Source: Longimicrobiaceae bacterium
GTDB lineage: Bacteria; Gemmatimonadota; Gemmatimonadetes; Longimicrobiales; Longimicrobiaceae
Reading direction: 5' to 3'
DNA: 64,000 nucleotides
Assembly (NCBI GenBank): GCA_036375715.1
Contig: DASVBS010000060.1
Location: 186,001 to 250,000 of the forward strand
Below the pieces are notes generated by a model that was not told the origin of the DNA, searched no databases, and saw only the letters and a program-made list of their open reading frames with translations. Positions 1 to 64,000 of the stretch are shown here, in pieces; the stretch's first letter is position 1; every line of letters starts with the position of its first letter. The position numbers were made by a program, and so were the translations under genes.

Positions 1-1
1 C

Positions 2-130
2 GAGGACGATATCGTTCTGCTCGCCGGCAAGGGACACGAAACCTATCAGATCCGCGGCACTGAAAAGCTTCCCTTCGACGAGCGCGAAGTGATCCGCGAG
101 ATCCTGAATGAGATCGGAGATCGACGTTGA
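2..130 (+). CDS. murE: UDP-N-acetylmuramoyl-tripeptide synthetase, C-terminal end only (MurE)
   Basis: The window opens inside this gene; only the last 42 codons are present and the stop is TGA at 128-130. The visible tail contains GKGHETYQ, the conserved C-terminal loop of MurE ligases, which add the third amino acid (usually meso-diaminopimelate) to UDP-MurNAc-dipeptide in the cytoplasm. The stop overlaps the TTG start of murF by 4 nt, as expected in a dcw operon. The identity rests on this motif and the position before murF. The start, the ATP site and the residues that would tell the added amino acid lie outside the window. Confidence 0.85.
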
Positions 131-1518
131 GTATCTTCTCCTGGCCGGCCTCGGAAGTTGCCGCGGCGCTGAACCTTCCCGCGCCGGCGGGAGAGGAGGT
201 CGTCTTCCCGCGCGTCTCGACCGACACGCGGACGCTGCAGGCCGGCGACCTCTTCGTGGCTCTGAAGGGGGCGCGCTTCGATGCCCACACCATGCTCTCA
301 GAAGCCGCGTCGGCGGGGGCGGCCGGGGCGGTGGTGAGCCACATCCCGGCGGACGCGCCCCGCTCCCTCCACTACTTCGTCGTTGCCGATACGTTGCATG
401 CGCTGGGCGCACTTGCCCGGCATCGTCGTGACCGCACCGCCGCGAGGGTCGTCGGCGTGGTGGGCAGCAACGGCAAGACGACCACAAAGGATCTCCTGCG
501 GGCGGCCCTCTCTGGCACCTACGAGGTGCACGCCACCCAGGGAAACCTGAACAACCAGATCGGCGTCCCGCTCACGCTCCTGGCCGCTCCGGAGGAGGCC
601 GAGGTGCTGGTGGTGGAGATGGGCACGAACGAGCCGGGAGAGATCGCCATTCTCAGCTCCATCGTCCGTCCGGACTACGTGGTGGTGACTTCGATTGGCG
701 AGGAGCACCTGGAGAAGCTCGGGAGCCTGGAGGGAGTCCTGGAGGAAGAGCTCAGTGCGCTGCGCGGTCTCGGCCCCGAGGGCATGGCCTTCGTCGCAGA
801 AGAGCCTGAAGCGCTGCCTCGCCGCGCGAGGGAGATACTGTCCCCCGATCGGGTACGCGTCGCCGGAGTCGGTCCGACCGCGCAGCTCCGACCGGACGGG
901 GGGGCAGATGGCATTGAGGTGCTACCGGATGGCACCACCCGCTGGAGCTGGCGGGGTCATGCGGTGCACCTCCCCATACCCGGTCGTTTCAACGTGCGCA
1001 ACGCCCTCCTGGCCCTCGGCGTGGCTGTCGAGCTGAAGGTGTCGGAGGCTGAGGCGGTGCGCGGCATCGGTGAGGTGACCTCCGCGCGCCTCCGCGGGGA
1101 GTGGCAGCGGATCGGGAGCCTGCGGGTGCTCGCCGACTGCTACAACTCGAACCCCCCGAGCGTGCGGGAGGCGATCGAGCTCCTGGCATCCCTTCCGGCG
1201 GAGGGACCGAAGGTGGCCGTGCTGGGAACGATGCGGGAAATGGGGGTGCACACCGAAGCGCTCCACCGGCAGGTCGCGGAGCGGGTCCTCGACCGCCTGG
1301 GGAAGGGGATCGACGTGGTGGTGGCGACCGGGGCGTTTGTCGCGGCCTTCGACGGCGTGGCGCCGGGAGACGGGCGCATCATCCGTTGTATCGACCCCGT
1401 CGAAGCTTATCACGCGCTGGCCGGTCGTCTCAACGGCGACGAGACCATCCTGCTCAAAGCCTCCCGCGGCGAGGCGCTCGAGCGCTGGTTGCCGCTGCTC
1501 AGGAAGGAGTGGGAGTGA
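127..1518 (+). CDS. murF: UDP-N-acetylmuramoyl-tripeptide--D-alanyl-D-alanine ligase (MurF)
   Basis: MurF adds D-Ala-D-Ala to the UDP-MurNAc-tripeptide, the last cytoplasmic step before the lipid carrier. The 463-residue length is normal for the family. The N-terminal substrate domain (about 1-100) is followed by the Mur ligase ATP loop [11 protein letters not shown] near residue 115, then the central domain with [10 protein letters not shown] and a C-terminal domain with [12 protein letters not shown]. The TTG start at 127 overlaps the murE stop, so the two are probably translationally coupled. No GTG or ATG start nearby gives a better N-terminus. A 42-nt gap follows before mraY. Confidence 0.95.
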
Positions 1519-1560
1519 TTCGCGAGTTGCCGATCGTCACACGCTAGAGCCGGAAAACCA

Positions 1561-2670
1561 TTGCTCTACCACTTCCTGGTTCCACTGGCGGAGTACCACA
1601 TCGTCTTCAACCTCTTCCGCTACCAGACCTTTCGGGCGGCGGGAGCGGTGGTGACGGCCTTCCTGGTCGCCTTCTACCTGGGACCGCCGATCATCCGGCG
1701 CCTGCGCATGCTGAAGGTGGGACAGGTGGTGCGGACGGAAGGGCCGCGTACGCACCTGGGGAAATCGGGCACGCCCACCATGGGCGGGGTGCTCATCGTG
1801 CTCGCCACGGTGATCCCTACGATCCTGTGGGCCGACCTGACCAACCCCTACACGATCACCGCCATGATCGTGCTGGTCTGGCTGGGCGCGCTCGGCTTCA
1901 TGGACGATTACCTCAAAGTCGTCCGCAAGAAGACCGAGGGGCTGGTCGGTCGTTACAAGATCATCGGGCAGGTCTCCATCGGTATGCTGCTGGGCATCGC
2001 CCTGCTCCTCGTACCGTTCTCGGACGTGCCGACCACCTGGACGCAGATCCCCTTCTTCAAGACCTGGCATGTCGACTTCTTCATGCCCTGGGCGTATGTC
2101 CTGTTCGTGGTCTTCATCATCACCGGTAGCTCCAACGCGGTCAACCTGACGGACGGCCTGGACGGGCTGGCCGCCGGCCTCTCCGCGATTGCCGCCCTGA
2201 CCTTTGCCATCTTCGCCTACCTGATGGGGCGAGTCGACTCCTCCGACTACCTGAACCTCTTCTATTTCCCGGGCGCCGGCGAGCTGGCGATCTTCTGTAT
2301 CGCGCTCGCGGGGGGGTGCATGGGCTTCCTCTGGTACAACGCCCATCCGGCCGAAGTCTTCATGGGGGATACGGGCTCGCTCGCCATCGGCGGTGTGCTG
2401 GGAGCGGTCGCCGTGCTGCTCAAGATCGAGTTCCTGCTGGCCATCATCGGCGGTGTTTTCGTGCTCGAGGCGCTCTCGGTGGTCTCACAGACCGCCTACT
2501 TCAAGTGGACCAAGCACCGCACCGGCACCGGACGGCGGATCTTCCGCATGGCGCCGCTGCACCATCACTTCGAGCAGATCGGCTGGCACGAGAGCAAGGT
2601 GATCATCCGTTTCTGGATTCTGGGCGTCATCTTCGCCTTCATCGCGTTCGCCACCCTCAAGATTCGATGA
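1561..2670 (+). CDS. mraY: Phospho-N-acetylmuramoyl-pentapeptide-transferase (MraY)
   Basis: MraY is the integral membrane enzyme that transfers phospho-MurNAc-pentapeptide to undecaprenyl phosphate, giving lipid I. The 369-residue protein is strongly hydrophobic with about ten membrane segments. Family signatures are present in order: MDDYLK (about residue 100), NLTDGLDGL, FMGDTGSL and the C-terminal LHHHFEQIGW. The start is TTG at 1561, at the expected N-terminus. Its stop overlaps the murD start as ATGA. Its place between murF and murD is the standard dcw order. Confidence 0.96.
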   Translation: MLYHFLVPLAEYHIVFNLFRYQTFRAAGAVVTAFLVAFYLGPPIIRRLRMLKVGQVVRTEGPRTHLGKSGTPTMGGVLIVLATVIPTILWADLTNPYTITAMIVLVWLGALGFMDDYLKVVRKKTEGLVGRYKIIGQVSIGMLLGIALLLVPFSDVPTTWTQIPFFKTWHVDFFMPWAYVLFVVFIITGSSNAVNLTDGLDGLAAGLSAIAALTFAIFAYLMGRVDSSDYLNLFYFPGAGELAIFCIALAGGCMGFLWYNAHPAEVFMGDTGSLAIGGVLGAVAVLLKIEFLLAIIGGVFVLEALSVVSQTAYFKWTKHRTGTGRRIFRMAPLHHHFEQIGWHESKVIIRFWILGVIFAFIAFATLKIR

Positions 2671-4043
2671 CGCGATCGCTGACTGGCGAGACGATCGGGG
2701 TGCTGGGGCTGGCGCGTAGCGGACGCGCCGCCGCCCGGCTGGCGCTGGCCCGCGGGGCTCGGGTCTACGCGAGCGACGCGGGTGATTCTCCCGAGTTGCA
2801 GGCCGCGGCGGAGGAAATCCGCTCTCTCGGAGGCGAGGCCGATGTGGGACGGCACGACCTCGACCGTCTGGCCGGGTGCGATCGGATCGTGCTCAGTCCC
2901 GGCATTCCACCCACCGCGTCGATCCTGCGCGAGCCGGCGTTGCGGGGGAAGCCGATCATCCCCGAGCTGGAGCTCGCCGCCGAGCAGATCGATGCACCGC
3001 TGATCGTGGTTACCGGGACCAACGGTAAAACCACGACCACTGCGCTGATCCACCACCTCCTGCTGGAGAGCGGCTTCCGCGCGGAGGCGGGCGGCAACAT
3101 TGGGCGAGCTCTTTCGGAGGTGGCGCTGTTGGACCCCGCGCCGGAGGTGGTGGCGGTGGAGGCCAGCTCGTTCCAGCTCGGCCTCAGCACCGCCCTGGTT
3201 CCCGCTGTGGGCGTGGTGACCAATCTGGCGCCCGACCATCTCGACCGGTACGTACGGGTGGAGGATTACTACGCGGATAAGGCGAGGCTTTTCGCCAACG
3301 CCAGCACGGCGAGCCGCTGGGTGCTGAACGGCGAGGATCCAACGGTGCGCGAGCTGGCTGGTGACGCGACCGGAGCGCGCTTCTATTTCCGCGTCGACTC
3401 CCCTCTGCCGGATGAGGAGCGGGGTGGTTGGGTCGATGCCGAGGGCTGGCTCACGCTTCGCCTGGACGGCGAGCCGGAGCGCATCCTCCCGGTGGAGCGC
3501 CTCACGCTGCTCGGGCGCCACAACGTGGCCAACGCGCTGGCGGCAGCGCTGGCAGTGCGCCTCGTCGGCGGAAGCCCGGAGGCGATCTCGCGGGCGCTGG
3601 CTTCCTTCCCCGGGCTGGAGCACCGGCTCGAACCCGTGGCCGAGGTCGACGGGGTGCTCTGGATCAACGATTCCAAGGCGACCAACATCGCTTCCACCCG
3701 CGTCGCCCTGCGCAGCATGAGTCGCCCGACCGTGCTCCTGCTGGGCGGGCGGCACAAAGGAGAGAGCTACCGGGCGCTGCTTCCGGAGCTGCGCGCCGGC
3801 ACCGTGCGGCGAGTGATCGCCTACGGCGAAGCCGCCCGGCTGATCGAACAGGACCTGGCGAGTGAGGTCCCGGTCGAGCGGGTGGAGGGCGATTTCGAGG
3901 CCGTGGTTCAGCTGGCCAGGGAGCGGGCGAGCAGCGGAGACGCGGTGCTGCTCTCACCCGCGTGCTCGAGCTACGACATGTTCCGCGATTACGAGGAGCG
4001 CGGCCAGCGCTTCCGTGAGCTCGTCCGGGGAGGCGCGCGATGA
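2667..4043 (+). CDS. murD: UDP-N-acetylmuramoylalanine--D-glutamate ligase (MurD)
   Basis: MurD adds D-glutamate to UDP-MurNAc-L-Ala. The 458-residue protein begins with a Rossmann-like segment, IGVLGLARSGRAAA, then carries the ATP loop VTGTNGKTTTTALI near residue 115, NLAPDHLDRY, and the C-terminal INDSKATN and LLLGGRHKG segments. The ATG at 2667 overlaps the mraY stop (ATGA). The same open frame runs back to 2316 inside mraY, but that upstream part has no homology and only reflects the high GC content. The stop overlaps ftsW, again as ATGA. Confidence 0.95.
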   Translation: MTRSLTGETIGVLGLARSGRAAARLALARGARVYASDAGDSPELQAAAEEIRSLGGEADVGRHDLDRLAGCDRIVLSPGIPPTASILREPALRGKPIIPELELAAEQIDAPLIVVTGTNGKTTTTALIHHLLLESGFRAEAGGNIGRALSEVALLDPAPEVVAVEASSFQLGLSTALVPAVGVVTNLAPDHLDRYVRVEDYYADKARLFANASTASRWVLNGEDPTVRELAGDATGARFYFRVDSPLPDEERGGWVDAEGWLTLRLDGEPERILPVERLTLLGRHNVANALAAALAVRLVGGSPEAISRALASFPGLEHRLEPVAEVDGVLWINDSKATNIASTRVALRSMSRPTVLLLGGRHKGESYRALLPELRAGTVRRVIAYGEAARLIEQDLASEVPVERVEGDFEAVVQLARERASSGDAVLLSPACSSYDMFRDYEERGQRFRELVRGGAR

Positions 4044-5233
4044 AGACGGTGCAGGCGGCGCTCAGGCTGCGGCCAGCGACCGGCGGAAGTCGCGTCAAGA
4101 GCGGCGTGTTCCCGCTCGCCGCCCGCGGCGCCGAGCGCTGGGAGCCGGGGGCGATCATGCTCATCGTGTTGCTCCTTGTCTCCTTCGGCCTCGTCGAGCT
4201 GTACAGCGCGAGCACCTTCATGGCACTGAGCGAGGGGCGACCGCCGCACTTCTATGCGCTGCGCCAGGCCATGGGTCTCGCCCCCGGAGTGCTGATCTGC
4301 GCCCTGCTCGCACGCATCGACTATCGGCGCCTGCAGCGCATCGCCTGGCCCTTTCTGGGGGTCGTCTTGCTGATGCTGCTTGTAGTGGTGCTCCCGGGTA
4401 CCGAAGCGATCGCCCCGCGTGTGAACGGTGCGCGGCGCTGGCTGCAGGTCGGTGTGACCGTTCAGCCCTCCGAGCTGGCGAAGCTCGCGCTCATCATCTG
4501 GACCGCCGCGCTCACCGTGAAGAAGCAGGAGCGCCTGCACTCGTTGCGAAAAGGGCTGCTCCCGTTCCTGATCGTCTGGCTGATCGTGCTGGCGCCCGTG
4601 ATCGCGCAGCCCAACTTCTCCGCCGCGCTCCTGCTCGCCCTGTTGGCCTCCCTGGTCCTCTTCGCCGGCGGCGCACGTATCGGCCACTTCATCCTGCTGG
4701 GGATCGTGGCGGTGCCGCTGCTGTGGAACCAGGTCGGCGGGGCGAGCTACCGGGTGAAGCGGATCGTCGCCTTCCTCGACCCCAGCGCGGATCCGGCCGC
4801 CTTCTACCAGAGCCACCAATCGCTCATCGCGATCGGGTCCGGCGGCATCACCGGCCGTGGCCTGGGGGAAGGGCAGCAGAAGTTCGGCTTCCTGCCGGAA
4901 CCTCACAACGACTTCCTCTTCTCCATGATCGGGGAGGAGTGGGGCTTCATTGGTGTGGCTTTTACCGTCCTTCTCTTCACCGGCTTTGCCGTCGCCGGCT
5001 ACCGGATCGCCGCGCGGGCGCCCGACCTGTTCGGGTACCTGGTGGGGATCGGGATGACCAACCTCATCGTCGTCTCGGCGCTGCTGCACATGGGCATCGC
5101 GCTGGCGCTCCTGCCGACGACGGGGGTTACGCTCCCGTTCATGTCGTACGGACGGAGCGGGTTGCTGGTGAGCTTCGCGGCGGTGGGCGTGCTGCTCTCC
5201 CTGGCGCGCCACGCCGAGGAGGGAGAGCGGTGA
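4040..5233 (+). CDS. ftsW: Septal peptidoglycan glycosyltransferase FtsW (SEDS family)
   Basis: FtsW polymerises lipid II at the division site together with a class B penicillin-binding protein. The 397-residue protein has about ten membrane segments and the SEDS signatures: NGARRWL, QPSELAKLAL, GGITGRGLGEGQQK, LPEPHNDFLFSMIGEEWG (with the conserved catalytic Asp in HNDF) and LPTTGVTLPFMSYG. A basic N-terminal cytoplasmic stretch of about 35 residues precedes the first helix. It overlaps murD by ATGA and murG by GTGA. The position between murD and murG favours FtsW over RodA. Confidence 0.95.
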   Translation: MKTVQAALRLRPATGGSRVKSGVFPLAARGAERWEPGAIMLIVLLLVSFGLVELYSASTFMALSEGRPPHFYALRQAMGLAPGVLICALLARIDYRRLQRIAWPFLGVVLLMLLVVVLPGTEAIAPRVNGARRWLQVGVTVQPSELAKLALIIWTAALTVKKQERLHSLRKGLLPFLIVWLIVLAPVIAQPNFSAALLLALLASLVLFAGGARIGHFILLGIVAVPLLWNQVGGASYRVKRIVAFLDPSADPAAFYQSHQSLIAIGSGGITGRGLGEGQQKFGFLPEPHNDFLFSMIGEEWGFIGVAFTVLLFTGFAVAGYRIAARAPDLFGYLVGIGMTNLIVVSALLHMGIALALLPTTGVTLPFMSYGRSGLLVSFAAVGVLLSLARHAEEGER

Positions 5234-6384
5234 GCGCGGCTCCGCGGGCACCCGCCATCCTGTTCGCCGGAGGGGGTACCGGAGGGCATCTCTACCCGGC
5301 GATCGCACTGGCCGAGGCTTTTCGCGCGCGCGATCCCCAGACGCGGGTGCACTTCGTGGGGGCGCGCCGGGGCATCGAGGCGCGCGTGCTGCCGGAACGC
5401 GGCCTTCCGCACACGCTGCTTCCGTCGGAGCCGATCCATCGCTCGCAGCCCTGGCGCAACTGGCGATTGATCCCGGCTTTTTTCGGCTCCGTCGGAGGGC
5501 TGCGACGGATCTTCCGCGAATTCCAGCCGGACCTCGTGGTGGGAACGGGTGGCTACGCGAGTGGGCCGGTAGCCGGTTGGGCGCTGCTGAAAGGGGTGCC
5601 GCTGGCGCTGCAGGAGCAGAACTCCTACCCCGGGGTCACCACGCGCCTGCTCGCGCGCCGGGCGCGCCAGGTCCACCTGGCCTTCCCCGAAGCGGAGGCC
5701 TACCTCTCGCCCGGGCCGCGAACAGAGGTGCTCTACAACGGCAACCCGATCCTCCCGCCAGACCGCTCGATTCGCAGGGAGGAGGCCCGGTCGAAGTTCG
5801 GGCTCACAGACGGAGTTGTCGTGCTGGTGGTGGGGGGTAGCCAGGGCTCGCGCGCCATCAACGAGGCGCTTCTGACGGATCTGCGCGAGCTGGCGGCGGG
5901 GCGCCTGCGCGAGCGTCCGGAGGGGCTGCAGCTGCTGTGGGCGACGGGTCCCGCCCACCATGCCTCGATCTCGGGCCGACTGGCCGACCTCGGTCTGGGT
6001 GATTGGGTGCGGGTGGTCCCCTACATCCAGGAGATGCCCGCTGCTCTGGCGAGCGCGGACGCCGCCGTGTCCCGCGCCGGGGCGATGGCACTGGCCGAGT
6101 TGTGCGCGTGGGGAATCCCCAGCGTGCTCATCCCGCTTCCCACGGCGGCGGCGAACCATCAACACCACAACGCGGCCGCTCTAGCCAGGGCTGGCGCGGC
6201 GATCCTCCTCCCGGAGCGGGAGCTGACCCCCGGCCGCCTGTGGAACGAGCTGCTCACCCTCGCCACCGACCAGGCGCGGCGCGCCGAGCTCGCCGAGCGG
6301 GCCCGAGCGCGAGGTCACCCCAACGCCGCGGCCGAGATCGTGGCCGACCTCTACCGGTTGCTCGAGGCTCCGCAGGCAGCCTGA
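5230..6384 (+). CDS. murG: Lipid II synthase, UDP-GlcNAc transferase (MurG)
   Basis: MurG is a GT28-family, membrane-associated glycosyltransferase that adds GlcNAc to lipid I on the inner face of the membrane. The 384-residue protein starts with LFAGGGTGGHLYPAIALAE, the family's first glycine-rich loop, and has VVGTGGYASGPV, LQEQNSYPGVTTR, VVGGSQGSRAIN and SRAGAMALAELCAWGIP (UDP-GlcNAc site). The GTG at 5230 overlaps the ftsW stop. The open frame extends far upstream (to 3862) through ftsW, but only the part from 5230 is homologous. Confidence 0.95.
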   Translation: MSAAPRAPAILFAGGGTGGHLYPAIALAEAFRARDPQTRVHFVGARRGIEARVLPERGLPHTLLPSEPIHRSQPWRNWRLIPAFFGSVGGLRRIFREFQPDLVVGTGGYASGPVAGWALLKGVPLALQEQNSYPGVTTRLLARRARQVHLAFPEAEAYLSPGPRTEVLYNGNPILPPDRSIRREEARSKFGLTDGVVVLVVGGSQGSRAINEALLTDLRELAAGRLRERPEGLQLLWATGPAHHASISGRLADLGLGDWVRVVPYIQEMPAALASADAAVSRAGAMALAELCAWGIPSVLIPLPTAAANHQHHNAAALARAGAAILLPERELTPGRLWNELLTLATDQARRAELAERARARGHPNAAAEIVADLYRLLEAPQAA

Positions 6385-6417
6385 CCTGCTTTTCGCACCT
6401 TGGAAGCGAGTGATATA

Positions 6418-7842
6418 TTGACCGCCCTCGACCTGCTTCAGCTGGCCCGTACCAAGCCGATCCACTTCGTGGGGATCGGTGGTGCCGGCATGCTGCCGCT
6501 CGCCGAGCTCGTGCTGCAGGCGCAGGGGAGGGTCACCGGGTGTGACTCGGCGGAGACCGCGGGGGCACGGCAGCTTCGCGAGCGCGGCGTGCAGGTGGAG
6601 GTCGGCCATGCTCCCGAGCACGTGGCCGGCTGCGGGGCCGTGATCGTGACCTCCGCCGTCGCTCCCGACCACCCGGAAATCGAGGCGGCGCGCGCCGCGG
6701 GTATCCCGGTCCTGAAGCGGGCGCAGGCGCTGGGCGAGATCGTGAACCGCGGCGCGGTGGTGGGAGTTGCCGGCACCCACGGCAAGACGACCACCACGGC
6801 CCTCACCACCTCCGTGCTCGCGGCTGGCGGGCTCGAGCCCACCGGGCTCGTGGGCGGCCGGGTGCCCGCCTGGGGCGGCAATCTCCGCCGTGGTGGTGAC
6901 CAGCTGTTCGTGGTCGAGGCGGACGAGTACGATCGCTCGTTTCTTACCCTCCGCCCCGCCGTCGCGGTGGTCACGACGCTCGAGGCGGACCATCTCGACA
7001 TCTATGGCACCCTCCAGGGCGTCGAAGACGCCTTCCATGCCTTCCTGAGCAGCGTTCCCCGAAACGGACTGATCGTCGGTTGCGGTGACGACGCCGGGGT
7101 CGGTAGACTGCTGCCTCGTCTGGCCTCCGGGGGGCCGCGGATCGTGACCTACGGCCTGAACGCCGGGTCGATGCTGCGCGCAGAGGAGGTGCGTGCCTCG
7201 GGGCTGGAGAGCCGGTTCGCGGTGCGCGAGGAGGGGAGGCTGCTCGGCGGAGTGCGGCTACGCGTTCCCGGCGTCCACAACATCCGTAACGCACTCGCCG
7301 CTATCGCGGTGGCCCGCCACCTGGGCATCGAGTGGCCGGCGATCGCGCGGGGGCTGGAGTCGTATGCGGGCGTCGAACGCCGCTTCGAGCGAATCGGCGA
7401 GGCCGGCGGCGTGATGGTGGTCGATGATTATGCGCACCACCCCACGGAGCTGACCGCTACACTGCGCGCTGCCCGTAGCGCGTTCCCGGAGCGCAGGCTG
7501 GTGGCGGTATTCCAGCCGCACCTGTATTCGCGCACGAGGGATTTCGCGGCGGAATTCGGCCGGGCCCTGGCCCTGGCCGACCTCGTCTTCGTCACCGACG
7601 TCTATCCCGCGCGCGAGCGGCCGATCGAGGGTGTCACCGGTGAGCTGCTGGTAAAGACCGCTGCAGAAGCTGGAGCTACGGTCCACTACCTACCCGATCG
7701 GGCGGAGGTGGTGGAGTGTCTGCTCCGCGAGCTGCGTCCGGGGGACCTCTGCTTGACTCTCGGCGCAGGCGATCTGAACGAGGCTGCGCGGGAGCTGTAC
7801 GCCGCTCTCGGTGGCGATGGCCGGGAGGACAGACGTGCGTAG
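6418..7842 (+). CDS. murC: UDP-N-acetylmuramate--L-alanine ligase (MurC)
   Basis: MurC adds L-Ala to UDP-MurNAc. The protein begins close to the N-terminal loop HFVGIGGAGMLPLAE, has the ATP loop GTHGKTTTTALTT near residue 120, VEADEYDRSF, EADHLDIY and the C-terminal VDDYAHHPTE and FQPHLYSRT motifs. The start is uncertain. TTG at 6418 has a purine-rich GGAAGCGAG 7-11 nt upstream, whereas the in-frame TTG at 6400 has no ribosome site, so I chose 6418 (474 residues). The gene overlaps ftsQ by 8 nt. murB and ddl, which often follow murC, are absent here. Confidence 0.94.
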   Translation: MTALDLLQLARTKPIHFVGIGGAGMLPLAELVLQAQGRVTGCDSAETAGARQLRERGVQVEVGHAPEHVAGCGAVIVTSAVAPDHPEIEAARAAGIPVLKRAQALGEIVNRGAVVGVAGTHGKTTTTALTTSVLAAGGLEPTGLVGGRVPAWGGNLRRGGDQLFVVEADEYDRSFLTLRPAVAVVTTLEADHLDIYGTLQGVEDAFHAFLSSVPRNGLIVGCGDDAGVGRLLPRLASGGPRIVTYGLNAGSMLRAEEVRASGLESRFAVREEGRLLGGVRLRVPGVHNIRNALAAIAVARHLGIEWPAIARGLESYAGVERRFERIGEAGGVMVVDDYAHHPTELTATLRAARSAFPERRLVAVFQPHLYSRTRDFAAEFGRALALADLVFVTDVYPARERPIEGVTGELLVKTAAEAGATVHYLPDRAEVVECLLRELRPGDLCLTLGAGDLNEAARELYAALGGDGREDRRA

Positions 7843-8566
7843 GCCGATTCGCATCCTGCTGATCGGGGCGGCAGTGGCCGCCGCGCTCGGGGGGATCTTT
7901 GCGGCTCCGCGCGTTCTGCCGGCCCTCCCCGGGTTCGAGGTGCGTCGGGTCGAGCTGCGGGGGAGCGAGTGGCTGAGTCCCCTGGAGGTTCTGCAGGCCT
8001 CCGGAATCCGGGCGGACCAGAGCGTCTGGGACGATCCCGCGCAGTGGGAGGCCGCGCTCGAGCGGCACGCGGTGATCGCGAACGCCACCGTGTCGCGGCG
8101 CCTACCGGGTACTCTGCGGGTCGAGCTCGTGGAGAACGAGCCGGTCGCCTATCTGGTGGACGACGTACTCGTGCCGGTGAGCGCGTCAGGTGAGCGACTG
8201 CCCATCGACCCGACGCGGGTTGCCGCGGACCTGCCGATCGCGCGGGGATACGAGAACGGAGAGGTCCCTCCGGCGATGCTCGCCGAGGTGGAGCGCCTGA
8301 CGCGGCTCGCACCTTCGCTCCTGGCCGAGGTGTCGGAGATCGTCGCTCGTGACGAGGAGGGCAGCGAGCTCCTTCTCCGCCATCGCGCTGCCGACATCGT
8401 CGTGCCGGCTGGCACCCAGGTCGACCGCCTCGTCGAGCTGGGCGCGGTGCTGGCCGACCTGGAGGAGCGGTTGAGAGGGAAAGAGGTCGGCGGGATCGCT
8501 CGAGTCGATCTACGCTTCGAGGACCAGATCGTCGTGCGCCTGCCGCGTATCGAACAGAAGCCGTGA
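7835..8566 (+). CDS. ftsQ: Cell division protein FtsQ/DivIB-type
   Basis: FtsQ is a bitopic divisome scaffold protein. The protein has one N-terminal membrane helix (about residues 5-25), then a POTRA-like region with VRRVELRGSEWLSPLEVLQ and RRLPGTLRVELVENEPVAYL, followed by a beta domain. Primary conservation is low, as usual for the family, so the call rests on architecture and on its position between murC and ftsA. GTG at 7835 has a strong GGGAGG ribosome site 6 nt upstream; the earlier in-frame GTG (7811) and ATG (7817) do not. It overlaps murC by 8 nt and ftsA by ATGA-type spacing. Confidence 0.85.
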   Translation: MRRPIRILLIGAAVAAALGGIFAAPRVLPALPGFEVRRVELRGSEWLSPLEVLQASGIRADQSVWDDPAQWEAALERHAVIANATVSRRLPGTLRVELVENEPVAYLVDDVLVPVSASGERLPIDPTRVAADLPIARGYENGEVPPAMLAEVERLTRLAPSLLAEVSEIVARDEEGSELLLRHRAADIVVPAGTQVDRLVELGAVLADLEERLRGKEVGGIARVDLRFEDQIVVRLPRIEQKP

Positions 8567-9807
8567 TGAGCCACATCGTAGCCGGGCTGGACCTGGGATC
8601 GACAAAGACGGCCGCCGTGATCGCCGAGATCACGGGCGACTCTCCCGAGACCCTTGAGGCCAAGATCCTCGGGGTCGGGCAGGCGCGTACGGCTGGCATC
8701 CGGCGCGAAGTGGTGACCGATATCGAAGCCACCACGGAGTCGGTGCGCAAGGCGGTAAAGGAGGCGGAGCTGATGGCCGGCATCGGCGTGGACCGCCTCT
8801 ACACCGGCATCGCGGGGGAGCACATCCACGGGCGCGCCTCCGCCGGCGTCGTTGCCGTCGGGGGGCAGGAGATCAGTCCGCGTGACGTCGAACGGGTGCA
8901 CGAAGTCGCCCGTGCAATCGTGGTCCCGGCGGACCGGGAGGTCCTGCACGCGATCCCGCAGGAGTACCTGGTCGACGGCCAGGGCGGCATCCGCGACCCG
9001 GTCGGCATGGCGGGGACGCGCCTGGAGGCGGAGGTGTTCATCCTCACCCGATCCCGGACCGCCGGCCAGAACATTCGCAAGGCGGTCGATCGGGCCGGAT
9101 ACCGGGTTGCGGACCTGGTGTTCGAGCCGCTCGCCGGCTCACTGGCGGTGCTCTCCGACGACGAGAAGGAGATCGGTGTCGCCCTTGTCGACCTGGGTGG
9201 AGGGAACACGGACCTGGTCGTCTTTCACGAGCGAAAGATTCGCCACCTCGCGACACTCCCCTGGGGCGGCGGCACGGTCACGAACGACATCGTCAAGGGG
9301 CTTTCGCTCCCCTATGCCGAGGCGGCGCGCGCCAAGGAGCGTTGGGGTGCTGCGCGGGCATCGATGGTCGATCCTCGCGAGGTGTTCGAGCTACCGGCCT
9401 CCAGCGGGACGCCGGAGCGGCAGATCGCCCGCGAGCTGCTCGCACACATCATCGAACAACGTCTGGATGAGATCTTCGGCCTCGTCGCCCAGGAGATCGA
9501 GCGCAGCGGTTTTGCCGACCGGCTCGGCGCGGGGGTGGTGTTGACGGGCGGCGGGGCGTCGCTGGAGGGGATCGTGGACCTGGCGGGGGCGAGCTTCCCC
9601 GGACCGGTGCGCGTAGGTGCTCCGGGCGAGGGGCTGAAGGGGCTCGCCGACACCGTGCGCAGGCCAAAATTCGCCACAGCGGCGGGACTGGTCATCTACG
9701 GCGCCCGGCGGGAGCTCGCAGAAGGAGCGGGTGGACGGGCCGGAGGCGCCGCTTCCGTTAACGGAGTCATAAAGTGGATGCGCGAGTGGCTGGCCGACTT
9801 CTTCTGA
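8566..9807 (+). CDS. ftsA: Cell division protein FtsA, actin-like membrane tether
   Basis: FtsA anchors FtsZ filaments to the membrane. The 413-residue protein has the actin-fold phosphate loop [17 protein letters not shown] at its start, the second phosphate motif [15 protein letters not shown] near residue 205 and [13 protein letters not shown] near 325. The last residues, [12 protein letters not shown], form the amphipathic helix that binds the membrane. ATG at 8566 overlaps the ftsQ stop; a GTG three bases earlier is possible. A 73-nt gap with a strong ribosome site separates it from ftsZ. Confidence 0.95.
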
Positions 9808-9880
9808 GCCGGCATTCTCGCGCGCAGAGCGTTCACCTGGCCGCTGCCGCACACCCCACGCGGGCGGAGGAGGGATTGGA

Positions 9881-11062
9881 ATGATGATCTTCGAGTACGA
9901 GGAGCCGGTCACCCGGAATGCCCGAATGAAAGTAGTGGGCGTCGGGGGAGGTGGGGGAAACGCGGTTAACCGGATGATCCACGAAGACCTGGAAGGGGTT
10001 GAGTTCATCTCGATCAATACCGATGCTCAGGCATTAAAGCAGAACATGTCGGGCACGAAGGTTCAGATCGGGAAGAAGCTCACCCGCGGTCTGGGTGCCG
10101 GGGCCCGACCGGAGATCGGTCGCGCCGCCATGGAGGAGAGCCGCGACGAGGTCGCGAAGGTCCTGGAGGGGGCGGACCTGGTCTTCGTGACGGCGGGAAT
10201 GGGCGGTGGTACCGGCACCGGTGCCGCTCCGATCATTGGTGAGATGGCGCGCGAGATGGGAGCGCTCACCATCGCCATCGTCACCAAGCCCTTCCTCTTC
10301 GAGGGCAAGAAGCGGATGCGGCAGGCGGAGGAGGGTTTACAGGCCCTCAAGGCGGCGGTGGATACGGTGATCGTGGTGCCGAATGAGCGCCTCCTTTCGG
10401 TGGTGGGCCGGGGGACCTCCTTCAAGGACGCGCTGAAGAAAGCCGACGAGGTGCTGCTGAACGCGACGCGGGGGATCAGCGATCTCATTCGCGTCACCGG
10501 CGAAGTCAATGTTGACTTTGCCGACGTTCGCTCCATCATGAGCAACCGCGGCACTGCCCTCATGGGCACCGGCTTCGGGCGCGGCGAGAGCCGCGCGATG
10601 GAGGCGGCCCAGGAGGCGATCAGCAGTCCGCTTCTCGACAACATCTCCATCCACGGCGCTACCGGTGTGTTGATCAACATCACCGGCGGGGAGGATCTCG
10701 CGTTGGATGAGGTGACGACGATCAGCAGCATCATCCAGGAGGCGGCGGGTGATGAAGCCGAGATCATCTTCGGCGCCGTGCACGACACCTCGCTCGATGG
10801 GGAAGTGCGCGTCACGGTGATCGCGACCGGGTTCGACAAGTCTAGCTCGACGATGGATCGACGGGACAACATAATCCGTCCCGATTTCGGCCGTCGTCAG
10901 GAGCGACCGGCCGTGCGGACCACCCCTCTGCGGCCCGGCCTGGGCGCTTCGGACAACGACACGACGCGGCCCGCGCATCAGAGTGGGGAAACGAGGTTGG
11001 TCGAGCCCAGGCAGTCCAGCGACCTCGACATTCCGACGTTCATCCGCCGCCAGATGGATTGA
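9881..11062 (+). CDS. ftsZ: Cell division protein FtsZ
   Basis: FtsZ is the tubulin-like GTPase that forms the division ring. The protein (393 residues) has the N-terminal [15 protein letters not shown], the GTPase signature [12 protein letters not shown] near residue 108 and [12 protein letters not shown] variable linker of about 60 residues leads to the conserved C-terminal peptide [11 protein letters not shown], which binds FtsA. A strong GGAGGAGGG lies 7 nt before the ATG at 9881; a second ATG follows immediately. The unusually good ribosome site compared with its neighbours fits the high FtsZ demand. The stop overlaps the next gene. Confidence 0.98.
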
Positions 11063-12393
11063 TGGCACGCTCTACACAGACGAATCCTTCGATGAATAAT
11101 CCCCAGCGAATCCTCGCGCTCTGCGTGTTCGCGGCTTTCGCCGTGGCGCTCGGGGGCGTCTTCGTCGCCCCGGACCGCCTGCTGTCGCGGAAGCCCGTCG
11201 CGACGGCGCTCCTCCCGGCCGCGCACGCGAACCCGGTGGATGTGAGCGTCGAAGATACGCTCCGCAGCGGAGAAACGCTGTCGCAGCTGCTGGCGAGGGT
11301 GAGGCTGGCGGAAGATGAGGCGCGTGCCCTGCTGGCGGAATTGCAGGAGTACCAGGACCCGCGTCGGATGCGCCCCGGCTCGGTGATCTCCTACCGTCGC
11401 TCGTACGTCGACGGGTCGGTCCGCGAGATGGAATTCAAGCTCGACGCCGACCGGATGCTCAGCATGCAGCGGACGGGCGACACCTGGACCGGCCAGATCG
11501 AGGAGGTTCCTGTCTACCAGGATACCGCGGTGCTGACGGGAACCGTGCTTACCTCCCTCTATTCCGCCCTTCTCCACGGCGAGGGTGACATTCCGCGCTC
11601 AGAGCGCGAGCAGGTCGCCGATCTACTCGCGGACCGGATCTTCGCCTGGCAGGTCGATTTCTCCCGCGACCTGCGCAAGGGAGACACCTTCCGGATCCTG
11701 TACGAGCGAGACGTGCGCCCCGACGGCACGGCCCGCTCCGGGCGCGTCCTGGCGGTGCAGTTCCACATCAATGGGCGCGACTACGAGGCCTATCGTCTCC
11801 CTGGCGAGAACGGGGCGGACGAATACTACGAGCGCGACGGTGAGTCGCTGCGCCGCGCCTTCCTCAAGGCCCCCCTGCAGTTCCGCCGGATCAGCTCCTC
11901 TTTCTCGTTGAGCCGCTTCCACCCGATTCTGCGCCGGAGCCGCCCTCACTACGGCATCGATTACTCCGCCTCCGCGGGTACGCCGGTTCGGGCCGTGGGC
12001 GACGGGACCGTCATCACCGCCGGCCGAACGGGCGGGTACGGGAACATGGTCGAGATCCGGCACAAGAACGGCTACACCACCCGCTACGCACACCTCCGCG
12101 GCTTCGCGAAGGGGATTCGTAAGGGCGTCCGGGTGAAGCAGGAGGACGTGATCGGCTACGTTGGCATGACGGGTCTCGCCACCGGACCCCACCTCCACTA
12201 CGAGTTCCGGAAGAACGGAAAACCCATCGATCCCAACAGCATCCAGCAGCTCTCGGGAGACCCGGTTCCGGCGGAGCGGCGGGCGGAGTTCGCCGCTGTG
12301 GTCAGATCGCATATCATGGCTCTGGACAGGACCAGCTCGCCGGTCCTGCTCGCGGATGCCCGCAACGTCATCCAGAGCCGCGCCAGTGAATGA
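11062..12393 (+). CDS. M23 (LytM) family cell-wall endopeptidase
   Basis: A secreted or membrane-anchored peptidoglycan peptidase. An N-terminal hydrophobic segment (about residues 15-35) is followed by a LysM/OapA-like region (RSGETLSQLLARVRLAEDEA) and a C-terminal M23 domain. The zinc and catalytic residues are intact: HYGIDYSA (HxxxD), YAHLRGF and PHLHYEF (HxH), so this is probably an active enzyme rather than an EnvC-type activator. ATG at 11062 overlaps the ftsZ stop; an ATG at 11092 would also keep the signal segment. Its coupling to ftsZ suggests a role in septal wall remodelling, which is inference. Confidence 0.85.
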   Translation: MARSTQTNPSMNNPQRILALCVFAAFAVALGGVFVAPDRLLSRKPVATALLPAAHANPVDVSVEDTLRSGETLSQLLARVRLAEDEARALLAELQEYQDPRRMRPGSVISYRRSYVDGSVREMEFKLDADRMLSMQRTGDTWTGQIEEVPVYQDTAVLTGTVLTSLYSALLHGEGDIPRSEREQVADLLADRIFAWQVDFSRDLRKGDTFRILYERDVRPDGTARSGRVLAVQFHINGRDYEAYRLPGENGADEYYERDGESLRRAFLKAPLQFRRISSSFSLSRFHPILRRSRPHYGIDYSASAGTPVRAVGDGTVITAGRTGGYGNMVEIRHKNGYTTRYAHLRGFAKGIRKGVRVKQEDVIGYVGMTGLATGPHLHYEFRKNGKPIDPNSIQQLSGDPVPAERRAEFAAVVRSHIMALDRTSSPVLLADARNVIQSRASE

Positions 12394-13138
12394 GTTGCGG
12401 AAGGAGCCCGTGCTCCTTCCAGCGATCGACCTGCGTCAGGGTCGCTGCGTGCGCCTGGAGAAAGGGGACGCGCAGCGGGAGACGGTCTACGATACCGATC
12501 CGTTTCGGGTTGCCGAGCAATTCGCCGAGGCCGGCGCTGAATGGCTCCACGTGGTGGACCTCGACGCCGCCTTCGGTGAGGGATCCAACCGACGGCTCAT
12601 CCGCGAGCTGGCGGAGCGCACGCCACTCCAGGTGCAGACGGGCGGGGGGCTTCGTACGGAGGCGGATCTCGAGGAGGTGCTCGACGGACCGGTTCGTCGA
12701 GCGGTGATCGGCACCGCGGCGGTGGAGGACCCATCGCTGGTCGAGCGCGCGGTGCAGCGCTGGGGCGTCGAACGTACCGTGGTCGGCCTCGACGCGCGCG
12801 GGCGAAGGCCGGCGGTGCGGGGATGGCGCGAGGAGAGCGGGATGGATCTCTTCGACCTCGGCCGCCTGCTTCACGCGCGCGGGGCGCGCATCGTGGTCTA
12901 CACCGACATCGAGCGGGATGGCATGCTGGCCGGCCCGAACCTGGAGACCTCGTTGGCGCTGGCCGAGGCGACCGGCCTGGAGGTGATCGTCTCCGGCGGC
13001 GTTGCGCGGCTCGAAGACGTGGAGGCCGTGGGACGCGCCGCCCGCGAGCGGGGCGGCATTGCCGGAGTGATCGTCGGCAAGGCGATCTACGAGGGCCGCG
13101 TCGACGTGGCCGACGCGCTCCGGCGTTTGCGAAGCTGA
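12386..13138 (+). CDS. hisA: HisA, ProFAR isomerase (histidine biosynthesis)
   Basis: HisA is the TIM-barrel isomerase that converts ProFAR to PRFAR in histidine synthesis. The 250-residue protein shows the two phosphate-binding halves of the HisA/HisF barrel: LPAIDLRQGRCVRLEKGD at the start, LHVVDLDAAFGEGSN, QTGGGLRTEADLE, VYTDIERDGMLAGPN (catalytic Asp pair) and VIVSGGVARLEDV. GTG at 12386 overlaps the peptidase gene by 8 nt, so it is probably co-transcribed with the ftsZ end of the dcw operon. No other his gene is near. Distinguishing HisA from the bifunctional PriA would need active-site comparison. Confidence 0.9.
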   Translation: MNELRKEPVLLPAIDLRQGRCVRLEKGDAQRETVYDTDPFRVAEQFAEAGAEWLHVVDLDAAFGEGSNRRLIRELAERTPLQVQTGGGLRTEADLEEVLDGPVRRAVIGTAAVEDPSLVERAVQRWGVERTVVGLDARGRRPAVRGWREESGMDLFDLGRLLHARGARIVVYTDIERDGMLAGPNLETSLALAEATGLEVIVSGGVARLEDVEAVGRAARERGGIAGVIVGKAIYEGRVDVADALRRLRS

Positions 13139-13165
13139 GAGAACGAGCCGGCCGATCGGGTGTAT

Positions 13166-13204
13166 CCGCCCGCGGGGTGTCCCCTCCGCGGGCGGGCTTC
13201 GTTT
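13166..13204 (+). terminator. Likely intrinsic terminator after hisA
   Basis: A perfect 10-bp GC stem (CCGCCCGCGG at 13166-13175 with CCGCGGGCGG at 13186-13195) is followed by GCTTCGTTT. The T tract is interrupted, so termination efficiency is uncertain, but it sits 28 nt after the hisA stop and would end the long dcw operon. Confidence 0.6.
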
Positions 13205-13234
13205 GGGAGCCGGCGTCGGAGGGGGTTGCAGGAA

Positions 13235-13447
13235 AATTACGAATTACGAATTACTGGCCATTCTTATGTCGTCCGGAACGAGGAAGGATCCCGGCCGATC
13301 CCGTGCTTGTACGCGATCCTTCGTTTCGCTCAGAATGACAAAGTCGTGATCTGGGTGACAAGCCGTGACCTAGGCAACCAGGCCATAATTCAAAATTCAA
13401 AATTCATAATTCAAAATTCAGATCCCGCAATTCGTAATTCGTAATTC
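13235..13447. repeat. Nested inverted-repeat element A between hisA and ftsY
   Basis: The gap 13139-13452 holds no gene. Outer arms are AT-rich heptamer arrays: GAATTAC-type units at 13235-13254 and GTAATTC-type units at 13427-13447, inverted to each other. Inside is a second inverted pair, 13268-13290 and 13315-13340; the right copy carries TTCGCTCAGAATGACA and the left is a diverged reverse copy. From memory this resembles a dispersed GTCATCCTGAGCGAAGCGAA motif seen in many bacterial genomes. An AATTCAAA-type array lies at 13385-13420. The arms contrast sharply with the GC-rich surroundings. Confidence 0.8.
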
Positions 13448-13452
13448 GAGTC

Positions 13453-14385
13453 ATGTCCCGGCTATTCAAGAAGAAGGAAGAATCCAGGAAGTCGCTCTGG
13501 GAGCGGATCCGCGACGTCGCGCTCACCGATGTCACGGTGCTGGCGCGGGGGGGCGTCGACGAGGGGTCGCTGGAGCGCCTCGAGGAGCTACTGATCGCCG
13601 CCGACTTCGGGGTGGCGGCCACGCTGCGGCTGGTCGGTGCGGTCGAGACTCTTGCATCCAGGGGAGAAGCCCGGTCGCACCAGGAATTCCTCGACGCCGT
13701 GCGGCGCGAGATCATCGCCATTCTTTCGGCGGGTCGCGCCGACACCGCGCTGCGCTTCAACTTCGACGGCGGCCCGACGGTGATCCTCATTGCCGGGGTG
13801 AACGGTGTCGGCAAGACCACCACCATCGGCAAGCTGGCGTATCGCTTCAAGCAGCAGGGACGAAAGCCGCTCATCGCCGCGGGCGATACCTTCCGCGCGG
13901 GAGCGATCGACCAGCTGCAGCGATGGGCAGAGCGCGTCGGGTGCGACTTCGTCGGCAGCGAGCCGGGCAGGGATCCGGCCGCGGTGGCCTTCGACGCGGT
14001 GGACACCGCCATGGCTAACAACGCCGACATCGCCATCATCGACACCGCGGGGCGGCTGCACACCCAGCACGGCCTGATGCAGGAGCTCGAGAAGATCCAG
14101 CGCGTCATCGCCCGCAAGCTCCCCGGTGCTCCGCACGAGCGGCTGCTGGTGCTCGACTCGACCGTCGGCCAGAACGCCATGGCCCAGGTGCGGACCTTCG
14201 GCGAGTCGATCGACCTCACCGGCCTCATCCTCACCAAGATGGACAGCACTGCCAAGGGCGGCGTGGTCGTCGCCCTCAAAGAGGAGTTCGACCTCCCGGT
14301 GAAATTCATCGGCGTCGGCGAGGGCATCGACGATCTGGTGCCGTTCGACATCGAGGAGTTTGCGGAGGAAGTGCTCACGGCTTGA
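13453..14385 (+). CDS. ftsY: Signal recognition particle receptor FtsY
   Basis: FtsY is the SRP receptor GTPase that docks ribosome-SRP complexes at the membrane. The 310-residue protein has only a short basic N-terminus (MSRLFKKKEE) instead of the long acidic A domain of E. coli, then the four-helix N domain and the G domain. GTPase motifs are GVNGVGKTTTIGKLA (about residue 117), AGDTFRAGAIDQL, IIDTAGRLHTQHGLM, LTKMDSTAKGG and GVGEGIDDLVPFD. The gene is bracketed by heptamer elements on both sides, and the first heptamer of element B overlaps its TGA stop. Confidence 0.95.
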   Translation: MSRLFKKKEESRKSLWERIRDVALTDVTVLARGGVDEGSLERLEELLIAADFGVAATLRLVGAVETLASRGEARSHQEFLDAVRREIIAILSAGRADTALRFNFDGGPTVILIAGVNGVGKTTTIGKLAYRFKQQGRKPLIAAGDTFRAGAIDQLQRWAERVGCDFVGSEPGRDPAAVAFDAVDTAMANNADIAIIDTAGRLHTQHGLMQELEKIQRVIARKLPGAPHERLLVLDSTVGQNAMAQVRTFGESIDLTGLILTKMDSTAKGGVVVALKEEFDLPVKFIGVGEGIDDLVPFDIEEFAEEVLTA

Positions 14386-14550
14386 ATTACGAATTACGAA
14401 TTACGAATTACGAATTACGAAGATTTCGGGCGCCGCGGGAAACTCGTACTCGCAACGCAGGGTGATTGTCTTTACTGGCGGCTCCTTCCAAGGAAGGCGT
14501 CGAGCCTCGAACTCCGAGACCCGCCGTCTGTAATTCGTAATTCGTAATTT
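14384..14550. repeat. Inverted heptamer element B between ftsY and recG
   Basis: Five perfect tandem GAATTAC units at 14384-14418 start on the ftsY stop codon. Three inverted units (GTAATTC, GTAATTC, GTAATTT) lie at 14530-14550. The roughly 110-nt interior is GC-rich, has no gene and does not resemble the interiors of the other elements. The arms could pair into a 20-bp AT-rich stem. Confidence 0.85.
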
Positions 14551-14582
14551 TTCAGAGAGTCTGCAATCTGCGCCGAGCTCCG

Positions 14583-16679
14583 ATGTCGTTGCCCTACCGC
14601 CCCCTCGACCGGCCCGTCCAGTTCCTGAAGGGGGTCGGTCCGCGGCGGTCGGCGTTGCTGGGGAAGTTGGGGTTGGTGACGGCGCGGGATGTCCTGTATC
14701 ACGTGCCGCGTCGCTACGAGGATGCCTCCACGATCCGTCCGATCCGGACACTGGAGGCCGGGATGGACGCGACAGTGGTCGGACGCATCGTTTCCCAGGG
14801 GGTGCTCCCCACCCGCAAGGGGCTGCGGATCTTCCAGGTGGTGCTGCGCGATCGCAGCGGGCTGATCGAGTGTGCCTGGCCAGGGCAGCCCTTCCTCGAC
14901 CGGGTTTTCCGCCCTGGCGACCTCGTGCTTGCCACCGGGACCGTGCGCTTCTTCCATGGGCGTCAGCTGCAGCCGCGCGAGTACGTCATTCTGGCGAGGG
15001 CGGGTGAGTCCGCCGGGGCCGAGGTTGGCGCTGTCTTCCCGGTCTACCCCGCCACCGAGGGCCTACCCCAGTGGCAGATGCGCAAGCTGATCCGGGCGAA
15101 CCTCGAGGATTTGCTGCGCGATCTGGCCGAGGAGGGGGACCCCATCCCGGCCGAGGTGCTGGACAGACACGGGCTGCCGCCGATCGAGGTCGCCCTTCGG
15201 TTCCTCCACCGCCCGGAGAGCCTGGTGGAAGCGGAGCAGGGGAGGCGCCGGCTCGCTTTCGACGAGTTGTTCTACCTGCAGCTCCTGCACGCCCGCACGC
15301 ACCACGAACAGAGCGTCGAGCGAAGGGGGATCGCCTTCGAGCGACGGGACACGTTGATGCGCCCATTCTACCGAAACCTTCCCTTCCAGCTGACGCGGGC
15401 GCAGAAGCGTGTTCTCCGCGAGATCGGCGAGGACATGGCGAGCGATCGTCGCATGCACCGTCTGCTGCAGGGGGACGTGGGTGCCGGCAAGACGGTGGTC
15501 GCCCTGATGGCCATGCTCCGGGCGGTGGAGAACGGCTATCAGGCCGCGCTCATGGCGCCGACGGAGATCCTCGCGGAGCAGCACGTCCGCACGCTGCGGT
15601 CGCTGCTGGGGGAGCTGCCGGTGCGCGTGCAGTTGCTCACCGGTCGCATGGGTGCGGCCGCGCGGCGGCAGGCCTTGAGGGCGATCGCAAGCGGCGAGGC
15701 GCAGATCGTCGTAGGCACCCACGCCCTCATCCAGGAGGGGGTGCGGTTCCATCGGCTCGGGTTAGCAGTAGTGGACGAGCAGCACCGGTTCGGCGTCCGT
15801 CAGCGTCTCACCCTCGCGGAGATGGGCGGCGGAGACGGGGATCCCGAGCCGGATGTCCTGCTGATGTCCGCCACCCCGATCCCGCGATCGCTGGCGCTTA
15901 CTCTCTACGGCGACCTCGACCTCTCAGTGCTCGACGAACGGCCTCCCGGGCGGCGTCCGGTCCGAACGGCGCTACGGCCGCCCTCGGCGCGTACGGCGGT
16001 GCTCGAGTTCGTTCGTGAGCAGGTGCGGGCCGGACGCCAGGCCTACCTGGTATTCCCGCTGGTGGAGGAGTCCGAGGCCATGCAGCTGAAGGCGGCCACC
16101 GACGAGTTCGAGCACCTCAGCCGCGAGGTCTTCCCGGAGCTACGCCTGGGACTGCTGCACGGCCAGATGCCCGGCGAGGAGAAGGACCGGGTGATGCGCG
16201 AGTTTGCGGCGGGGAAGATCGACGTCCTGGTAGCGACGAGCGTCGTGGAGGTGGGAATCGATGTTCCGAACGCGACGGTAATGGTGATCGAACACGCCGA
16301 GCGCTTCGGGCTGTCGCAGCTCCACCAGCTGCGCGGCCGGGTCGGGCGAGGGGGAGAACAAAGCTACTGCGTGCTGTTGCAGGCCCACCCCGGGGCGATC
16401 GAGCGGCTACGGCTGTTCGCGTCCACCGAGGATGGCTTCCGCATCGCGGAAGAGGATCTCCGGCTGCGCGGCCAGGGGGACCTCTTCGGCGAGCGACAGT
16501 CCGGAATCCCCGCCTTCCGCTTCGCCGACCTCTCCCGCGATGCTTCGCTGCTGATCGCGGCCCGAAGTGAAGCTCGGCGGTTGGTGGAGGACGATCCGAG
16601 CCTTACCGACCATCCTCGCCTCGCGCACGAACTGGAGCAGCGCTACGGCGAGCAGGCGCGCCTCTACCAGACCGGTTGA
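14583..16679 (+). CDS. recG: ATP-dependent DNA helicase RecG
   Basis: RecG remodels stalled replication forks and branched DNA. The 698-residue protein has an N-terminal wedge/OB region (helix-hairpin FLKGVGPRRSALLGKLG, then VPRRYED and the OB fold) and two helicase domains. Motifs visible are QGDVGAGKTVVALMAM (Walker A, about residue 300), APTEILAEQH, GTHALIQ, VVDEQHRFGVRQR (DEQH box), MSATPIPRSLALTLYGDLD, LLHGQMPGEEKD, ATSVVEVGIDVPNAT and QLRGRVGRG. The length is typical. It lies between element B and the Nramp-like gene. Confidence 0.97.
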   Translation: MSLPYRPLDRPVQFLKGVGPRRSALLGKLGLVTARDVLYHVPRRYEDASTIRPIRTLEAGMDATVVGRIVSQGVLPTRKGLRIFQVVLRDRSGLIECAWPGQPFLDRVFRPGDLVLATGTVRFFHGRQLQPREYVILARAGESAGAEVGAVFPVYPATEGLPQWQMRKLIRANLEDLLRDLAEEGDPIPAEVLDRHGLPPIEVALRFLHRPESLVEAEQGRRRLAFDELFYLQLLHARTHHEQSVERRGIAFERRDTLMRPFYRNLPFQLTRAQKRVLREIGEDMASDRRMHRLLQGDVGAGKTVVALMAMLRAVENGYQAALMAPTEILAEQHVRTLRSLLGELPVRVQLLTGRMGAAARRQALRAIASGEAQIVVGTHALIQEGVRFHRLGLAVVDEQHRFGVRQRLTLAEMGGGDGDPEPDVLLMSATPIPRSLALTLYGDLDLSVLDERPPGRRPVRTALRPPSARTAVLEFVREQVRAGRQAYLVFPLVEESEAMQLKAATDEFEHLSREVFPELRLGLLHGQMPGEEKDRVMREFAAGKIDVLVATSVVEVGIDVPNATVMVIEHAERFGLSQLHQLRGRVGRGGEQSYCVLLQAHPGAIERLRLFASTEDGFRIAEEDLRLRGQGDLFGERQSGIPAFRFADLSRDASLLIAARSEARRLVEDDPSLTDHPRLAHELEQRYGEQARLYQTG

Positions 16680-16688
16680 CGAGCATCC

Positions 16689-18248
16689 GTGCCACACGAC
16701 ACCACCGACTCCCAGTCGCCATCTCCGTCCCCATCGACCGCGCCGACGCTCGCTGCCGGCGGGATCGAATCGCCGCCCAGAACGTTCGGCTCCACCCTGC
16801 TCAAGCTCGGCCCGGGGATGATCATCGCGGGCTCCATCGTGGGCTCGGGTGAGCTGATTGCGACCACCAAGGTAGGCGCAGAGGCCGGATTCACCCTGCT
16901 CTGGCTCATCATCCTCGGGTGTGTGATCAAGGTCTTCGCCCAGGTCGAGCTGGGGCGGTACGCGATCACCTGGGGGCGCACACCGCTGAGCGCCCTGGAC
17001 GAGGTGCCCGGGCCCAGGCTGCGGGTGAACTGGCTCGTCTGGTACTGGGCGGCGATGACGGTGCTCATCGTCTCCCAGCAGGGCGGGATCGTCGGTGGCG
17101 TGGGGCAGGCGCTGGCGATCGCCTGGCCGCTGACCGAGGCGGGGGAAGCCTACGGGGCGGTTCAGGGCGAGGCGACGCGAGCGAGAGTGGAGGCGGCGCT
17201 GGCGCAGCGCACCGGAGCCGGCGACGTGGAGACGTTGCAGCTGGCAGCCGATTCGCTGGCCCTGCGTGCCGGCGCCCTACCCGAGCCGAATGACGCTTAC
17301 CTCTGGGCGGTGATCGTGGCCGTGATCACCGCGATCCTCCTGTACGTCGGGCGCTATCGGCTCATCCAGGCGGTTTCCACCATCCTGGTGATGGCGTTCA
17401 CCGCGATGACGGTAATCTCCGTGATCGCGCTGGAGGCGACCGTCTGGGGAGCAAGTGCCGCGGAGTTCTTCTCCGGCCTGGCTTTCCGGCTTCCGCCGGA
17501 GGCGCCGGGGGTCAGACCGGTGGCGACCGCTCTTGCCGCCTTCGGGATCATCGGCCTGGGCTCGGCCGAGCTGATCATGTACCCGTACTGGTGTCTCGAG
17601 AAGGGGTACGCCGTGTGGACCGGGCCGCGCGCCACGACGGAGAGCTGGGCCGAGCGCGCCCGCGGGTGGATCCGCGTGCTGCAGACCGACGCCTGGGTCT
17701 CGATGGTCGTGTATACCTTCGCAACCGTCGCCTTTTACATGCTCGGGGCGGGCGTGCTCTGGAGGGTAGGGTTGAATCCCGAAGGCGGAACGATGGTCCG
17801 GACGCTGGCCGAGATGTACGCACCTATCTTCGGCTCGTGGTCCCAGCCCCTCTTCCTGGTGGGGTCGTTCGCGGTTCTCTATTCGACCTTCTTCGTCGCC
17901 GCAGCCGGGAACGCTCGGATGGTCGCCGACGGCCTCGGTCTATTCGGTGCGCACGACGGACGGGAGGAGACCCGCGCCCGCTGGACGCGCATCATCAGTG
18001 TCCTCTGGCCACTGGTGGCTGTTGGAATCCTGATCTTCGTGCGCGCCCCCGTGGCCATGGTGCTCGCCAGCGGCGTTGCCCAGGCGGTCATGCTTCCCAT
18101 GCTCGGCGTAGCCGTCCTGTACTTCCGCTATCGCCGCCTGGACGAGCGCCTCGCCCCCGGCCTCGCCTGGGACATCTTCCTCTGGCTCTCCTGCGCCGGC
18201 TTCCTGCTGGTGGGAGGATGGGCAATAGCAAGCGTGCTCGGCGCGTAG
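16689..18248 (+). CDS. Nramp-related membrane transporter (atypical, lacks DPGN/MPHN)
   Basis: A 519-residue integral membrane protein with about eleven predicted helices and a Nramp/SLC11-like layout; GTG start at 16689 after a 9-nt gap from recG. The first helix reads KLGPGMIIAGSIVGSGELIA: the overall Nramp fold signature is there, but the canonical metal-binding DPGN is replaced by the VGSGE region. In helix 6 the usual MPHN becomes LIMYPYWCLEKG. A long soluble insert (about residues 150-200) separates helices 3 and 4. It therefore belongs to an Nramp-related clade with unknown substrate. The convergent iron operon next door suggests a metal link, but this is only context. Confidence 0.75.
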   Translation: MPHDTTDSQSPSPSPSTAPTLAAGGIESPPRTFGSTLLKLGPGMIIAGSIVGSGELIATTKVGAEAGFTLLWLIILGCVIKVFAQVELGRYAITWGRTPLSALDEVPGPRLRVNWLVWYWAAMTVLIVSQQGGIVGGVGQALAIAWPLTEAGEAYGAVQGEATRARVEAALAQRTGAGDVETLQLAADSLALRAGALPEPNDAYLWAVIVAVITAILLYVGRYRLIQAVSTILVMAFTAMTVISVIALEATVWGASAAEFFSGLAFRLPPEAPGVRPVATALAAFGIIGLGSAELIMYPYWCLEKGYAVWTGPRATTESWAERARGWIRVLQTDAWVSMVVYTFATVAFYMLGAGVLWRVGLNPEGGTMVRTLAEMYAPIFGSWSQPLFLVGSFAVLYSTFFVAAAGNARMVADGLGLFGAHDGREETRARWTRIISVLWPLVAVGILIFVRAPVAMVLASGVAQAVMLPMLGVAVLYFRYRRLDERLAPGLAWDIFLWLSCAGFLLVGGWAIASVLGA

Positions 18249-18269
18249 CGCCGAGCACGCATTTTGTTT
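18232..18269 (+). terminator. Intrinsic terminator overlapping the stop of the Nramp-like gene
   Basis: A perfect 13-bp stem, GCGTGCTCGGCGC at 18232-18244 and GCGCCGAGCACGC at 18248-18260, with a 3-nt loop, is followed by ATTTTGTTT. The loop and the second arm contain the TAG stop (18246-18248), so the last four codons are part of the hairpin. Confidence 0.85.
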
Positions 18270-18386
18270 GAATTTTGTATTTTGAATTGAAGGGGGCGCC
18301 AGCCTCGCGGCTGGTATTACGAAATACGACCTAAGCAGAACGCTTCGCGCCTCCAATTCAAAATTCAAAATTCGAAATCCAAAATT
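18261..18386. repeat. Inverted AATTCAAA-type element C between two convergent operons
   Basis: The left arm, 18261-18289, is built from ATTTTGAATTG-like units; the right arm, 18354-18386, is built from CAATTCAAAATTC-like units. The arms are near-perfect inverted copies about 65 nt apart. The left arm supplies the T tract of the preceding terminator and the right arm abuts the stop codon of the small reverse-strand gene. The unit is the same octamer seen inside element A. Confidence 0.75.
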
Positions 18387-18531
18387 AGTCGCAGCACCCT
18401 CCCCCACACCCGCCTGCCTTCTTCCGTGCTCGCGAGGTGCTGATCGTGCGATACACGCGGAGGCCCATGAAGAGCGCGGCACCGGCTACGATCAGCGCGA
18501 CGATCAGCGACTGAACCGTCTGTGGGTCCAC
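18385..18531 (-). CDS. FeoB-associated Cys-rich membrane protein (48 aa)
   Basis: This short gene reads from GTG (18531) to TAA (18387-18385). The product has one hydrophobic helix (SLIVALIVAGAALFMGLRV, residues 8-26), a basic stretch and a cysteine-rich end, AGGCGGGCCD. This is the layout of the FeoB-associated Cys-rich small proteins found after feoB in many bacteria, thought to act with the ferrous transporter. A GAGGAGGA ribosome site lies 4-5 nt upstream of the GTG, and only 10 nt separate it from feoB, so it is the last gene of the feo operon. Confidence 0.85.
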   Translation of the reverse strand: MDPQTVQSLIVALIVAGAALFMGLRVYRTISTSRARKKAGGCGGGCCD

Positions 18532-18541
18532 GATTTCCTCC

Positions 18542-20749
18542 TCAGGTACCGAATCCGAGAGCCAGGCCGCCGCGGTAGACCAGGAAGGCGGCGGTGTAAG
18601 CCAGCACCAGCATGTAGGCGAACTGGAAGCCGGCCCACTTCAATCCCTTCAGCCCTCCGCCCGTCTCCCGCACCACCACCGCGTTGGTGCTCATGCACAT
18701 CATGGCGTAGACGTAGAAGACCATCAGTGCGACTGCCACCAGCGGGGTGTAGACGGGCTCTCCGGTGAGCGGATTGATTTCCGTCCGCAGCTTCTCGCGC
18801 AGCGCCGACGAGGTCTCGTCCGCCTCGCCCACCCCGTAGATGGTCCCCATCGTCGCCACGAAGACCTCGCGGGCAGCGAAAGAGCTGAGGATCGAAACCC
18901 CGATCTTCCAGTCGAACCCGAGCGGCTCCACCAGTGGGGCCACCGCCTGGCCGGCCTGACCGAGGAAGCTCTGCGCGAGCTGCTGCTCCTGCGCCAGCTC
19001 GGGCGCGGCGGTCGGCGGCGGGGTCGACTTCGGGTAGGTCGCCAGCGCCCAGAGGACGATCGAGAGGGCAAGGATGATCGTCCCCGCGCGCTTCAGGAAC
19101 AGCCCTGCCCGGTGTGACACAGTGAGCAGCAGGCTCTTGGGATCGGGCAGCCGGTAGGGCGGCAGCTCCATGATCATCGGGCGGGTCGGCCCGCGCAGCA
19201 GCGTGCGCTTGAAGAGGGCCGCGACAGCGAGCGCCGTCACCGTGCCCAGCAGGTACATCGAGAGGAGTGTGACGCCGCGCAGGTTGAAGATCCCGGCGAC
19301 GGTGATCGGCGGAATGAAGGTGCCGATCATCAGCGTGTACACTGGCAGCCGGGCGCTACAGCTCATCAGCGGCACGACCATGATCGTGACCAGCCGGTCC
19401 TTCTCGTTCTCGATCGTGCGCGTGGCCATGATCCCCGGCACCGCACAGGCATAGCCCGAGAGCATGGGGATGAAGCTGCGCCCGTGCAGCCCCACGCCGC
19501 GCATGAAGCGGTCCATGATGAAGGCCGCCCGGGCCATGTACCCGGTGTCCTCGAGGAAGCCTATGAAGAGGAAAAGGATCACGATCTGCGGAAGGAAGAC
19601 GACCACGCTCCCCACTCCCGCGATCACTCCGTCGACGATCAGGCTCTGAAGGTCTCCTTCGGGGAGCAGCGCCCCCACCAAGTTGCCCAGCCCCGCGACC
19701 GCCCCCTCGACCGCCCCCATGACGGGCTCGGCCCAGCTGAAGATCGACTGGAAGACGATCGCCATCAGGAAGAGAAAGATCAGCGGGCCCGCCACGCGGT
19801 GGAGCAGCACCGCGTCGATCCGGTCAGTGAGGGAGTTGCCGCGTGCGGTCCGCCGGTGCACCGTGCGCTCCACCACCTCCGCGATCCACCCGTAGCGCAT
19901 CTCGGCCTCGAGGGCGCGCGGATGGTAGCCCTTCTCCTGCAATTCCTGCCGCGCGGCCTCAGCCACCTCAGCAAGATCGGCGATGCCGCGCAGGTGGCCC
20001 TCCATCTCGGTCACGGCCAGCAGCCGGAGCGCCTCCATTGCGGCGGCGGCGGGGGAGAGTCCGGCGTCGACCAGGCAGCGCTCAACGGGCGCGAGCGCTG
20101 CGGTCAGCTCCTCCGGCAGCTCCATCTTCCGCTCCGGACGCGGGAGCTCCGGGGCGCGCTCGATCGCTTTCCGCAGGACGTCCAGACCCTGGCCGCGGGT
20201 CGCAACCGTGGCCACCACCGGTGCCCCCAGCTCGAGCGTGAGCTCGACCGCATCCACCTGGATTCCGGCAGCCTCGGCAGCGTCGACCTGGTTGAGGGCG
20301 ATCACCGTCGGCAGCCCGAGCTCCAGCACCTGGCTCGCGAGGAAGAGGTTGCGCTCTAGGTTCTGCGCATCCACCACCACCACGACCACATCCTGCTCCT
20401 CCACGTCCGCAGCGCGGCCGAGCAGCACGCTCAGCGCGATCTCCTCGTCGGGGGAGCTGGCGGAGAGGCTGTAGGTGCCGGGAAGGTCGAGCACGCGCAC
20501 CCGCCGGCCCGAGGCGCTGGTGTAGCGCCCTTCGACGCGCTCCACCGTCACCCCCGAGTAGTTGCCCACCCGCTGCCGCATACCCGTGAGGGCGTTGAAC
20601 AGCGTGCTCTTGCCGGTGTTGGGATTGCCGATCAGGGCAACCCGAAGGGGGCGCTCCGCCTCGGCCCTGTGCGCATCGCCCCCGCCGCGCGAGCTTCGCG
20701 TCGACGAGGGCGATGGGGACACAGGAACGTCAGTGCCGACCGTGTTCAT
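18542..20749 (-). CDS. feoB: Ferrous iron transport protein B (FeoB)
   Basis: FeoB is the inner-membrane ferrous iron transporter with a cytoplasmic G domain. In the 735-residue protein an N-terminal tail of about 33 residues precedes the GTPase: GNPNTGKSTLFNAL (G1), NYSGVTVE (G2), DLPGTYSLSA (G3) and ALNQVDAAE (G4, NxxD). A helical regulatory domain is followed by two gate domains (IVILFLFIGFLEDTGYMAR, MLSGYACAVPGIMATRTI) and about ten membrane helices. The ATG overlaps the upstream feoA stop (ATGA). The operon is feoA-feoA-feoB-Cys-rich protein. Confidence 0.96.
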   Translation of the reverse strand: MNTVGTDVPVSPSPSSTRSSRGGGDAHRAEAERPLRVALIGNPNTGKSTLFNALTGMRQRVGNYSGVTVERVEGRYTSASGRRVRVLDLPGTYSLSASSPDEEIALSVLLGRAADVEEQDVVVVVVDAQNLERNLFLASQVLELGLPTVIALNQVDAAEAAGIQVDAVELTLELGAPVVATVATRGQGLDVLRKAIERAPELPRPERKMELPEELTAALAPVERCLVDAGLSPAAAAMEALRLLAVTEMEGHLRGIADLAEVAEAARQELQEKGYHPRALEAEMRYGWIAEVVERTVHRRTARGNSLTDRIDAVLLHRVAGPLIFLFLMAIVFQSIFSWAEPVMGAVEGAVAGLGNLVGALLPEGDLQSLIVDGVIAGVGSVVVFLPQIVILFLFIGFLEDTGYMARAAFIMDRFMRGVGLHGRSFIPMLSGYACAVPGIMATRTIENEKDRLVTIMVVPLMSCSARLPVYTLMIGTFIPPITVAGIFNLRGVTLLSMYLLGTVTALAVAALFKRTLLRGPTRPMIMELPPYRLPDPKSLLLTVSHRAGLFLKRAGTIILALSIVLWALATYPKSTPPPTAAPELAQEQQLAQSFLGQAGQAVAPLVEPLGFDWKIGVSILSSFAAREVFVATMGTIYGVGEADETSSALREKLRTEINPLTGEPVYTPLVAVALMVFYVYAMMCMSTNAVVVRETGGGLKGLKWAGFQFAYMLVLAYTAAFLVYRGGLALGFGT

Positions 20750-20973
20750 CCATCTACCGTGATGTGCTCCGCCTCCGCGCGGCGCAGTGTCAGCATGAAG
20801 CCTCGCAGCCGGACCTCGATGGGATCGCCGAGCGGGGCAGCGCGAATGACCTCGATCGTGGCCCCGCGCGTGATGCCGAGATCCATGAGCCGCTTCATCG
20901 CCGGCCGGGTTTCGTCGATCTGTGTAACCCGACCCTTCTCCCCCGGCCGCAGCCGGGCCAACGACCTCGACAC
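20746..20973 (-). CDS. feoA: FeoA-domain protein, second of two
   Basis: A 75-residue single SH3-like FeoA domain, thought to modulate FeoB on the cytoplasmic face. Family features are SLARLRPGEKGRV, MKRLMDLGITRGATIEVIR and GDPIEVRLRGFMLTLRRAEA. I placed the start at GTG 20973, two bases after the TGA of the preceding feoA-like gene. The open frame runs further upstream (to 21183), but that part is antisense-free filler in the first feoA gene. The stop overlaps feoB. Confidence 0.88.
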   Translation of the reverse strand: MSRSLARLRPGEKGRVTQIDETRPAMKRLMDLGITRGATIEVIRAAPLGDPIEVRLRGFMLTLRRAEAEHITVDG

Positions 20974-20975
20974 GA

Positions 20976-21263
20976 TCAGGAGCCCAGAGGGAGCACGGTG
21001 ATCACCGACGCGAGCGCGGCACCGACGGCCACCCGTGATCCGCGTACGTCCAGCAGCAAGCCATCCTGTGACTCGAGGACGCGCACGCAGGCCCCCTCGA
21101 AGAGCCCTAGGTTGCGGAGCCGCTCCGCCTCGCAACCTTCGCAATCCATCCGTAGCACCGCCGCACGGATTCCACGCCGGCACACCGACAGTGGACAGGC
21201 GGTACAGCGGGCCCTCTCGCGGGCCGTGTCAGGAGTGATTCGACGAAGCCAGGCGGTGAGCAT
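20976..21263 (-). CDS. FeoA-like protein with Cys-rich N-terminus, first of two
   Basis: A 95-residue protein whose C-terminal half is a FeoA domain (AERLRNLGLFEGACVRVLES, GLLLDVRGSRVAVGAALAS). The N-terminal half holds five cysteines, in CTACPLSVC and MDCEGCEAE, which single FeoA proteins lack. These could bind a metal or Fe-S centre; that is inference. It is the first gene of the operon, starting at ATG 21263, 15 nt downstream of a Fur-like palindrome. It could be a diverged FeoA or an iron-sensing partner. Confidence 0.75.
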   Translation of the reverse strand: MLTAWLRRITPDTARERARCTACPLSVCRRGIRAAVLRMDCEGCEAERLRNLGLFEGACVRVLESQDGLLLDVRGSRVAVGAALASVITVLPLGS

Positions 21264-21277
21264 GTACTGTGATCGTG

Positions 21278-21294
21278 TTGAGAATCAATTTCAA
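21278..21294 (-). promoter_or_regulatory. Fur-like operator upstream of the feo operon
   Basis: TTGAGAATCAATTTCAA is an imperfect 17-nt palindrome that matches the 7-1-7 Fur box TGATAATNATTATCA at 11 of 14 positions. It lies 15 nt upstream of the first feoA start on the reverse strand, where a bound repressor would block transcription. Confidence 0.65.
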
Positions 21295-21383
21295 CCAAGG
21301 GCAAGTATAGAGTAACCCTGCCGGGTTCGCAAGGAACCGCCACGCATGAGCATTCGTGCGCGCCCGGAGAGGTGACACAACTC

Positions 21384-21412
21384 TCGACATCGACGGCAGA
21401 TCCGGTTAAAAT
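21384..21412 (+). promoter_or_regulatory. Predicted housekeeping promoter of glyA
   Basis: TCGACA (21384-21389, 5 of 6 to TTGACA) and TAAAAT (21407-21412, 5 of 6 to TATAAT) are separated by 17 nt. Transcription would start near 21419, just after the first possible ATG of glyA (21416), which argues for the downstream start at 21455. Confidence 0.55.
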
Positions 21413-21454
21413 CCCATGCTTCCGAAGCCGCCTCGCGAACCCGATCCGCTGACC

Positions 21455-22705
21455 ATGGAAGCCCTCAACGATACAGATTTCGAGATCCACGACCTCCTCG
21501 TCGCGGAAGCCGACCGGCAGGAGAACCAGCTGGAGATGATCGCCTCGGAGAACTTCGTTTCCCAGGCGGTGCTGCAGGCGATGGGCTCCGTGCTGACCAA
21601 CAAGTACGCCGAGGGGTACCCCGGCAAGCGCTACTACGGCGGGTGCGAGGTGGTCGACGAGGTCGAGCGCCTCGCGCAGCAGCGGCTGCTGGAGCTCTTC
21701 GGTGCCGACCATGCCAATGTGCAGCCCCATTCGGGCGCCCAGGCGAACATGGCGGCGTATTTCGCGCTGCTCGAGCCCGGCGACACCATCCTCGGGATGA
21801 ACCTCTCCGAGGGAGGGCACCTGACGCACGGTTCGCCGGTGAATTTCAGCGGGCGGCTGTATAATGTGATCGCCTACGGCGTTCGCCCCGACGATCACCG
21901 GGTCGATTACGCCCAGGTGCGCGATCTGGCGCTCCAGCACCGGCCGAAGCTGATCGTCGCCGGGGCCAGCGCTTATCCGCGCACGCTGGATTTCGAGGCG
22001 TTCGCCGAGATCGCGCGCGAGTCCGGGGCGCGGCTGATGGTCGACATGGCGCATATCGCCGGGCTGGTGGCCGCGGGGCTGCACCCGAGCCCCGTCCCGT
22101 TCGCGGACGTCGTCACCTCGACCACGCACAAGACGCTGCGCGGACCGCGGGGCGGGCTCATCCTGTGCACGGAAGAGCATGCGCGCGTCGTAGACAAGCA
22201 GATCTTCCCGGGCATCCAGGGCGGTCCGCTGATGCACGTCATCGCCGCCAAGGCGGTGTCGTTCAAGGAGGCGCTGCAGCCCGAATTCAAGGAGTACATC
22301 AGGCAGGTCGTCGCCAACGCGGCGGCGCTGGCCGAGGCGCTGCTGGAGCTGGGTTTCGACCTCGTTTCAGGTGGCACTGACACCCATCTCCTGCTGGTCG
22401 ACCTGCGGGGGAAGGGAATCACCGGGCGCGACGCCGAGCGCGCACTGGACCGCGCGGGGATCACGGTGAACAAGAACACCGTACCGGGCGAGACTGCCTC
22501 CCCCTTCGTTACCTCCGGGATCCGCATCGGCACGCCGGCGCTGACCACGCGCGGGCTGGGCGTGACGGAGATGCGGGAGATCGCCCGGATGATCGATGCC
22601 GTGGTCTCCGCGCCGGACGACGAGGCCGTGCTGGAGCGCGTTCGCGGCGAGGTGCGCGAGATCTGCGCACGTTTCCCCCTCTTCGGATCCTGGGCCCGGG
22701 CGTAA
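21455..22705 (+). CDS. glyA: Serine hydroxymethyltransferase (GlyA)
   Basis: GlyA is a PLP enzyme that interconverts serine and glycine while loading tetrahydrofolate. Conserved segments include [11 protein letters not shown] near the N-terminus, [43 protein letters not shown] and [14 protein letters not shown] with the PLP lysine. An ATG at 21416 would add 13 residues, but the predicted promoter places the transcript start near 21419 and SHMT proteins normally begin about here, so I chose ATG 21455 (416 residues). It is divergent from the feo operon. No riboswitch is visible upstream. Confidence 0.95.
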
Positions 22706-22764
22706 CCGCTTCTCTCCGAGAGCCGGGTTATATTGGTGCGTGAATCGGCAGAACCTGGAGTGTA

Positions 22765-24150
22765 ATGGCCGGGATGAAGGCGTATATCGAGACCTACGGC
22801 TGCCAGATGAACCTCAGCGACACCGAGTTGATGAGGGGCATTCTGGCGGAGCACGGTTATGGCGAGGCGGAAAGCCCCGACGACGCCGATGTGATCCTGG
22901 TCAACACCTGTGCGGTGAGAGATCACGCGGAGCAGCGGGTGCTGGGGCGCGTGGGTCAGCTACAGCGGTACCGGGAGGGGCGCCCCGGGGTGATCATCGG
23001 AGTCACCGGCTGCATGGCCCAGCGCATGGGGGAGGATCTCCTCAGCCGCTCCGGCGGGGTGGACCTGGTGATGGGTCCTGACGGCTACCGGCGCCTGCCC
23101 GAAGCGATCGCCTCCCTGCGGTCCCGGTCCGCTGGTCCGCCTCCCGCTTCCCGGTCGCTGCCGGTGATGGGCCAGGGGCAGCGTGGGCTCACGGTGCTCG
23201 ACTTCGACCCGTTCGAGAACTACGAGGGGGTGGTGCCGCGGCGCACCACGAGCGTCTCCGCCTGGGTCCCGGTGCAGCGCGGGTGCAATTATCGCTGCAC
23301 GTACTGCATTGTCCCCTACGTTCGCGGCAATGAAAAGAACCGCGCCCCGGCGGAGATCCTGCACGAGGTCCGCGCCCTGGTGGACAGCGGCGTGGTGGAG
23401 GTGACGCTGTTGGGGCAGACGGTCAACTCCTACCGGGCGCAGGGGTGGGATTTCCCGCGTTTGCTGCGAGAGGTGGCGCGCGTCCCGGGCATTCGCAGGG
23501 TTCGCTTCACCTCGCCTCATCCGAACGACTTCACGCGCGAGCTGGTGGAGGTGATGGCGGAGGAGCCGGCCGTCTGCAACCAGCTCCACCTGCCGGTCCA
23601 GTCGGGTCACAACCGCACCCTGAAGCGGATGCTGAGGCGGTACACAGTCGAGGAGTACCGGGAGAAGATCTCGTGGGTACGTGAAGCGATTCCGGAGATC
23701 GCCCTCTCCACCGACGTGATCGTCGCCTTCCCCGGCGAGACCGAGGAGGAGTTCGAGGCCACGCTCGATCTGATGCGGGAGATTCGCTTCGACGACGCGT
23801 ACCTGTACCGGTTCTCGCCGCGGGAGGGGACTCCCGCAACGAGGCTTCCGGCGGACCAGTTCCTGTCGGAGGAGGTGGCCCACCAGCGCCTGCGGCGGCT
23901 GATCGACGTGCACCGCGAGATCCAGACGGAGATCTATCGCTCGCGGTTGGGTCGGGTGGAGGAGGTGCTGGTGGAGAAGGAGGCCCGGCGGGGGGGCCTG
24001 CAGGGCCGCACGGAAGGGAACAAGGTTGTTTCGTTCGAGGGCCCGCTGTCGCTGGTGGGCCAGTTCGTCCACGTGCGTCTGCTGGAGACGACGGGAGCCA
24101 CCTTTACCGGCGAGCTGGTGCGGGACGGGAGCCAGCAGCGCGTGGCATGA
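22765..24150 (+). CDS. miaB: tRNA-2-methylthio-N6-dimethylallyladenosine synthase (MiaB)
   Basis: MiaB is a radical SAM methylthiotransferase that modifies i6A37 in tRNAs. The 461-residue protein has the UPF0004 domain with YIETYGCQMNLSDTE, VNTCAVRDHAEQR and GVTGCMAQ (three cysteines for the auxiliary cluster). The radical SAM core has RGCNYRCTYCIVPYVRG (CxxxCxxC, about residue 170), and a C-terminal TRAM domain follows (EEVLVEKEARRGGLQGRTEG). The sequence VPYVRGNEKNR fits MiaB better than RimO or MtaB. An upstream TATATT near 22728 may be a -10 box. Confidence 0.93.
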   Translation: MAGMKAYIETYGCQMNLSDTELMRGILAEHGYGEAESPDDADVILVNTCAVRDHAEQRVLGRVGQLQRYREGRPGVIIGVTGCMAQRMGEDLLSRSGGVDLVMGPDGYRRLPEAIASLRSRSAGPPPASRSLPVMGQGQRGLTVLDFDPFENYEGVVPRRTTSVSAWVPVQRGCNYRCTYCIVPYVRGNEKNRAPAEILHEVRALVDSGVVEVTLLGQTVNSYRAQGWDFPRLLREVARVPGIRRVRFTSPHPNDFTRELVEVMAEEPAVCNQLHLPVQSGHNRTLKRMLRRYTVEEYREKISWVREAIPEIALSTDVIVAFPGETEEEFEATLDLMREIRFDDAYLYRFSPREGTPATRLPADQFLSEEVAHQRLRRLIDVHREIQTEIYRSRLGRVEEVLVEKEARRGGLQGRTEGNKVVSFEGPLSLVGQFVHVRLLETTGATFTGELVRDGSQQRVA

Positions 24151-24581
24151 GCCGGAGGCTCGCGTGGCGTTGGGCTGCGCTGGCGCTGATCGCCCTCCTG
24201 GCGGCGCTCTTCGCTTCGTTCAACACGGGAGAACGGGTGGCGCTCGACCTGGGCTTCACCACGCTCTACCGGGTGCCGCTGGTTCCGCTGATCTTCCTGG
24301 CGTTTCTCCTGGGAATGGTCACCATGTTCCTGGTGGGGCTTCGGCACGACCTGCGGGTGCGCCGGGCCCTCCGGGAGGCGGGGTTCGCGGAGGTCGATAG
24401 CCCTCATCGACCGCGGCGGTCTCCGCCTGTTGAGCGAGACCGGTTGGCTGACGGAGTCGATCCGGGTCGCGACGATTCCCCCGGCTGGGTGTCGGCCCCG
24501 CGTCCCCATGCACCACCTGCCGAGGCACCGCCACCCGGCGGCGACGGCGACGCGGAACCGCCACCGCGCTATCCTCCGTGA
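24147..24581 (+). CDS. LapA-domain (DUF1049-like) small membrane protein
   Basis: A 144-residue protein with two hydrophobic helices near the N-terminus (about 10-25 and 45-65) separated by FNTGERVALDLGFTTLYRVP, the pattern of LapA/YciS-type proteins that act in envelope biogenesis. The second half is proline-rich and low-complexity, likely disordered (HAPPAEAPPPGGDGDAEPP). It overlaps miaB by ATGA and ends 3 nt before comEC. The family call is from architecture and short motifs only. Confidence 0.6.
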   Translation: MSRRLAWRWAALALIALLAALFASFNTGERVALDLGFTTLYRVPLVPLIFLAFLLGMVTMFLVGLRHDLRVRRALREAGFAEVDSPHRPRRSPPVERDRLADGVDPGRDDSPGWVSAPRPHAPPAEAPPPGGDGDAEPPPRYPP

Positions 24582-24584
24582 CCT

Positions 24585-26921
24585 GTGTTCCTCCCTCCCC
24601 TCGTCGTTGTCGTCCTCGTCTTCCTCGCTGGTCTTCTCCCCGCACTCCGCTTCGCTCCACCGGCCCTTCCCCTCTGGCTGAGCACCGCTGCCATCCTGCT
24701 GGCGTGCTGGAGGCAGACGCCCCGCCCGAGTGGCGGGAAGGACCTGCACGAGCTGCTGCTGGTTGCCGCCTTCGCCGGCGCGGGCGCATCGCTGGGGGCG
24801 CTGCGCGCGGCCTCTTCCGATTGCCGGCTCAGTCTACCGGATCAGGCGAAGGTGGAGGTCGAGGGGGTGCTCGGAGCGGGCATCTTCCCGGGGGAGGCCG
24901 CGGACGGCCCTCCACTCCTACCGCTCGAGCACGCGGTCATCCGTCGAGGAGAGCAGCGGTGCAGGGCACCGGTGCGGACTCTGCTTCCGTGGGGGGCGCC
25001 CGCGGCCCTCGCGGGCAGCCGCGTTGTCTTCGAAGGGACCTGGGTGCGCAGCCGCCGCCTCGACAACGGTGGACCCTGGCCGGTGGACGGGTTTCGCGCC
25101 GGCTACCTCCGTTCGGTCGATAGCCTCCGGATCGAGCCGCCTGCCTTCTCACGCCATCCGCTGCTCACGTTGCGCGGGCGCACGGAGGCCCACCTGCACG
25201 ATATCTTCCCGCGCCACTTCGGCATGGTCGAGGCGTTGCTCCTCGGGAGGAGGGAGCGCCTCGACCCGGAAGTCCGCAATCGCTTCGCTCGCGCCGGACT
25301 TTCCCACCTGCTGGCCATCTCCGGGAGCCATGTGGCGGTCTTCGCCGCCGTGCTGCTGGTGCTGGGGAGCGCGCTACGCATGCCCCGCCGGCGAATCACC
25401 TGGAGCACCATCGGCCTGACGTCCGTCTACCTGGCCGTGATCGGAGCGCCCGCCTCGGCCGCGCGAGCGGGAGTGATGGTGACCCTTGCGCTGCTGTCCG
25501 TGCTGCTGCAGCGGCCGGCGGCCGTACTGCCCATTGCGGCGGGCACCACGCTCTTGCTCCTGGCCATCGACCCTCTTGCCGTCCTCGACGTCGGCCTGCA
25601 GCTCTCTTTCGCAGGCGTGTTCGGAATCATTGCCGGGCAGCGGATCTTCGGTCGCAGGGTGGCGCGCATGACCCGTGGTACTCCGTGGAAGTGGATCGCG
25701 GACACCACCCTCGTGAGCGTAGCCGCCTTCCTCGCCACCGCTCCGATCACCGCCTACCACTTCGGCACTGTCGCGCCGATCGCCATCCTCTCCAACCTGC
25801 CGGCGATTCCGCTGACCAGCCTGGCGCTCATCGGGGTGCTGGCTGCGGCGGTGGCTGCGCCGGTGCGGCCCCTTGCGGACCTGCTAGCCTCCGGCGCGGG
25901 GCTCTCGCTGGATCTGCTCGACCGGGTGGCCACGGTCGCCGCCAATGCTCCCTACGCGAACGCCACCGTCGACCGGGCCGATCTATTTGCCTGGGGTCTC
26001 GCAACCGTCGCGGCGGGCACCACGCTGGTGCTCGTGCGGCGCGGGAGCGGTCTGGTCCGCGCCACCGTCGCGACCGGCGTCGCGGCCACCGCCATCATCG
26101 TCTGGCCGATCGCCGTCAACGCCTCCTCTCGCGGCCTGGAGATCCACTTCATCGACGTGGGGCAGGGAGATGCGATTGCCGTTCGCACGCCGCGGGGACG
26201 CTGGCTGCTCGTGGATGCGGGGCCGCGAGGGAGGGAATACGACGCAGGGGAGCGCAGGGTGGTCCCCTTCTTCCGAGCCCGTGGTGTGGGCCGGTTGTCA
26301 GCGCTGATCCTGACGCACCCCGATCTGGATCACATCGGCGGCGCACCGGCGGTTCTGCGCGCATTGGAGGTGGAGCGCATCATCGAGCCTGGCCTGGCCG
26401 TCGGGAAGGAGCTCTACCTCGAGTTGCTGCAGGAGGTACAGAGCGAAGGGGCGGAATGGCTTGCCGCGCGAGATGGCCGGGTGTTGCGCCTGGATGGAAT
26501 CGAGCTACGCTTTCTCTGGCCTGATCGAGTGCTCCTCGCCGGAGAAGTGGAGACGAACGAGGCGAGCGCCGTCGCGCTGCTCCGCTACGGTGAGTTCTCG
26601 CTCCTGCTCCCTGGCGACGCCTCATCCGACGTGGAACGGGAGCTGATTCGCAGGTATGGGGCGCACCTGGACGCGGACGTGCTCAAGGCGGGCCACCACG
26701 GCAGCGCGACCTCCACCTCGGCGAGCTTTCTGCAAGCTGTCGATCCCGAGCTCGTGGTCATCTCGGTCGGTCGGGGCAATCGCTACGGTCATCCCGCGCC
26801 GGCTGTCCTGGCCAGGCTCCGCTCCACCGGAGTCGACGTGGCCAGGACCGACGAGGAGGGGACGATCTCCCTCCGCGTCCGTGATGAGAACCAGGATCGA
26901 CCCGAACGAATCGGAGAATGA
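24585..26921 (+). CDS. comEC: ComEC/Rec2-type DNA uptake channel
   Basis: ComEC carries single-stranded DNA across the inner membrane during natural transformation. The 778-residue protein has the full three-part layout: N-terminal DUF4131-like OB region, central Competence domain with about eight helices (LLAISGSHVAVFAAVLLVL, ARAGVMVTLALLSVLLQRP) and a C-terminal metallo-beta-lactamase domain (IHFIDVGQGDAIAVRTP, LTHPDLDHIGG, LKAGHHGSATSTS). The HxDxDH-type zinc motif is intact, suggesting an active nuclease part. GTG start at 24585. No other competence gene is nearby. Confidence 0.92.
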   Translation: MFLPPLVVVVLVFLAGLLPALRFAPPALPLWLSTAAILLACWRQTPRPSGGKDLHELLLVAAFAGAGASLGALRAASSDCRLSLPDQAKVEVEGVLGAGIFPGEAADGPPLLPLEHAVIRRGEQRCRAPVRTLLPWGAPAALAGSRVVFEGTWVRSRRLDNGGPWPVDGFRAGYLRSVDSLRIEPPAFSRHPLLTLRGRTEAHLHDIFPRHFGMVEALLLGRRERLDPEVRNRFARAGLSHLLAISGSHVAVFAAVLLVLGSALRMPRRRITWSTIGLTSVYLAVIGAPASAARAGVMVTLALLSVLLQRPAAVLPIAAGTTLLLLAIDPLAVLDVGLQLSFAGVFGIIAGQRIFGRRVARMTRGTPWKWIADTTLVSVAAFLATAPITAYHFGTVAPIAILSNLPAIPLTSLALIGVLAAAVAAPVRPLADLLASGAGLSLDLLDRVATVAANAPYANATVDRADLFAWGLATVAAGTTLVLVRRGSGLVRATVATGVAATAIIVWPIAVNASSRGLEIHFIDVGQGDAIAVRTPRGRWLLVDAGPRGREYDAGERRVVPFFRARGVGRLSALILTHPDLDHIGGAPAVLRALEVERIIEPGLAVGKELYLELLQEVQSEGAEWLAARDGRVLRLDGIELRFLWPDRVLLAGEVETNEASAVALLRYGEFSLLLPGDASSDVERELIRRYGAHLDADVLKAGHHGSATSTSASFLQAVDPELVVISVGRGNRYGHPAPAVLARLRSTGVDVARTDEEGTISLRVRDENQDRPERIGE

Positions 26922-27298
26922 GGCTCTTGCGGCGGGCTACCAACCTGCTTTTCGGCGACCCCATGGAGCCGCCCGCGGAGCTGCCGCCGGACAGCCTTCC
27001 ACACGGCGTGAGATTGCGCCGCGGACGGCTCGTGCCGCGGATCGGCGGGCTGCTGATCCGCTCACGCTACCCCGCTGCCGCCGTCACCCTGCGGCGCACG
27101 ATCATTTTAGACCCCGCGGCGCGGCTCACGCCCGAGCTGCTCGCGCACGAGCTCGCCCACGTGCGTCAGTGGCGCGCCGATCCCCTCTTCCCGCTCCGCT
27201 ACACCCTGGCCACCCTCCGCTTCGGCTACCACGACAATCCTTACGAAGTGGAAGCCCGGGAGGCTGCCCGCCGTCACTCCTCCGCCATGAACGGATAG
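26918..27298 (+). CDS. Small zincin-like protein (HExxH)
   Basis: A 126-residue protein with no membrane segment. It carries LLAHELAHVRQWRADP (about residue 80), the HExxH zinc motif of gluzincins/DUF4157-like proteins, and a downstream NPYEVEAREAARRH in which a Glu could be the third ligand. The N-terminal half has a basic, beta-rich stretch ending in RRTIILDPAARLTPE, typical of these one-domain peptidase-like proteins. It overlaps comEC by ATGA and its 3' end overlaps the convergent pruA by 25 nt. Substrate unknown. Confidence 0.65.
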   Translation: MRLLRRATNLLFGDPMEPPAELPPDSLPHGVRLRRGRLVPRIGGLLIRSRYPAAAVTLRRTIILDPAARLTPELLAHELAHVRQWRADPLFPLRYTLATLRFGYHDNPYEVEAREAARRHSSAMNG

Positions 27299-28902
27299 GC
27301 GAAGTCGCGGGGCGGGGCGAAGGTCTCCTTGACGGTGCGGGCGTTCACCCACCGATACAGGTTGATGATGGAGCCGGCCTTGTCGTTCGTCCCGCTGGCC
27401 CGCCCCCCTCCGAAGGGCTGTTCACCGACCACGGCCCCCGTGGGCTTATCGTTGATGTAGAAGTTGCCCGCCGCGTGTCGCAGCGCGACGTGCGCCTCGC
27501 GAAGCGCCCGCCGATCGTTGGCGAAGACCGCGCCGGTGAGCCCATAGGGCGAAGTCCGATCGACGAGCTCGAGGGTCTCGCTCCAGCGGGCGTCGGGATA
27601 GACGTACACGGCCACCACCGGGCCGAAAACCTCCTCCTGCATCAACCGGTACCCCGGGTCAGTCACCCGTATCAGCGTCGGCTGGATGAAATACCCGACC
27701 GAGTCGTCCGCTTCGCCTCCGTACAGGATCTCCACCCCGTCCGTTCTGCGAGCGTCTTCGATGTAGCCGACGATCTTGTCGAAGGCGGTTCGGTCGATCA
27801 CCGCGCCCATGAAGTTGCGGAAGTCTCGCACGTCGCCTACCCGCACGCGCTCCAGCATGGAGACGGTGATGTCGCGCACCTGCGGCCACAGCGACTCGGG
27901 GATGTAGACCCGCGAGGCGGCGGAGCATTTCTGCCCCTGGTACTCGTATCCGCCCCGCACGATCGCGGTGCAGAGCGCCTGCGGGTCGGCGCTGGCGTGG
28001 GCTACGATGAAATCCTTCCCACCCGTCTCCCCCACCAGCCGCGGATAGCTCCGATAGGTGGAGATCCGTTCACCCACCTGCTGCCAGATGTTCTGGAACA
28101 CGCGGGTCGAGCCGGTGAAATGGATTCCTGCGAGCTCCGGGCTCGAGGTCAGCACTCGGGTGATCGCCACCGGATCGCCGGGAACGAAGTTGATCACTCC
28201 CGGCGGAAGGCCCGCCTCTTCCAACAGCTTGACGATGTAGTAGCCGCTCAGCATCGCCTTGTCAGACGGCTTCCAGACCACCGTGTTGCCCATCAGAGCT
28301 GGCGCGGTGGGCAGGTTCCCCGCGATGGCCGTGAAGTTGAACGGCGTCACCGCATAGACGAACCCCTCGAGCGGCCGGTAATCCAGATGGTTCCAGGTGC
28401 CGCGCAACGAGTTCGGCTGGTCCTCGAACATCTGGCGGGCGAAGTGCACGTTGAAGCGCCAGAAGTCGATCAGCTCGCAGGCGCTGTCGATCTCCGCCTG
28501 GTGAGCCGTCTTGCTCTGGCCGAGCATGGTCGCGGCGTTCAGGATCGGACGCCACCGGGTGGAAAGGAGCTCCGCCGCGCGCAGAAACACCGCTGCGCGG
28601 TCCTCCCACCCCCAGCTCGCCCATTCCCGCTGGGCGGTGAGCGCAGCTTCCACCGCACGCTGCGCTTCCGCCTCACCCGCGCGGTGCCACGTTGCCAGCT
28701 CGTGCGCGTGCGCATGAGGCATCACGGCCCGACCGAGATCGCCGGTGCGGACCTCCTCCCCGCCGATGATCAGCGGAATGTCGAGGTGCTCACCCGCCAT
28801 CCGGTCCAGCGCGGCCTTCAGTGCGTCACGCTGGGGCGTGCCTGGCGCATAGCTGTTCACCGGCTCGTTCACCGGTATCGGAAGCTTGGGAATGCTACTC
28901 AT
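27274..28902 (-). CDS. pruA: L-glutamate gamma-semialdehyde dehydrogenase (PruA/RocA type)
   Basis: An NAD-dependent ALDH that oxidises glutamate semialdehyde to glutamate in proline and arginine breakdown. The 542-residue protein has the ALDH landmarks AVTPFNFTAIAGNLPTAPAL, WKPSDKAML, GIHFTGSTRVF, LVGETGGKD (catalytic Glu) and GGYEYQGQKCSAASRVYIP (catalytic Cys), with EEVFGPVVAVYVY. The length and IGGEEVRTG region fit the mitochondrial-type P5C dehydrogenase. A GAGGAGAG ribosome site precedes ATG 28902. No proline dehydrogenase is adjacent; the tail overlaps the zincin gene. Confidence 0.9.
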   Translation of the reverse strand: MSSIPKLPIPVNEPVNSYAPGTPQRDALKAALDRMAGEHLDIPLIIGGEEVRTGDLGRAVMPHAHAHELATWHRAGEAEAQRAVEAALTAQREWASWGWEDRAAVFLRAAELLSTRWRPILNAATMLGQSKTAHQAEIDSACELIDFWRFNVHFARQMFEDQPNSLRGTWNHLDYRPLEGFVYAVTPFNFTAIAGNLPTAPALMGNTVVWKPSDKAMLSGYYIVKLLEEAGLPPGVINFVPGDPVAITRVLTSSPELAGIHFTGSTRVFQNIWQQVGERISTYRSYPRLVGETGGKDFIVAHASADPQALCTAIVRGGYEYQGQKCSAASRVYIPESLWPQVRDITVSMLERVRVGDVRDFRNFMGAVIDRTAFDKIVGYIEDARRTDGVEILYGGEADDSVGYFIQPTLIRVTDPGYRLMQEEVFGPVVAVYVYPDARWSETLELVDRTSPYGLTGAVFANDRRALREAHVALRHAAGNFYINDKPTGAVVGEQPFGGGRASGTNDKAGSIINLYRWVNARTVKETFAPPRDFAYPFMAEE

Positions 28903-29019
28903 CGGCTCTCCTCATTCGAACAGAGGCGGCCCCAGAGGTCGGCCCGGGGCGCACGCCCTCAGGGACTCGTGCGAATGGCCCTAAACCTTGCAAGGAACGG
29001 GCTTCGGGGATCCGTAAAC

Positions 29020-29049
29020 TTGACCTCCGGGGCCTGTCGAGGCTAGATT
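29020..29049 (+). promoter_or_regulatory. Predicted promoter of nfu, implying a leaderless mRNA
   Basis: TTGACC (29020-29025) and TAGATT (29044-29049) are spaced 18 nt apart. The -10 box ends 7 nt before the ATG at 29057, so transcription would begin at or next to the start codon, and no ribosome-binding site is present. Confidence 0.5.
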
Positions 29050-29056
29050 TCACGCC

Positions 29057-29317
29057 ATGATCAACCCGCTTCCCCCGGCCGAAGCGCCAGCCAGCCTTCG
29101 AGATCGGATCGAGAGCACGCTCGACACGATCCGCCCGGCACTGCAGATCGACGGCGGCGACGTGGAATTCGTCAGCCTGGATGAGGATGGTGTCCTTCAA
29201 CTCCGTCTGACCGGGGCGTGTGGCGCGTGTCCGATCTCCTCGTTGACGGTGAAGCGTGGCATCGAGCGGCGGATCCGGGCGATGGTCCCCGAAGTGAGCG
29301 AAGTCCAGGCGGTCTGA
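29057..29317 (+). CDS. NifU C-terminal domain (Nfu) Fe-S carrier
   Basis: An 86-residue one-domain Nfu protein that carries a [4Fe-4S] cluster between two subunits and hands it to apoproteins. Signatures are IRPALQIDGGDVEFVSLDE, then LTGACGACPISSLTVKRGIE with the CxxC cluster ligands, and a helix to VPEVSEVQAV. It is divergent from pruA and is followed by a strong terminator, so it is a single-gene transcript upstream of the related Fe-S carrier mrp. The start codon lies only 7 nt after a -10 box (leaderless). Confidence 0.9.
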   Translation: MINPLPPAEAPASLRDRIESTLDTIRPALQIDGGDVEFVSLDEDGVLQLRLTGACGACPISSLTVKRGIERRIRAMVPEVSEVQAV

Positions 29318-29346
29318 TCCGCTTTGCAAGTCCAGCTTCACCTTGC

Positions 29347-29380
29347 CGCCGGCGCTCTGGAGCGCCGGCGTTTTGCTTTG
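29347..29380 (+). terminator. Intrinsic terminator after nfu
   Basis: A perfect 10-bp stem, CGCCGGCGCT (29347-29356) with AGCGCCGGCG (29361-29370), has a CTGG loop and is followed by TTTTGCTTTG. Confidence 0.85.
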
Positions 29381-29475
29381 TCCTGTAGCGCTGTTAGCTT
29401 CCCCTCGACCGCAGCGGGGTCCCGACGGTCGGGCGATCGTCGGCGCGTTCGCTTTCGAATGAAGGTATCACATAG

Positions 29476-30588
29476 ATGAACCCCACGGGTGAACAGCTCC
29501 TGCGCCGTGTCGCAGCCGCCCTGACGCAGGTTCGCGATGCGCGCGGCGAGGACGTGGTCTCGACGGGTCGCGTTCGGGACCTCCAGGCCAGCGAAGACGG
29601 CATGGTGCGCTTCCGATTCGCCCTCCAGGCCGAGGATCCGGGCACGCTGGTCCGGTCGGCCAGGGCGGCGGCGGAGGCGGTCGAGGGTGTGCGGAAGGTG
29701 AAGATCGATGTGGCCCTTCCCGCCGCCGGAGGTCCGACGCGGCGCGGGCCGGCGGTTCCCAAGCCCGGCCTGAAGCCGGGGACGGTGCCCGCTCCGAAGC
29801 CGGCCGCGCGGCTACGCGCGAACTTCGATCGGGTGATCGCGGTCAGCTCGGGGAAGGGGGGTGTGGGCAAGAGCACGGTGGCCGTGAACCTGGCGGCGGC
29901 ACTCGGAGCGAACGGCCGCCGGGTTGGCCTCCTGGACGCCGACATCTACGGTCCCAACGTGCCCACCATGCTGGGTGAGCACCGTCGACCACGCGTCACC
30001 GGGAGCAAGGGGGCGGAGAAGATCGAGCCCCTGGAGGTACACGGCATCCGCATCATGAGCCTGGGACTGCTGCTGGAGGAGGCGCAGCCGGCCATCATGC
30101 GCGGTCCCATGATCTCCGGGATCCTGAAGCAGTTCCTGGAGCAGGTCGAGTGGGGAAAGCTGGATCTGCTGGTGGTCGACATGCCGCCCGGCACCGGCGA
30201 CGCGCAGCTCTCGCTGGCTCAGACGGTGGACGTCGACGGAGCCGTCATGGTGACCACACCGCAGGACGTCTCCACCGGCGACGTTCGCCGCGCCATCAAG
30301 ATGTTCGAGCGGGTGAACACGCCGGTGCTCGGTGTGGTGGAGAACATGGCGGGGTTCGTCTGTCCCTGCTGCGGCACTGAGTACGACCTCTTCGGGCGCG
30401 GCGGCGGCGAGGAGCTCGCGCGCGTCGCCGAGGTGCCGTTCCTCGGTCGGATTCCGCTCGAGATGGCGGTTCGCGAGGGGGGCGATACGGGCCACCCCAC
30501 CGTCCTCGCCTCGCCCGACTCCGCGGCCGGCAGGGCGCTGCGCGAGATTGCGGATCGGGTGGCGAGCGCGTTGGAAGCGCGGGGGTGA
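29476..30588 (+). CDS. mrp: Mrp/ApbC-type iron-sulfur cluster carrier ATPase
   Basis: Mrp is a deviant-Walker P-loop ATPase that delivers Fe-S clusters. The 370-residue protein has an N-terminal MIP18/DUF59 domain (about 1-85), a short Pro/Arg linker, and the ATPase: VSSGKGGVGKSTVAVNLA, LLDADIYGPNVPTMLG, VVDMPPGTGDAQLS and the cluster cysteines in GFVCPCCGTEYD. Start ATG 29476. Together with nfu it forms a local Fe-S group next to the iron operon. No partner is overlapping, and element D with a terminator follows. Confidence 0.93.
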   Translation: MNPTGEQLLRRVAAALTQVRDARGEDVVSTGRVRDLQASEDGMVRFRFALQAEDPGTLVRSARAAAEAVEGVRKVKIDVALPAAGGPTRRGPAVPKPGLKPGTVPAPKPAARLRANFDRVIAVSSGKGGVGKSTVAVNLAAALGANGRRVGLLDADIYGPNVPTMLGEHRRPRVTGSKGAEKIEPLEVHGIRIMSLGLLLEEAQPAIMRGPMISGILKQFLEQVEWGKLDLLVVDMPPGTGDAQLSLAQTVDVDGAVMVTTPQDVSTGDVRRAIKMFERVNTPVLGVVENMAGFVCPCCGTEYDLFGRGGGEELARVAEVPFLGRIPLEMAVREGGDTGHPTVLASPDSAAGRALREIADRVASALEARG

Positions 30589-30591
30589 GGC

Positions 30592-30820
30592 GGTATCGGT
30601 TATCGGTCATTATCGGTTATCCGTTATCCGTTATCCGCTCCGACGAGTGAGTCGGCTTCAATCCGCGAGAGTCGGACAGCAGGCGAATAGAAAAGGACTG
30701 GCCACTCCGGAGCGGTGACCGGTCCTTTTTCTTACTGGACTGTGCGTCGAGGCCAGATTGCAGGTCCGAACGGATAACCGACAACGGATAACGGATAACG
30801 AATAACGTACAACGGCTAAC
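30592..30820. repeat. Inverted GTTATCC/GGATAAC element D between convergent genes
   Basis: The left arm, 30592-30637, ends in three perfect GTTATCC units at 30616-30636 after diverged GTTATCG units. The right arm, 30771-30820, has GGATAAC at 30772, 30786 and 30793 with diverged copies around them. GTTATCC differs from the GTAATTC unit of elements A, B and E at two of seven bases, and the arm order is reversed. A terminator lies in the middle. The 238-nt gap has no gene. Confidence 0.8.
30691..30732. terminator. Bidirectional intrinsic terminator inside element D
   Basis: AAAAGGAC (30691-30698) pairs with GTCCTTTT (30722-30729), with a further near-complementary inner stem and a T5 run at 30726-30730. 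The 5' A run and 3' T run would terminate both mrp (forward) and the small membrane gene (reverse). Confidence 0.75.
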
Positions 30821-30826
30821 CCCCTC

Positions 30827-31066
30827 TCACTCCCCATCCAACCACTTCTGGTCCGACGCGCTGAGCCGGTGGTGGTGGCACCGGGAGCGGCCGACCAGCT
30901 TCAGCACGAGCCAGCCGACCACCAGGAGTGGGAGCACCTTGAACAGGAGGAAGGCAATACCCCCGAAGACCAGCGAGAAGACGAAGCCCAGCACCGTGAA
31001 GATCATCCACAGCGCGACGACCCCGACAAGGCCGATGGCCAGCAAGGTCAGAATTGCAGTCAGCAT
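30827..31066 (-). CDS. Small hydrophobic membrane protein, last gene of the sigma operon
   Basis: A 79-residue protein, almost entirely hydrophobic from residues 1 to 60 (two helices), with a short basic tail SRCHHHRLSASDQKWLDGE. No family is recognised. It lies 49 nt after the toast-rack gene on the same strand and probably ends the ECF sigma operon. The CHHH group could bind a metal, but this is only a suggestion. The ribosome site before ATG 31066 is weak, and no shorter alternative start keeps both helices. Confidence 0.6.
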   Translation of the reverse strand: MLTAILTLLAIGLVGVVALWMIFTVLGFVFSLVFGGIAFLLFKVLPLLVVGWLVLKLVGRSRCHHHRLSASDQKWLDGE

Positions 31067-31115
31067 CGTTTGATCCTTCGTTGCACCGTTTGCCGGCGGA
31101 CAGTCCCCACCGGGA

Positions 31116-31976
31116 TCAGTCGATCCACTCGATTTCCACTGCGCCGAACGCCGCCTCCACGTCGACCGTCAGCTGATGGGAGGCGCTATTCCAATTGTCG
31201 CTGAAGTAGGCATCGTCGCGACGCTGGAACCCTTCCGCGTCGAAGCTGGTCAGGAACGAGCTGCGATCGATCCGCACCCCGAGGCTTCGCGGGAAGCGCA
31301 GCACCACCTCGCCCATACCCATCTGCACATGTGCCGTCGCGTTGCGGTTCCAGGCACCGCTGAAGTCCAGCGTCGTGGAGCCCACGCCTCCCTGAAATAC
31401 GAGCTCCTCGGCGCGGAGGTTTCCGAGCCCCACCACGTTCAGCTCCGCCGCGCCGGCCTTCAGCTCCACCCGCCTCGCTGCGATGGGATTGGGCGTGCCG
31501 ATGCGCAGGGTGGTCTCACTGGCACCCGTTTCGAGCTGGAGATTCTGGATGCGCAGTCCGCCCAGATCCATCTCCGCCGAACCCGCACCGAAATGTAGCC
31601 CGAGATCCAGGGGCACCCGATCGGTCAGCTCGATCTCTGCTTTCGATTTCTCGTGGTCCGGACCTCCGCGACGATGAAAGCGCGAGCCGAGCTCCAGCAC
31701 GCGCCGGGCAGTATCGAATTCCGCCACGGGGGAGACCCGCTCCGCGTCGTAGCGCATCTCCATGCGATAGAGTAGATCCTGATCCTGCAGCGGCCGGACC
31801 TCCAGAGTGCCAGCACCGTACTCCACTTCCACCGTCAGGGGCTCTTCGTCCCAGAGCTGACGCGACGAGGTGAGCGTCCGCATCGTCTGCCCGTGCAGGG
31901 CGGCCGCGTGCGTGGCGGCAGTGAAAGCGATCGCGGCCGCCACCAGCAGGCGGCCGCGCCGACGCATGTCAGACAT
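31116..31976 (-). CDS. Secreted DUF4097/LiaF-like ('toast-rack') adhesin protein
   Basis: A 286-residue protein with a signal peptide (about residues 1-29, ending HAAALHGQ). The rest is beta-repeat-rich: VEVEYGAGTLEVRPL, LGLHFGAGSAEMDLGGL, ELKAGAAELNVVGLG, FQGGVGSTTLDFSG. The recurring G-A-G-x-x-E/L turn is typical of toast-rack folds of DUF4097/LiaF-like proteins linked to envelope-stress regulators. ATG at 31976 overlaps the upstream gene's stop by 8 nt; ATG 31967 is also possible. Its function is unknown, and the operon context points to envelope sensing. Confidence 0.6.
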   Translation of the reverse strand: MSDMRRRGRLLVAAAIAFTAATHAAALHGQTMRTLTSSRQLWDEEPLTVEVEYGAGTLEVRPLQDQDLLYRMEMRYDAERVSPVAEFDTARRVLELGSRFHRRGGPDHEKSKAEIELTDRVPLDLGLHFGAGSAEMDLGGLRIQNLQLETGASETTLRIGTPNPIAARRVELKAGAAELNVVGLGNLRAEELVFQGGVGSTTLDFSGAWNRNATAHVQMGMGEVVLRFPRSLGVRIDRSSFLTSFDAEGFQRRDDAYFSDNWNSASHQLTVDVEAAFGAVEIEWID

Positions 31977-33150
31977 CCGAACCCCGTGGCGTGGTGTCGT
32001 CCTCGAAGAGCGGATCCGGCTCGAGCGGCGCATCCGTCGGCGCGGGTTGGATGAAGCCGCGTTGCGTACCGAACCGGGAGAGAATCACGGCGCCGAAACC
32101 GATCGTGGTCGCGATCCAGATTGCCACCCAGGTCACCAGCTTGAGCAGCACTCCGATGAAGTTGAGGAAGCCGGTCATCGAGATCAGGTCCGCGGCCAGC
32201 AGGGGCGCCAGCAGCATCCCCAACCCGGTGAAGAGATAGGCGTACGAGTTCCGGTACCGTAGGTCGTAGACGTCACGCCGCTGCTCGGCGGTGCGCTCCC
32301 CCAGGGCGTGTGCGGCCGCCAGCAACCCGAAAGCCGCCGCCGCCGCAATGGCGAGCGGATACAGTGGCACCGCCACCAGGAGGAAAGGAATGCCGATGAT
32401 CGAAACGGCCAGCGCCACCACCAGCACCACGAAGGCCGGGACGACCAGGAAGAGTGCCGCCAGTCCGACTCCTCCGGCCCGCACGGTCGACGTCCGGATC
32501 GTGTCGCTCACCGTCTCCAGGTAACGCTGCCCGTAGAAGATCAGCAGCGATCCCACACCGGCGAGCACCAGGCCGAAAGCAAGGGTGCTCAGGATCCCCG
32601 CAAAGCCGTGCCGGATCGAGCGGAACAAGCCGAAGTCGTGATCCCGCTCGAAGTGCCGTCCTTCGTGATCAGCAATCTCGAAGTTCCTGCCTCGCGGCCC
32701 GGGGATCGCGAGAGCCTCTTCGAGCCCCTCGATATCGCCGCTCACCACCCTCATCTCACCGCGCACCCGGCCGCCGTTCTGCACGATCTCCCCGCCGGTA
32801 ACCACGGCGTTGCCGAGCACCGATCCGGTGCTCTCCAGCACCAGGTCGCCGCCGACCACGACCGCGTCACCCCTGATCTCTCCCTCGACGTGCAGGTCGC
32901 CACCGACCACCACCAGGTCATCGACCGACTCGCCGGGCGCGACCGTGTGATCGCCGGTGATCACGGCGCTCGGACGCCGCTCCTCCCCGAGCGGGGCGGG
33001 TGCCGCCTGCTGCTGCGGGACCATTGCAGCGGAAGACGGGGCCGGCGGTGCCGGGGCCTGGCTCTCCTGGGCGGAGGCGGCGCGCGTCAGGCCAGGACAG
33101 GCGAGAAGCGCGGCCAGCAGGATGACCGTCCTCAGGCGTTCAGTTCGCAT
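31969..33150 (-). CDS. Polymer-forming (bactofilin-like) membrane protein
   Basis: A 393-residue protein with a signal peptide (to about residue 27) and a low-complexity Ala/Pro/Gln linker. A right-handed beta-repeat region follows (VDDLVVVGGDLHVEGEIRGD, VVVGGDLVLESTGSVLG, VVTGGEIVQNGGRVRGE), the repeat type of bactofilin-like polymer proteins. The C-terminal half has about four membrane helices. It is flanked by anti-sigma and toast-rack genes and overlaps both by a few nucleotides. The combination of secreted beta-solenoid and membrane anchor suggests an envelope sensor or scaffold, which is inference. Confidence 0.65.
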   Translation of the reverse strand: MRTERLRTVILLAALLACPGLTRAASAQESQAPAPPAPSSAAMVPQQQAAPAPLGEERRPSAVITGDHTVAPGESVDDLVVVGGDLHVEGEIRGDAVVVGGDLVLESTGSVLGNAVVTGGEIVQNGGRVRGEMRVVSGDIEGLEEALAIPGPRGRNFEIADHEGRHFERDHDFGLFRSIRHGFAGILSTLAFGLVLAGVGSLLIFYGQRYLETVSDTIRTSTVRAGGVGLAALFLVVPAFVVLVVALAVSIIGIPFLLVAVPLYPLAIAAAAAFGLLAAAHALGERTAEQRRDVYDLRYRNSYAYLFTGLGMLLAPLLAADLISMTGFLNFIGVLLKLVTWVAIWIATTIGFGAVILSRFGTQRGFIQPAPTDAPLEPDPLFEDDTTPRGSDV

Positions 33151-33787
33151 AAGTCACGTTTCCGGTCGGCGTGCGGACCAGCCGAACGAGCGACCACGCG
33201 GAGAGCGGGATCGCGACGGCCAGGATGATGAGCGCGACGATCAATGCGATGGCGGGGACACTCAGCACCATCTGGTAGACTCCCTGGAGCCATCCCGGGA
33301 CCCCGACCTGCGTTCCCCAAGTCGCCAGGGTGGCGCCGATGTCCAGGATGAACGAGCGGATCTGGGTCCAGGTCCAGCCAGCCACCGCGCCCGCGGTGAG
33401 CACAGGACTGTTGGCCACCCAGATCGCAACCCCCAACAACGGCAGCATCGGGGCGAGCAACGCCGTAATCAGCAGCGTCCACCCGCGACGGGATTCCGGC
33501 CGCCAGTGCCTCACCCAGGCGAAGACGGGGCTGGCCCGCGGTGAGACCCGGACTCTTGCCATGACCTCGTCGGCGAACCCGGGCGAAGGCGCAAAACGCG
33601 GGAGCGCCGCAAGCGCTTCGATGAGCGCCTTCGACGCTTCCAGCTTGCTGGCGCAGAGCGAGCACGTCGCCAGGTGCGCCTCGGCTTTGACCAGTTCCTC
33701 CCCGGTCAGGAAGCCGTCGGCGAGCTGCTCGATCGCCGCGTCGGTCAGGTGTGCCACGGTGTTAGGCACGGATCCTCTCCCGGGCAT
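33140..33787 (-). CDS. Membrane anti-sigma factor with zinc-finger-like N-terminus
   Basis: A 215-residue protein. Its N-terminus has EAHLATCSLCASKLEASK (HxxxCxxC), the ASD/zf-HC2 sigma-binding module, and two predicted membrane helices follow in the C-terminal half (around 105-125 and 180-200). It is immediately downstream of the ECF sigma gene with a 48-nt gap and overlaps the bactofilin-like gene by 11 nt. It probably sequesters the sigma factor until an envelope signal arrives. No protease site can be seen from sequence. Confidence 0.75.
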   Translation of the reverse strand: MPGRGSVPNTVAHLTDAAIEQLADGFLTGEELVKAEAHLATCSLCASKLEASKALIEALAALPRFAPSPGFADEVMARVRVSPRASPVFAWVRHWRPESRRGWTLLITALLAPMLPLLGVAIWVANSPVLTAGAVAGWTWTQIRSFILDIGATLATWGTQVGVPGWLQGVYQMVLSVPAIALIVALIILAVAIPLSAWSLVRLVRTPTGNVTYAN

Positions 33788-33835
33788 GAGGTGCTACGTT
33801 CATGTGCAACCCTACGAAAAGCTTACGCATCGGTT

Positions 33836-34447
33836 TCAGGTGTTGATTCGCAAATGCGCAAGCGTCTCCCTCAGCTCCCCGCGCGCCCGGTGGATGTAGG
33901 TCTTCACCGTGCCGAGGGGGATCCCCATGATTTCGGCAATTTCCTCGTACGGGCGCCCTTCTACGTGGCGCAGGAGGATGGCCGTTCGGTACTCGGGCCG
34001 CAGCTCCCCGATGGCGCGCTCGATCTCCTGCCCGAGCTCCTTCGCCTCGAGAAACTCTTCCGGGTTTTCGTCACGCGACTCCACCGTGATCCGCGTCGCG
34101 TCGATCTCGTCCTGCGTCGAGGCGTTGCGGGAGCCGTCTAGCGAGACGGTCTCGAGATCTTTCTTGCGGATCGCGTCGATCGTCAGGTTGCTCGCGATCT
34201 TGAAGATCCAGCTCGAGAACTTGTACTTCGGGTTGAAGCTGCCAATGTGGTTGAAGACCTTGACGAACGTCTCCTGCGCCAGGTCTTCGGCCCTCTCCCG
34301 ATCGCGCACCATCCGATAGATGAGCGAGAACACCGGCCGCTGGTAACGGTCGAGCAGCTCCCGATACGCCTTCTCACTCCCGGAGGCAGCGAGGGCGACG
34401 AGGTCGTGGTCGGTGGCCTGGATGAGTGCCAAATTCAACGATCGCAT
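33836..34447 (-). CDS. ECF (sigma-70 family) sigma factor, RpoE-like
   Basis: A 203-residue ECF-type sigma factor. Region 2 shows VFSLIYRMVRDRERAEDLAQE and TFVKVFNHIGSF, then the region 2.4 stretch SSWIFKIASNLTIDAIRK. Region 4 shows LRHVEGRPYEEIAEIMGIPL and GTVKTYIHRARGELRE. The linker between them (about 100-135) is acidic and long. It is first in a reverse-strand operon with an anti-sigma factor and three envelope proteins. A TGAAAC/CGTA-type promoter lies just upstream, so it may autoregulate. Confidence 0.9.
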   Translation of the reverse strand: MRSLNLALIQATDHDLVALAASGSEKAYRELLDRYQRPVFSLIYRMVRDRERAEDLAQETFVKVFNHIGSFNPKYKFSSWIFKIASNLTIDAIRKKDLETVSLDGSRNASTQDEIDATRITVESRDENPEEFLEAKELGQEIERAIGELRPEYRTAILLRHVEGRPYEEIAEIMGIPLGTVKTYIHRARGELRETLAHLRINT

Positions 34448-34471
34448 TCTCGGTCGCGAGTCGTCCCACCG

Positions 34472-34498
34472 TACGGAGCTCCATTGCGGGAGGTTTCA
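34472..34498 (-). promoter_or_regulatory. Candidate ECF-type autoregulatory promoter
   Basis: On the reverse strand TGAAACCT (34498-34491) and CGTA (34475-34472) are 15 nt apart, close to the -35 (GAAC) and -10 (CGTA/GTC) pattern of many ECF promoters. The sigma start codon is about 25 nt further downstream. Confidence 0.4.
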
Positions 34499-34587
34499 GC
34501 GACCGATGAAGAGCGGCTCGGCTTGCCCCGCCCGGCGCGGGCGGGTAGCTTGCCAGCTCATTTTACCGTACCGACTTGTCCATCGCG

Positions 34588-35322
34588 ATGTCGAACCCAG
34601 ATCGAGCTTCCGTGCTCCCCCCGGCGGAAGAAAAGGCGGACCACGTTCGCCGTATGTTCTCGTCCATCGCGCCGCGGTACGACCTGCTGAATCACCTGCT
34701 CTCGCTCAACGTCGACAAGCTCTGGCGCCGCCGCGCGGTGGATGAGTTGCAGTGGGAGCGGGCCCCGAAGGGAATCTATCTCGACAACTGCGCAGGAACA
34801 CTGGATCTGGCGTGCGAGCTTGCGCGCCGGCCCGGGTTCGCCGGTCGCGTGATCGGCAGCGACTTCACGTTTGCCATGTTGCAGCTCGGGGGGCACAAGA
34901 TCGAGCGGCTGCCCGTGCAGCGCGTGTGCGCCGACGCACTCTCCCTTCCGTACCCCGATGCTACCTTCGACGGTGCCACAGTGGGCTTCGGGGTGCGCAA
35001 CCTGGCCGACCTGGATGCCGGTCTGGCCGAAATGGCGCGGGTGCTCAAGCCCGGTGGACGTCTGGTGATCCTCGAGTTCACCACCCCGTCGTGGCAGCCC
35101 TTCCGCGCTCTCTACTTTCTGTATTTCCGCCGCATCCTCCCCGCCGTGGGGTCGCTGATATCCAGGCACGATTCGGCCTATTCGTACCTGCCCGAATCGG
35201 TGCTGAACTTCCCCGAGCCGCCGCGTCTCGCCGAGATGATGGCGGACGCCGGCTTCGAGTCGGTCGGGTACCGCCGGCTCAGCGGGGGGATCGCGGCGCT
35301 GCACTGGGGGAATCGAGCCTGA
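34588..35322 (+). CDS. Demethylmenaquinone/ubiquinone methyltransferase (MenG/UbiE family)
   Basis: A SAM methyltransferase for the last C-methylation of (mena)quinone. The protein (244 residues from ATG 34588) shows YDLLNHLLSLNVDKLWRRRA near residue 32, the SAM motif IYLDNCAGTLDLACELA (usually DVxxGTGD, here modified), VCADALSLPYPDATFDGATV, VLKPGGRLVILEF and DSAYSYLPESV. A TTG at 34576 would add four residues. It starts the quinone group menG-small-ubiD-ubiA-ubiX. Menaquinone is the likely product, as no ubiquinone hydroxylases are visible, but that is inference. Confidence 0.9.
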   Translation: MSNPDRASVLPPAEEKADHVRRMFSSIAPRYDLLNHLLSLNVDKLWRRRAVDELQWERAPKGIYLDNCAGTLDLACELARRPGFAGRVIGSDFTFAMLQLGGHKIERLPVQRVCADALSLPYPDATFDGATVGFGVRNLADLDAGLAEMARVLKPGGRLVILEFTTPSWQPFRALYFLYFRRILPAVGSLISRHDSAYSYLPESVLNFPEPPRLAEMMADAGFESVGYRRLSGGIAALHWGNRA

Positions 35323-35588
35323 TGGATGCGCTGTTCCGGTTTGTCTCGACGCTGCTGCTGTTTTCCTTCGTCTTCTGCTGTGCCGCTTCCGGCTTCCTCC
35401 AGGTGCGCGCCTGGGGCCGACACACGCTGCCGGGCGTGACGGTTTCGCTGCGGGCGCTGCGAGAGCCGGAGCGCTTCTTCGATCCGATCGGGCTGCGCCA
35501 GATGCTCCTGGCCAGACGAATGCTCACGCTCGGCGGCGTGGCCTACGTGACGTACGGGATCCTGATCGTCGTCGGGAACTTCATCTAA
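35322..35588 (+). CDS. Small membrane protein in the quinone operon (88 aa)
   Basis: The product has one or two hydrophobic helices at each end (LFRFVSTLLLFSFVFCCAAS near the N-terminus and AYVTYGILIVVGNFI at the C-terminus), and between them GVTVSLRALREPERFFDPIG. It overlaps the methyltransferase by ATGA and ends 17 nt before ubiD. No family is recognised. The position suggests a role in quinone synthesis or a membrane anchor for its enzymes, with no direct evidence. Confidence 0.65.
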   Translation: MDALFRFVSTLLLFSFVFCCAASGFLQVRAWGRHTLPGVTVSLRALREPERFFDPIGLRQMLLARRMLTLGGVAYVTYGILIVVGNFI

Positions 35589-35605
35589 CCTCGAGGGCCA
35601 TCTCT

Positions 35606-37117
35606 GTGGGGAGTGGCCTGGACGGAATGAAGATCTTTCAGAATCTGCGCGAGTTCATCGAGCACCTGGACCGGAGCGGCGAGCTCGTCCGCATCAAGCG
35701 TCCGGTCTCTGTGGACCTGGAGATGGCGGAGATCGCCGACCGGACCATGAAGCTCCCGGGGGGTGGACCGGCGCTGCTTTTTGAGAGGCCAGTGCTGCAG
35801 GACGGCAGCGAGAGCTCGATCCCCGTGGCCATCAACACCTTTGGATCGTGGGGCCGGATCTCGGCAGCGCTCGGGGTTGAGGATCTCTCCGAGCACGCGG
35901 AGCGGATTCGGACCCTCATGAAGCCCGAGGTTCCCAAGGGCCTCTGGGGGAAGGTGCAGATGCTCCCACGCCTGCTGGAGCTCGCCAAGGTCCCTCCTCG
36001 ACGCTATCGCGGCTCGCCCCCCTGCCAGGAAGTGGTGCTGCGCGAGGGCGAATTCGACCTCACCCGGCTCCTGCCGGTGCTGCGCACCTGGCCGCAGGAT
36101 GGCGGCCCCTTCATCACCATGCCGATGGTAATGACCCGGGACCCGGAGACCGGCGCGCAGAACATCGGTATGTACCGCATGCAGGTCTTCGGACCGACCA
36201 CCACCGGCATGCACTGGCAGCAGCACAAGGGTGGTGCGGCACACTACCGCGCCTGGAAGAAGCGGGGAGAGAAGCGGATGCCGGTGGTAGTGGCGCTGGG
36301 GGGCGATCCGGCGACGATGTATACCCCCACGGCCCCGCTTCCGCCGGGGATCAGCGAGTTCCTCTTCGGCGGCTTCCTGCGGCGAGAGCCGGTCGCCACC
36401 GCCCGGGCGCTCACCGCCGACCTCGACATTCCTGCAGAGGCGGAGATCGTGCTCGAGGGATATGTCGACACGACGGAGCCGCTGGCGATCGAGGGGCCGT
36501 TCGGCGATCACACCGGCTTCTATACCCTGGAGGAGCCGTACCCGACCTTCCACGTGACCACCGTCACGATGCGCAGGGAGCCGATCTATCCGGCTACCCT
36601 GGTCGGGCGTCCGCCGGTCGAAGACGTCTATCTGGGGGGTGCGACCGAGCGCATCTTCCTGCCGCTGGCGCAGCTCACCATGCCCGAGATCGTGGACTAT
36701 CACATGCCGCCGGAGGGCGTCTTCCACAACCTCGTGCTGGTCAGCATCCGCAAGGAGTACCCGGGGCACGCCTACAAGGTGATGAATGGCCTCTGGGGGA
36801 TGGGGCTGATGTCGCTGGCGAAGGTGATCGTCGTCGTGGACGAGGGGATCGACGTGCAGAACGTCACCGAGGCGTGGTGGTACGCCCTGGGGAACATCGA
36901 CCCGGCGCGGGACGTGTACTTCACCCGCGGTCCGGTCGACGACCTCGATCACGCCTCCCAATTCCCCTCCTTCGGGAGCAAGATGGGCATCGACGGCACC
37001 CGCAAGTGGCCGGAGGAAGGCTTCACCCGCCGCTGGCCCGACCTGATCGAGATGGACCCGGCGGTGAAGGAGAGGGTGGCGGGATACTGGGGGGAGCTGG
37101 GGATCGAGAGGCGGTAG
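35606..37117 (+). CDS. ubiD: UbiD-family prenylated-FMN decarboxylase
   Basis: UbiD-family enzymes use prenylated FMN to decarboxylate aromatic acids. The 503-residue protein has NLREFIEHLDRSGELVRIKR, PMVMTRDPETGAQNIGMYRM (pFMN/Mn binding), GISEFLFGGFLRREPVATA, EIVLEGYVDTTEP and GPFGDHTGFYT with the conserved E-R-E type residues. GTG 35606 has a GAGGG 8 nt upstream; ATG 35627 (MKIFQNLREF) is the other start and closer to the family N-terminus. With ubiA and ubiX it forms a menaquinone/quinone set; the substrate is not certain. Confidence 0.92.
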   Translation: MGSGLDGMKIFQNLREFIEHLDRSGELVRIKRPVSVDLEMAEIADRTMKLPGGGPALLFERPVLQDGSESSIPVAINTFGSWGRISAALGVEDLSEHAERIRTLMKPEVPKGLWGKVQMLPRLLELAKVPPRRYRGSPPCQEVVLREGEFDLTRLLPVLRTWPQDGGPFITMPMVMTRDPETGAQNIGMYRMQVFGPTTTGMHWQQHKGGAAHYRAWKKRGEKRMPVVVALGGDPATMYTPTAPLPPGISEFLFGGFLRREPVATARALTADLDIPAEAEIVLEGYVDTTEPLAIEGPFGDHTGFYTLEEPYPTFHVTTVTMRREPIYPATLVGRPPVEDVYLGGATERIFLPLAQLTMPEIVDYHMPPEGVFHNLVLVSIRKEYPGHAYKVMNGLWGMGLMSLAKVIVVVDEGIDVQNVTEAWWYALGNIDPARDVYFTRGPVDDLDHASQFPSFGSKMGIDGTRKWPEEGFTRRWPDLIEMDPAVKERVAGYWGELGIERR

Positions 37118-37118
37118 C

Positions 37119-37268
37119 AATTACGAATTACGAATTACGACGTTGTGTACAGCTCGCGGTATCAATTGCTTCCCGAATTCGTGGAACAGAGCTGGCTCGC
37201 CAGGGTCACCTCGGAAGCACGAGCTTGAAGTTCCTAGCTCGTAATTCGTAATTCATAATTCGTAATTC
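37119..37268. repeat. Inverted heptamer element E between ubiD and ubiA
   Basis: The left arm, 37119-37138, is AATTAC plus two GAATTAC units, starting two bases after the ubiD stop. The right arm, 37241-37268, is GTAATTC, GTAATTC, ATAATTC, GTAATTC. The arms are inverted and about 100 nt apart. The interior is unrelated to the other elements and has no gene or clear terminator. The two flanking genes are co-directional. Confidence 0.85.
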
Positions 37269-37319
37269 GCAGTTCGCTGCGCCGGGCACGGCTTGAGAAG
37301 AACGCACGAAGGTTGAGGA

Positions 37320-38225
37320 ATGCGCCAGAATATAGTTGAAGGCCAGACTCTACGCGGCGCGGGGCGCCTCGTAGACTACTCCAACCTGGTGAAGTTGCCG
37401 CACACCGTGTTCGCGCTGCCGTTTGCGGTGGTGGGGGCTATTCTGGCCAGCTATCGCTTTCCGGTGAACCTGGCGGACCTCGGGTGGATTCTGCTGGCCT
37501 TCACCTCGGCGCGCTTCGCGGCGATGGGGTTCAACCGGATCGTGGACCGGCGGGTAGACGCGCTGAACCCGCGCACGCGGCTTCGCGAGATTCCCGCCGG
37601 GCGTCTCAGTGTGCGTCAGGCGTCGGCGGCGGTGGCTGTCGCGAGCGTGCTCTTCCTGCTGAGCGCGGGGATGCTCAATCGGCTCTGCCTGCTACTTGCA
37701 CCTTTCGCCCTGGCCTGGGTCTTCTTCTACTCCTATACCAAGCGATTCACTCGCTGGGCGCACCTGGTACTCGGCTTTGCGCTGGCGATTGCGCCGGTGG
37801 GAGCGTACCTGGCCATTGCAGGTGGGTGGGGCGACGCCGTACCGGGGCTCCTCACGCTCGCCGGGGCGGTGCTCTGCTGGGTTGCCGGCTTCGACATCCT
37901 CTATTCGCTGCAGGATGAGGCTTTCGATCGGGAGCACGGCCTGAAGTCGGTTCCTGCCGCCTTCGGTGCTCGCAATGCAATCCGCATTTCGCGGTTCCTC
38001 CACTTCCTCTGCTTCGCCTTGTTCGTCGCCACAGGACTGCTTTTCGCGGAGCTCGGAGTGCTGTATGCCCTCGGGTTGGCGATCTGCGGCGCGATGCTCG
38101 TTTACGAGCAGAGCCTGGTCGCCCCCGATGACCTCTCGCGTATCGACGCCGCCTTCTTCAACGTGAACGGAGTGATCTCGGTGGTCCTCGCCGTGCTCGT
38201 TCTGGTGGAGCGTCTGCTGGCGTGA
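37320..38225 (+). CDS. ubiA: UbiA-family aromatic prenyltransferase
   Basis: A membrane prenyltransferase that adds a polyprenyl chain to an aromatic acid. The 301-residue protein has about eight helices and both Asp-rich motifs: NRIVDRRVDALNPRT (NDxxD-type, near residue 72) and FDILYSLQDEAFDREHGL. RFAAMGFNRIVDRR is typical of the 4-hydroxybenzoate/MqnP branch. It is followed by overlapping ubiX and preceded by ubiD and menG. I read this as MqnP-like (futalosine menaquinone route), but UbiA for ubiquinone remains possible. Confidence 0.88.
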   Translation: MRQNIVEGQTLRGAGRLVDYSNLVKLPHTVFALPFAVVGAILASYRFPVNLADLGWILLAFTSARFAAMGFNRIVDRRVDALNPRTRLREIPAGRLSVRQASAAVAVASVLFLLSAGMLNRLCLLLAPFALAWVFFYSYTKRFTRWAHLVLGFALAIAPVGAYLAIAGGWGDAVPGLLTLAGAVLCWVAGFDILYSLQDEAFDREHGLKSVPAAFGARNAIRISRFLHFLCFALFVATGLLFAELGVLYALGLAICGAMLVYEQSLVAPDDLSRIDAAFFNVNGVISVVLAVLVLVERLLA

Positions 38226-38830
38226 GCGCTTCGTCATCCGCCCCGGTCCACCTCGCTGTTACGGGCGCTTCCGGGGCGCCCTATGCTGTGCGCCTGCTGC
38301 GCGCGCTCAATGAGCTCCAGGTGCCGGTGCGGCTGATGGTCTCCAACTACGGCTGGCGCCTGCTCGAGGAGGAGGCGGGAATCGCGGATGTCGCGGCGCT
38401 GCAAGCGGCCACGGGAGACTGGAGCCGGGTCGAGCTGTACGAGTCCTCGAACCGCGGAGCCACGCCCGCCTCAGGGAGCGCCCCCTCCCGCGGCATGGTG
38501 ATCTGCCCCTGTTCGATGGGCACACTGGGGTCCATTGCCGCCGGAACGAGCCGTGACCTCGTGGAACGCGCGGCCGACGTCACCCTGAAGGAGCGGCGTC
38601 CGCTCATCCTGGTGCCGCGCGAGACCCCTCTCTCACTGATCCACCTGGAGAACATGACGCGCCTGGCGCGGGCAGGAGCGACCATCCTCCCGGCGGCCCC
38701 GGGGTTCTACAATCACCCCACCTCCATCGACGACCTGGTAGGCTTCGTCGTCGCCCGGATCCTTGACCATCTCGGGATCGAGCACAGGTTGACGCGGCGG
38801 TGGTCGCAGGGCGAGGAGGCGAAGCCGTGA
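38222..38830 (+). CDS. ubiX: Flavin prenyltransferase (UbiX family)
   Basis: UbiX makes the prenylated FMN cofactor needed by UbiD. The 202-residue protein has the flavodoxin-like N-terminus VHLAVTGASGAPYAVRLLRAL, MVICPCSMGTLGSIAAGTS (FMN phosphate and active-site Ser), ERRPLILVPRETPLSLIHLENM and LPAAPGFYNHPTSIDDLV. GTG start at 38222 overlaps ubiA by 4 nt. Its tight coupling to ubiD and ubiA supports one pathway. The stop overlaps the phosphoesterase start. Confidence 0.93.
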   Translation: MSASSSAPVHLAVTGASGAPYAVRLLRALNELQVPVRLMVSNYGWRLLEEEAGIADVAALQAATGDWSRVELYESSNRGATPASGSAPSRGMVICPCSMGTLGSIAAGTSRDLVERAADVTLKERRPLILVPRETPLSLIHLENMTRLARAGATILPAAPGFYNHPTSIDDLVGFVVARILDHLGIEHRLTRRWSQGEEAKP

Positions 38831-39309
38831 AGATCGGCGTCATCTCCGACACGCACGGAATGTTGCGACCGGAGGTGTTCGAGCTCTTCAGCGGTGCCGA
38901 TCACATTCTGCACGGCGGTGACGTCGGCCCGCCCGACCTTCTCACGGAGCTGGAGGCGATCGCTCCGGTGACCGCGGTCTGGGGCAATACGGATGGCTTC
39001 GGGCTGCGTGCACGCGTTCCGGAAGTAGCCAGGGTCAGCCTCGGGGGAGTGGAGGTGGTGGTGATCCATGGTCACCAGTTCGGTTCCCCGAACCCGACGC
39101 GCGTTGCGCGTGCCTACCCGGATGCCGGGCTGGTCGTTTTCGGGCACACCCACGAGGCAGTGATCGAGCGGGTCGGCTCCACCCTGGCAATCAACCCGGG
39201 TAGTGCCGGCCCGCGCCGCTTCCGGCAGCCGGTGACCGTCGCGATCGCGACAGTCGGAGAGGCGGGGGCGGACGCCGAACTCGTGTTGCTGCAGGCGGAG
39301 AGGCGATGA
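38827..39309 (+). CDS. YfcE/MJ0936-type metallophosphoesterase
   Basis: A 160-residue calcineurin-like phosphoesterase. All metal-site blocks are present: KIGVISDTHG (D-x-H), ILHGGDVG, VWGNTDGF, VVIHGHQFG and FGHTHEAVIE. This size and layout fit the YfcE/phosphodiesterase group. GTG 38827 overlaps the ubiX stop; the in-frame extension to 38800 is inside ubiX. It closes the quinone operon but its substrate is unknown. Confidence 0.85.
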   Translation: MKIGVISDTHGMLRPEVFELFSGADHILHGGDVGPPDLLTELEAIAPVTAVWGNTDGFGLRARVPEVARVSLGGVEVVVIHGHQFGSPNPTRVARAYPDAGLVVFGHTHEAVIERVGSTLAINPGSAGPRRFRQPVTVAIATVGEAGADAELVLLQAERR

Positions 39310-40856
39310 CGATGGTGCCGTTCGCTGGCTCCGGTGGGCTCCGGGCGATCGCCGGTATGGCACTCCTCGCGGGCGCGGCACTGCTTCCGGCGCGGCTCGG
39401 TGCACAGCAGGGGGTGGCGGCAGATCCGATCCTGGCGGCAATCGACAGCGTGGCGATGGAGGACTCGCGCGTCGAGGAGCTGGCGCAGGCACTAACCGAT
39501 TCGATCGGTCCGCGGCTCACGGGAACCCCGGGGATGCAGGCCGCGAACGAGTGGGTGGCGGAGCGCTACCGCGAGTGGGGCATCGGCGTGCGGATCGAGC
39601 CATACGGGACCTGGCCGGGGTGGCGCCGCGGCGTGACGCACGTAGACCTGCTGGAGCCTCGCGTGAAGACCCTGCGGGCCATGCTTCACCCGTGGAGCGC
39701 TCCGACGAACGGTCCACGCACTGCCAAGGTCGTGCAGTTTCCCGAGGTGGCCCGCAAAGCGGAGCTGGAAGCGTGGCTGGCGGGTGTCCGTGGGCGTGCC
39801 GTACTGCTGGACGCGGCACCGGTCACCTGCCGTCCGGCGGAAAGCTGGGAGCGCTGGGGCGGAGAGGAGGCCAGCGCCCGCGTCGAGGATGCTGCGGCGG
39901 AGGCGGAGGCCCGCTGGGAGGCTCGGCTTGCCTCCGCCGGAGTCGATTTGCCTCGACTGATCTCCATGCTCGCGGAGGCCGGTGCCACGGCTGTGCTGAC
40001 CACCGACTGGACGGGGGGTTGGGGCGCCACGCGGCTGCACGGGATGGGGAGCGACCTCATCCCCATGATCAACCTGTCGTGCGAGGACTACGGCCTCCTC
40101 TTCCGCCTGGCGGAACGCGGTCAGGGCCCCGTCATTCGGATCGAAGCCGAGGCCGAGTTCCTGGGGCCGGTCCAGGTCGCCAACACCATCGCGACGATTC
40201 CGGGGACCGAGCTTCCCGACGAGTACGTGATCCTGTCGGCGCACCTCGACTCGTGGGACGGCGCCTCGGGTGCGACCGACAACGGCACAGGCACGGTGGT
40301 GATGATGGAAGCGATGCGGATCCTGAAGGAGGTCTATCCGCATCCCCGCCGGACCATCATTGCCGGGCACTGGAGCGGGGAAGAGCAGGGGATCCATGGC
40401 TCCGCGGCGTTTGCCGCGGATCACCCCGAGATCGTGGCGGGCATTCAGGTGGCGCTCAACCAGGACAACGGGACCGGCCCGATCGAGCGGATCTTCATGG
40501 AGGGGTTTGCGGAGGTCGCGCCGGTCTTCGAGCAGTGGCTCGCGCAGATGCCGGGTGACCTGGCGGAGGGGATCGAGCTGATCTCGCCGGGAACGCCGAG
40601 CGGCGGGACGAGTGATCACTCTTCGTTCATCTGCCGAGGCGCACCTGCCTTCTTCCTCCGTTCCGGCGACTGGGACTACGGGACGTACACCTGGCACACC
40701 GAGCTGGACACCTTCGACAAGATCGCGCTGGACGAGGTGCGTCGGAACGCACGCTTCGTCGCCATGCTCGCCTACCTGGCGTCGGAGCATCCGGAGAAGC
40801 TGTCGCGCGCCCGCGCCGTCGAGGAGTGGCCGGAGTGCAGGGTGCCGCAGCGGTAG
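39306..40856 (+). CDS. Secreted M28 zinc aminopeptidase/carboxypeptidase
   Basis: An exported di-zinc peptidase of the M28 family. An N-terminal signal peptide of about 30 residues (AGMALLAGAALLPARLGAQQ) is followed by a PA-type insert and the M28 domain. The zinc ligands and catalytic residues can be read: SAHLDSWD, ATDNGTGTV, WSGEEQGIHG, LNQDNGTG and TWHTELDTFD. The 516-residue length and the layout resemble carboxypeptidase Q or aminopeptidase Y. It overlaps the phosphoesterase gene by ATGA. Confidence 0.85.
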   Translation: MTMVPFAGSGGLRAIAGMALLAGAALLPARLGAQQGVAADPILAAIDSVAMEDSRVEELAQALTDSIGPRLTGTPGMQAANEWVAERYREWGIGVRIEPYGTWPGWRRGVTHVDLLEPRVKTLRAMLHPWSAPTNGPRTAKVVQFPEVARKAELEAWLAGVRGRAVLLDAAPVTCRPAESWERWGGEEASARVEDAAAEAEARWEARLASAGVDLPRLISMLAEAGATAVLTTDWTGGWGATRLHGMGSDLIPMINLSCEDYGLLFRLAERGQGPVIRIEAEAEFLGPVQVANTIATIPGTELPDEYVILSAHLDSWDGASGATDNGTGTVVMMEAMRILKEVYPHPRRTIIAGHWSGEEQGIHGSAAFAADHPEIVAGIQVALNQDNGTGPIERIFMEGFAEVAPVFEQWLAQMPGDLAEGIELISPGTPSGGTSDHSSFICRGAPAFFLRSGDWDYGTYTWHTELDTFDKIALDEVRRNARFVAMLAYLASEHPEKLSRARAVEEWPECRVPQR

Positions 40857-40883
40857 GCGCGCCCTTGGAGCCGGCGAAGCGAC

Positions 40884-41906
40884 TCAGTTGCTCGTCGTGT
40901 CTTCCAGGGAGGATTCGTACTGCTCCAGAAGGGTATCGACGGCTGCATCGCGGGCATCCTCGCCCGCGGTTTCCGCTTCGACGCTGCGGAGGGTGACGAT
41001 GGCCACTTCCGGCGGCGCTCCGAAGCGGACGGGGATGAAGCCGTACCCTGTCCCGCAGGTCACGAACATGACCATCTGGCCGATCCGGTAGAGCCGTTCC
41101 GCTCCTTCCACCACAGCCGAGGGAATCGCCTCTGAGTTGAGCCAGCTCAGGCGAGGCGTTCCGGGCACCTCTACGTCGCCGCAGAACACCCCGCCCGCCA
41201 GCACGGCGGGAACCCTGTCATTATCGGCCCGCGCACCCAGCACCGGGTTGTGTGAGATCAGGAAGCCCACGCGCGTCCCCGATCCCAGCTGACCGAGAAC
41301 ATAGGCCTGTTCGCCGACCGATTCACCCAGGAGCTCCGCATCAACCCCCACGACGGCGGCGGAATCGCCGCCGTGCTCCAGGATCGCAGTCTCGTTGCGG
41401 AGCACCCGCACTCCGGCCTCGGACAGCGTGGCGGCGATCCGCGCCGCCAGGCTGTCGCTGCGCACGTCGCGATCCCCCAGCACCGCGAAGGTGGACACGC
41501 CGGATAGTGGGCGGAGCAGCTCGCGCAGCGCGGTCGGATCGGTGCCGTTCCCCAGGTAGTCGCCCAGCAGGACTACCACGTCGGGTTGCTCCGCGACGGC
41601 TCTGCGGATGGCGGCCGCCGCCACTTCCCGGTTTCCGCTCCAGAGGTCGAGCTGCAGGTCGGAGATCGCGGCGATCCGCATTCCGTCCCATCCGGGCGGA
41701 ATGCCGAGCACGTGCAGCTCGACCGGGGTCACGCGGAGGTTCTCCACAGGCGTGGCCCCGTAGATCGATTCGGGAGGAAGCGTGTCCCAGGGATAGACCG
41801 GCAGACCGGCGCCACCCTCCGCCGTTTCTTCAGCCGGCTCGGCCTCCGAGCCGCACCCGCCGAGGACCAGAGCAGTGATCGCCAGGAGAAGGTGCAATCG
41901 ATTCAT
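40884..41906 (-). CDS. Lipoprotein metallophosphoesterase
   Basis: A 340-residue protein beginning MNRLHLLLAITALVLGGCGS, a lipoprotein signal with the lipobox LGGC, so it is probably anchored to a membrane. The calcineurin-like domain shows AAISDLQLDLW, VVLLGDYLGNGTDP, AVLGDRDVRSD, LISHNPVLGA and FVTCGTGYGFIPVRFG. SDxQ replaces the usual SDxH at the first metal motif, and GDRDV replaces GNHD, so activity is uncertain. Start ATG 41906; it is convergent with the M28 gene. Confidence 0.75.
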   Translation of the reverse strand: MNRLHLLLAITALVLGGCGSEAEPAEETAEGGAGLPVYPWDTLPPESIYGATPVENLRVTPVELHVLGIPPGWDGMRIAAISDLQLDLWSGNREVAAAAIRRAVAEQPDVVVLLGDYLGNGTDPTALRELLRPLSGVSTFAVLGDRDVRSDSLAARIAATLSEAGVRVLRNETAILEHGGDSAAVVGVDAELLGESVGEQAYVLGQLGSGTRVGFLISHNPVLGARADNDRVPAVLAGGVFCGDVEVPGTPRLSWLNSEAIPSAVVEGAERLYRIGQMVMFVTCGTGYGFIPVRFGAPPEVAIVTLRSVEAETAGEDARDAAVDTLLEQYESSLEDTTSN

Positions 41907-41935
41907 CACGGGCGCGCGGTCACGCGTAAGGATCC

Positions 41936-43108
41936 TTATGGGAGAGTGAGCGCCGGGGTGGGAGCAACGCACATGCCACCCTCCGCTGCTCGGGAACGGG
42001 CGGACAGTCCCTTGATGGCACGCCGGCGCGCGGGCGGCGTAGGCCCGTCTAGAGGCGCGGTGCGGCTCAGTTCCTCCGGCCTGGTGCGGAACCAGTGCGC
42101 CAGCAGCAGGATCTCCTCCACCTTGCGGGTGGAGACCATGGTGCCGCGGGGCTCGGGCGCCTCCAGAATTTCCCGGGCGATCCGGTCTGCCCGTTGGCGC
42201 TCCTTCCGGCTGCGGGGATAGGGCATCTCCGCGCGGACGGTTCCGCGACGAACGAGGTACAGCCGGTCGTCTCCGTTCACGCCGGGCAGGACGTAGCGAA
42301 AGGTGAGGTTCTCGAGTGCTTCCCGCAGCCGTCCGAATTCTTCGCGGAGCATCTCCAGCCGCATGAGACGGTCGCGCAGGGCAGCGGCATGCTCGAAGTC
42401 CCACCGCTCGACCGCGGCCCGCATTCGCTCCTCGATGCGCCGGATGGGCTCGTTGCCGATCCCGTCGAGGAACGCCCTGGCGAGCTCCACCAGGCGCGCA
42501 TACTCCGCTCGCGTGCAACCGCCCGCGCACGGGCCGGCGCAGAGCGACAGCTCGAAGCGATGACATCGCGGGGTCCGCTCGATCGGAAAGAGCTCGCCCT
42601 GATCGGCGTAGTGGATGGGCACCGATTGGGCACAGTCCCGCAGGCCGAGCGCGTCGTTCAGCTCGCGCACCCCGTCGGCGATGCGACGGCCGCCGCGAAA
42701 AGGTCCGAAGTAAGTCGCGGCATCGTCCGCGACCTGGCGAACGACGAAGAGGCGCGGCGCCCCGTCGCTCGTCAGCTTGAGGAAGCTGTAGAGCGCATCG
42801 CGCCGGTAGCGAACGTTGTAGCGCGGCCGGTAGCGCTTGATCAACCGTAGCTCGCGGAGGAGCGCGGCGAACTCGTTCGGCTCGTAGTCGAACTCGACCC
42901 GGCTGGCCTCGCGCACCAGGCGGTAGGCCTTCTCACCCTCTCGGGCGCGGAAGTAGGAGAGCAGCCTAGTCCGAATGGCTTTCGACTTTCCTACGTAGAG
43001 GACCTCACCGTCCTCTCCGATCATCCGGTACGTTCCGGGGAGGTTCCGAGCGGACTGGCGTACCTGCTCGCGCAGGGTGGCGGAAGGGGGGACGACGACT
43101 GCTGACAC
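41936..43108 (-). CDS. UvrC-like GIY-YIG protein lacking the C-terminal nuclease
   Basis: The 390-residue protein matches the N-terminal half of UvrC. It has a GIY-YIG domain (GTYRMIGEDGEVLYVGKSKA, residues 25-44), then LELSLCAGPCAGGC-type cysteines (FELSLCAGPCAGGCTRAEYA) and a UVR helix (RRIEERMRAAVERWDFEHAA). The RNase H-like nuclease and HhH domains of full UvrC (about 600 residues) are absent and the frame ends naturally. It could be a Cho-like incision enzyme or a second-copy UvrC. GTG 43108 has GGGAG 6 nt upstream, so the longer frame to 43264 is not used. mutM is just upstream. Confidence 0.75.
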   Translation of the reverse strand: MSAVVVPPSATLREQVRQSARNLPGTYRMIGEDGEVLYVGKSKAIRTRLLSYFRAREGEKAYRLVREASRVEFDYEPNEFAALLRELRLIKRYRPRYNVRYRRDALYSFLKLTSDGAPRLFVVRQVADDAATYFGPFRGGRRIADGVRELNDALGLRDCAQSVPIHYADQGELFPIERTPRCHRFELSLCAGPCAGGCTRAEYARLVELARAFLDGIGNEPIRRIEERMRAAVERWDFEHAAALRDRLMRLEMLREEFGRLREALENLTFRYVLPGVNGDDRLYLVRRGTVRAEMPYPRSRKERQRADRIAREILEAPEPRGTMVSTRKVEEILLLAHWFRTRPEELSRTAPLDGPTPPARRRAIKGLSARSRAAEGGMCVAPTPALTLP

Positions 43109-43193
43109 TCTCGCTCCCTGGTGAAGAAAAACCGAACCCGGCGAAGATAGACGTGCCGTCGAAGGGGCGAAAGTCTGCAGATGGAAGCCCGCG

Positions 43194-44006
43194 CTAGCGC
43201 TGGCAGGTGGGACAGAAGAAGGTGGAGCGACCGCCCTGGACGATGCGTCGAATCGGCGTACCACAGTTGAAGCAGGGCTCGCCCTCCCGGTCGTACACCT
43301 TCAGCCGACGAGCGAACGCCCCCTGCTCTCCGTTGGCGTCGCGATAGTCGAGGATGGTGGTTCCGCGAAAATCGATCGCCTCCTGAAGCACTTCCCGGAT
43401 CCCCGCGTGCAGGCGGCGCGCCCGGGGGCGGGTGAGCGTGCGCGCCTTCTTTCTGGGATCGATGCCGGCACGAAACAGCGCCTCGCTGGCGTAGATGTTT
43501 CCCACGCCGACAACGCGCTTCTGGTCCATCAACCAGGTCTTGATGGCGGTGTTCGACTTTCGTGTCAGCTCGTAGAGCAGCTCGGGAGTGAAGTCGGGGC
43601 CCAGCGGCTCGATACCGAGCTTCTTCTCTCGCTTCTCCCACTCGTCGGCGGGTACCAGCTCCAGCCGGCCGAAGCGGCGCACATCGCGATAGAGCATGCG
43701 TCGGCCACGGTCCAGGTCGAAGCGAACGCCGAGGTAGTCGGGGAGGGGCGCGTCGGCGGGAACAGCCAGAAGATTCCCCGTCATCCCCAAGTTGACGATA
43801 AGCCGGTCGTCGCCCAGGTCCACAACGATGTTCTTCGCCCGGCGCGAGACGGATTTGATCTTCCGGCCTCGCAGCGCGGCCTCGAATTCCCGAGCGTCTC
43901 CGCGCACCAGGTCCGGACGGAACACCTCGACGCGCCGGATGGTCGCACCGCGCACCAGCCGCTGCAGGTCCCGGACGATGGTCTCGACTTCGGGTAGCTC
44001 GGGCAA
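43194..44006 (-). CDS. mutM: Formamidopyrimidine-DNA glycosylase (MutM/Fpg)
   Basis: MutM removes oxidised purines from DNA. The 270-residue protein begins with PELPEVETI (catalytic Pro1), has GRKIKSVSRRAKNIVVDLG, a helix-two-turn-helix near VGVGNIYASEALFR, and a zinc finger EPCFNCGTPIRRIVQGGRST with FCPTCQR at the end. The length and motifs are standard. It lies next to the UvrC-like gene, so two DNA-repair genes are neighbours in the same orientation. Confidence 0.96.
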   Translation of the reverse strand: MPELPEVETIVRDLQRLVRGATIRRVEVFRPDLVRGDAREFEAALRGRKIKSVSRRAKNIVVDLGDDRLIVNLGMTGNLLAVPADAPLPDYLGVRFDLDRGRRMLYRDVRRFGRLELVPADEWEKREKKLGIEPLGPDFTPELLYELTRKSNTAIKTWLMDQKRVVGVGNIYASEALFRAGIDPRKKARTLTRPRARRLHAGIREVLQEAIDFRGTTILDYRDANGEQGAFARRLKVYDREGEPCFNCGTPIRRIVQGGRSTFFCPTCQR

Positions 44007-44021
44007 CGTTCCTCAACTCTT

Positions 44022-45320
44022 TCAGAAGAAAGAGCCGGTTCGCTCGATCTCCCGCCAGGCGATATCCCGGCGGAAGAAGCTCCGGTCGATGCGGATCCGC
44101 TCCGCGCCCCACCGGCTACGGGCAGCGGCCTCGCGTACCGTAGGCGCCAGAGCGGTCACCGCCAGGATGCGCCCGCCCGTCGTGACCAGCTTCCCGTCGT
44201 GCTGCGCCGTGCCGGCGTGGAGAACGAGCAGGTCACCGGCTTCGGTGACTTCCGGGGGGATGACCACCTCCATCCCTTTCGGGTAGGAGCCGGGGTAACC
44301 ATCCGCCGCCACGACGGTGGTCACCGCGGCGCCCGCGCGCCAGCGGAGACCATCGCGCTCCCAGCCGGTGAGCCCCTCTCCGCTCGCGATCGCCAGCATC
44401 GGCTCGAGCAGCGAGCTCTCCAGCAACGGCAGGACGACCTGGGTCTCCGGGTCGCCGAAGCGACAGTTGAACTCCACCACGCGTGGCCCGTCGTCCGTGA
44501 GCATGAGGCCGGCGTAGAGAAGCCCGCGGAAGGGCCGTCCCTCCTCGGCCATGGCCGCCACCGTCGGGCGCAGGATCTCCCGCGCGATACGCTCGAGCAA
44601 CTCCGGCGTCGCGATGGAGACGGGCGCATAGGCTCCCATGCCCCCCGTGTTCGGGCCGGTATCCCCCTCGCCTGCACGCTTGTGGTCCTGGGCGGGGAGC
44701 ATCGGTAGCACGCGCTCGCCGTCGGAGAGGGCGAAGACGGAAAGCTCCTCTCCCCGCATGAACTCCTCGATCACTACCGTGCGTCCGGCTTCTCCCAGGA
44801 CTGCTTCCGCGAGCAGCGACCGCACCGCCGAGACGGCTTGCTCCGTCGTCTCGCACACGATGGCTCCTTTGCCTGCGGCGAGGCCCGAAGCCTTCACGAC
44901 CAGCGGTCCACCGCGAGAGCGAACATACTGCTCGGCCGCCGCCGCGTCGTCGAAGGTCGCGAACGCGGCGGTCGGGATCCCGTGGTGCTGCAACAGGCGC
45001 TTGGTGAAGGCCTTGGAGCTCTCGATCTCGGCTGCGGCGGCGGTGGGTCCGAAGGCGGGGATGTCGCGCTCGCCGAAGCGATCCACCATTCCCGCGGCGA
45101 GCGGAGCCTCCGGCCCGACCACGGCGAGGTCGATCCGATGCTCCGCCGCCCATTCGGGCAGCACCTCGAGCTCCGTGGGATCGATGGGGATCGACTCGGC
45201 GATGCCCGTCGTGCCGCCATTGCCCCGGGTGATGAAGAACTCCGCCTCGGGGGCGTCGCGCCGCAGCTTCCACAGCAGGGCGTGCTCGCGCCCGCCATTT
45301 CCGACGATCAGGATCCTCAC
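44022..45320 (-). CDS. purD: Phosphoribosylamine--glycine ligase (PurD)
   Basis: PurD ligates glycine to phosphoribosylamine in purine synthesis. The 432-residue ATP-grasp protein has MRILIVGNGGREHALLWKL, GPEAPLAAGMVDRF, VVKASGLAAGKGAIV (ATP-binding), AQDHKRAGEGDTGPNTGGMG and VVEFNCRFGDPETQ. It is on the reverse strand between the mutM and Cys/Met enzyme genes and overlaps the latter by ATGA. No other pur gene is close. Confidence 0.96.
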   Translation of the reverse strand: MRILIVGNGGREHALLWKLRRDAPEAEFFITRGNGGTTGIAESIPIDPTELEVLPEWAAEHRIDLAVVGPEAPLAAGMVDRFGERDIPAFGPTAAAAEIESSKAFTKRLLQHHGIPTAAFATFDDAAAAEQYVRSRGGPLVVKASGLAAGKGAIVCETTEQAVSAVRSLLAEAVLGEAGRTVVIEEFMRGEELSVFALSDGERVLPMLPAQDHKRAGEGDTGPNTGGMGAYAPVSIATPELLERIAREILRPTVAAMAEEGRPFRGLLYAGLMLTDDGPRVVEFNCRFGDPETQVVLPLLESSLLEPMLAIASGEGLTGWERDGLRWRAGAAVTTVVAADGYPGSYPKGMEVVIPPEVTEAGDLLVLHAGTAQHDGKLVTTGGRILAVTALAPTVREAAARSRWGAERIRIDRSFFRRDIAWREIERTGSFF

Positions 45321-46492
45321 GCTTGTGCCACCTTGCTGAACGCCTGCTCCAGGTCTTCGATCAGGTCTTCCACTGCCTCCACGCCGCAGGAGAGGCGCAC
45401 CAGACCGTCAGTGACTCCCATCCTCTGCCGCCGATCGACGGGCACGGAGGCATGGGTCATCAGCGACGGCAGCCCGATCAGGCTCTCCACTCCGCCCAAC
45501 GACTCCGCCAGGGCAAAGATCCGCACGTTCTCCACCAGGGCCTTTGCGCGCTCCAACGAACCCATCTCGATCGAGATCATCCCAGTGAATCCGTCCATCT
45601 GACGGCGGGCGAGCTCGTGCTGGGGGTGCGATGGAAGACCGGGGTAGTGCACGGCCTCGACCTCACCGCGACCCTCCAGCCACTCGGCGACGCGCTGCCC
45701 GTTTTCGTTGTGGGCGCGCATGCGCAGATGCAGGGTCTTGGTGCCGCGGAGGACCAGCCAGCAATCCCACGGCCCCGGCACCGCACCGGCTGCGTTCTGC
45801 AGGAAGCGCAAACGCTCGTGCAGGTCGTCGTCGTTCACGACCACGAGACCGCCCACCACGTCGGAATGGCCGTTGAGGTATTTGGTGGTGGAGTGAACGA
45901 CGATGTCGGCGCCTAGCTCCAAGGGTCGCTGGTTGTAGGGCGAAGCGAAGGTATTGTCCACGCTGAGCCAGGCACCCGCCTCGTGCGCGATCTGCGCGGC
46001 CGCGCCGATGTCGGTGAGGCGCATCATCGGGTTGGTGGGGGTCTCGATGTGCACCAGCCTGGTATTCGGGCGTATGGCGTCGCGGATCTGGTCCAGGTCG
46101 TCGGAGTCGACGAAGGTGAACTGCAGACCCATCCGCTCCAGCACCTGTCGGAAGAGCCGGTACGTCCCTCCGTAGACACCCTCTCCGGAGACCACGTGGT
46201 CTCCAGCGGAGAGGAGCTTCGCCATGGTGTCGATGGCCGCCAGCCCCGACCCGAACGCAATCCCGTATTTGCCCGACTCCAGCGAGGCGACGTTGGCCTC
46301 CAGCGCTTCCCGCGTGGGGTTCTGCGTGCGGGCGTATTCGTAGCCGAGGTGCCGACCCACCTCGGGCTGCACATAGGTCGAGGTCTGGTAGACCGGCGTC
46401 ATGATGGCGCCCGTCGTCGGGTCGGGACGCTGTCCCGCATGGATTGCGCGGGTATCGAATCTGAGCCTGTCGTCGCGGTCGGACATCATCAT
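45317..46492 (-). CDS. Cystathionine gamma-synthase/lyase family PLP enzyme
   Basis: A Cys/Met metabolism PLP enzyme of 391 residues. It has THAIHAGQRPDP-type start (DTRAIHAGQRPDP), YEYARTQNPTREALEAN, GSGLAAIDTMAKLL, VDNTFASPYNQRPLELGADI and HSTTKYLNGHSDVVGG with the PLP lysine. Motif differences between synthase and lyase are subtle, so the reaction (cystathionine gamma-synthase, gamma-lyase or methionine gamma-lyase) is left open. Three ATGs stand at 46492, 46489 and 46486. It ends 4 nt into purD. Confidence 0.88.
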   Translation of the reverse strand: MMMSDRDDRLRFDTRAIHAGQRPDPTTGAIMTPVYQTSTYVQPEVGRHLGYEYARTQNPTREALEANVASLESGKYGIAFGSGLAAIDTMAKLLSAGDHVVSGEGVYGGTYRLFRQVLERMGLQFTFVDSDDLDQIRDAIRPNTRLVHIETPTNPMMRLTDIGAAAQIAHEAGAWLSVDNTFASPYNQRPLELGADIVVHSTTKYLNGHSDVVGGLVVVNDDDLHERLRFLQNAAGAVPGPWDCWLVLRGTKTLHLRMRAHNENGQRVAEWLEGRGEVEAVHYPGLPSHPQHELARRQMDGFTGMISIEMGSLERAKALVENVRIFALAESLGGVESLIGLPSLMTHASVPVDRRQRMGVTDGLVRLSCGVEAVEDLIEDLEQAFSKVAQA

Positions 46493-46616
46493 CGAAGTTG
46501 AGGGATCGTGCGGGCGGGAAGATACCCGAGGTCATCGGCCCGTCGCCACCCCCGGAGGCCGGTATCCGGCGCCACCCTGCTCCCCAAAGGCAGCGGCGCG
46601 GCTTCCAGGCGCGGCT

Positions 46617-48059
46617 TCATTGGATGAGGATTCTCGCCGGCTGCTTGTACGCCGCCAGCTGGCTGCGGCAGATCTCACGCACATCGTCCTCCGTGAGGCT
46701 CGCACCCGGTGCCACGTCCACCTGCAGGACGATTTCGTTCTCCCGCACCGGGTCGGGCTGCGCGTAGACGGTGGCTCGTGCGACCCGCTCGTCCCCCTCG
46801 ATCACCCGTTCCAGCTCGCGCGGGTAGACGTTGAAGCCGGAACGGGTGAACATGGCCTTGAGCAGACCGACGAAGCGGATGAAGCCGTCGGCCTCCTGCC
46901 GACCGAGGTCGCCGGTGCGCAGCCAGCCTCCCCGCGACGGTGGATGCTTCCGCGAGGAACCGTCGAGATAGCCCGCGAACACGTTCTCGCCACGCACGCA
47001 GATCTCTCCGACTTCGCCGGGTGGCAGGGGCTCGCCATGCGGGTCCAGGACGGCAACCTCCACCCCGGGAACCGGCCGGCCGAGGGTTCCCGGCCGGTTG
47101 GGCGGGTCCGGGGAATTGAAGAGGCAAACCGGACTCGCTTCGGTGAGACCGTAACCCTGGCGGAGCGGGATGCCGAGCTTCTCCTCCCAGCGGGTCTGCA
47201 CTCCAGGGTGGATAGGCGCACCTCCGGACAGGGTGATGCGGAGGGTGTGTGACGGGGTCGGGCTCCGTTCCAGCACGGACAGAATCCCCAGATACATGGC
47301 CGGTACGCCGGCCAATACCGTGACGCCCGTCTGCTGCATCAGCTCCAGCGTCCTCACCGGGTGAAAGCGTTCGACCGGGACGATCGCGGCGCCCGCGGCA
47401 AGCGCGGCGTTCAGACTCACCGTCAGGCCGAAGGCGTGCACCTGCGGGATGGCAGCGAGCAATCGGTCCTCCTCGGAGAGGCGCATCATCTCCACCGTCG
47501 AGCGGAGGTTGGCGAGGAGGTTCCGGTGGCTGAGCACCGCGCCGCGGGCGCGCCCTTCTTCCGCCGCGGTGAAGAGGATCGCGGCGGGCGCGTCACCATC
47601 CAGGGGCTGCACCGGCAGCATGTCGGCGGCCGGTAGCGGCAGGACACGCTCCTCGTGGTCTGTCACGGAGCGCACGGCGTCCGGCAGCGAGTCGATGATC
47701 AGGACTTGGGCATCCGGCGGAAGGAGGTGTCGCAGGGTCTCGGTGGTAAAGGCCGCGCTCACACCCGCGTCGGCGAATTGCTCCGCGACCTCGCGCGGCG
47801 AGTTCACCGGGTTGGTCATGACCGCGGTTCCCCCGGCGCCCAGCACTCCGTACAGGACGCTGGCGAATCGCGGCACGTTGGGCAGCAGCAGGGATATGCG
47901 CGTGCCTTCGAGCTGCAGGGCGACGAGAAGCCGGGCGATGCCGGCGGCTTCTGCCGCGAGCTGGCGATAGGAGAGGGTGAGCTCCGGCATCAGGATCGCT
48001 GGGCGGTGCGGATCTCTCGCCGCGCGGTCGAAGAGGACGTCGGTGAGGGCTGCGGGCAT
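46617..48059 (-). CDS. Degenerate AMP-binding (acyl-CoA synthetase-like) protein
   Basis: A 480-residue protein of the ANL superfamily. Motifs GYGLTEASPVCLF, GEICVRGENVFAGYLDG and RTGDLGRQEADGFIRFVG are clear. The phosphate-binding loop, usually TSGTTGxPKG, reads ILFTAAEEGRARGAVLSH (residues 161-178) and has lost its Ser/Thr/Gly pattern. The C-terminal A10 motif with the catalytic lysine is missing: the protein stops at YKQPARILIQ, and no frame after the stop restores it. It may bind AMP or act as a regulator rather than ligate. ATG 48059 was chosen; a GTG at 48116 would add 19 residues. Confidence 0.75.
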   Translation of the reverse strand: MPAALTDVLFDRAARDPHRPAILMPELTLSYRQLAAEAAGIARLLVALQLEGTRISLLLPNVPRFASVLYGVLGAGGTAVMTNPVNSPREVAEQFADAGVSAAFTTETLRHLLPPDAQVLIIDSLPDAVRSVTDHEERVLPLPAADMLPVQPLDGDAPAAILFTAAEEGRARGAVLSHRNLLANLRSTVEMMRLSEEDRLLAAIPQVHAFGLTVSLNAALAAGAAIVPVERFHPVRTLELMQQTGVTVLAGVPAMYLGILSVLERSPTPSHTLRITLSGGAPIHPGVQTRWEEKLGIPLRQGYGLTEASPVCLFNSPDPPNRPGTLGRPVPGVEVAVLDPHGEPLPPGEVGEICVRGENVFAGYLDGSSRKHPPSRGGWLRTGDLGRQEADGFIRFVGLLKAMFTRSGFNVYPRELERVIEGDERVARATVYAQPDPVRENEIVLQVDVAPGASLTEDDVREICRSQLAAYKQPARILIQ

Positions 48060-48271
48060 GGTTGCCGATCGGGTAGTGCTTGGGTCGTGGAAGTGCTTCT
48101 CCGAGTCCGCGTGCACAAGGTCTCATCGGGCGGGACCGCGAAGACCGGGCCGTACTCACACGTGGTTTCCGCACTTCGCTTGACTCGCCCCGACCCGGAT
48201 CTACATTCGGACCGCGCAGCGCGGCGCCCCCCGTCGCGCCAGCAGATCATTGTGAACGTCAAGGACGGGTG

Positions 48272-49642
48272 ATGGATACATCGAAGCTGATGGTGAGCGT
48301 CTCCGGAGTGCGCGGCCGCGTCGGCGAGGGGCTGACGCCGGAGGTCATCTCCCATTTTGCCGCGGCTTTCGGCGCGTATGCCGCCGCAAACGGCCCCGGG
48401 CGCACGATTGTGCTCGGACGCGATTCGCGCGTGTCGGGACCGATGTTCGCCCGCGCGGCCACGGCCGCCCTGCAATCCGTCGGCTGCGATGTGGTGGACG
48501 TCGGCATTGCCCCGACGCCAAGCATTCAGCTGATGGTGGAGGAGTTGGGGGCGGCCGGTGGCCTCGCGGTCACGGCGAGTCACAACCCGATCGAATGGAA
48601 CGCGCTGAAGTTCATCGGCCCGTCGGGCATGTTCCTCGATGCGGAACAGGGCGCGCAGATGCGCTCGCTGCTGGACGGGGAAATTCCACGGGCAGGTTGG
48701 GATGCGCTCGGGGAATACCGGCAGGATGACAGCGCGGTGGAGCGGCATCTGCGCAAGATCCTGGCGATCCCCTTCCTGGACGTGGTGAGGATCAGGTCCC
48801 GCCGCTTCAAGGTTGCCCTCGACTGCGTGCGGGGCGCGGGTGGCGCCATCCTGACCCGTCTGCTCGACGAGCTTGGCTGCGAAGTCGAGGCGATCAACCT
48901 CGAGCCGGACGGCCGCTTCCCGCGCGAGCCGGAGCCGATCGCGGCCAACCTGGGAGAGCTGGAAGCGCTGGTGCGCAGCAGCGGAGCGGTGGTGGGGCTG
49001 GCGACCGATCCGGACGTAGACCGCCTGTCCCTGGTCGACGAGAAGGGTCGCGCCATCGGAGAGGACTACACGCTGGCACTGGCTACGCGGCTGGTCCTGC
49101 GGCACCGACCCGGGACGGTGGTGACGAACCTCTCTACCAGTCGCCTGCTGGACGACGTGGCGGAGGCCGCGGGGGCTCGCTTGATCCGGGCGCCGGTCGG
49201 GGAGATCAACGTCGCGCGACGCATGGAGGCGGAGCGCGCCACGGTGGGCGGAGAAGGGAATGGCGGCGTCATACTTCCCGACGTTCACCTCACCCGGGAT
49301 GCGCCAGTGGCTGCGGCCCTGATCATGCAGATTCTCGCCGAAGAAGATCGCCCACTGAGCGAGATCGCCGCCGAGATCGGACACTACGAGATCGTCAAGG
49401 AGAAGCTGCCGCGTCCCGACGGTTCGCTGGAGGACGCGTACACCGCCCTGACCGTGGGACTGGCCGCTCCCGAGGCCGACCGCCAGGATGGTCTGCGGCT
49501 CTCCTGGCCCGCGCAGCGCCGCTGGGCGCACCTGCGGCCCTCCGGCACCGAGCCGATCGTCCGCATCATTGCCGAGGCACCTACCCGAGAAGAGGCTGAG
49601 GCGCTGGTGGAATCACTGCGCGCCGCCCTGCCCGCTTCCTGA
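48272..49642 (+). CDS. glmM: Phosphoglucosamine mutase (GlmM)
   Basis: GlmM converts glucosamine-6-phosphate to the 1-phosphate for UDP-GlcNAc synthesis. The protein (456 residues) has TGRGRVGEG-type start (SGVRGRVGEGLTPE), the phosphoserine loop AVTASHNPIEWNALKF, the metal loop GLATDPDVDRLSLVDEKG, GGEGNGGVILPDVHLTRD and the phosphate-binding LRPSGTEPIVRI. The loop and its order before glmS favour GlmM over phosphoglucomutase or PMM. Start ATG 48272; the frame is open to 48080 but has no homology before it. Confidence 0.9.
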   Translation: MDTSKLMVSVSGVRGRVGEGLTPEVISHFAAAFGAYAAANGPGRTIVLGRDSRVSGPMFARAATAALQSVGCDVVDVGIAPTPSIQLMVEELGAAGGLAVTASHNPIEWNALKFIGPSGMFLDAEQGAQMRSLLDGEIPRAGWDALGEYRQDDSAVERHLRKILAIPFLDVVRIRSRRFKVALDCVRGAGGAILTRLLDELGCEVEAINLEPDGRFPREPEPIAANLGELEALVRSSGAVVGLATDPDVDRLSLVDEKGRAIGEDYTLALATRLVLRHRPGTVVTNLSTSRLLDDVAEAAGARLIRAPVGEINVARRMEAERATVGGEGNGGVILPDVHLTRDAPVAAALIMQILAEEDRPLSEIAAEIGHYEIVKEKLPRPDGSLEDAYTALTVGLAAPEADRQDGLRLSWPAQRRWAHLRPSGTEPIVRIIAEAPTREEAEALVESLRAALPAS

Positions 49643-49665
49643 ATCACCCGAGAACACCAGAATCA

Positions 49666-51519
49666 ATGTGCGGGATCATTGGCTATATCGGCGGTCGCCA
49701 GGTCGCTCCGCTGCTGCTCGAGGGCCTTCGTCGTCTCGAGTATCGCGGATACGACTCGGCCGGCATTGCGGTGGTGTCGAACGGCGCTATCCAGGTGCGG
49801 AAGGAGGCGGGCAAGATCGCCGAGCTGGCGCGTCTGCTCGAGGAGAAACCGGTCTCGGGGGTGTACGGGATCGGCCACACCCGGTGGGCAACACACGGTG
49901 CGCCTACCACGAAGAACGCTCACCCGCATGTCGGCGAGAACGCCGACATCGCGCTGGTGCACAACGGCATCATCGAAAACGCCGCCACGCTGCGCCGCAA
50001 GCTCCAGGAGCTCGGACATCAGTTCACCTCGGATACGGATACCGAGGTCCTCGTGCATCTGATCGAGGAGAGCTACAACCGCACTGACGGACGTTCGGGG
50101 GAGTCCCTGGAGCGGGCGGTCGAAGCGGCGCTGAGCCAGGTGGAGGGCACCTACGGCATCGCGGTGCTGTCCACGCGTGACCCTCAGAAGATCGTCGCGG
50201 CGCGGTTGGGCAGCCCGCTGCTGATCGGCGTCGGCCCGAACGACGAGACCTTCGTCGCTTCCGACGCCGCCGCGGTGATCGCGCACACCCGCGACGTCGT
50301 CTATCTCGACGACGGTGACATGGCCACCATCACGGCGCACGGATACACGATCCACCGCCGCGGTCAGGGTCCGGTGAATCGGCCGATCAACCGCCTAGAA
50401 TGGGATCTCGGGGAGGTGGAGCGCGGGGGATACCCGCACTTCATGCTCAAGGAGATCATGGAGCAGCCCCAGACTCTGCGCGAGACCATGCGGGGCCGGC
50501 TGCTGGAGGAAGAGGGGACGGTGAAGCTGGGCGGCCTCACCGGGATGGACGAGGAGCTGAAACAGATCGAGCGCGTGATCATCCTCGGCTGCGGCACCTC
50601 GTGGCATAGTGGCCTGATCGGCGAGTACATGCTGGAGGACATCGCCCGCGTGCCGACGGAGGTCGAGTACGCCTCGGAGTTCCGCTACCGCCGACCGGTC
50701 ATCGAGCCGAACACGCTCGCCATCGCCATCAGTCAGTCGGGGGAGACGGCGGACACCCTCTGGGCGATGCGGGAGGCCAAGCAGCAGGGAGCCACCGCGC
50801 TGGGAATCGTCAACGTGGTCGGCTCCACCATCGCCCGCGAAACCGACGCCGGCATCTACTTGCACGCGGGTCCGGAGATCGGTGTGGCTTCGACCAAGGC
50901 CTTTACCTCCCAGGTGGTCGTGCTGGCGATGCTCACGGTCCATCTGGGCCGCCTGCGGGGAACGCTCCCCGCTTCCCGTGGCCGCGAGATCGTGCGGGCG
51001 CTGAGCCGGCTCCCGGAACAGGTAGCGGAGATCCTGGCGCTGGCTCCAGCCATCCAGGAGCTCGCCGAGGAATACAAGGATCACCCCAACTTCCTGTACC
51101 TCGGTCGCGGCTACAACTTCCCGGGGGCGCTGGAGGGAGCGCTCAAGTTGAAGGAGATTTCTTACATCCACGCGGAGGGATACCCGGCGGCCGAGATGAA
51201 ACACGGCCCGATCGCCCTGATCGACGAGAACATGCCGGTCGTGGTGATCGCCCCGAAGGACGCCGTGTACGACAAGGTCAAGTCGAACATCGAGGAGGTG
51301 AAGGCCCGGGGAGGTCGCGTGGTGGGCGTGATCACCGAGGGGGATACCGAGCTGCTTCGGCACCTGGACCACGTGATCCAGATTCCGCGGACCCACGACG
51401 CGCTCACTCCCATCCTGGCGGCCATTCCCTTGCAGCTGTTGGCGTATTACATCGCCGTACTGCGGGGGTGTGACGTGGATCAGCCGCGGAACCTGGCCAA
51501 GAGCGTGACGGTCGAGTAG
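49666..51519 (+). CDS. glmS: Glutamine--fructose-6-phosphate aminotransferase (GlmS)
   Basis: GlmS makes glucosamine-6-phosphate, the first step of the amino-sugar pathway. The 617-residue protein has an N-terminal class II glutamine amidotransferase (MCGIIGYIGGRQVAPLLLEG, with Cys1 nucleophile; GHTRWATHGAPTTKNAHP), then the two SIS domains (GTSWHSGLIGEYMLE, ISQSGETADTLWAMREAK and YIHAEGYPAAEMKHGPIALI). It is 23 nt downstream of glmM, so UDP-GlcNAc production and the Mur genes lie in the same window. No glmS ribozyme is visible in the short spacer. Confidence 0.97.
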   Translation: MCGIIGYIGGRQVAPLLLEGLRRLEYRGYDSAGIAVVSNGAIQVRKEAGKIAELARLLEEKPVSGVYGIGHTRWATHGAPTTKNAHPHVGENADIALVHNGIIENAATLRRKLQELGHQFTSDTDTEVLVHLIEESYNRTDGRSGESLERAVEAALSQVEGTYGIAVLSTRDPQKIVAARLGSPLLIGVGPNDETFVASDAAAVIAHTRDVVYLDDGDMATITAHGYTIHRRGQGPVNRPINRLEWDLGEVERGGYPHFMLKEIMEQPQTLRETMRGRLLEEEGTVKLGGLTGMDEELKQIERVIILGCGTSWHSGLIGEYMLEDIARVPTEVEYASEFRYRRPVIEPNTLAIAISQSGETADTLWAMREAKQQGATALGIVNVVGSTIARETDAGIYLHAGPEIGVASTKAFTSQVVVLAMLTVHLGRLRGTLPASRGREIVRALSRLPEQVAEILALAPAIQELAEEYKDHPNFLYLGRGYNFPGALEGALKLKEISYIHAEGYPAAEMKHGPIALIDENMPVVVIAPKDAVYDKVKSNIEEVKARGGRVVGVITEGDTELLRHLDHVIQIPRTHDALTPILAAIPLQLLAYYIAVLRGCDVDQPRNLAKSVTVE

Positions 51520-51571
51520 GCTCGTCGCCGCGGAGCAGCTCGCCCGCCGGCCATGGCGTGACCGCAGGATG

Positions 51572-51605
51572 CCGCCCCACGGCCCATCGCGGGGCGGTTT
51601 CGCTT
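51572..51605 (+). terminator. Probable terminator after glmS
   Basis: CCGCCCC (51572-51578) pairs with GGGGCGG (51591-51597), with a 12-nt loop and TTTCGCTTT after it. The stem is short and the T run is interrupted, so the call is moderate. It is followed by a 50-nt gap to dtd. Confidence 0.5.
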
Positions 51606-51651
51606 TCATCGGAGAGAAGCTGGAAGACAATAAGTTCGGAGAACGGCGGAG

Positions 51652-52089
51652 ATGCGTGTCGTACTTCAACGGGTGTCCCGGGCGCGCGTGACGGTTGACG
51701 ACACGGTGACCGGGGAGATCGGGCGGGGGCTGCTGCTGCTGGTGGCGTTCACTGAAGGGGATTCGGAGGAAGCGCTGCGCTGGATGGCCGACAAGGTCGC
51801 CGGGCTGCGGGTCTTCTCCGACGCGGAGGGGAAGATGAACCTGTCCGTCGATGAGGTCGGCGGCGGTCTGCTCGTCGTTTCCCAGTTCACCCTGTATGGA
51901 GACAGCAGCAAGGGCCGCCGCCCGAGCTTCATTCAAGCCGCTCCGCCGGATATCGCAATCCCGTTGTACGAGCGGTTCATCGAGCTGCTGCGAGAGCCCG
52001 GGCGCCATGTCGAAACAGGCGTTTTCGGAGCCATGATGAAAGTGGAGCTGGTCAACGACGGCCCCGTGACGCTGGTGCTCGAGCGCTGA
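51652..52089 (+). CDS. dtd: D-aminoacyl-tRNA deacylase (Dtd)
   Basis: Dtd hydrolyses D-aminoacyl-tRNAs, which prevents mis-incorporation of D-amino acids. The 145-residue protein has the two sequence signatures of the family: [19 protein letters not shown] (SQFTL) and [15 protein letters not shown] (NxGPVT-type), with the [12 protein letters not shown] start. It follows the glmS terminator region and precedes maf. Length and motifs are standard. Confidence 0.95.
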
Positions 52090-52183
52090 GACCGGACTCG
52101 CGCGGCAAGAGTGGCGAGCACGCCGGATGCGGCTCGCGAGAGAGATCGTTACGCGTTATGCGCCCGCTGCCGACCACCCCTGG

Positions 52184-52795
52184 ATGATGAACCAAGCGCC
52201 CTCGCTGATCCTCGCTTCGCGCTCCCCTCGGCGCGCCGAGCTGCTCTCGAGGTTGGGACTGAGCTTCGAGATCGTTCCGGCCGAGATCGATGAGAGCTAC
52301 CGCGGCGACGAGATGCCGGCCGTGCACGCGGAGCGGCTCGCCCGGGAGAAAGCCATCGCGGTCGCCCGGGAATACCCTCACGCTCTGGTGATCGGGTCCG
52401 ATACGATCGTCATCATCGACAACCTCGTCCTCGGCAAGCCAGCCGATCGCGCCGAGGCGGTGCGCATGTTGCGCCGCCTGGCGGACCGGGAGCACGAGGT
52501 CTACACCGCGGTGGCGGTGGCGCAGGGCACACGGATTCATTCCGCCGTGGAGCCGGTTCGCGTGCGCTTCCGCCCTCTCGACGACCGTGAATGCGAAGAC
52601 TACGCGGACACGGGGGAGCCGATGGACAAGGCGGGCGCGTATGGCATCCAGGGCTTTGGCTCGGCGCTCGTCGAATCCATCCAGGGCGACTATTTCGCGG
52701 TGATGGGGCTGCCCGTCGTTCGCACCCTGGAGCTGCTGCGTCGGCACGGTTGGCGCTACGCTTTCGGACAGGGTCTCGTCCCCGCCACGCGGTGA
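52184..52795 (+). CDS. Maf-like nucleoside triphosphate pyrophosphatase
   Basis: Maf-family enzymes hydrolyse non-canonical dNTPs/NTPs and are linked to septum inhibition. The protein (203 residues) has LILASRSPRRAELLSRLGL (substrate loop), EIDESYRGDEMP, VIGSDTIVIIDNLVLGKPAD (GSDT metal motif) and AYGIQGFGSALVESIQGDYF. The start is uncertain: ATG 52184 gives the family N-terminus, and the longer frame from 52127 adds 19 unrelated residues. The YceF/YhdE subgroup cannot be told from this alone. Its stop overlaps a GTG that could start the next gene. Confidence 0.88.
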   Translation: MMNQAPSLILASRSPRRAELLSRLGLSFEIVPAEIDESYRGDEMPAVHAERLAREKAIAVAREYPHALVIGSDTIVIIDNLVLGKPADRAEAVRMLRRLADREHEVYTAVAVAQGTRIHSAVEPVRVRFRPLDDRECEDYADTGEPMDKAGAYGIQGFGSALVESIQGDYFAVMGLPVVRTLELLRRHGWRYAFGQGLVPATR

Positions 52796-52803
52796 GCGCT
52801 CCC

Positions 52804-53115
52804 ATGGGCTTTCTCTTCTGCCTCTGCCTCAGCCTCTCCCCGCAGGAGCCCCCGGACCACTGGTTCGCCGAGGACAAGGTCAAGCATTTCTTCACCTCCT
52901 TCGCTGCCACCACCATCAGCGCCAGCGGCGCGCGCATGCTCGGGTTGGATGCGCGCGCGGCCGCGTATGCCGGCGCGGGTGCCGCGGGGGCCCTGGGCCT
53001 GTGGAAGGAGGTGCGCGACTCACGGGTTCCGGGTGCCACCGCTTCGATCAAAGACCTCGTCTGGGATGGGGCGGGGATCGCCGCCGGAACCGCCGTGATG
53101 CTCCAGGTGAGGTGA
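52804..53115 (+). CDS. YfiM/DUF2279-like small protein
   Basis: A 103-residue protein with a short hydrophobic start (MGFLFCLCLSLSP) and the pattern DKVKHFFTSFAATTISASGA...GLWKEVRDSR and SIKDLVWDGAGIAAGT, which matches the D-K-x-x-H-F, G-x-x-K-E and D-L-x-x-x-x-x-G motifs of YfiM-type lipoproteins. ATG 52804 has GGTGAG upstream; the GTG at 52792, overlapping the maf stop, is also possible. The region 53116-53322 after it has no gene. Confidence 0.65.
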   Translation: MGFLFCLCLSLSPQEPPDHWFAEDKVKHFFTSFAATTISASGARMLGLDARAAAYAGAGAAGALGLWKEVRDSRVPGATASIKDLVWDGAGIAAGTAVMLQVR

Positions 53116-53322
53116 CCGGGCGGCCGAACTTCCGGTGGCCGCCGGCCAGAGTGTGTCCACAGTGCGTCGTCACGAGTGCAACCTGACCTCCCCCGAGGGG
53201 TAAAAGCCGACCTCCGGATTCGATTTCTGTCCGATCTGGCGCGAGGGTGCGTGCCCTTTCACCGTCCCTGATGCGGGGCTATATTGCGGGCATTCGCACG
53301 CACTCGTCTGGCGGAGGCCAAG

Positions 53323-53745
53323 GTGAAGAAGCAACGGAAGTTCCTGGTCGGGGGTGTGGTCGTCGCGGGCCTGGTCGGCTACCTCATGGTGACTGGCATG
53401 CAGGACTCGATGGTCTATTACCACACGCCCACCGAGCTGGTGGCGAAGGCCGCCGCGGATCCCAGCTACGGAGAGGTGGGCGTGAAGGTTGGAGGGCGAG
53501 TCGTCCCGGGGACCGTCCACTTCGACCAGCGCAACCTCGACCTCCGCTTCATCCTGGCCGACATCGAGAATCCGGATACTCGTTTTCCAGTGCACTACCA
53601 GGGCCCGCTGCCCGATACCTTCCAGGAGGGTGGGGACGTGGTCGTCGAGGGAAAGTACAGCCCGGGTGGTGAGTTCGAAGCAGTGACCCTCCTCACGAAG
53701 TGCGGCTCTCGCTACGAAGCCGGCCCGGAGGCATACCAGACGTGA
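53323..53745 (+). CDS. ccmE: Cytochrome c maturation heme chaperone CcmE, cysteine-type variant
   Basis: CcmE carries heme covalently during system I cytochrome c maturation. The 140-residue protein has one N-terminal membrane helix (KFLVGGVVVAGLVGYLM) and an OB-like beta barrel (VGVKVGGRVVPGTVHFD, DVVVEGKYSPGGEFEAVTLL). In standard CcmE the heme-binding motif is HxxxY. Here it is CGSRY, with Cys127 at 53701 replacing the His: the CxxxY variant known from some Deltaproteobacteria and archaea. GTG 53323 has GGAGG 5 nt upstream. It overlaps ccmF by 4 nt. Confidence 0.92.
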   Translation: MKKQRKFLVGGVVVAGLVGYLMVTGMQDSMVYYHTPTELVAKAAADPSYGEVGVKVGGRVVPGTVHFDQRNLDLRFILADIENPDTRFPVHYQGPLPDTFQEGGDVVVEGKYSPGGEFEAVTLLTKCGSRYEAGPEAYQT

Positions 53746-55796
53746 CACAGATTGGCGGCGTAGCTCTCTGGATCGCGCTCGCTCTCGCGATATGGGGAGC
53801 GGGCGCGGCTTTCCTGGGTGGGCGAGTCCGCCGCGGTGACCTCGTTCTCTCCGCCGAGCGCTCGGTCTATGCGGTTTTCGCCCTCCTGGCGATCGCTGCG
53901 GGAGCAATCATCGCCGCTTTCCTTCGCAACGAATACCAGTACCAGTACGTCGCCGGATATTCCAACCGGGAGCTTTCAACCTTCTACAAGGTTGCGGGCC
54001 TCTGGGCGGGTCAGACCGGCTCTCTCGTTTTCTGGGCGCTGCTCCTGGCCTTCTTCGCGACCCTCGCGGTGGTTCAGAATCGCCGCAGGAATCGCGAATT
54101 CATGCCGTTTGTGGTAGGGACGCTCCTCACCGTCCTGGCCTTCTTCCTGGTCGTCATCGTCTTCGCCTCCAATCCGTTCAAGCTGCTCCCGTTCACTCCC
54201 GCCGACGGTCAGGGATTGAACCCGCAGCTCCAGAACTACTGGATGACGATCCACCCGCCCACGCTCTACCTGGGCTTCACCGCTTTCACGATCCCCTTCT
54301 CGTTCGCGATCGCGGCGCTGCTGACCGGGCGGTTGGATACTCGCTGGATCACCACCACACGCCGCTGGACGCTGCTCGCGTGGTTCTTCCTGACGTGCGG
54401 CATCATCTTCGGGATGATGTGGGCGTACGTGGAGCTCGGCTGGGGCGGGTATTGGTTCTGGGATCCGGTCGAGAACGCGTCGCTGCTTCCCTGGCTCACC
54501 GGCACCGCTTATCTGCACTCGGTGATGATCCAGGAGAAGCGGGGGATGCTCAAGATGTGGAACGTCTACCTGATCCTGGGGACGTTCCTGCTCAGCGTCT
54601 TCGCCACCTTCCTGACGCGGTCCGGGCTCATCGAGTCGGTGCACTCATTCGCCCAGAACACCACCATCGCTTTCATCTTCCTGGGCTTCCTCTCGCTCCT
54701 GACGCTGGTCAGTGCCGGCCTGACGTGGTGGCGGCGAGACAGCCTGCGCCCGGAAGCCGAAGTGGAGAGCTTCCTCTCGCGCGAGGCGGCTTTCCTCGCG
54801 AACAACCTGCTCTTCGTGGGGGCGATGTTCGCGGTGCTGTGGGGGACCACCTTCCCGCTGATCTCCGAGGGGATCTTCGGTCAGAAGATCTCGGTGGGTC
54901 CGCCCTTCTACAACCGGGTGAACATCCCGATCGGGCTGATGCTGCTGGCGCTGCTCGGCATCGGGCCGATCATCGCCTGGCGGCGGGCGAGCCCGCGCAA
55001 CCTGAAGCGCAACTTCACGCTCCCGTTGGTGGCGGGCGTGCTGGTGGGGGCCGCGCTGTGGCTCCAGGGGGTGCGCCACGCGCAGGCATTGCTCACCTTC
55101 GCGCTCGGCGCCTTCGTCATGGCGACGATCGTGATCGAGTTCCAGAAGGGAACCCGTGCACGTAGAGCGATCGAGAAGGAGGGCACCGTGAAGGCCTTTT
55201 TCTCGCTGCTCCAGCGCAACCGGCGGCGGTACGGCGGATACATCGTGCACGCGGGGCTCGTCGTGACTTTCATGGGCTTCGCCGGTCAGGCGTACGACGT
55301 GGAGGAGCAGTTCGTCCTCCAGCCTGGCGATACGGCGCAGGTCCGCTCGCCTTTCGGTCACACCTACACGCTCACCTACCAGGACATGTCGTGGTACACG
55401 GCCACGAACATGACCAAGCTGATCGCCTCGCTGTACGTGTCGAAGGATGGCCGCCCCGCGGGCGTGATGACGGCCGAGCAGCGCGCCTACCGCCAGCGCC
55501 CGGAGACCTCGACGGAGGTCGGGATCAAGCGGGCGTGGAACGAGGATCTTTACGTGATCCTGGCGGGCGTGGACGACGCCAATGCTGTGCTCCAGGGGAC
55601 GAATCAGCGGCCGCTGACCACCTTCCGGATCCTGGTGAACCCTCTCGTTCCGTGGATCTGGCTCGGCGGGCTGATCATGGCCATCGGGACGCTGATCGCC
55701 ATGTGGCCGACGGCACCGGGAGCGGTGCGCCCGCGGCCCGCGCGCGCTCCCGCGCCCGCTCGCGAACCGGAGCCGGACCTCGTGGGGGCGGCATGA
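53742..55796 (+). CDS. ccmF: Heme lyase / cytochrome c assembly protein CcmF
   Basis: CcmF is the membrane heme-attachment protein that joins heme to apocytochrome c. The 684-residue protein has about 14 membrane helices and the tryptophan-rich WWD motif WGGYWFWDPVENASLLPWL (about residue 235), with conserved His candidates around HPPTLYLGF and TAYLHSVMIQEKRG. The C-terminal periplasmic domain has QPGDTAQVRSPFGHTY. GTG 53742 overlaps ccmE. It leads the ccmF-H-I-A-B-C-D block. Confidence 0.95.
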   Translation: MTQIGGVALWIALALAIWGAGAAFLGGRVRRGDLVLSAERSVYAVFALLAIAAGAIIAAFLRNEYQYQYVAGYSNRELSTFYKVAGLWAGQTGSLVFWALLLAFFATLAVVQNRRRNREFMPFVVGTLLTVLAFFLVVIVFASNPFKLLPFTPADGQGLNPQLQNYWMTIHPPTLYLGFTAFTIPFSFAIAALLTGRLDTRWITTTRRWTLLAWFFLTCGIIFGMMWAYVELGWGGYWFWDPVENASLLPWLTGTAYLHSVMIQEKRGMLKMWNVYLILGTFLLSVFATFLTRSGLIESVHSFAQNTTIAFIFLGFLSLLTLVSAGLTWWRRDSLRPEAEVESFLSREAAFLANNLLFVGAMFAVLWGTTFPLISEGIFGQKISVGPPFYNRVNIPIGLMLLALLGIGPIIAWRRASPRNLKRNFTLPLVAGVLVGAALWLQGVRHAQALLTFALGAFVMATIVIEFQKGTRARRAIEKEGTVKAFFSLLQRNRRRYGGYIVHAGLVVTFMGFAGQAYDVEEQFVLQPGDTAQVRSPFGHTYTLTYQDMSWYTATNMTKLIASLYVSKDGRPAGVMTAEQRAYRQRPETSTEVGIKRAWNEDLYVILAGVDDANAVLQGTNQRPLTTFRILVNPLVPWIWLGGLIMAIGTLIAMWPTAPGAVRPRPARAPAPAREPEPDLVGAA

Positions 55797-56290
55797 AGCG
55801 CGTGGTCTTTGCGCTGGTGCTGCTGGTTGCGACGACGCTCGGTTCCGCCCAGGCGCAGTTGCAGGTGCCCAAGCTGACCCCCGAGCAGGAGCGCACGGCG
55901 GTGGCGGCTATGGAGCGGCTCCGCTCGCCGGTCACCCCGTTCCACACGGTGGACATGTGCCCGAGCGTGCCGGCCCTGCGTGACACGATCCGGCTCGCCG
56001 CCGCGCAGGGCATGACCACGGAGCAGATCGTCGAGGACGTGGTCGCGCGCTACGGCGAGGAGGTGCGCCTCCTCCCGAAGCGCAGCGGCGTGGGGCTGCT
56101 CGCGTGGATCGCCACCCCGCTGCTCCTGCTCGCCGGCGCGGTGCTGGTCTTCGTTCGCCTGCGGCGTGGGCAGGAGACGCTCGCCGCGGTGGGTGAACGC
56201 CAGGAGGAGAGCGATCTCACCGAGGAGGAGCGGGACCGGCTGGCGGCGGCCCTGCGCGATTGGGAACGGTCCGGGGAGGTGGAGCCCTGA
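55793..56290 (+). CDS. CcmH-like protein lacking the paired Cys motif
   Basis: The 165-residue protein has a signal peptide (VVFALVLLVATTLGSAQAQ), a CcmH-like helical domain (IRLAAAQGMTTEQIVEDVVA, RYGEEVRLLPKRSG) and one C-terminal membrane helix (LAWIATPLLLLAGAVLVFVR). The RYGEEVRLLP and helix features are the CcmH/CycL pattern. The canonical LRCxxC pair, which reduces the apocytochrome, is replaced by a single Cys56 in DMCPSVPALRD. ATG 55793 overlaps ccmF by ATGA. It may no longer act as a thiol reductant, which would fit the Cys-type CcmE. Confidence 0.8.
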   Translation: MKRVVFALVLLVATTLGSAQAQLQVPKLTPEQERTAVAAMERLRSPVTPFHTVDMCPSVPALRDTIRLAAAQGMTTEQIVEDVVARYGEEVRLLPKRSGVGLLAWIATPLLLLAGAVLVFVRLRRGQETLAAVGERQEESDLTEEERDRLAAALRDWERSGEVEP

Positions 56291-56691
56291 CGCTGTTTCT
56301 ATTTGCCGTTGCTCTGGGGGTTCTCGCAGCAGGTTGGGTGGTGGTTCCGCTGATCTTACGCCGGCTCGCCCTGCTCGAGGACGCTTCACCGGCGCGACTC
56401 GTCGACGCCGAAGCTCGGCGGCGCGTGGCGCTCGCCTCGCTGCGTGAAGTCGAGTACGATCGCGTAAGCGGCAAACTGGACGACGAGGACTATCAGCGTC
56501 TGAAGGCGAAGCTCGAACGCGAGGCCCTCGCTGCGCTCGCGGCCGCCGAGGCCGCGGGAGGCGCGGCCGGGGCCGGGGCCGAGGGGACAGGAAGCCCTTC
56601 TGCCTCGAGCTCTCCCGTAAGGCATTCCTGTGGCTTCGTGAACCCGCCCGCGAGCCGTTTCTGCGCCGGGTGCGGCCGGCCGCTGGTCTGA
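56260..56691 (+). CDS. CcmI-like membrane protein with C-terminal zinc-ribbon fragment
   Basis: A protein of up to 143 residues with an N-terminal membrane helix (LTLFLFAVALGVLAAGWVVV), a coiled region RVALASLREVEYDRVSGKLD typical of CcmI-type proteins, an Ala/Gly-rich linker and a C-terminal ribbon HSCGFVNPPASRFCAGCGRPLV with three Cys. The start is not clear: TTG 56260 overlaps ccmH by 31 nt with no ribosome site, while a CTG at 56287 has GGGGAGGTGGAG just upstream and overlaps the ccmH stop as CTGA. No TPR domain is visible. Confidence 0.6.
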   Translation: MGTVRGGGALTLFLFAVALGVLAAGWVVVPLILRRLALLEDASPARLVDAEARRRVALASLREVEYDRVSGKLDDEDYQRLKAKLEREALAALAAAEAAGGAAGAGAEGTGSPSASSSPVRHSCGFVNPPASRFCAGCGRPLV

Positions 56692-56695
56692 CCGC

Positions 56696-57427
56696 GTGGG
56701 AACGGGGTCCGCCGCGGCCGCCGTGCTCGAGGCGCGGCGCGTGGAGAAATGGTTCGGTGGCCATCCCGCCGTGCAGAAGATCGACTTCTCCCTTTCCCCC
56801 GGCGAATTCCTCACCATTTTCGGGCCCAACGGGGCGGGGAAGACCACCCTTCTGCGGCTCCTTGCGGGATCGCTCCGACCGACCCGCGGCGAGGTGCTGC
56901 TGTCGGGTGCTCCACTGGACTACGACGAGACCGCGTGGCGTCGTCGCATTGGCGTGCTCTCCCACCGGACCTTCCTGTACGGACACTTCAGCGCGGTCGA
57001 AAATCTCAGGCTTTACGGACGGCTCTACGGGGTGGACGCAGTCTCCGAGCGGATCGAGGCGGGCTTGAGGCAGGTCGGCCTGTGGGAGCGGCGAGACGAC
57101 CGGGTCGGCACCTATTCGCGGGGAATGCAGCAACGACTGGCACTCGCGCGGACGCTGCTGCACGACCCGGAGATCGTTCTCCTGGACGAGCCGTACACCG
57201 GCCTGGATCCTCACGCGGCCGCGATGCTGCGCGGCGTCCTCGATCACCTGCGCGACGGGCGGCGAGCGGTAGTGTTGGTCACCCATAACCTGTCGCAGGG
57301 ACTGGAGCTCGCAGATCGCGTGGTGGTGCAGGTCGCCGGGCGGTGGGTCTCCGACGAGCCCCGCAGCTCGATCGATCCGGTGGCGTTCGAGCGGGTCTAC
57401 ACCGAGCGCGTCGGCGGATTGGCCTGA
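56696..57427 (+). CDS. ccmA: Heme-export ABC transporter ATPase CcmA
   Basis: CcmA is the ATPase of the CcmABC(D) complex that releases holo-CcmE. The 243-residue protein has Walker A GPNGAGKTTLLRLLAG (about residue 45), the Q-loop region VLSHRTFLYGH, signature GTYSRGMQQRLALARTLLHD, Walker B EIVLLDEPYTGLDPH and the H-loop VLVTHN. GTG start at 56696. It is followed two bases later by ccmB, as in all Ccm operons. Confidence 0.93.
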   Translation: MGTGSAAAAVLEARRVEKWFGGHPAVQKIDFSLSPGEFLTIFGPNGAGKTTLLRLLAGSLRPTRGEVLLSGAPLDYDETAWRRRIGVLSHRTFLYGHFSAVENLRLYGRLYGVDAVSERIEAGLRQVGLWERRDDRVGTYSRGMQQRLALARTLLHDPEIVLLDEPYTGLDPHAAAMLRGVLDHLRDGRRAVVLVTHNLSQGLELADRVVVQVAGRWVSDEPRSSIDPVAFERVYTERVGGLA

Positions 57428-57429
57428 TC

Positions 57430-58107
57430 GTGCTCGACTTCGTTCGGCAGGCGGGCATCATCGCGGGGAAGGATCTCCTGCTCGAGCTGCGGTCGCGGGG
57501 GCGGATTGCCAGCATGCTCGTGTTCGCCGCCCTCGTGGCGGTGGTTTTCGCCTTCGCCCTCGATCCGACCGAGCCGGTGCGCGACGTGGCCGGCGCGATG
57601 CTGTGGGTTACGGTCGTGCTCGCGGCCCTGCTCGGGTTGGGTCGGGCGTATGTCGTCGACCGGGAGGAGGATGCGCTCACCGGCCTGCTCCTCACGCCGG
57701 TGAACCGCGGGGCGCTCTTCATCGGGAAAGTGGTGGCCAACCTGGTGCTGCTGCTGATCACCGAGCTGATCATCTTCCCGGTGTACGGCCTCTTCTTCCA
57801 GCTCCCCCTCTGGGATCCGCTGCCGACCCTGGCGCTGGTGGTCGTCCTCGCGAGCGTGGGGGTGGTGGCGGTGGGTACGTTGTTCGGCGCGATGACCATC
57901 AGCACGCGCTTGGGGGAGACCCTCCTCCCGGTGCTTCTCTTGCCCCTGGTCATCCCCGTGGTTATCTACGCCGCGAGCGCGACGCAGCGTCTGCTAGTCG
58001 GGCGGCCCACAGCCGAGGTCTTGGGCAGCCTCAAGATGCTACTTGCGTTCGACATCGTTTTTCTGGTGGTCTGCACGCTGGCGTACCCCTCGGTGGTGGA
58101 GGAGTGA
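57430..58107 (+). CDS. ccmB: Heme-export ABC transporter permease CcmB
   Basis: CcmB is the integral membrane partner of CcmA. The 225-residue protein has six predicted helices and the family segment DREEDALTGLLLTPVNRGALF, with GKVVANLVLLLITELIIFP and ISTRLGETLLPVLLLPLVIP. GTG start 57430, two bases after the ccmA stop. Length and order (A-B-C-D) are standard. The longer frame to 57343 is inside ccmA and is not used. Confidence 0.93.
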   Translation: MLDFVRQAGIIAGKDLLLELRSRGRIASMLVFAALVAVVFAFALDPTEPVRDVAGAMLWVTVVLAALLGLGRAYVVDREEDALTGLLLTPVNRGALFIGKVVANLVLLLITELIIFPVYGLFFQLPLWDPLPTLALVVVLASVGVVAVGTLFGAMTISTRLGETLLPVLLLPLVIPVVIYAASATQRLLVGRPTAEVLGSLKMLLAFDIVFLVVCTLAYPSVVEE

Positions 58108-58132
58108 GTAGGCGTCGCGGCTGCCGGCCGCC

Positions 58133-58912
58133 GTGGAGATACTCGAACCCGATCTGGGGATGGACCCTGTTGTGCAATCGGATCTCGGCCCGCTGAAGCC
58201 GATTCGCCGATGGGCGGTGCGGCTGACGGTGCTGGGCGGGCTGCTGGTGCTGGTCGCGCTCTGGATGGTCTTCTTCTACGCTCCCACCGAGCGGGAGATG
58301 GGGATCATCCAGCGGATCTACTACATCCACGTTCCGACCGCCTGGCTCGGCGAGTTGGCGATCGGCATCCTCGCCCTCTGCTCGCTGGGGTATCTCTGGC
58401 TGCGGGATGACCGGCTGGACGCGATCGCCGTCTCGTCGGCTGAGCTGGCGCTGCTCTTCCTCACCGCGACCCTGACCGCGGGCCCGCTCTGGGCCCGGGT
58501 GGCGTGGGGGGCGTGGTGGGTCTGGGATGCGCGGCTCTCCTTCACGCTGATTCTCTGGTTCATCAACATCGGCTACTTCATGCTGCGGGGGGCGGCGGAG
58601 AACCCCGAGCAGGGCAAGCGCTTCGCCTCCATCCTGGCGCTGGTCGCGGCGGCCGACGTCCCGCTGATCCACATGAGCGTCTACTGGTTCCGGACTCAGC
58701 ACCCAAAGCCGGTGGTAATGAACCCGGAGGGGCCGACGGCCGCGCCGGAGATCGTGCAGACTCTGCTCTTTTCGACGCTGGCCTTCACCGTTCTCTTCGC
58801 CGGCCTGCTGCTCTACCGCTACGGCTTCGAGCGCCTCAAGCGGCATCTGGATTTGCTGCGCGCCCGGGCGGGTTACGATGGCGGCTCGATGGAAGGGGCG
58901 GTGCGGCGATGA
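58133..58912 (+). CDS. ccmC: Cytochrome c assembly protein CcmC
   Basis: CcmC delivers heme to CcmE. The 259-residue protein has six helices and the WWD motif WGAWWVWDARLSFTLILWFI (about residue 125), with flanking histidines in YYIHVPTAWLG and LIHMSVYWFR. GTG start 58133. The N-terminal 25 residues are soluble, longer than in E. coli. The stop overlaps the first CcmD-like gene. Confidence 0.94.
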   Translation: MEILEPDLGMDPVVQSDLGPLKPIRRWAVRLTVLGGLLVLVALWMVFFYAPTEREMGIIQRIYYIHVPTAWLGELAIGILALCSLGYLWLRDDRLDAIAVSSAELALLFLTATLTAGPLWARVAWGAWWVWDARLSFTLILWFINIGYFMLRGAAENPEQGKRFASILALVAAADVPLIHMSVYWFRTQHPKPVVMNPEGPTAAPEIVQTLLFSTLAFTVLFAGLLLYRYGFERLKRHLDLLRARAGYDGGSMEGAVRR

Positions 58913-59226
58913 AGGGGGCGATCATCGCGCTGCTCACGGCATTGGCACTGGCGACCACGCCCACGATGGGGAATGCGGCTCCGCAGCTACCCTCCGCGGC
59001 ACCCGCCGCGGAGCAAGGGCCAGCGGTGCAGGCGGAATCCGATGGCCCTCAGGAGCCGACCGGGCTACCGCCCCGCGCCGCGCCACCGCGGACGATGCAC
59101 GCCCAGTGGCCGGTCTTTGGTCTGTTCGCGGTGACCTGGGTCGCAATCATCGGCTACCTGATCGCCACGGGACGGCGCGCGGAGCGCCTGGCGGGCGAGC
59201 TCGAGGTCTGGGAGGCGCGGCGATGA
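58909..59226 (+). CDS. CcmD-like protein, first of two
   Basis: A 105-residue protein with a signal-like N-terminus (AIIALLTALALATTP), a Pro/Ala-rich linker of about 45 residues and a single C-terminal membrane helix, WPVFGLFAVTWVAIIGYLIATGRRAERLAGELE. The helix followed by basic residues and a short coiled tail is the CcmD pattern. CcmD stabilises the CcmABC complex with CcmE. It is longer than usual CcmD (about 60-70 aa) because of the secreted linker. It overlaps ccmC by 4 nt. Confidence 0.65.
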   Translation: MKGAIIALLTALALATTPTMGNAAPQLPSAAPAAEQGPAVQAESDGPQEPTGLPPRAAPPRTMHAQWPVFGLFAVTWVAIIGYLIATGRRAERLAGELEVWEARR

Positions 59227-59831
59227 GCGGGCACCGAACCAGTCGACTGACCAGCCGACGTCGACCGGTTGTCGATAGGGTAGCGATCATGGCCGGCCTG
59301 GATCGCGGCGATCGGGGTAGTTCCCTGCGATGTGCACTGCGGGTAGTGGTGATCGCGCTGGCGGCGGCGATTATTCCCCTACCGCTGTGGGCGGCGCAGG
59401 CTGAGCTGCAAAGGTCGCTGGCGAGCACGGAGGCCCAGCCGCCATTGGTTGGTGCGGAGGTCGAAGCAAGCGATGTCGAGCCGGCTCGGGCGAGCGCGGA
59501 GGCAGAACCGCGTCAGGCGGGCACGGATGCCCAACTTGCGCGAAGCAGTCCAGGCGCCGAGGAGGCGCTGAGCGTGGCGCTGCAAATGGATAGTCTGGAT
59601 AGCGGTGCGGTTCAGGATGGTACCGAACAACCCCGGGGCGCTGCAGGGTCCGAGGCCGCGGTCCGAGCTGGAGGATCCGATCCGCTGCCGACGCCCGACC
59701 AGAGGCGTGCCTATCTGCACGTCTTCATCGCCTTCGGCGTGGCCTGGGCGTTGATCCTGGGGTACGTGGTGCTCCTCGGTCGACGAATCGCCGAAGCGCG
59801 GCGCCAGTTCGAGCGGATGCGGCAAGGGTAG
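59223..59831 (+). CDS. CcmD-like protein, second of two, with long linker
   Basis: A 202-residue protein. It has a basic N-terminus and a hydrophobic segment near residues 38-56 ([20 protein letters not shown]), then an acidic, Ala/Glu/Gln-rich stretch of about 95 residues, and a C-terminal helix, [21 protein letters not shown], with [12 protein letters not shown]. The end matches the CcmD-like helix-plus-basic tail of the previous gene. Both overlap by ATGA, so they were probably duplicated and then diverged. No family is certain; the linker looks disordered. Confidence 0.55.
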
Positions 59832-60136
59832 GCGCTCCCAAGCTCGAGCGCCGTGCAGACAGGTACAGGAAGATGTTTATCGCTCCGGGCGGCTGTCGGC
59901 CGCTCGGGGCGGTTCTCGTTCAGGGTGAAGGAGGTCGGGTCGTGCACCTGTACAAAAGGGCGGGTGGCGAAACAACTGGCGGCTGGTACATTGGAGGTGG
60001 ACCGTCCCCGGGGCGGCTTGTCCCTTGCGGGGCAGGGAAACGGCGCATGCCGCGCGGGTTTTCGTGCCCCGCCGACGCAGGGTTGAAGAGGGCTCGGTCT
60101 CGAAGTGCTCAACTCACCACAGAACGGAGGTCATGC
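59832..60136 (+). other. 305-nt intergenic region upstream of sodA
   Basis: No gene is visible. A 7-bp inverted repeat (GGCGCTC 59831-59837, GAGCGCC 59846-59852) follows the CcmD-like stop, but it has no T run. I found no convincing -35/-10 pair for sodA; the SOD ribosome site GGAGGT is at 60126-60131. No Fur or MntR palindrome is evident. Confidence 0.5.
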
Positions 60137-60754
<618 letters not shown>

Positions 60755-60800
60755 CGATCGAGATCGATCGGGAACCCGCGGAAGACTTCTTCCGTACCGA

Positions 60801-60839
60801 GAGAGTGGTGAGATCTTCCGTCACCACTCTCCCTTTTTT
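60801..60839 (+). terminator. Intrinsic terminator after sodA, flush with the next start
   Basis: GAGAGTGGTGA (60801-60811) and TCACCACTCTC (60821-60831) form a perfect 11-bp stem with a 9-nt loop, followed by a T6 run (60834-60839). The next ATG is at 60841, one base after the T run. Confidence 0.92.
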
Positions 60840-60840
60840 C

Positions 60841-61839
60841 ATGTACTCTACCTGCCTCTTCTGCAAATCGAACCTCGGCGCGAACGAGGCGCTCGAGGAC
60901 TTCCCGGTAGGTCGGCGGATTGCCTTCGACTCGGCTCGTGGCCGCCTGTGGGTCGTGTGCCGATCGTGTGGCCGCTGGAACCTCTCGCCGCTGGAGGAGC
61001 GCTGGGAGGTCATCGAGCAGTGCGAGCGGCGTTTCCGCGACACCCGACTGCGAGTCTCCACTGAGAACATCGGCCTGGCGCGGCTCCTGGAAGGACTGGA
61101 GCTGGTGCGCATCGGGTCGCCCCAGCGGCCGGAGATGGCGGCATGGCGCTACGGTGACCAGTTCGGCCGGCGACGGCGGCAGGCGCTGATCGGTGCTGGG
61201 CTTGGACTGGGGGTGCTGGGGGCGGTGATCGCGGGCGGGGCGGCGGCGGGGATCGGCGTGGCTGCCTTCGGAGGAGTGTACGGCAGCATCATCGACCGGA
61301 TCGTTCGCGGGGATCCGAAGAAGGTGATTACCACCCTGCCGGACGAGTCGGGCGGAACGGTTCGGGTGCGCCGGCGCGACGCGGACAGGCTCCGCCTGCT
61401 CCGGCACCGGGACGGGGAATGGCGTCTCCAGCTGCGTGCCGGCAAGCGGGAGCTGATCTATCACGGGGAGGCTGCGGTGCGCGCTGCTGCCGGCATCCTC
61501 CCCACGCTCAACCGGTACGGCGGAACGAGAAAGCACGTGACCGGCGCGGTGGATTTCCTGGAGCACTCGGGTGGTGTCGAGGAGACCTTCCGCAACGCGG
61601 CCAGGCTGGCGGCCGGGGAGAAGGGGGCCGTGGGAAAGTTCCCGTACGACATCCGCCTAGCGCTGGAGATGGCGGCCCACGAGGAGGCGGAGCGCCGCGC
61701 GCTCGAGGGAGAGCTCGCCGAGCTGGAGAGGGCATGGCAGGAGGCGGAGGAGATCGCGGCGATCTCCGATCGGCTGTTGATTCCGCCCTCTATCGACGAG
61801 TGGATTCGTCGCCTGCGTCACGGATCGGGGGAGGCGTGA
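60841..61839 (+). CDS. Hypothetical protein with N-terminal zinc ribbon
   Basis: A 332-residue protein of unknown function. The N-terminus has CLFCKSNLG and RLWVVCRSCGRWNLSP (CxxC ... CxxC), a zinc-ribbon pair. A central Gly/Ala-rich hydrophobic segment (ALIGAGLGLGVLGAVIAGGA, about residue 115) may be a membrane helix, and the C-terminal part is charged and helical (AAHEEAERRALEGELAELER). The ATG at 60841 has no ribosome site and follows the terminator T run; GTG codons at 60805 and 60808 are in frame within the hairpin. The start is therefore uncertain. I recall similar proteins in Gemmatimonadota but cannot assign a role. Confidence 0.7.
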   Translation: MYSTCLFCKSNLGANEALEDFPVGRRIAFDSARGRLWVVCRSCGRWNLSPLEERWEVIEQCERRFRDTRLRVSTENIGLARLLEGLELVRIGSPQRPEMAAWRYGDQFGRRRRQALIGAGLGLGVLGAVIAGGAAAGIGVAAFGGVYGSIIDRIVRGDPKKVITTLPDESGGTVRVRRRDADRLRLLRHRDGEWRLQLRAGKRELIYHGEAAVRAAAGILPTLNRYGGTRKHVTGAVDFLEHSGGVEETFRNAARLAAGEKGAVGKFPYDIRLALEMAAHEEAERRALEGELAELERAWQEAEEIAAISDRLLIPPSIDEWIRRLRHGSGEA

Positions 61840-61924
61840 CCCCTTCGGCAGCCGTTCGCCTACCCCCACCTGGCTTCCCCGCGTAGGTTGGGGATCGCAC
61901 TTCCGATCGTGCTCGCGCCTGCTG

Positions 61925-62985
61925 ATGAGTGACCGTCCAGAGATCGTCGACCTGCGCTCCGATACGGTAACCCGCCCCACGCCGGGCATGCGTCGCGCCA
62001 TGGCGGAGGCTGAAGTCGGGGATATGGTCCTGGGCGACGATCCCACCGTGGAGCGGCTGGAGCGTCGGATGGCGGAGGAGCTGGGGCAGGAGGCGGCGCT
62101 CTTCTTTCCCAGCGGCGTGATGGCGAACCAGACCGCCGTGCTGGTGCTGGCTCGGCCGGGGACGGAAGCGGTGATCGATGCAGGTGGGCACCTGCTGAAC
62201 TACGAGGAGGCAGCAGCGCGGCGTGGGCAGGGGTTCAGCTGCGCGGAGTGCAGACGCGAGATGGGTTGCTGGAGGCGAGCCAGGTGAAGGCAGCGATCCG
62301 GCCGCGCTCGCCGCATGTGGTCCAGACGTCGCTGCTCTGCCTGGAGAACACGCACAACGCGGCGGGTGGTCGCGTGCTCCCGGTGGAGCGCATGCGGGAG
62401 CTGGTGGAGGTGGCGCGAGAGCACGGTGTGGCGGTGCACCTGGACGGCGCGCGGCTCCCGAATGCAGCGGTCGCGACCGGGCGGAGGATGCGCGACTGGG
62501 CAGAGCAGGCGGATACGGTGATGGTGGCGTTCACCAAGGGGCTCGGAGCGCCGGTGGGGGCGGTGCTGGCGGGGTCGGCGGAGCGGATGGAGAGCGCGAG
62601 GCGGATCCGGCGGCGGCTAGGCGGGGGGATGCGGCAAGCAGGCGTGCTGGCGGCCGCGGCGCTGTACGGGCTGGATCATCATTTCGCGGCGCTGGCCGAG
62701 GATCACCGGCGGGCCCGTCGGTTGGCGCAGCGGGTGCGCCACGTCCCTGGCCTGGTGGTGGAGGAGCCGGAGACGAACATCGTCATGCTGGACCTGGAGG
62801 AGGCCGATGCGCTCAGCGTGCTGGATGCCCTTCACGCGGAAGGAGTGTGGATGACGCAGTTCGGCCCTCGGCGCCTGCGCGCAGTGCTGCATCGAGACGT
62901 GGACGATGCGGGGGTCGAGCGGGCGGCAGAGGCAATCGAGGCGGTGATGACTTCCGTGCTTGCGTCGGTCTCCGGATCTTCGTAA
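61925..62985 (+). pseudogene. Low-specificity threonine aldolase, frameshifted
   Basis: Two overlapping frames together cover one threonine aldolase. Frame 1 (61925-62287) has the N-terminus VDLRSDTVTRPTPGMRRAMA, EVGDMVLGDDPTVERLE and FFPSGVMANQTAVLVLA, then turns to nonsense after NYEEAAA near 62220. Frame 2 resumes with GVQLRGVQTRDGLLEAS and carries LENTHNAAGG, VHLDGARLPNA and the PLP-lysine FTKGLGAPVGAVLAGS, ending at 62985. The shift is consistent with one missing base in about 62205-62245. The reason (true pseudogene, programmed shift or sequence error) cannot be settled here. The enzyme would split threonine to glycine and acetaldehyde. Confidence 0.8.
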
Positions 62986-63063
62986 TTTGTTCGGGAATTC
63001 GCCGGCTGGCGAACCTCCGGGAGCGCCAATGGGCGTGCCGCTACCCGCAGCCGAAGAGGACCC

Positions 63064-64000
63064 ATGGTCATGGTTGAAGTCAGTGAAGACAAGAAGAAAG
63101 CGCTGAACGTAGCGGTTGCGCAGATCGAGAAGGCGCACGGCAAGGGGTCGATCATGCGGTTGGGGGTGGACGGCCCGAAGGTGCAGGTCGCCGCAATCCC
63201 TACCGGCGCGATCAATCTGGACGCGGCGATCGGAATCGGGGGGATCCCTCGGGGCCGGATCACGGAGATCTATGGCCCGGAGTCCTCGGGGAAGACGACG
63301 CTCTGCCTGCACGTGATCGCCAACGCGCAGCGCGCGGGGGGAATCGCCGCCTTCATCGACGCGGAGCACGCGCTGGACATCCAGTACGGCCGCAAGCTCG
63401 GCGTCGATGCCGACAACCTGCTCGTCTCGCAACCGGATACGGGTGAACAGGCGCTGGAGATCGCGGAGACGCTGGTGCGCAGCAACGCGATCGACGTGCT
63501 GGTGATCGACTCGGTGGCGGCACTGGTGCCGCGGGCGGAGATCGAGGGGGAGATGGGCGACAGCCACGTCGGCCTCCAGGCGCGCCTGATGAGCCAGGCT
63601 CTGCGCAAGCTCACCGGGGCCATCAATCGGTCGCAGTGCGCCGTCATCTTCACCAACCAGATCCGTGAGAAGATCGGGGTGATGTTCGGCAACCCCGAGA
63701 CGACCACCGGCGGGCGTGCGCTGAAGTTCTACGCCTCGCTGCGCATGGACATCCGCCGCATCGGCGCCATCAAGGATCGGGACGAGCTGGTCGGCAACAA
63801 GACCCGGGTGAAGATCGTCAAGAACAAGGTCGCGCCCCCCTTCAAGCAGGCGGACTTCGACATCATGTTCAACGTCGGGATCGACCACTACGGGATCCTC
63901 GTGGACGTCGGCGTCGAAGCGGACATCATCCAGAAGTCCGGCGCCTGGTTCTCGTACGGAGACGTCCGGCTGGGGCAGGGGCGCGAGAACGCCAAGGCCT
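63064..64000 (+). CDS. recA: Recombinase RecA, N-terminal part (window ends inside)
   Basis: RecA drives homologous recombination and the SOS response. About 312 codons are visible from ATG 63064, or 63070. Motifs are [40 protein letters not shown] (Walker A), [30 protein letters not shown] (Walker B and loop 1), [16 protein letters not shown] and [20 protein letters not shown]. No intein is seen in the visible part. The gene runs off the end. A purine-rich AGAGGA lies just upstream of the ATG. No LexA box was recognised. Confidence 0.96.

Follow-up and report, generated by a model that had tools for sequence, protein, structure and literature searches.

The locus described here lies in a window of 64,000 nucleotides from a Longimicrobiaceae bacterium (contig DASVBS010000060.1, positions 186,001 to 250,000), in the gap between two convergent genes. 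At this position, a terminator-like hairpin is framed by two inverted arms of GTTATCC-type units spanning 229 nt (30592-30820; Table 1), an arrangement that the first-pass annotation had described correctly. The gene on the left presumably encodes an Mrp/ApbC-like P-loop ATPase, judging from its sequence, and relatives of the small ORF on the right were recognised by eye at the same place in other genomes. The left arm is imperfect towards its outer end and closes with three exact units on the inside. On the right, the inner edge of the interior reads GTTCGGACC inward from the arm and matches the inner motif of the family described below; no match to this motif was found at the left inner edge. 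The DNA fold of the entire stretch pairs both arms (z = -3.9; 1 of 200 shuffles equally good), and an Rfam search of the window matched no family.

Table 1. Coordinates of the features at the locus and of the sister elements in the window
Feature	Position	Strand	Remarks
Flanking gene, ORF	29476..30588	+	stop codon 30586-30588, 3 bp before left arm
Left arm, GTTATCC tandem units	30592..30637	+	three exact, outer ones variant
Element interior, 131 bp	30638..30768	.	between the two arms
Terminator-like hairpin, A-run and T-run, bidirectional by sequence	30690..30730	.	sequence, fold
Right arm, inverse GGATAAC units	30769..30820	-	seven: three exact, four variant
Flanking small ORF, convergent	30827..31066	-	stop 6 bp after right arm
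Sister element, GAATTAC/GTAATTC arms	13234..13448	.	ATTCAAA array inside
Sister element, GAATTAC/GTAATTC arms	14384..14550	.	left arm overlaps upstream stop codon
Sister element, TTTGAAT/ATTCAAA arms	18267..18386	.	
Sister element, GAATTAC/GTAATTC arms	37118..37277	.	

Preceded by an A-run and followed by a T-run, the GC-rich hairpin at the gene end fits a Rho-independent terminator in form and place. Its fold is not exceptional: the RNA of 30650-30740 reaches -32.0 kcal/mol, which shuffled sequences approach closely enough to leave z = -1.25, and the hairpin is absent from the output of a simple terminator scan. The "perfectly placed terminator" of the earlier description is right in form and position, and we keep to the wording terminator-like. 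In the relative G005, the same convergent pair carries GGGAACA arms around the GC-rich hairpin GGCCGGCATCC (L100 8180-8655), and in G003 a single arm of the word TAACCTG was seen by eye. Apart from these two, no arms were visible by eye at this locus in the eight relatives displayed. In the relatives that lack arms, other hairpins occupy this place (by eye). Given these and the single arm of G003, the terminator may predate the arms, which may have been added around an existing sequence.

A genome-wide family of inverted word pairs

In the own genome of the organism (G000; 4.37 Mb, 87 contigs, 95% complete), the GTTATCC doublet GTTATCCGTTATCCG has 82 forward and 91 reverse matches (overlapping, up to one mismatch) compared with 0 and 0 for the reversed control pattern, which excludes a chance origin. 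Exact 14-mers of GTAATTC reach 194 and 188 overlapping matches. Arrays were studied in a 476-kb sample of this genome, which includes the window and in which densities are biased because its stretches were partly picked for GTTATCC matches. Period 7 dominates this sample with 73 arrays, followed by periods 14 and 21 (40 and 17) and period 8 (13), and any other period accounts for at most 6 arrays. When clustered by word, 80 of the 86 arrays fall to four words. The family with sub-types that the first-pass annotation had proposed is supported as a genome-wide set, with the words GTTATCC, GTAATTC, CTAGCTT and ATTCAAA. The GTTATCC pair at the locus is also not a solitary case, as the sampled part of the genome holds 16 two-armed GTTATCC elements under a stricter rule and 22 under a looser one (23 rows, one element appearing twice). 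The kinship claimed between GTTATCC and GTAATTC was not supported: when all rotations and both strands are allowed, 16.5% of random heptamer pairs come within two mismatches of each other as well.

The arms are paired by word. Among neighbouring arrays of the sample, i.e. those closer than 450 bp, 28 of 34 form same-word inverted pairs, compared with a mean of 11.4 and a maximum of 23 in 10,000 trials of right-arm shuffling. The order of the arms is fixed for each word in all 28 same-word pairs, with GTTATCC (13/13), GAATTAC (12/12) and AAGCTAG (3/3) always on the left. What had been taken for a reversed arm order at our locus is simply the invariant order of its own word. Single arrays for which no partner was detected also occur.

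Together, the gaps outside both arms amount to a median of 34 bp (20 elements; simple ORF caller), which places the arms right at the gene ends. Considering gaps of 40-600 bp, arrays occupy 27/127 co-directional, 10/46 convergent and 2/31 divergent gaps, and are rarer in the last type than in the other gaps (37/173). This placement, together with slots that are common to several species, speaks for hairpins kept by selection as signals for mRNA processing, stabilisation or insulation at gene ends, with their spread being secondary. However, an insertion process avoiding genes and promoters would yield the same placement, variants in the arms do not compensate each other and relatives lack arms in the same slots. 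We therefore regard selection for such mRNA signals as a rather unlikely main cause.

For the interiors, no difference in length was detected between 16 co-directional (95 bp) and 8 convergent elements (118.5 bp; P 0.24). Terminators did not emerge as a general feature of the interiors: a scan with strict criteria detected one in 1 of 24 elements, although the same scan overlooks the hairpin at 30690-30730. The claim that arms can sit around functional sequences looks justified at this locus and in the same slot of G005. One conserved cargo was likewise dismissed, as few copies have anything in common in their interiors. Several interiors have a block like GATCCTTCGCTTCGCTCAGGATGAC in common (window 13287-13339, L061 187-361, L066 19671-19769, L077 2761-2885), and some gaps in the genomes of relatives contain related blocks as well (G013, L274).

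Copy number, variation within words and element ends

The number of units per arm peaks at four for 8 of the 11 words tested, with word lengths of 7 or 8 bp. Four copies are present in 21/43 arms of GTTATCC, 13/29 of GAATTAC and 5/10 each of AAGCTAG and AGGGATT. The same holds for 58/118 arms of AAGTGCT and 13/46 of AAGTGCC, and among the 8-bp words for 17/40 arms of AGTGCGTG and 18/37 of AGTGCGTT; within each of these two couples the arms overlap, and their peaks are not independent. No four-copy peak was found for GGGGAAT (two copies in 14 and four in 10 of 41 arms), AACGGGG (three copies in 5 and four in 3 of 16 arms) or TTTGAAT (tied copy numbers, 8 arms). As a control, of the 50 arms obtained with thirty random heptamers, 42 were doublets.

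Xanthomonas arrays of GGGAATC-type words also have a mode of four, a number that a G-quadruplex requires, as the report on them notes (Rehm et al., 2015; PMC4692102), and four units might be kept here for the same structure. Against this, GTTATCC, GAATTAC/GTAATTC and AAGTGCT lack any run of three G, whichever strand is read, and nevertheless peak at four. This speaks against G-quadruplexes as a general cause, and the G-rich GGGGAAT peaks at two in our data. We consider an explanation by G-quadruplexes to be extremely improbable.

Variation within the words is specific to position. Among 599 units of the AAGTGCT type, 13, 1, 4 and 15 changes fall on positions 2, 3, 4 and 6, compared with 99, 112 and 147 on positions 1, 5 and 7. 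Nearly all variation of AGTGCGTG falls in its last two positions, that of GTTATCC mainly in positions 2 and 4, and that of GAATTAC in positions 1, 2, 6 and 7. Such a pattern could mean that some factor recognises the word, and a small number of founder words existing side by side would explain it equally well.

The elements could be ordinary microsatellites. In that case, polymerase slippage would lengthen the heptamer runs on the spot, and one arm would be copied to the other by fold-back template switching, a process that is established for quasi-palindromes. The single arrays mentioned above favour such an origin, as do long one-sided expansions, for example seven GTTGTCC units in L068 and six GAATTAT units in L073. 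In contrast, slippage does not account well for a copy number that peaks at four in most words rather than falling off, or for the recurrence of one word at dispersed loci, where the order of its arms is constant and a motif lies on their inner side. Besides, no excess of point variants common to both arms was detected, either in 16 GTTATCC elements (1 versus 2.0 expected) or in 12 GAATTAC elements (3 versus 1.6 expected, P 0.18). The arms have the word in common and not its point variants; fold-back copying is therefore not seen to equalise them. Taken together, we judge slippage with fold-back copying to be an unlikely origin.

The repeated end of the GTTATCC elements is longer than the array itself, because a conserved motif lies on the inside and a preferred base on the outside. 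GGA[AC]C borders 12 of 42 GTTATCC arms directly on the inside, whereas 2,000 shuffles gave 1.2 on average and 6 at most; the figures are 2/42 further inward and 1/27 for GAATTAC arms. The base outside the GTTATCC arm is G in 32/42. Target-site duplications of the kind that marks DDE-type MITEs showed no excess over shuffles in 23 and 14 rows, with boundaries that are uncertain by some bases.

The same slots in sister species, and GTTATCC in other organisms

Within the family, the GTAATTC 14-mer occurs in 0/20 relatives and the GTTATCC 14-mer in 1/20, as a single doublet, and several relatives carry other words (AAGTGCT, AGTGCGTG, GGGGAAT, CGATAGC and CGATAAC). One comparison comes from the slot behind a gene that we take to be sigma-factor-like from its sequence. 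There, the left arm of G013 is built of AAGTGCT and the right arm mostly of AAGTCCT, so that two arms of the same element may be about one base apart, and G012 has the 8-bp words AGTGCGTG/AGTGCGTT on both arms (both by eye). The flanks of these two genomes are about 96% identical and the words differ on both arms. Inspection by eye of the same slot revealed a degenerate AGTGCC type in G009, AGTGCCT and AGTGCTG in G010 and AGTCC types on both arms in G011, and no element in G014, G015, G001 and G000. Both arms have also changed in a second slot, with GGGGAAT in G012 and G013 versus GGGGAAC in G009, and in the slot behind rplK, with AAGTGCT types in G013, G012 and G009 versus AAGTGCC in G016. 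Clear replacement of the word amounts to these three slots, and most two-armed comparisons keep the same word in both species.

In 27 one-way comparisons among G009, G012, G013 and G016, the flanks are 93% and the element stretches 63% identical (medians), a set that includes at least two query stretches that are not two-armed and several targets with fewer than two arrays. With these requirements tightened to at least two arrays per genome (17 comparisons, 10 dropped), the medians are 95% and 67%. Clean empty sites were found in 2 of 50 comparisons, both directions counted: one element of G013 is missing from G016 and another from G009. In the own genome, elements flank rplK on both sides (the gene names nusG, rplK and rplA are our assignments from reading the sequence), and the alignment of the rplK-rplA gaps of 10 genomes was too poor to place junctions. 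Two further observations concern the slots and their elements. One slot holds an AAGTGCT element in G012 and G009 and an unrelated CACAGAG-type palindrome in G013 (L301 9833-9905 versus L279). Some AAGTGCT elements have a one-sided array of the 8-bp word nested in their middle (L306 18172-18274, L115 10013-10106).

Beyond the family, two of the 395 genomes examined from the phylum contain (GTTATCC)3, one of them being the own genome, and the matches listed include records of many other phyla. Of 80 listed loci from other organisms, six are GTTATCC pairs, all with GTTATCC on the left, in Chryseolinea, Saprospiraceae and Cloacimonadota; the remaining loci gave no GTTATCC pair at the threshold used. 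Several arms in Chryseolinea adjoin stop or start codons (by eye). GTTATCC is also found in five stretches of virus-labelled contigs, in which no GTTATCC partner arm was detected. The virus-labelled contigs of L366, L368 and L369 contain several different heptamer arrays each and may be host DNA. In the same-class genome G036 (L359 1456-1673) the words are layered, with an outer GCTGCCC and an inner GTTATCC on one side and inverse variants on the other. In Aeromonas eucrenophila, a long one-sided run passes from GGATAAC to GGATAGC units (L188 from about 6110).

Relation to known repeats and a possible origin

Heptanucleotide tandem units, some of them in hairpins, are familiar from the cyanobacterial STRR heptamers and the heptamer stems of tRNA-Leu introns. 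The closest counterparts of our elements are the heptamer arrays of Xanthomonas and Nostoc (GGGAATC, GGGGA(C/T)T), with 70 and 75 convergent inverted two-site cases reported in two Xanthomonas species (Rehm et al., 2015; PMC4692102). Both sets have dispersed, intergenic units of 7 bp close to ORFs and rare between divergent ORFs, with a mode of four, and in both the gene neighbours mostly stay the same although the sequences vary. Convergent inverted intergenic pairs, and for most of our words the preference for four units, thus agree. The Xanthomonas words, however, are G-rich and were studied as G-quadruplexes, whereas several words here are free of G-runs, 8-bp words exist as well, and in some slots the words differ on both arms between sister species. 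The TAACTGA repeats of Beggiatoaceae, Cyanobacteria and Bacteroidetes are likewise low-copy intergenic tandem repeats of 7 bp (MacGregor, 2015; PMC4679880). They are reported to be direct repeats mostly before start codons, with one inverted case, whereas our arrays are inverted pairs at both gene ends. Rotated units of TAACTGA, here AACTGAT, lie within or beside GTTATCC arrays (L071 2855-2876, beside an arm; L076 6365-6391).

With REP, BIME and REPIN sequences (PMC3116915; PMC2817692), the elements share extragenic palindromes, inverted pairs, many copies and a variable middle, and two inverted copies around a variable spacer are indeed what we find. REPIN-type elements are moved by a REP-associated tyrosine transposase (RAYT), and its Y1_Tnp domain is present in 13 of 21 family genomes. 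Unlike those elements, the arms here consist of tandem words instead of one imperfect palindrome. Besides, a search for Y1_Tnp (PF01797) gave no match in G000 (95% complete), nor in the drafts G005 and G009, which do carry arms, so that movement by a RAYT appears highly improbable.

As the best explanation, which we hold tentatively and at slightly below an even chance, the locus would belong to a set of dispersed intergenic palindromes with two arms, which arrive whole, drift afterwards and are moved in trans. Such an element would resemble REP/BIME sequences in its architecture and would not be one of them. In its favour are the pairing and fixed order of the arms, the four-copy peak of most words, the position-specific variation, the inner motif of GTTATCC, the change of word on both arms in a few slots, the lower identity of element stretches than of their flanks, and the two empty sites. 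Each arm would be founded as a short run of about four units of a lineage-specific word of 7-8 bp in fixed orientation, and the two arms with their inner edges would enter a gap between genes together, after which each arm would drift and slip independently. An enzyme recognising the word, with about four oriented sites per end, would move the unit in trans. The element might be tolerated or even useful, as its hairpin lies just outside the coding sequence and could act on mRNA ends. Several findings count against this explanation, namely the missing signal of target duplication, the mostly unrelated interiors, the few empty sites, the possibly older terminator of this locus, the single arm in G003, the mostly constant word across species, the slight difference between the arms of G013 and the 3 of 11 words without a four-copy peak. 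Our confidence in this explanation and in the more general class considered next is also tempered by the fact that clear replacement amounts to three slots.

A more general class, indifferent to sequence, is possible but doubtful. In it, an activity would install about four oriented words of 7-8 nt at both ends of a short segment, the word of a lineage could give way to another on both arms of an element already in place, and the word would serve as the recognition code of an enzyme or a binding protein. If true, this code would consist of the constant core plus the variable positions of the word.

Inverted heptamer pairs are already in print for one word, the Xanthomonas GGGAATC (PMC4692102). 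A search of the open-licence PubMed Central literature, which is not proof of absence, found no paper on such pairs across words. New are the four-copy peak in words without G-runs, the 8-bp words and the word replacement at conserved slots. Earlier reports from distant bacteria took each heptamer word separately, and what is added here is an architecture that is independent of the word. Words without evident relation have inverted arms, a fixed order, for the most part a four-copy peak, a constant core and placement at gene ends in common, which points to a common process, and slots in which the word differs between sister species offer a concrete system in which to test it.
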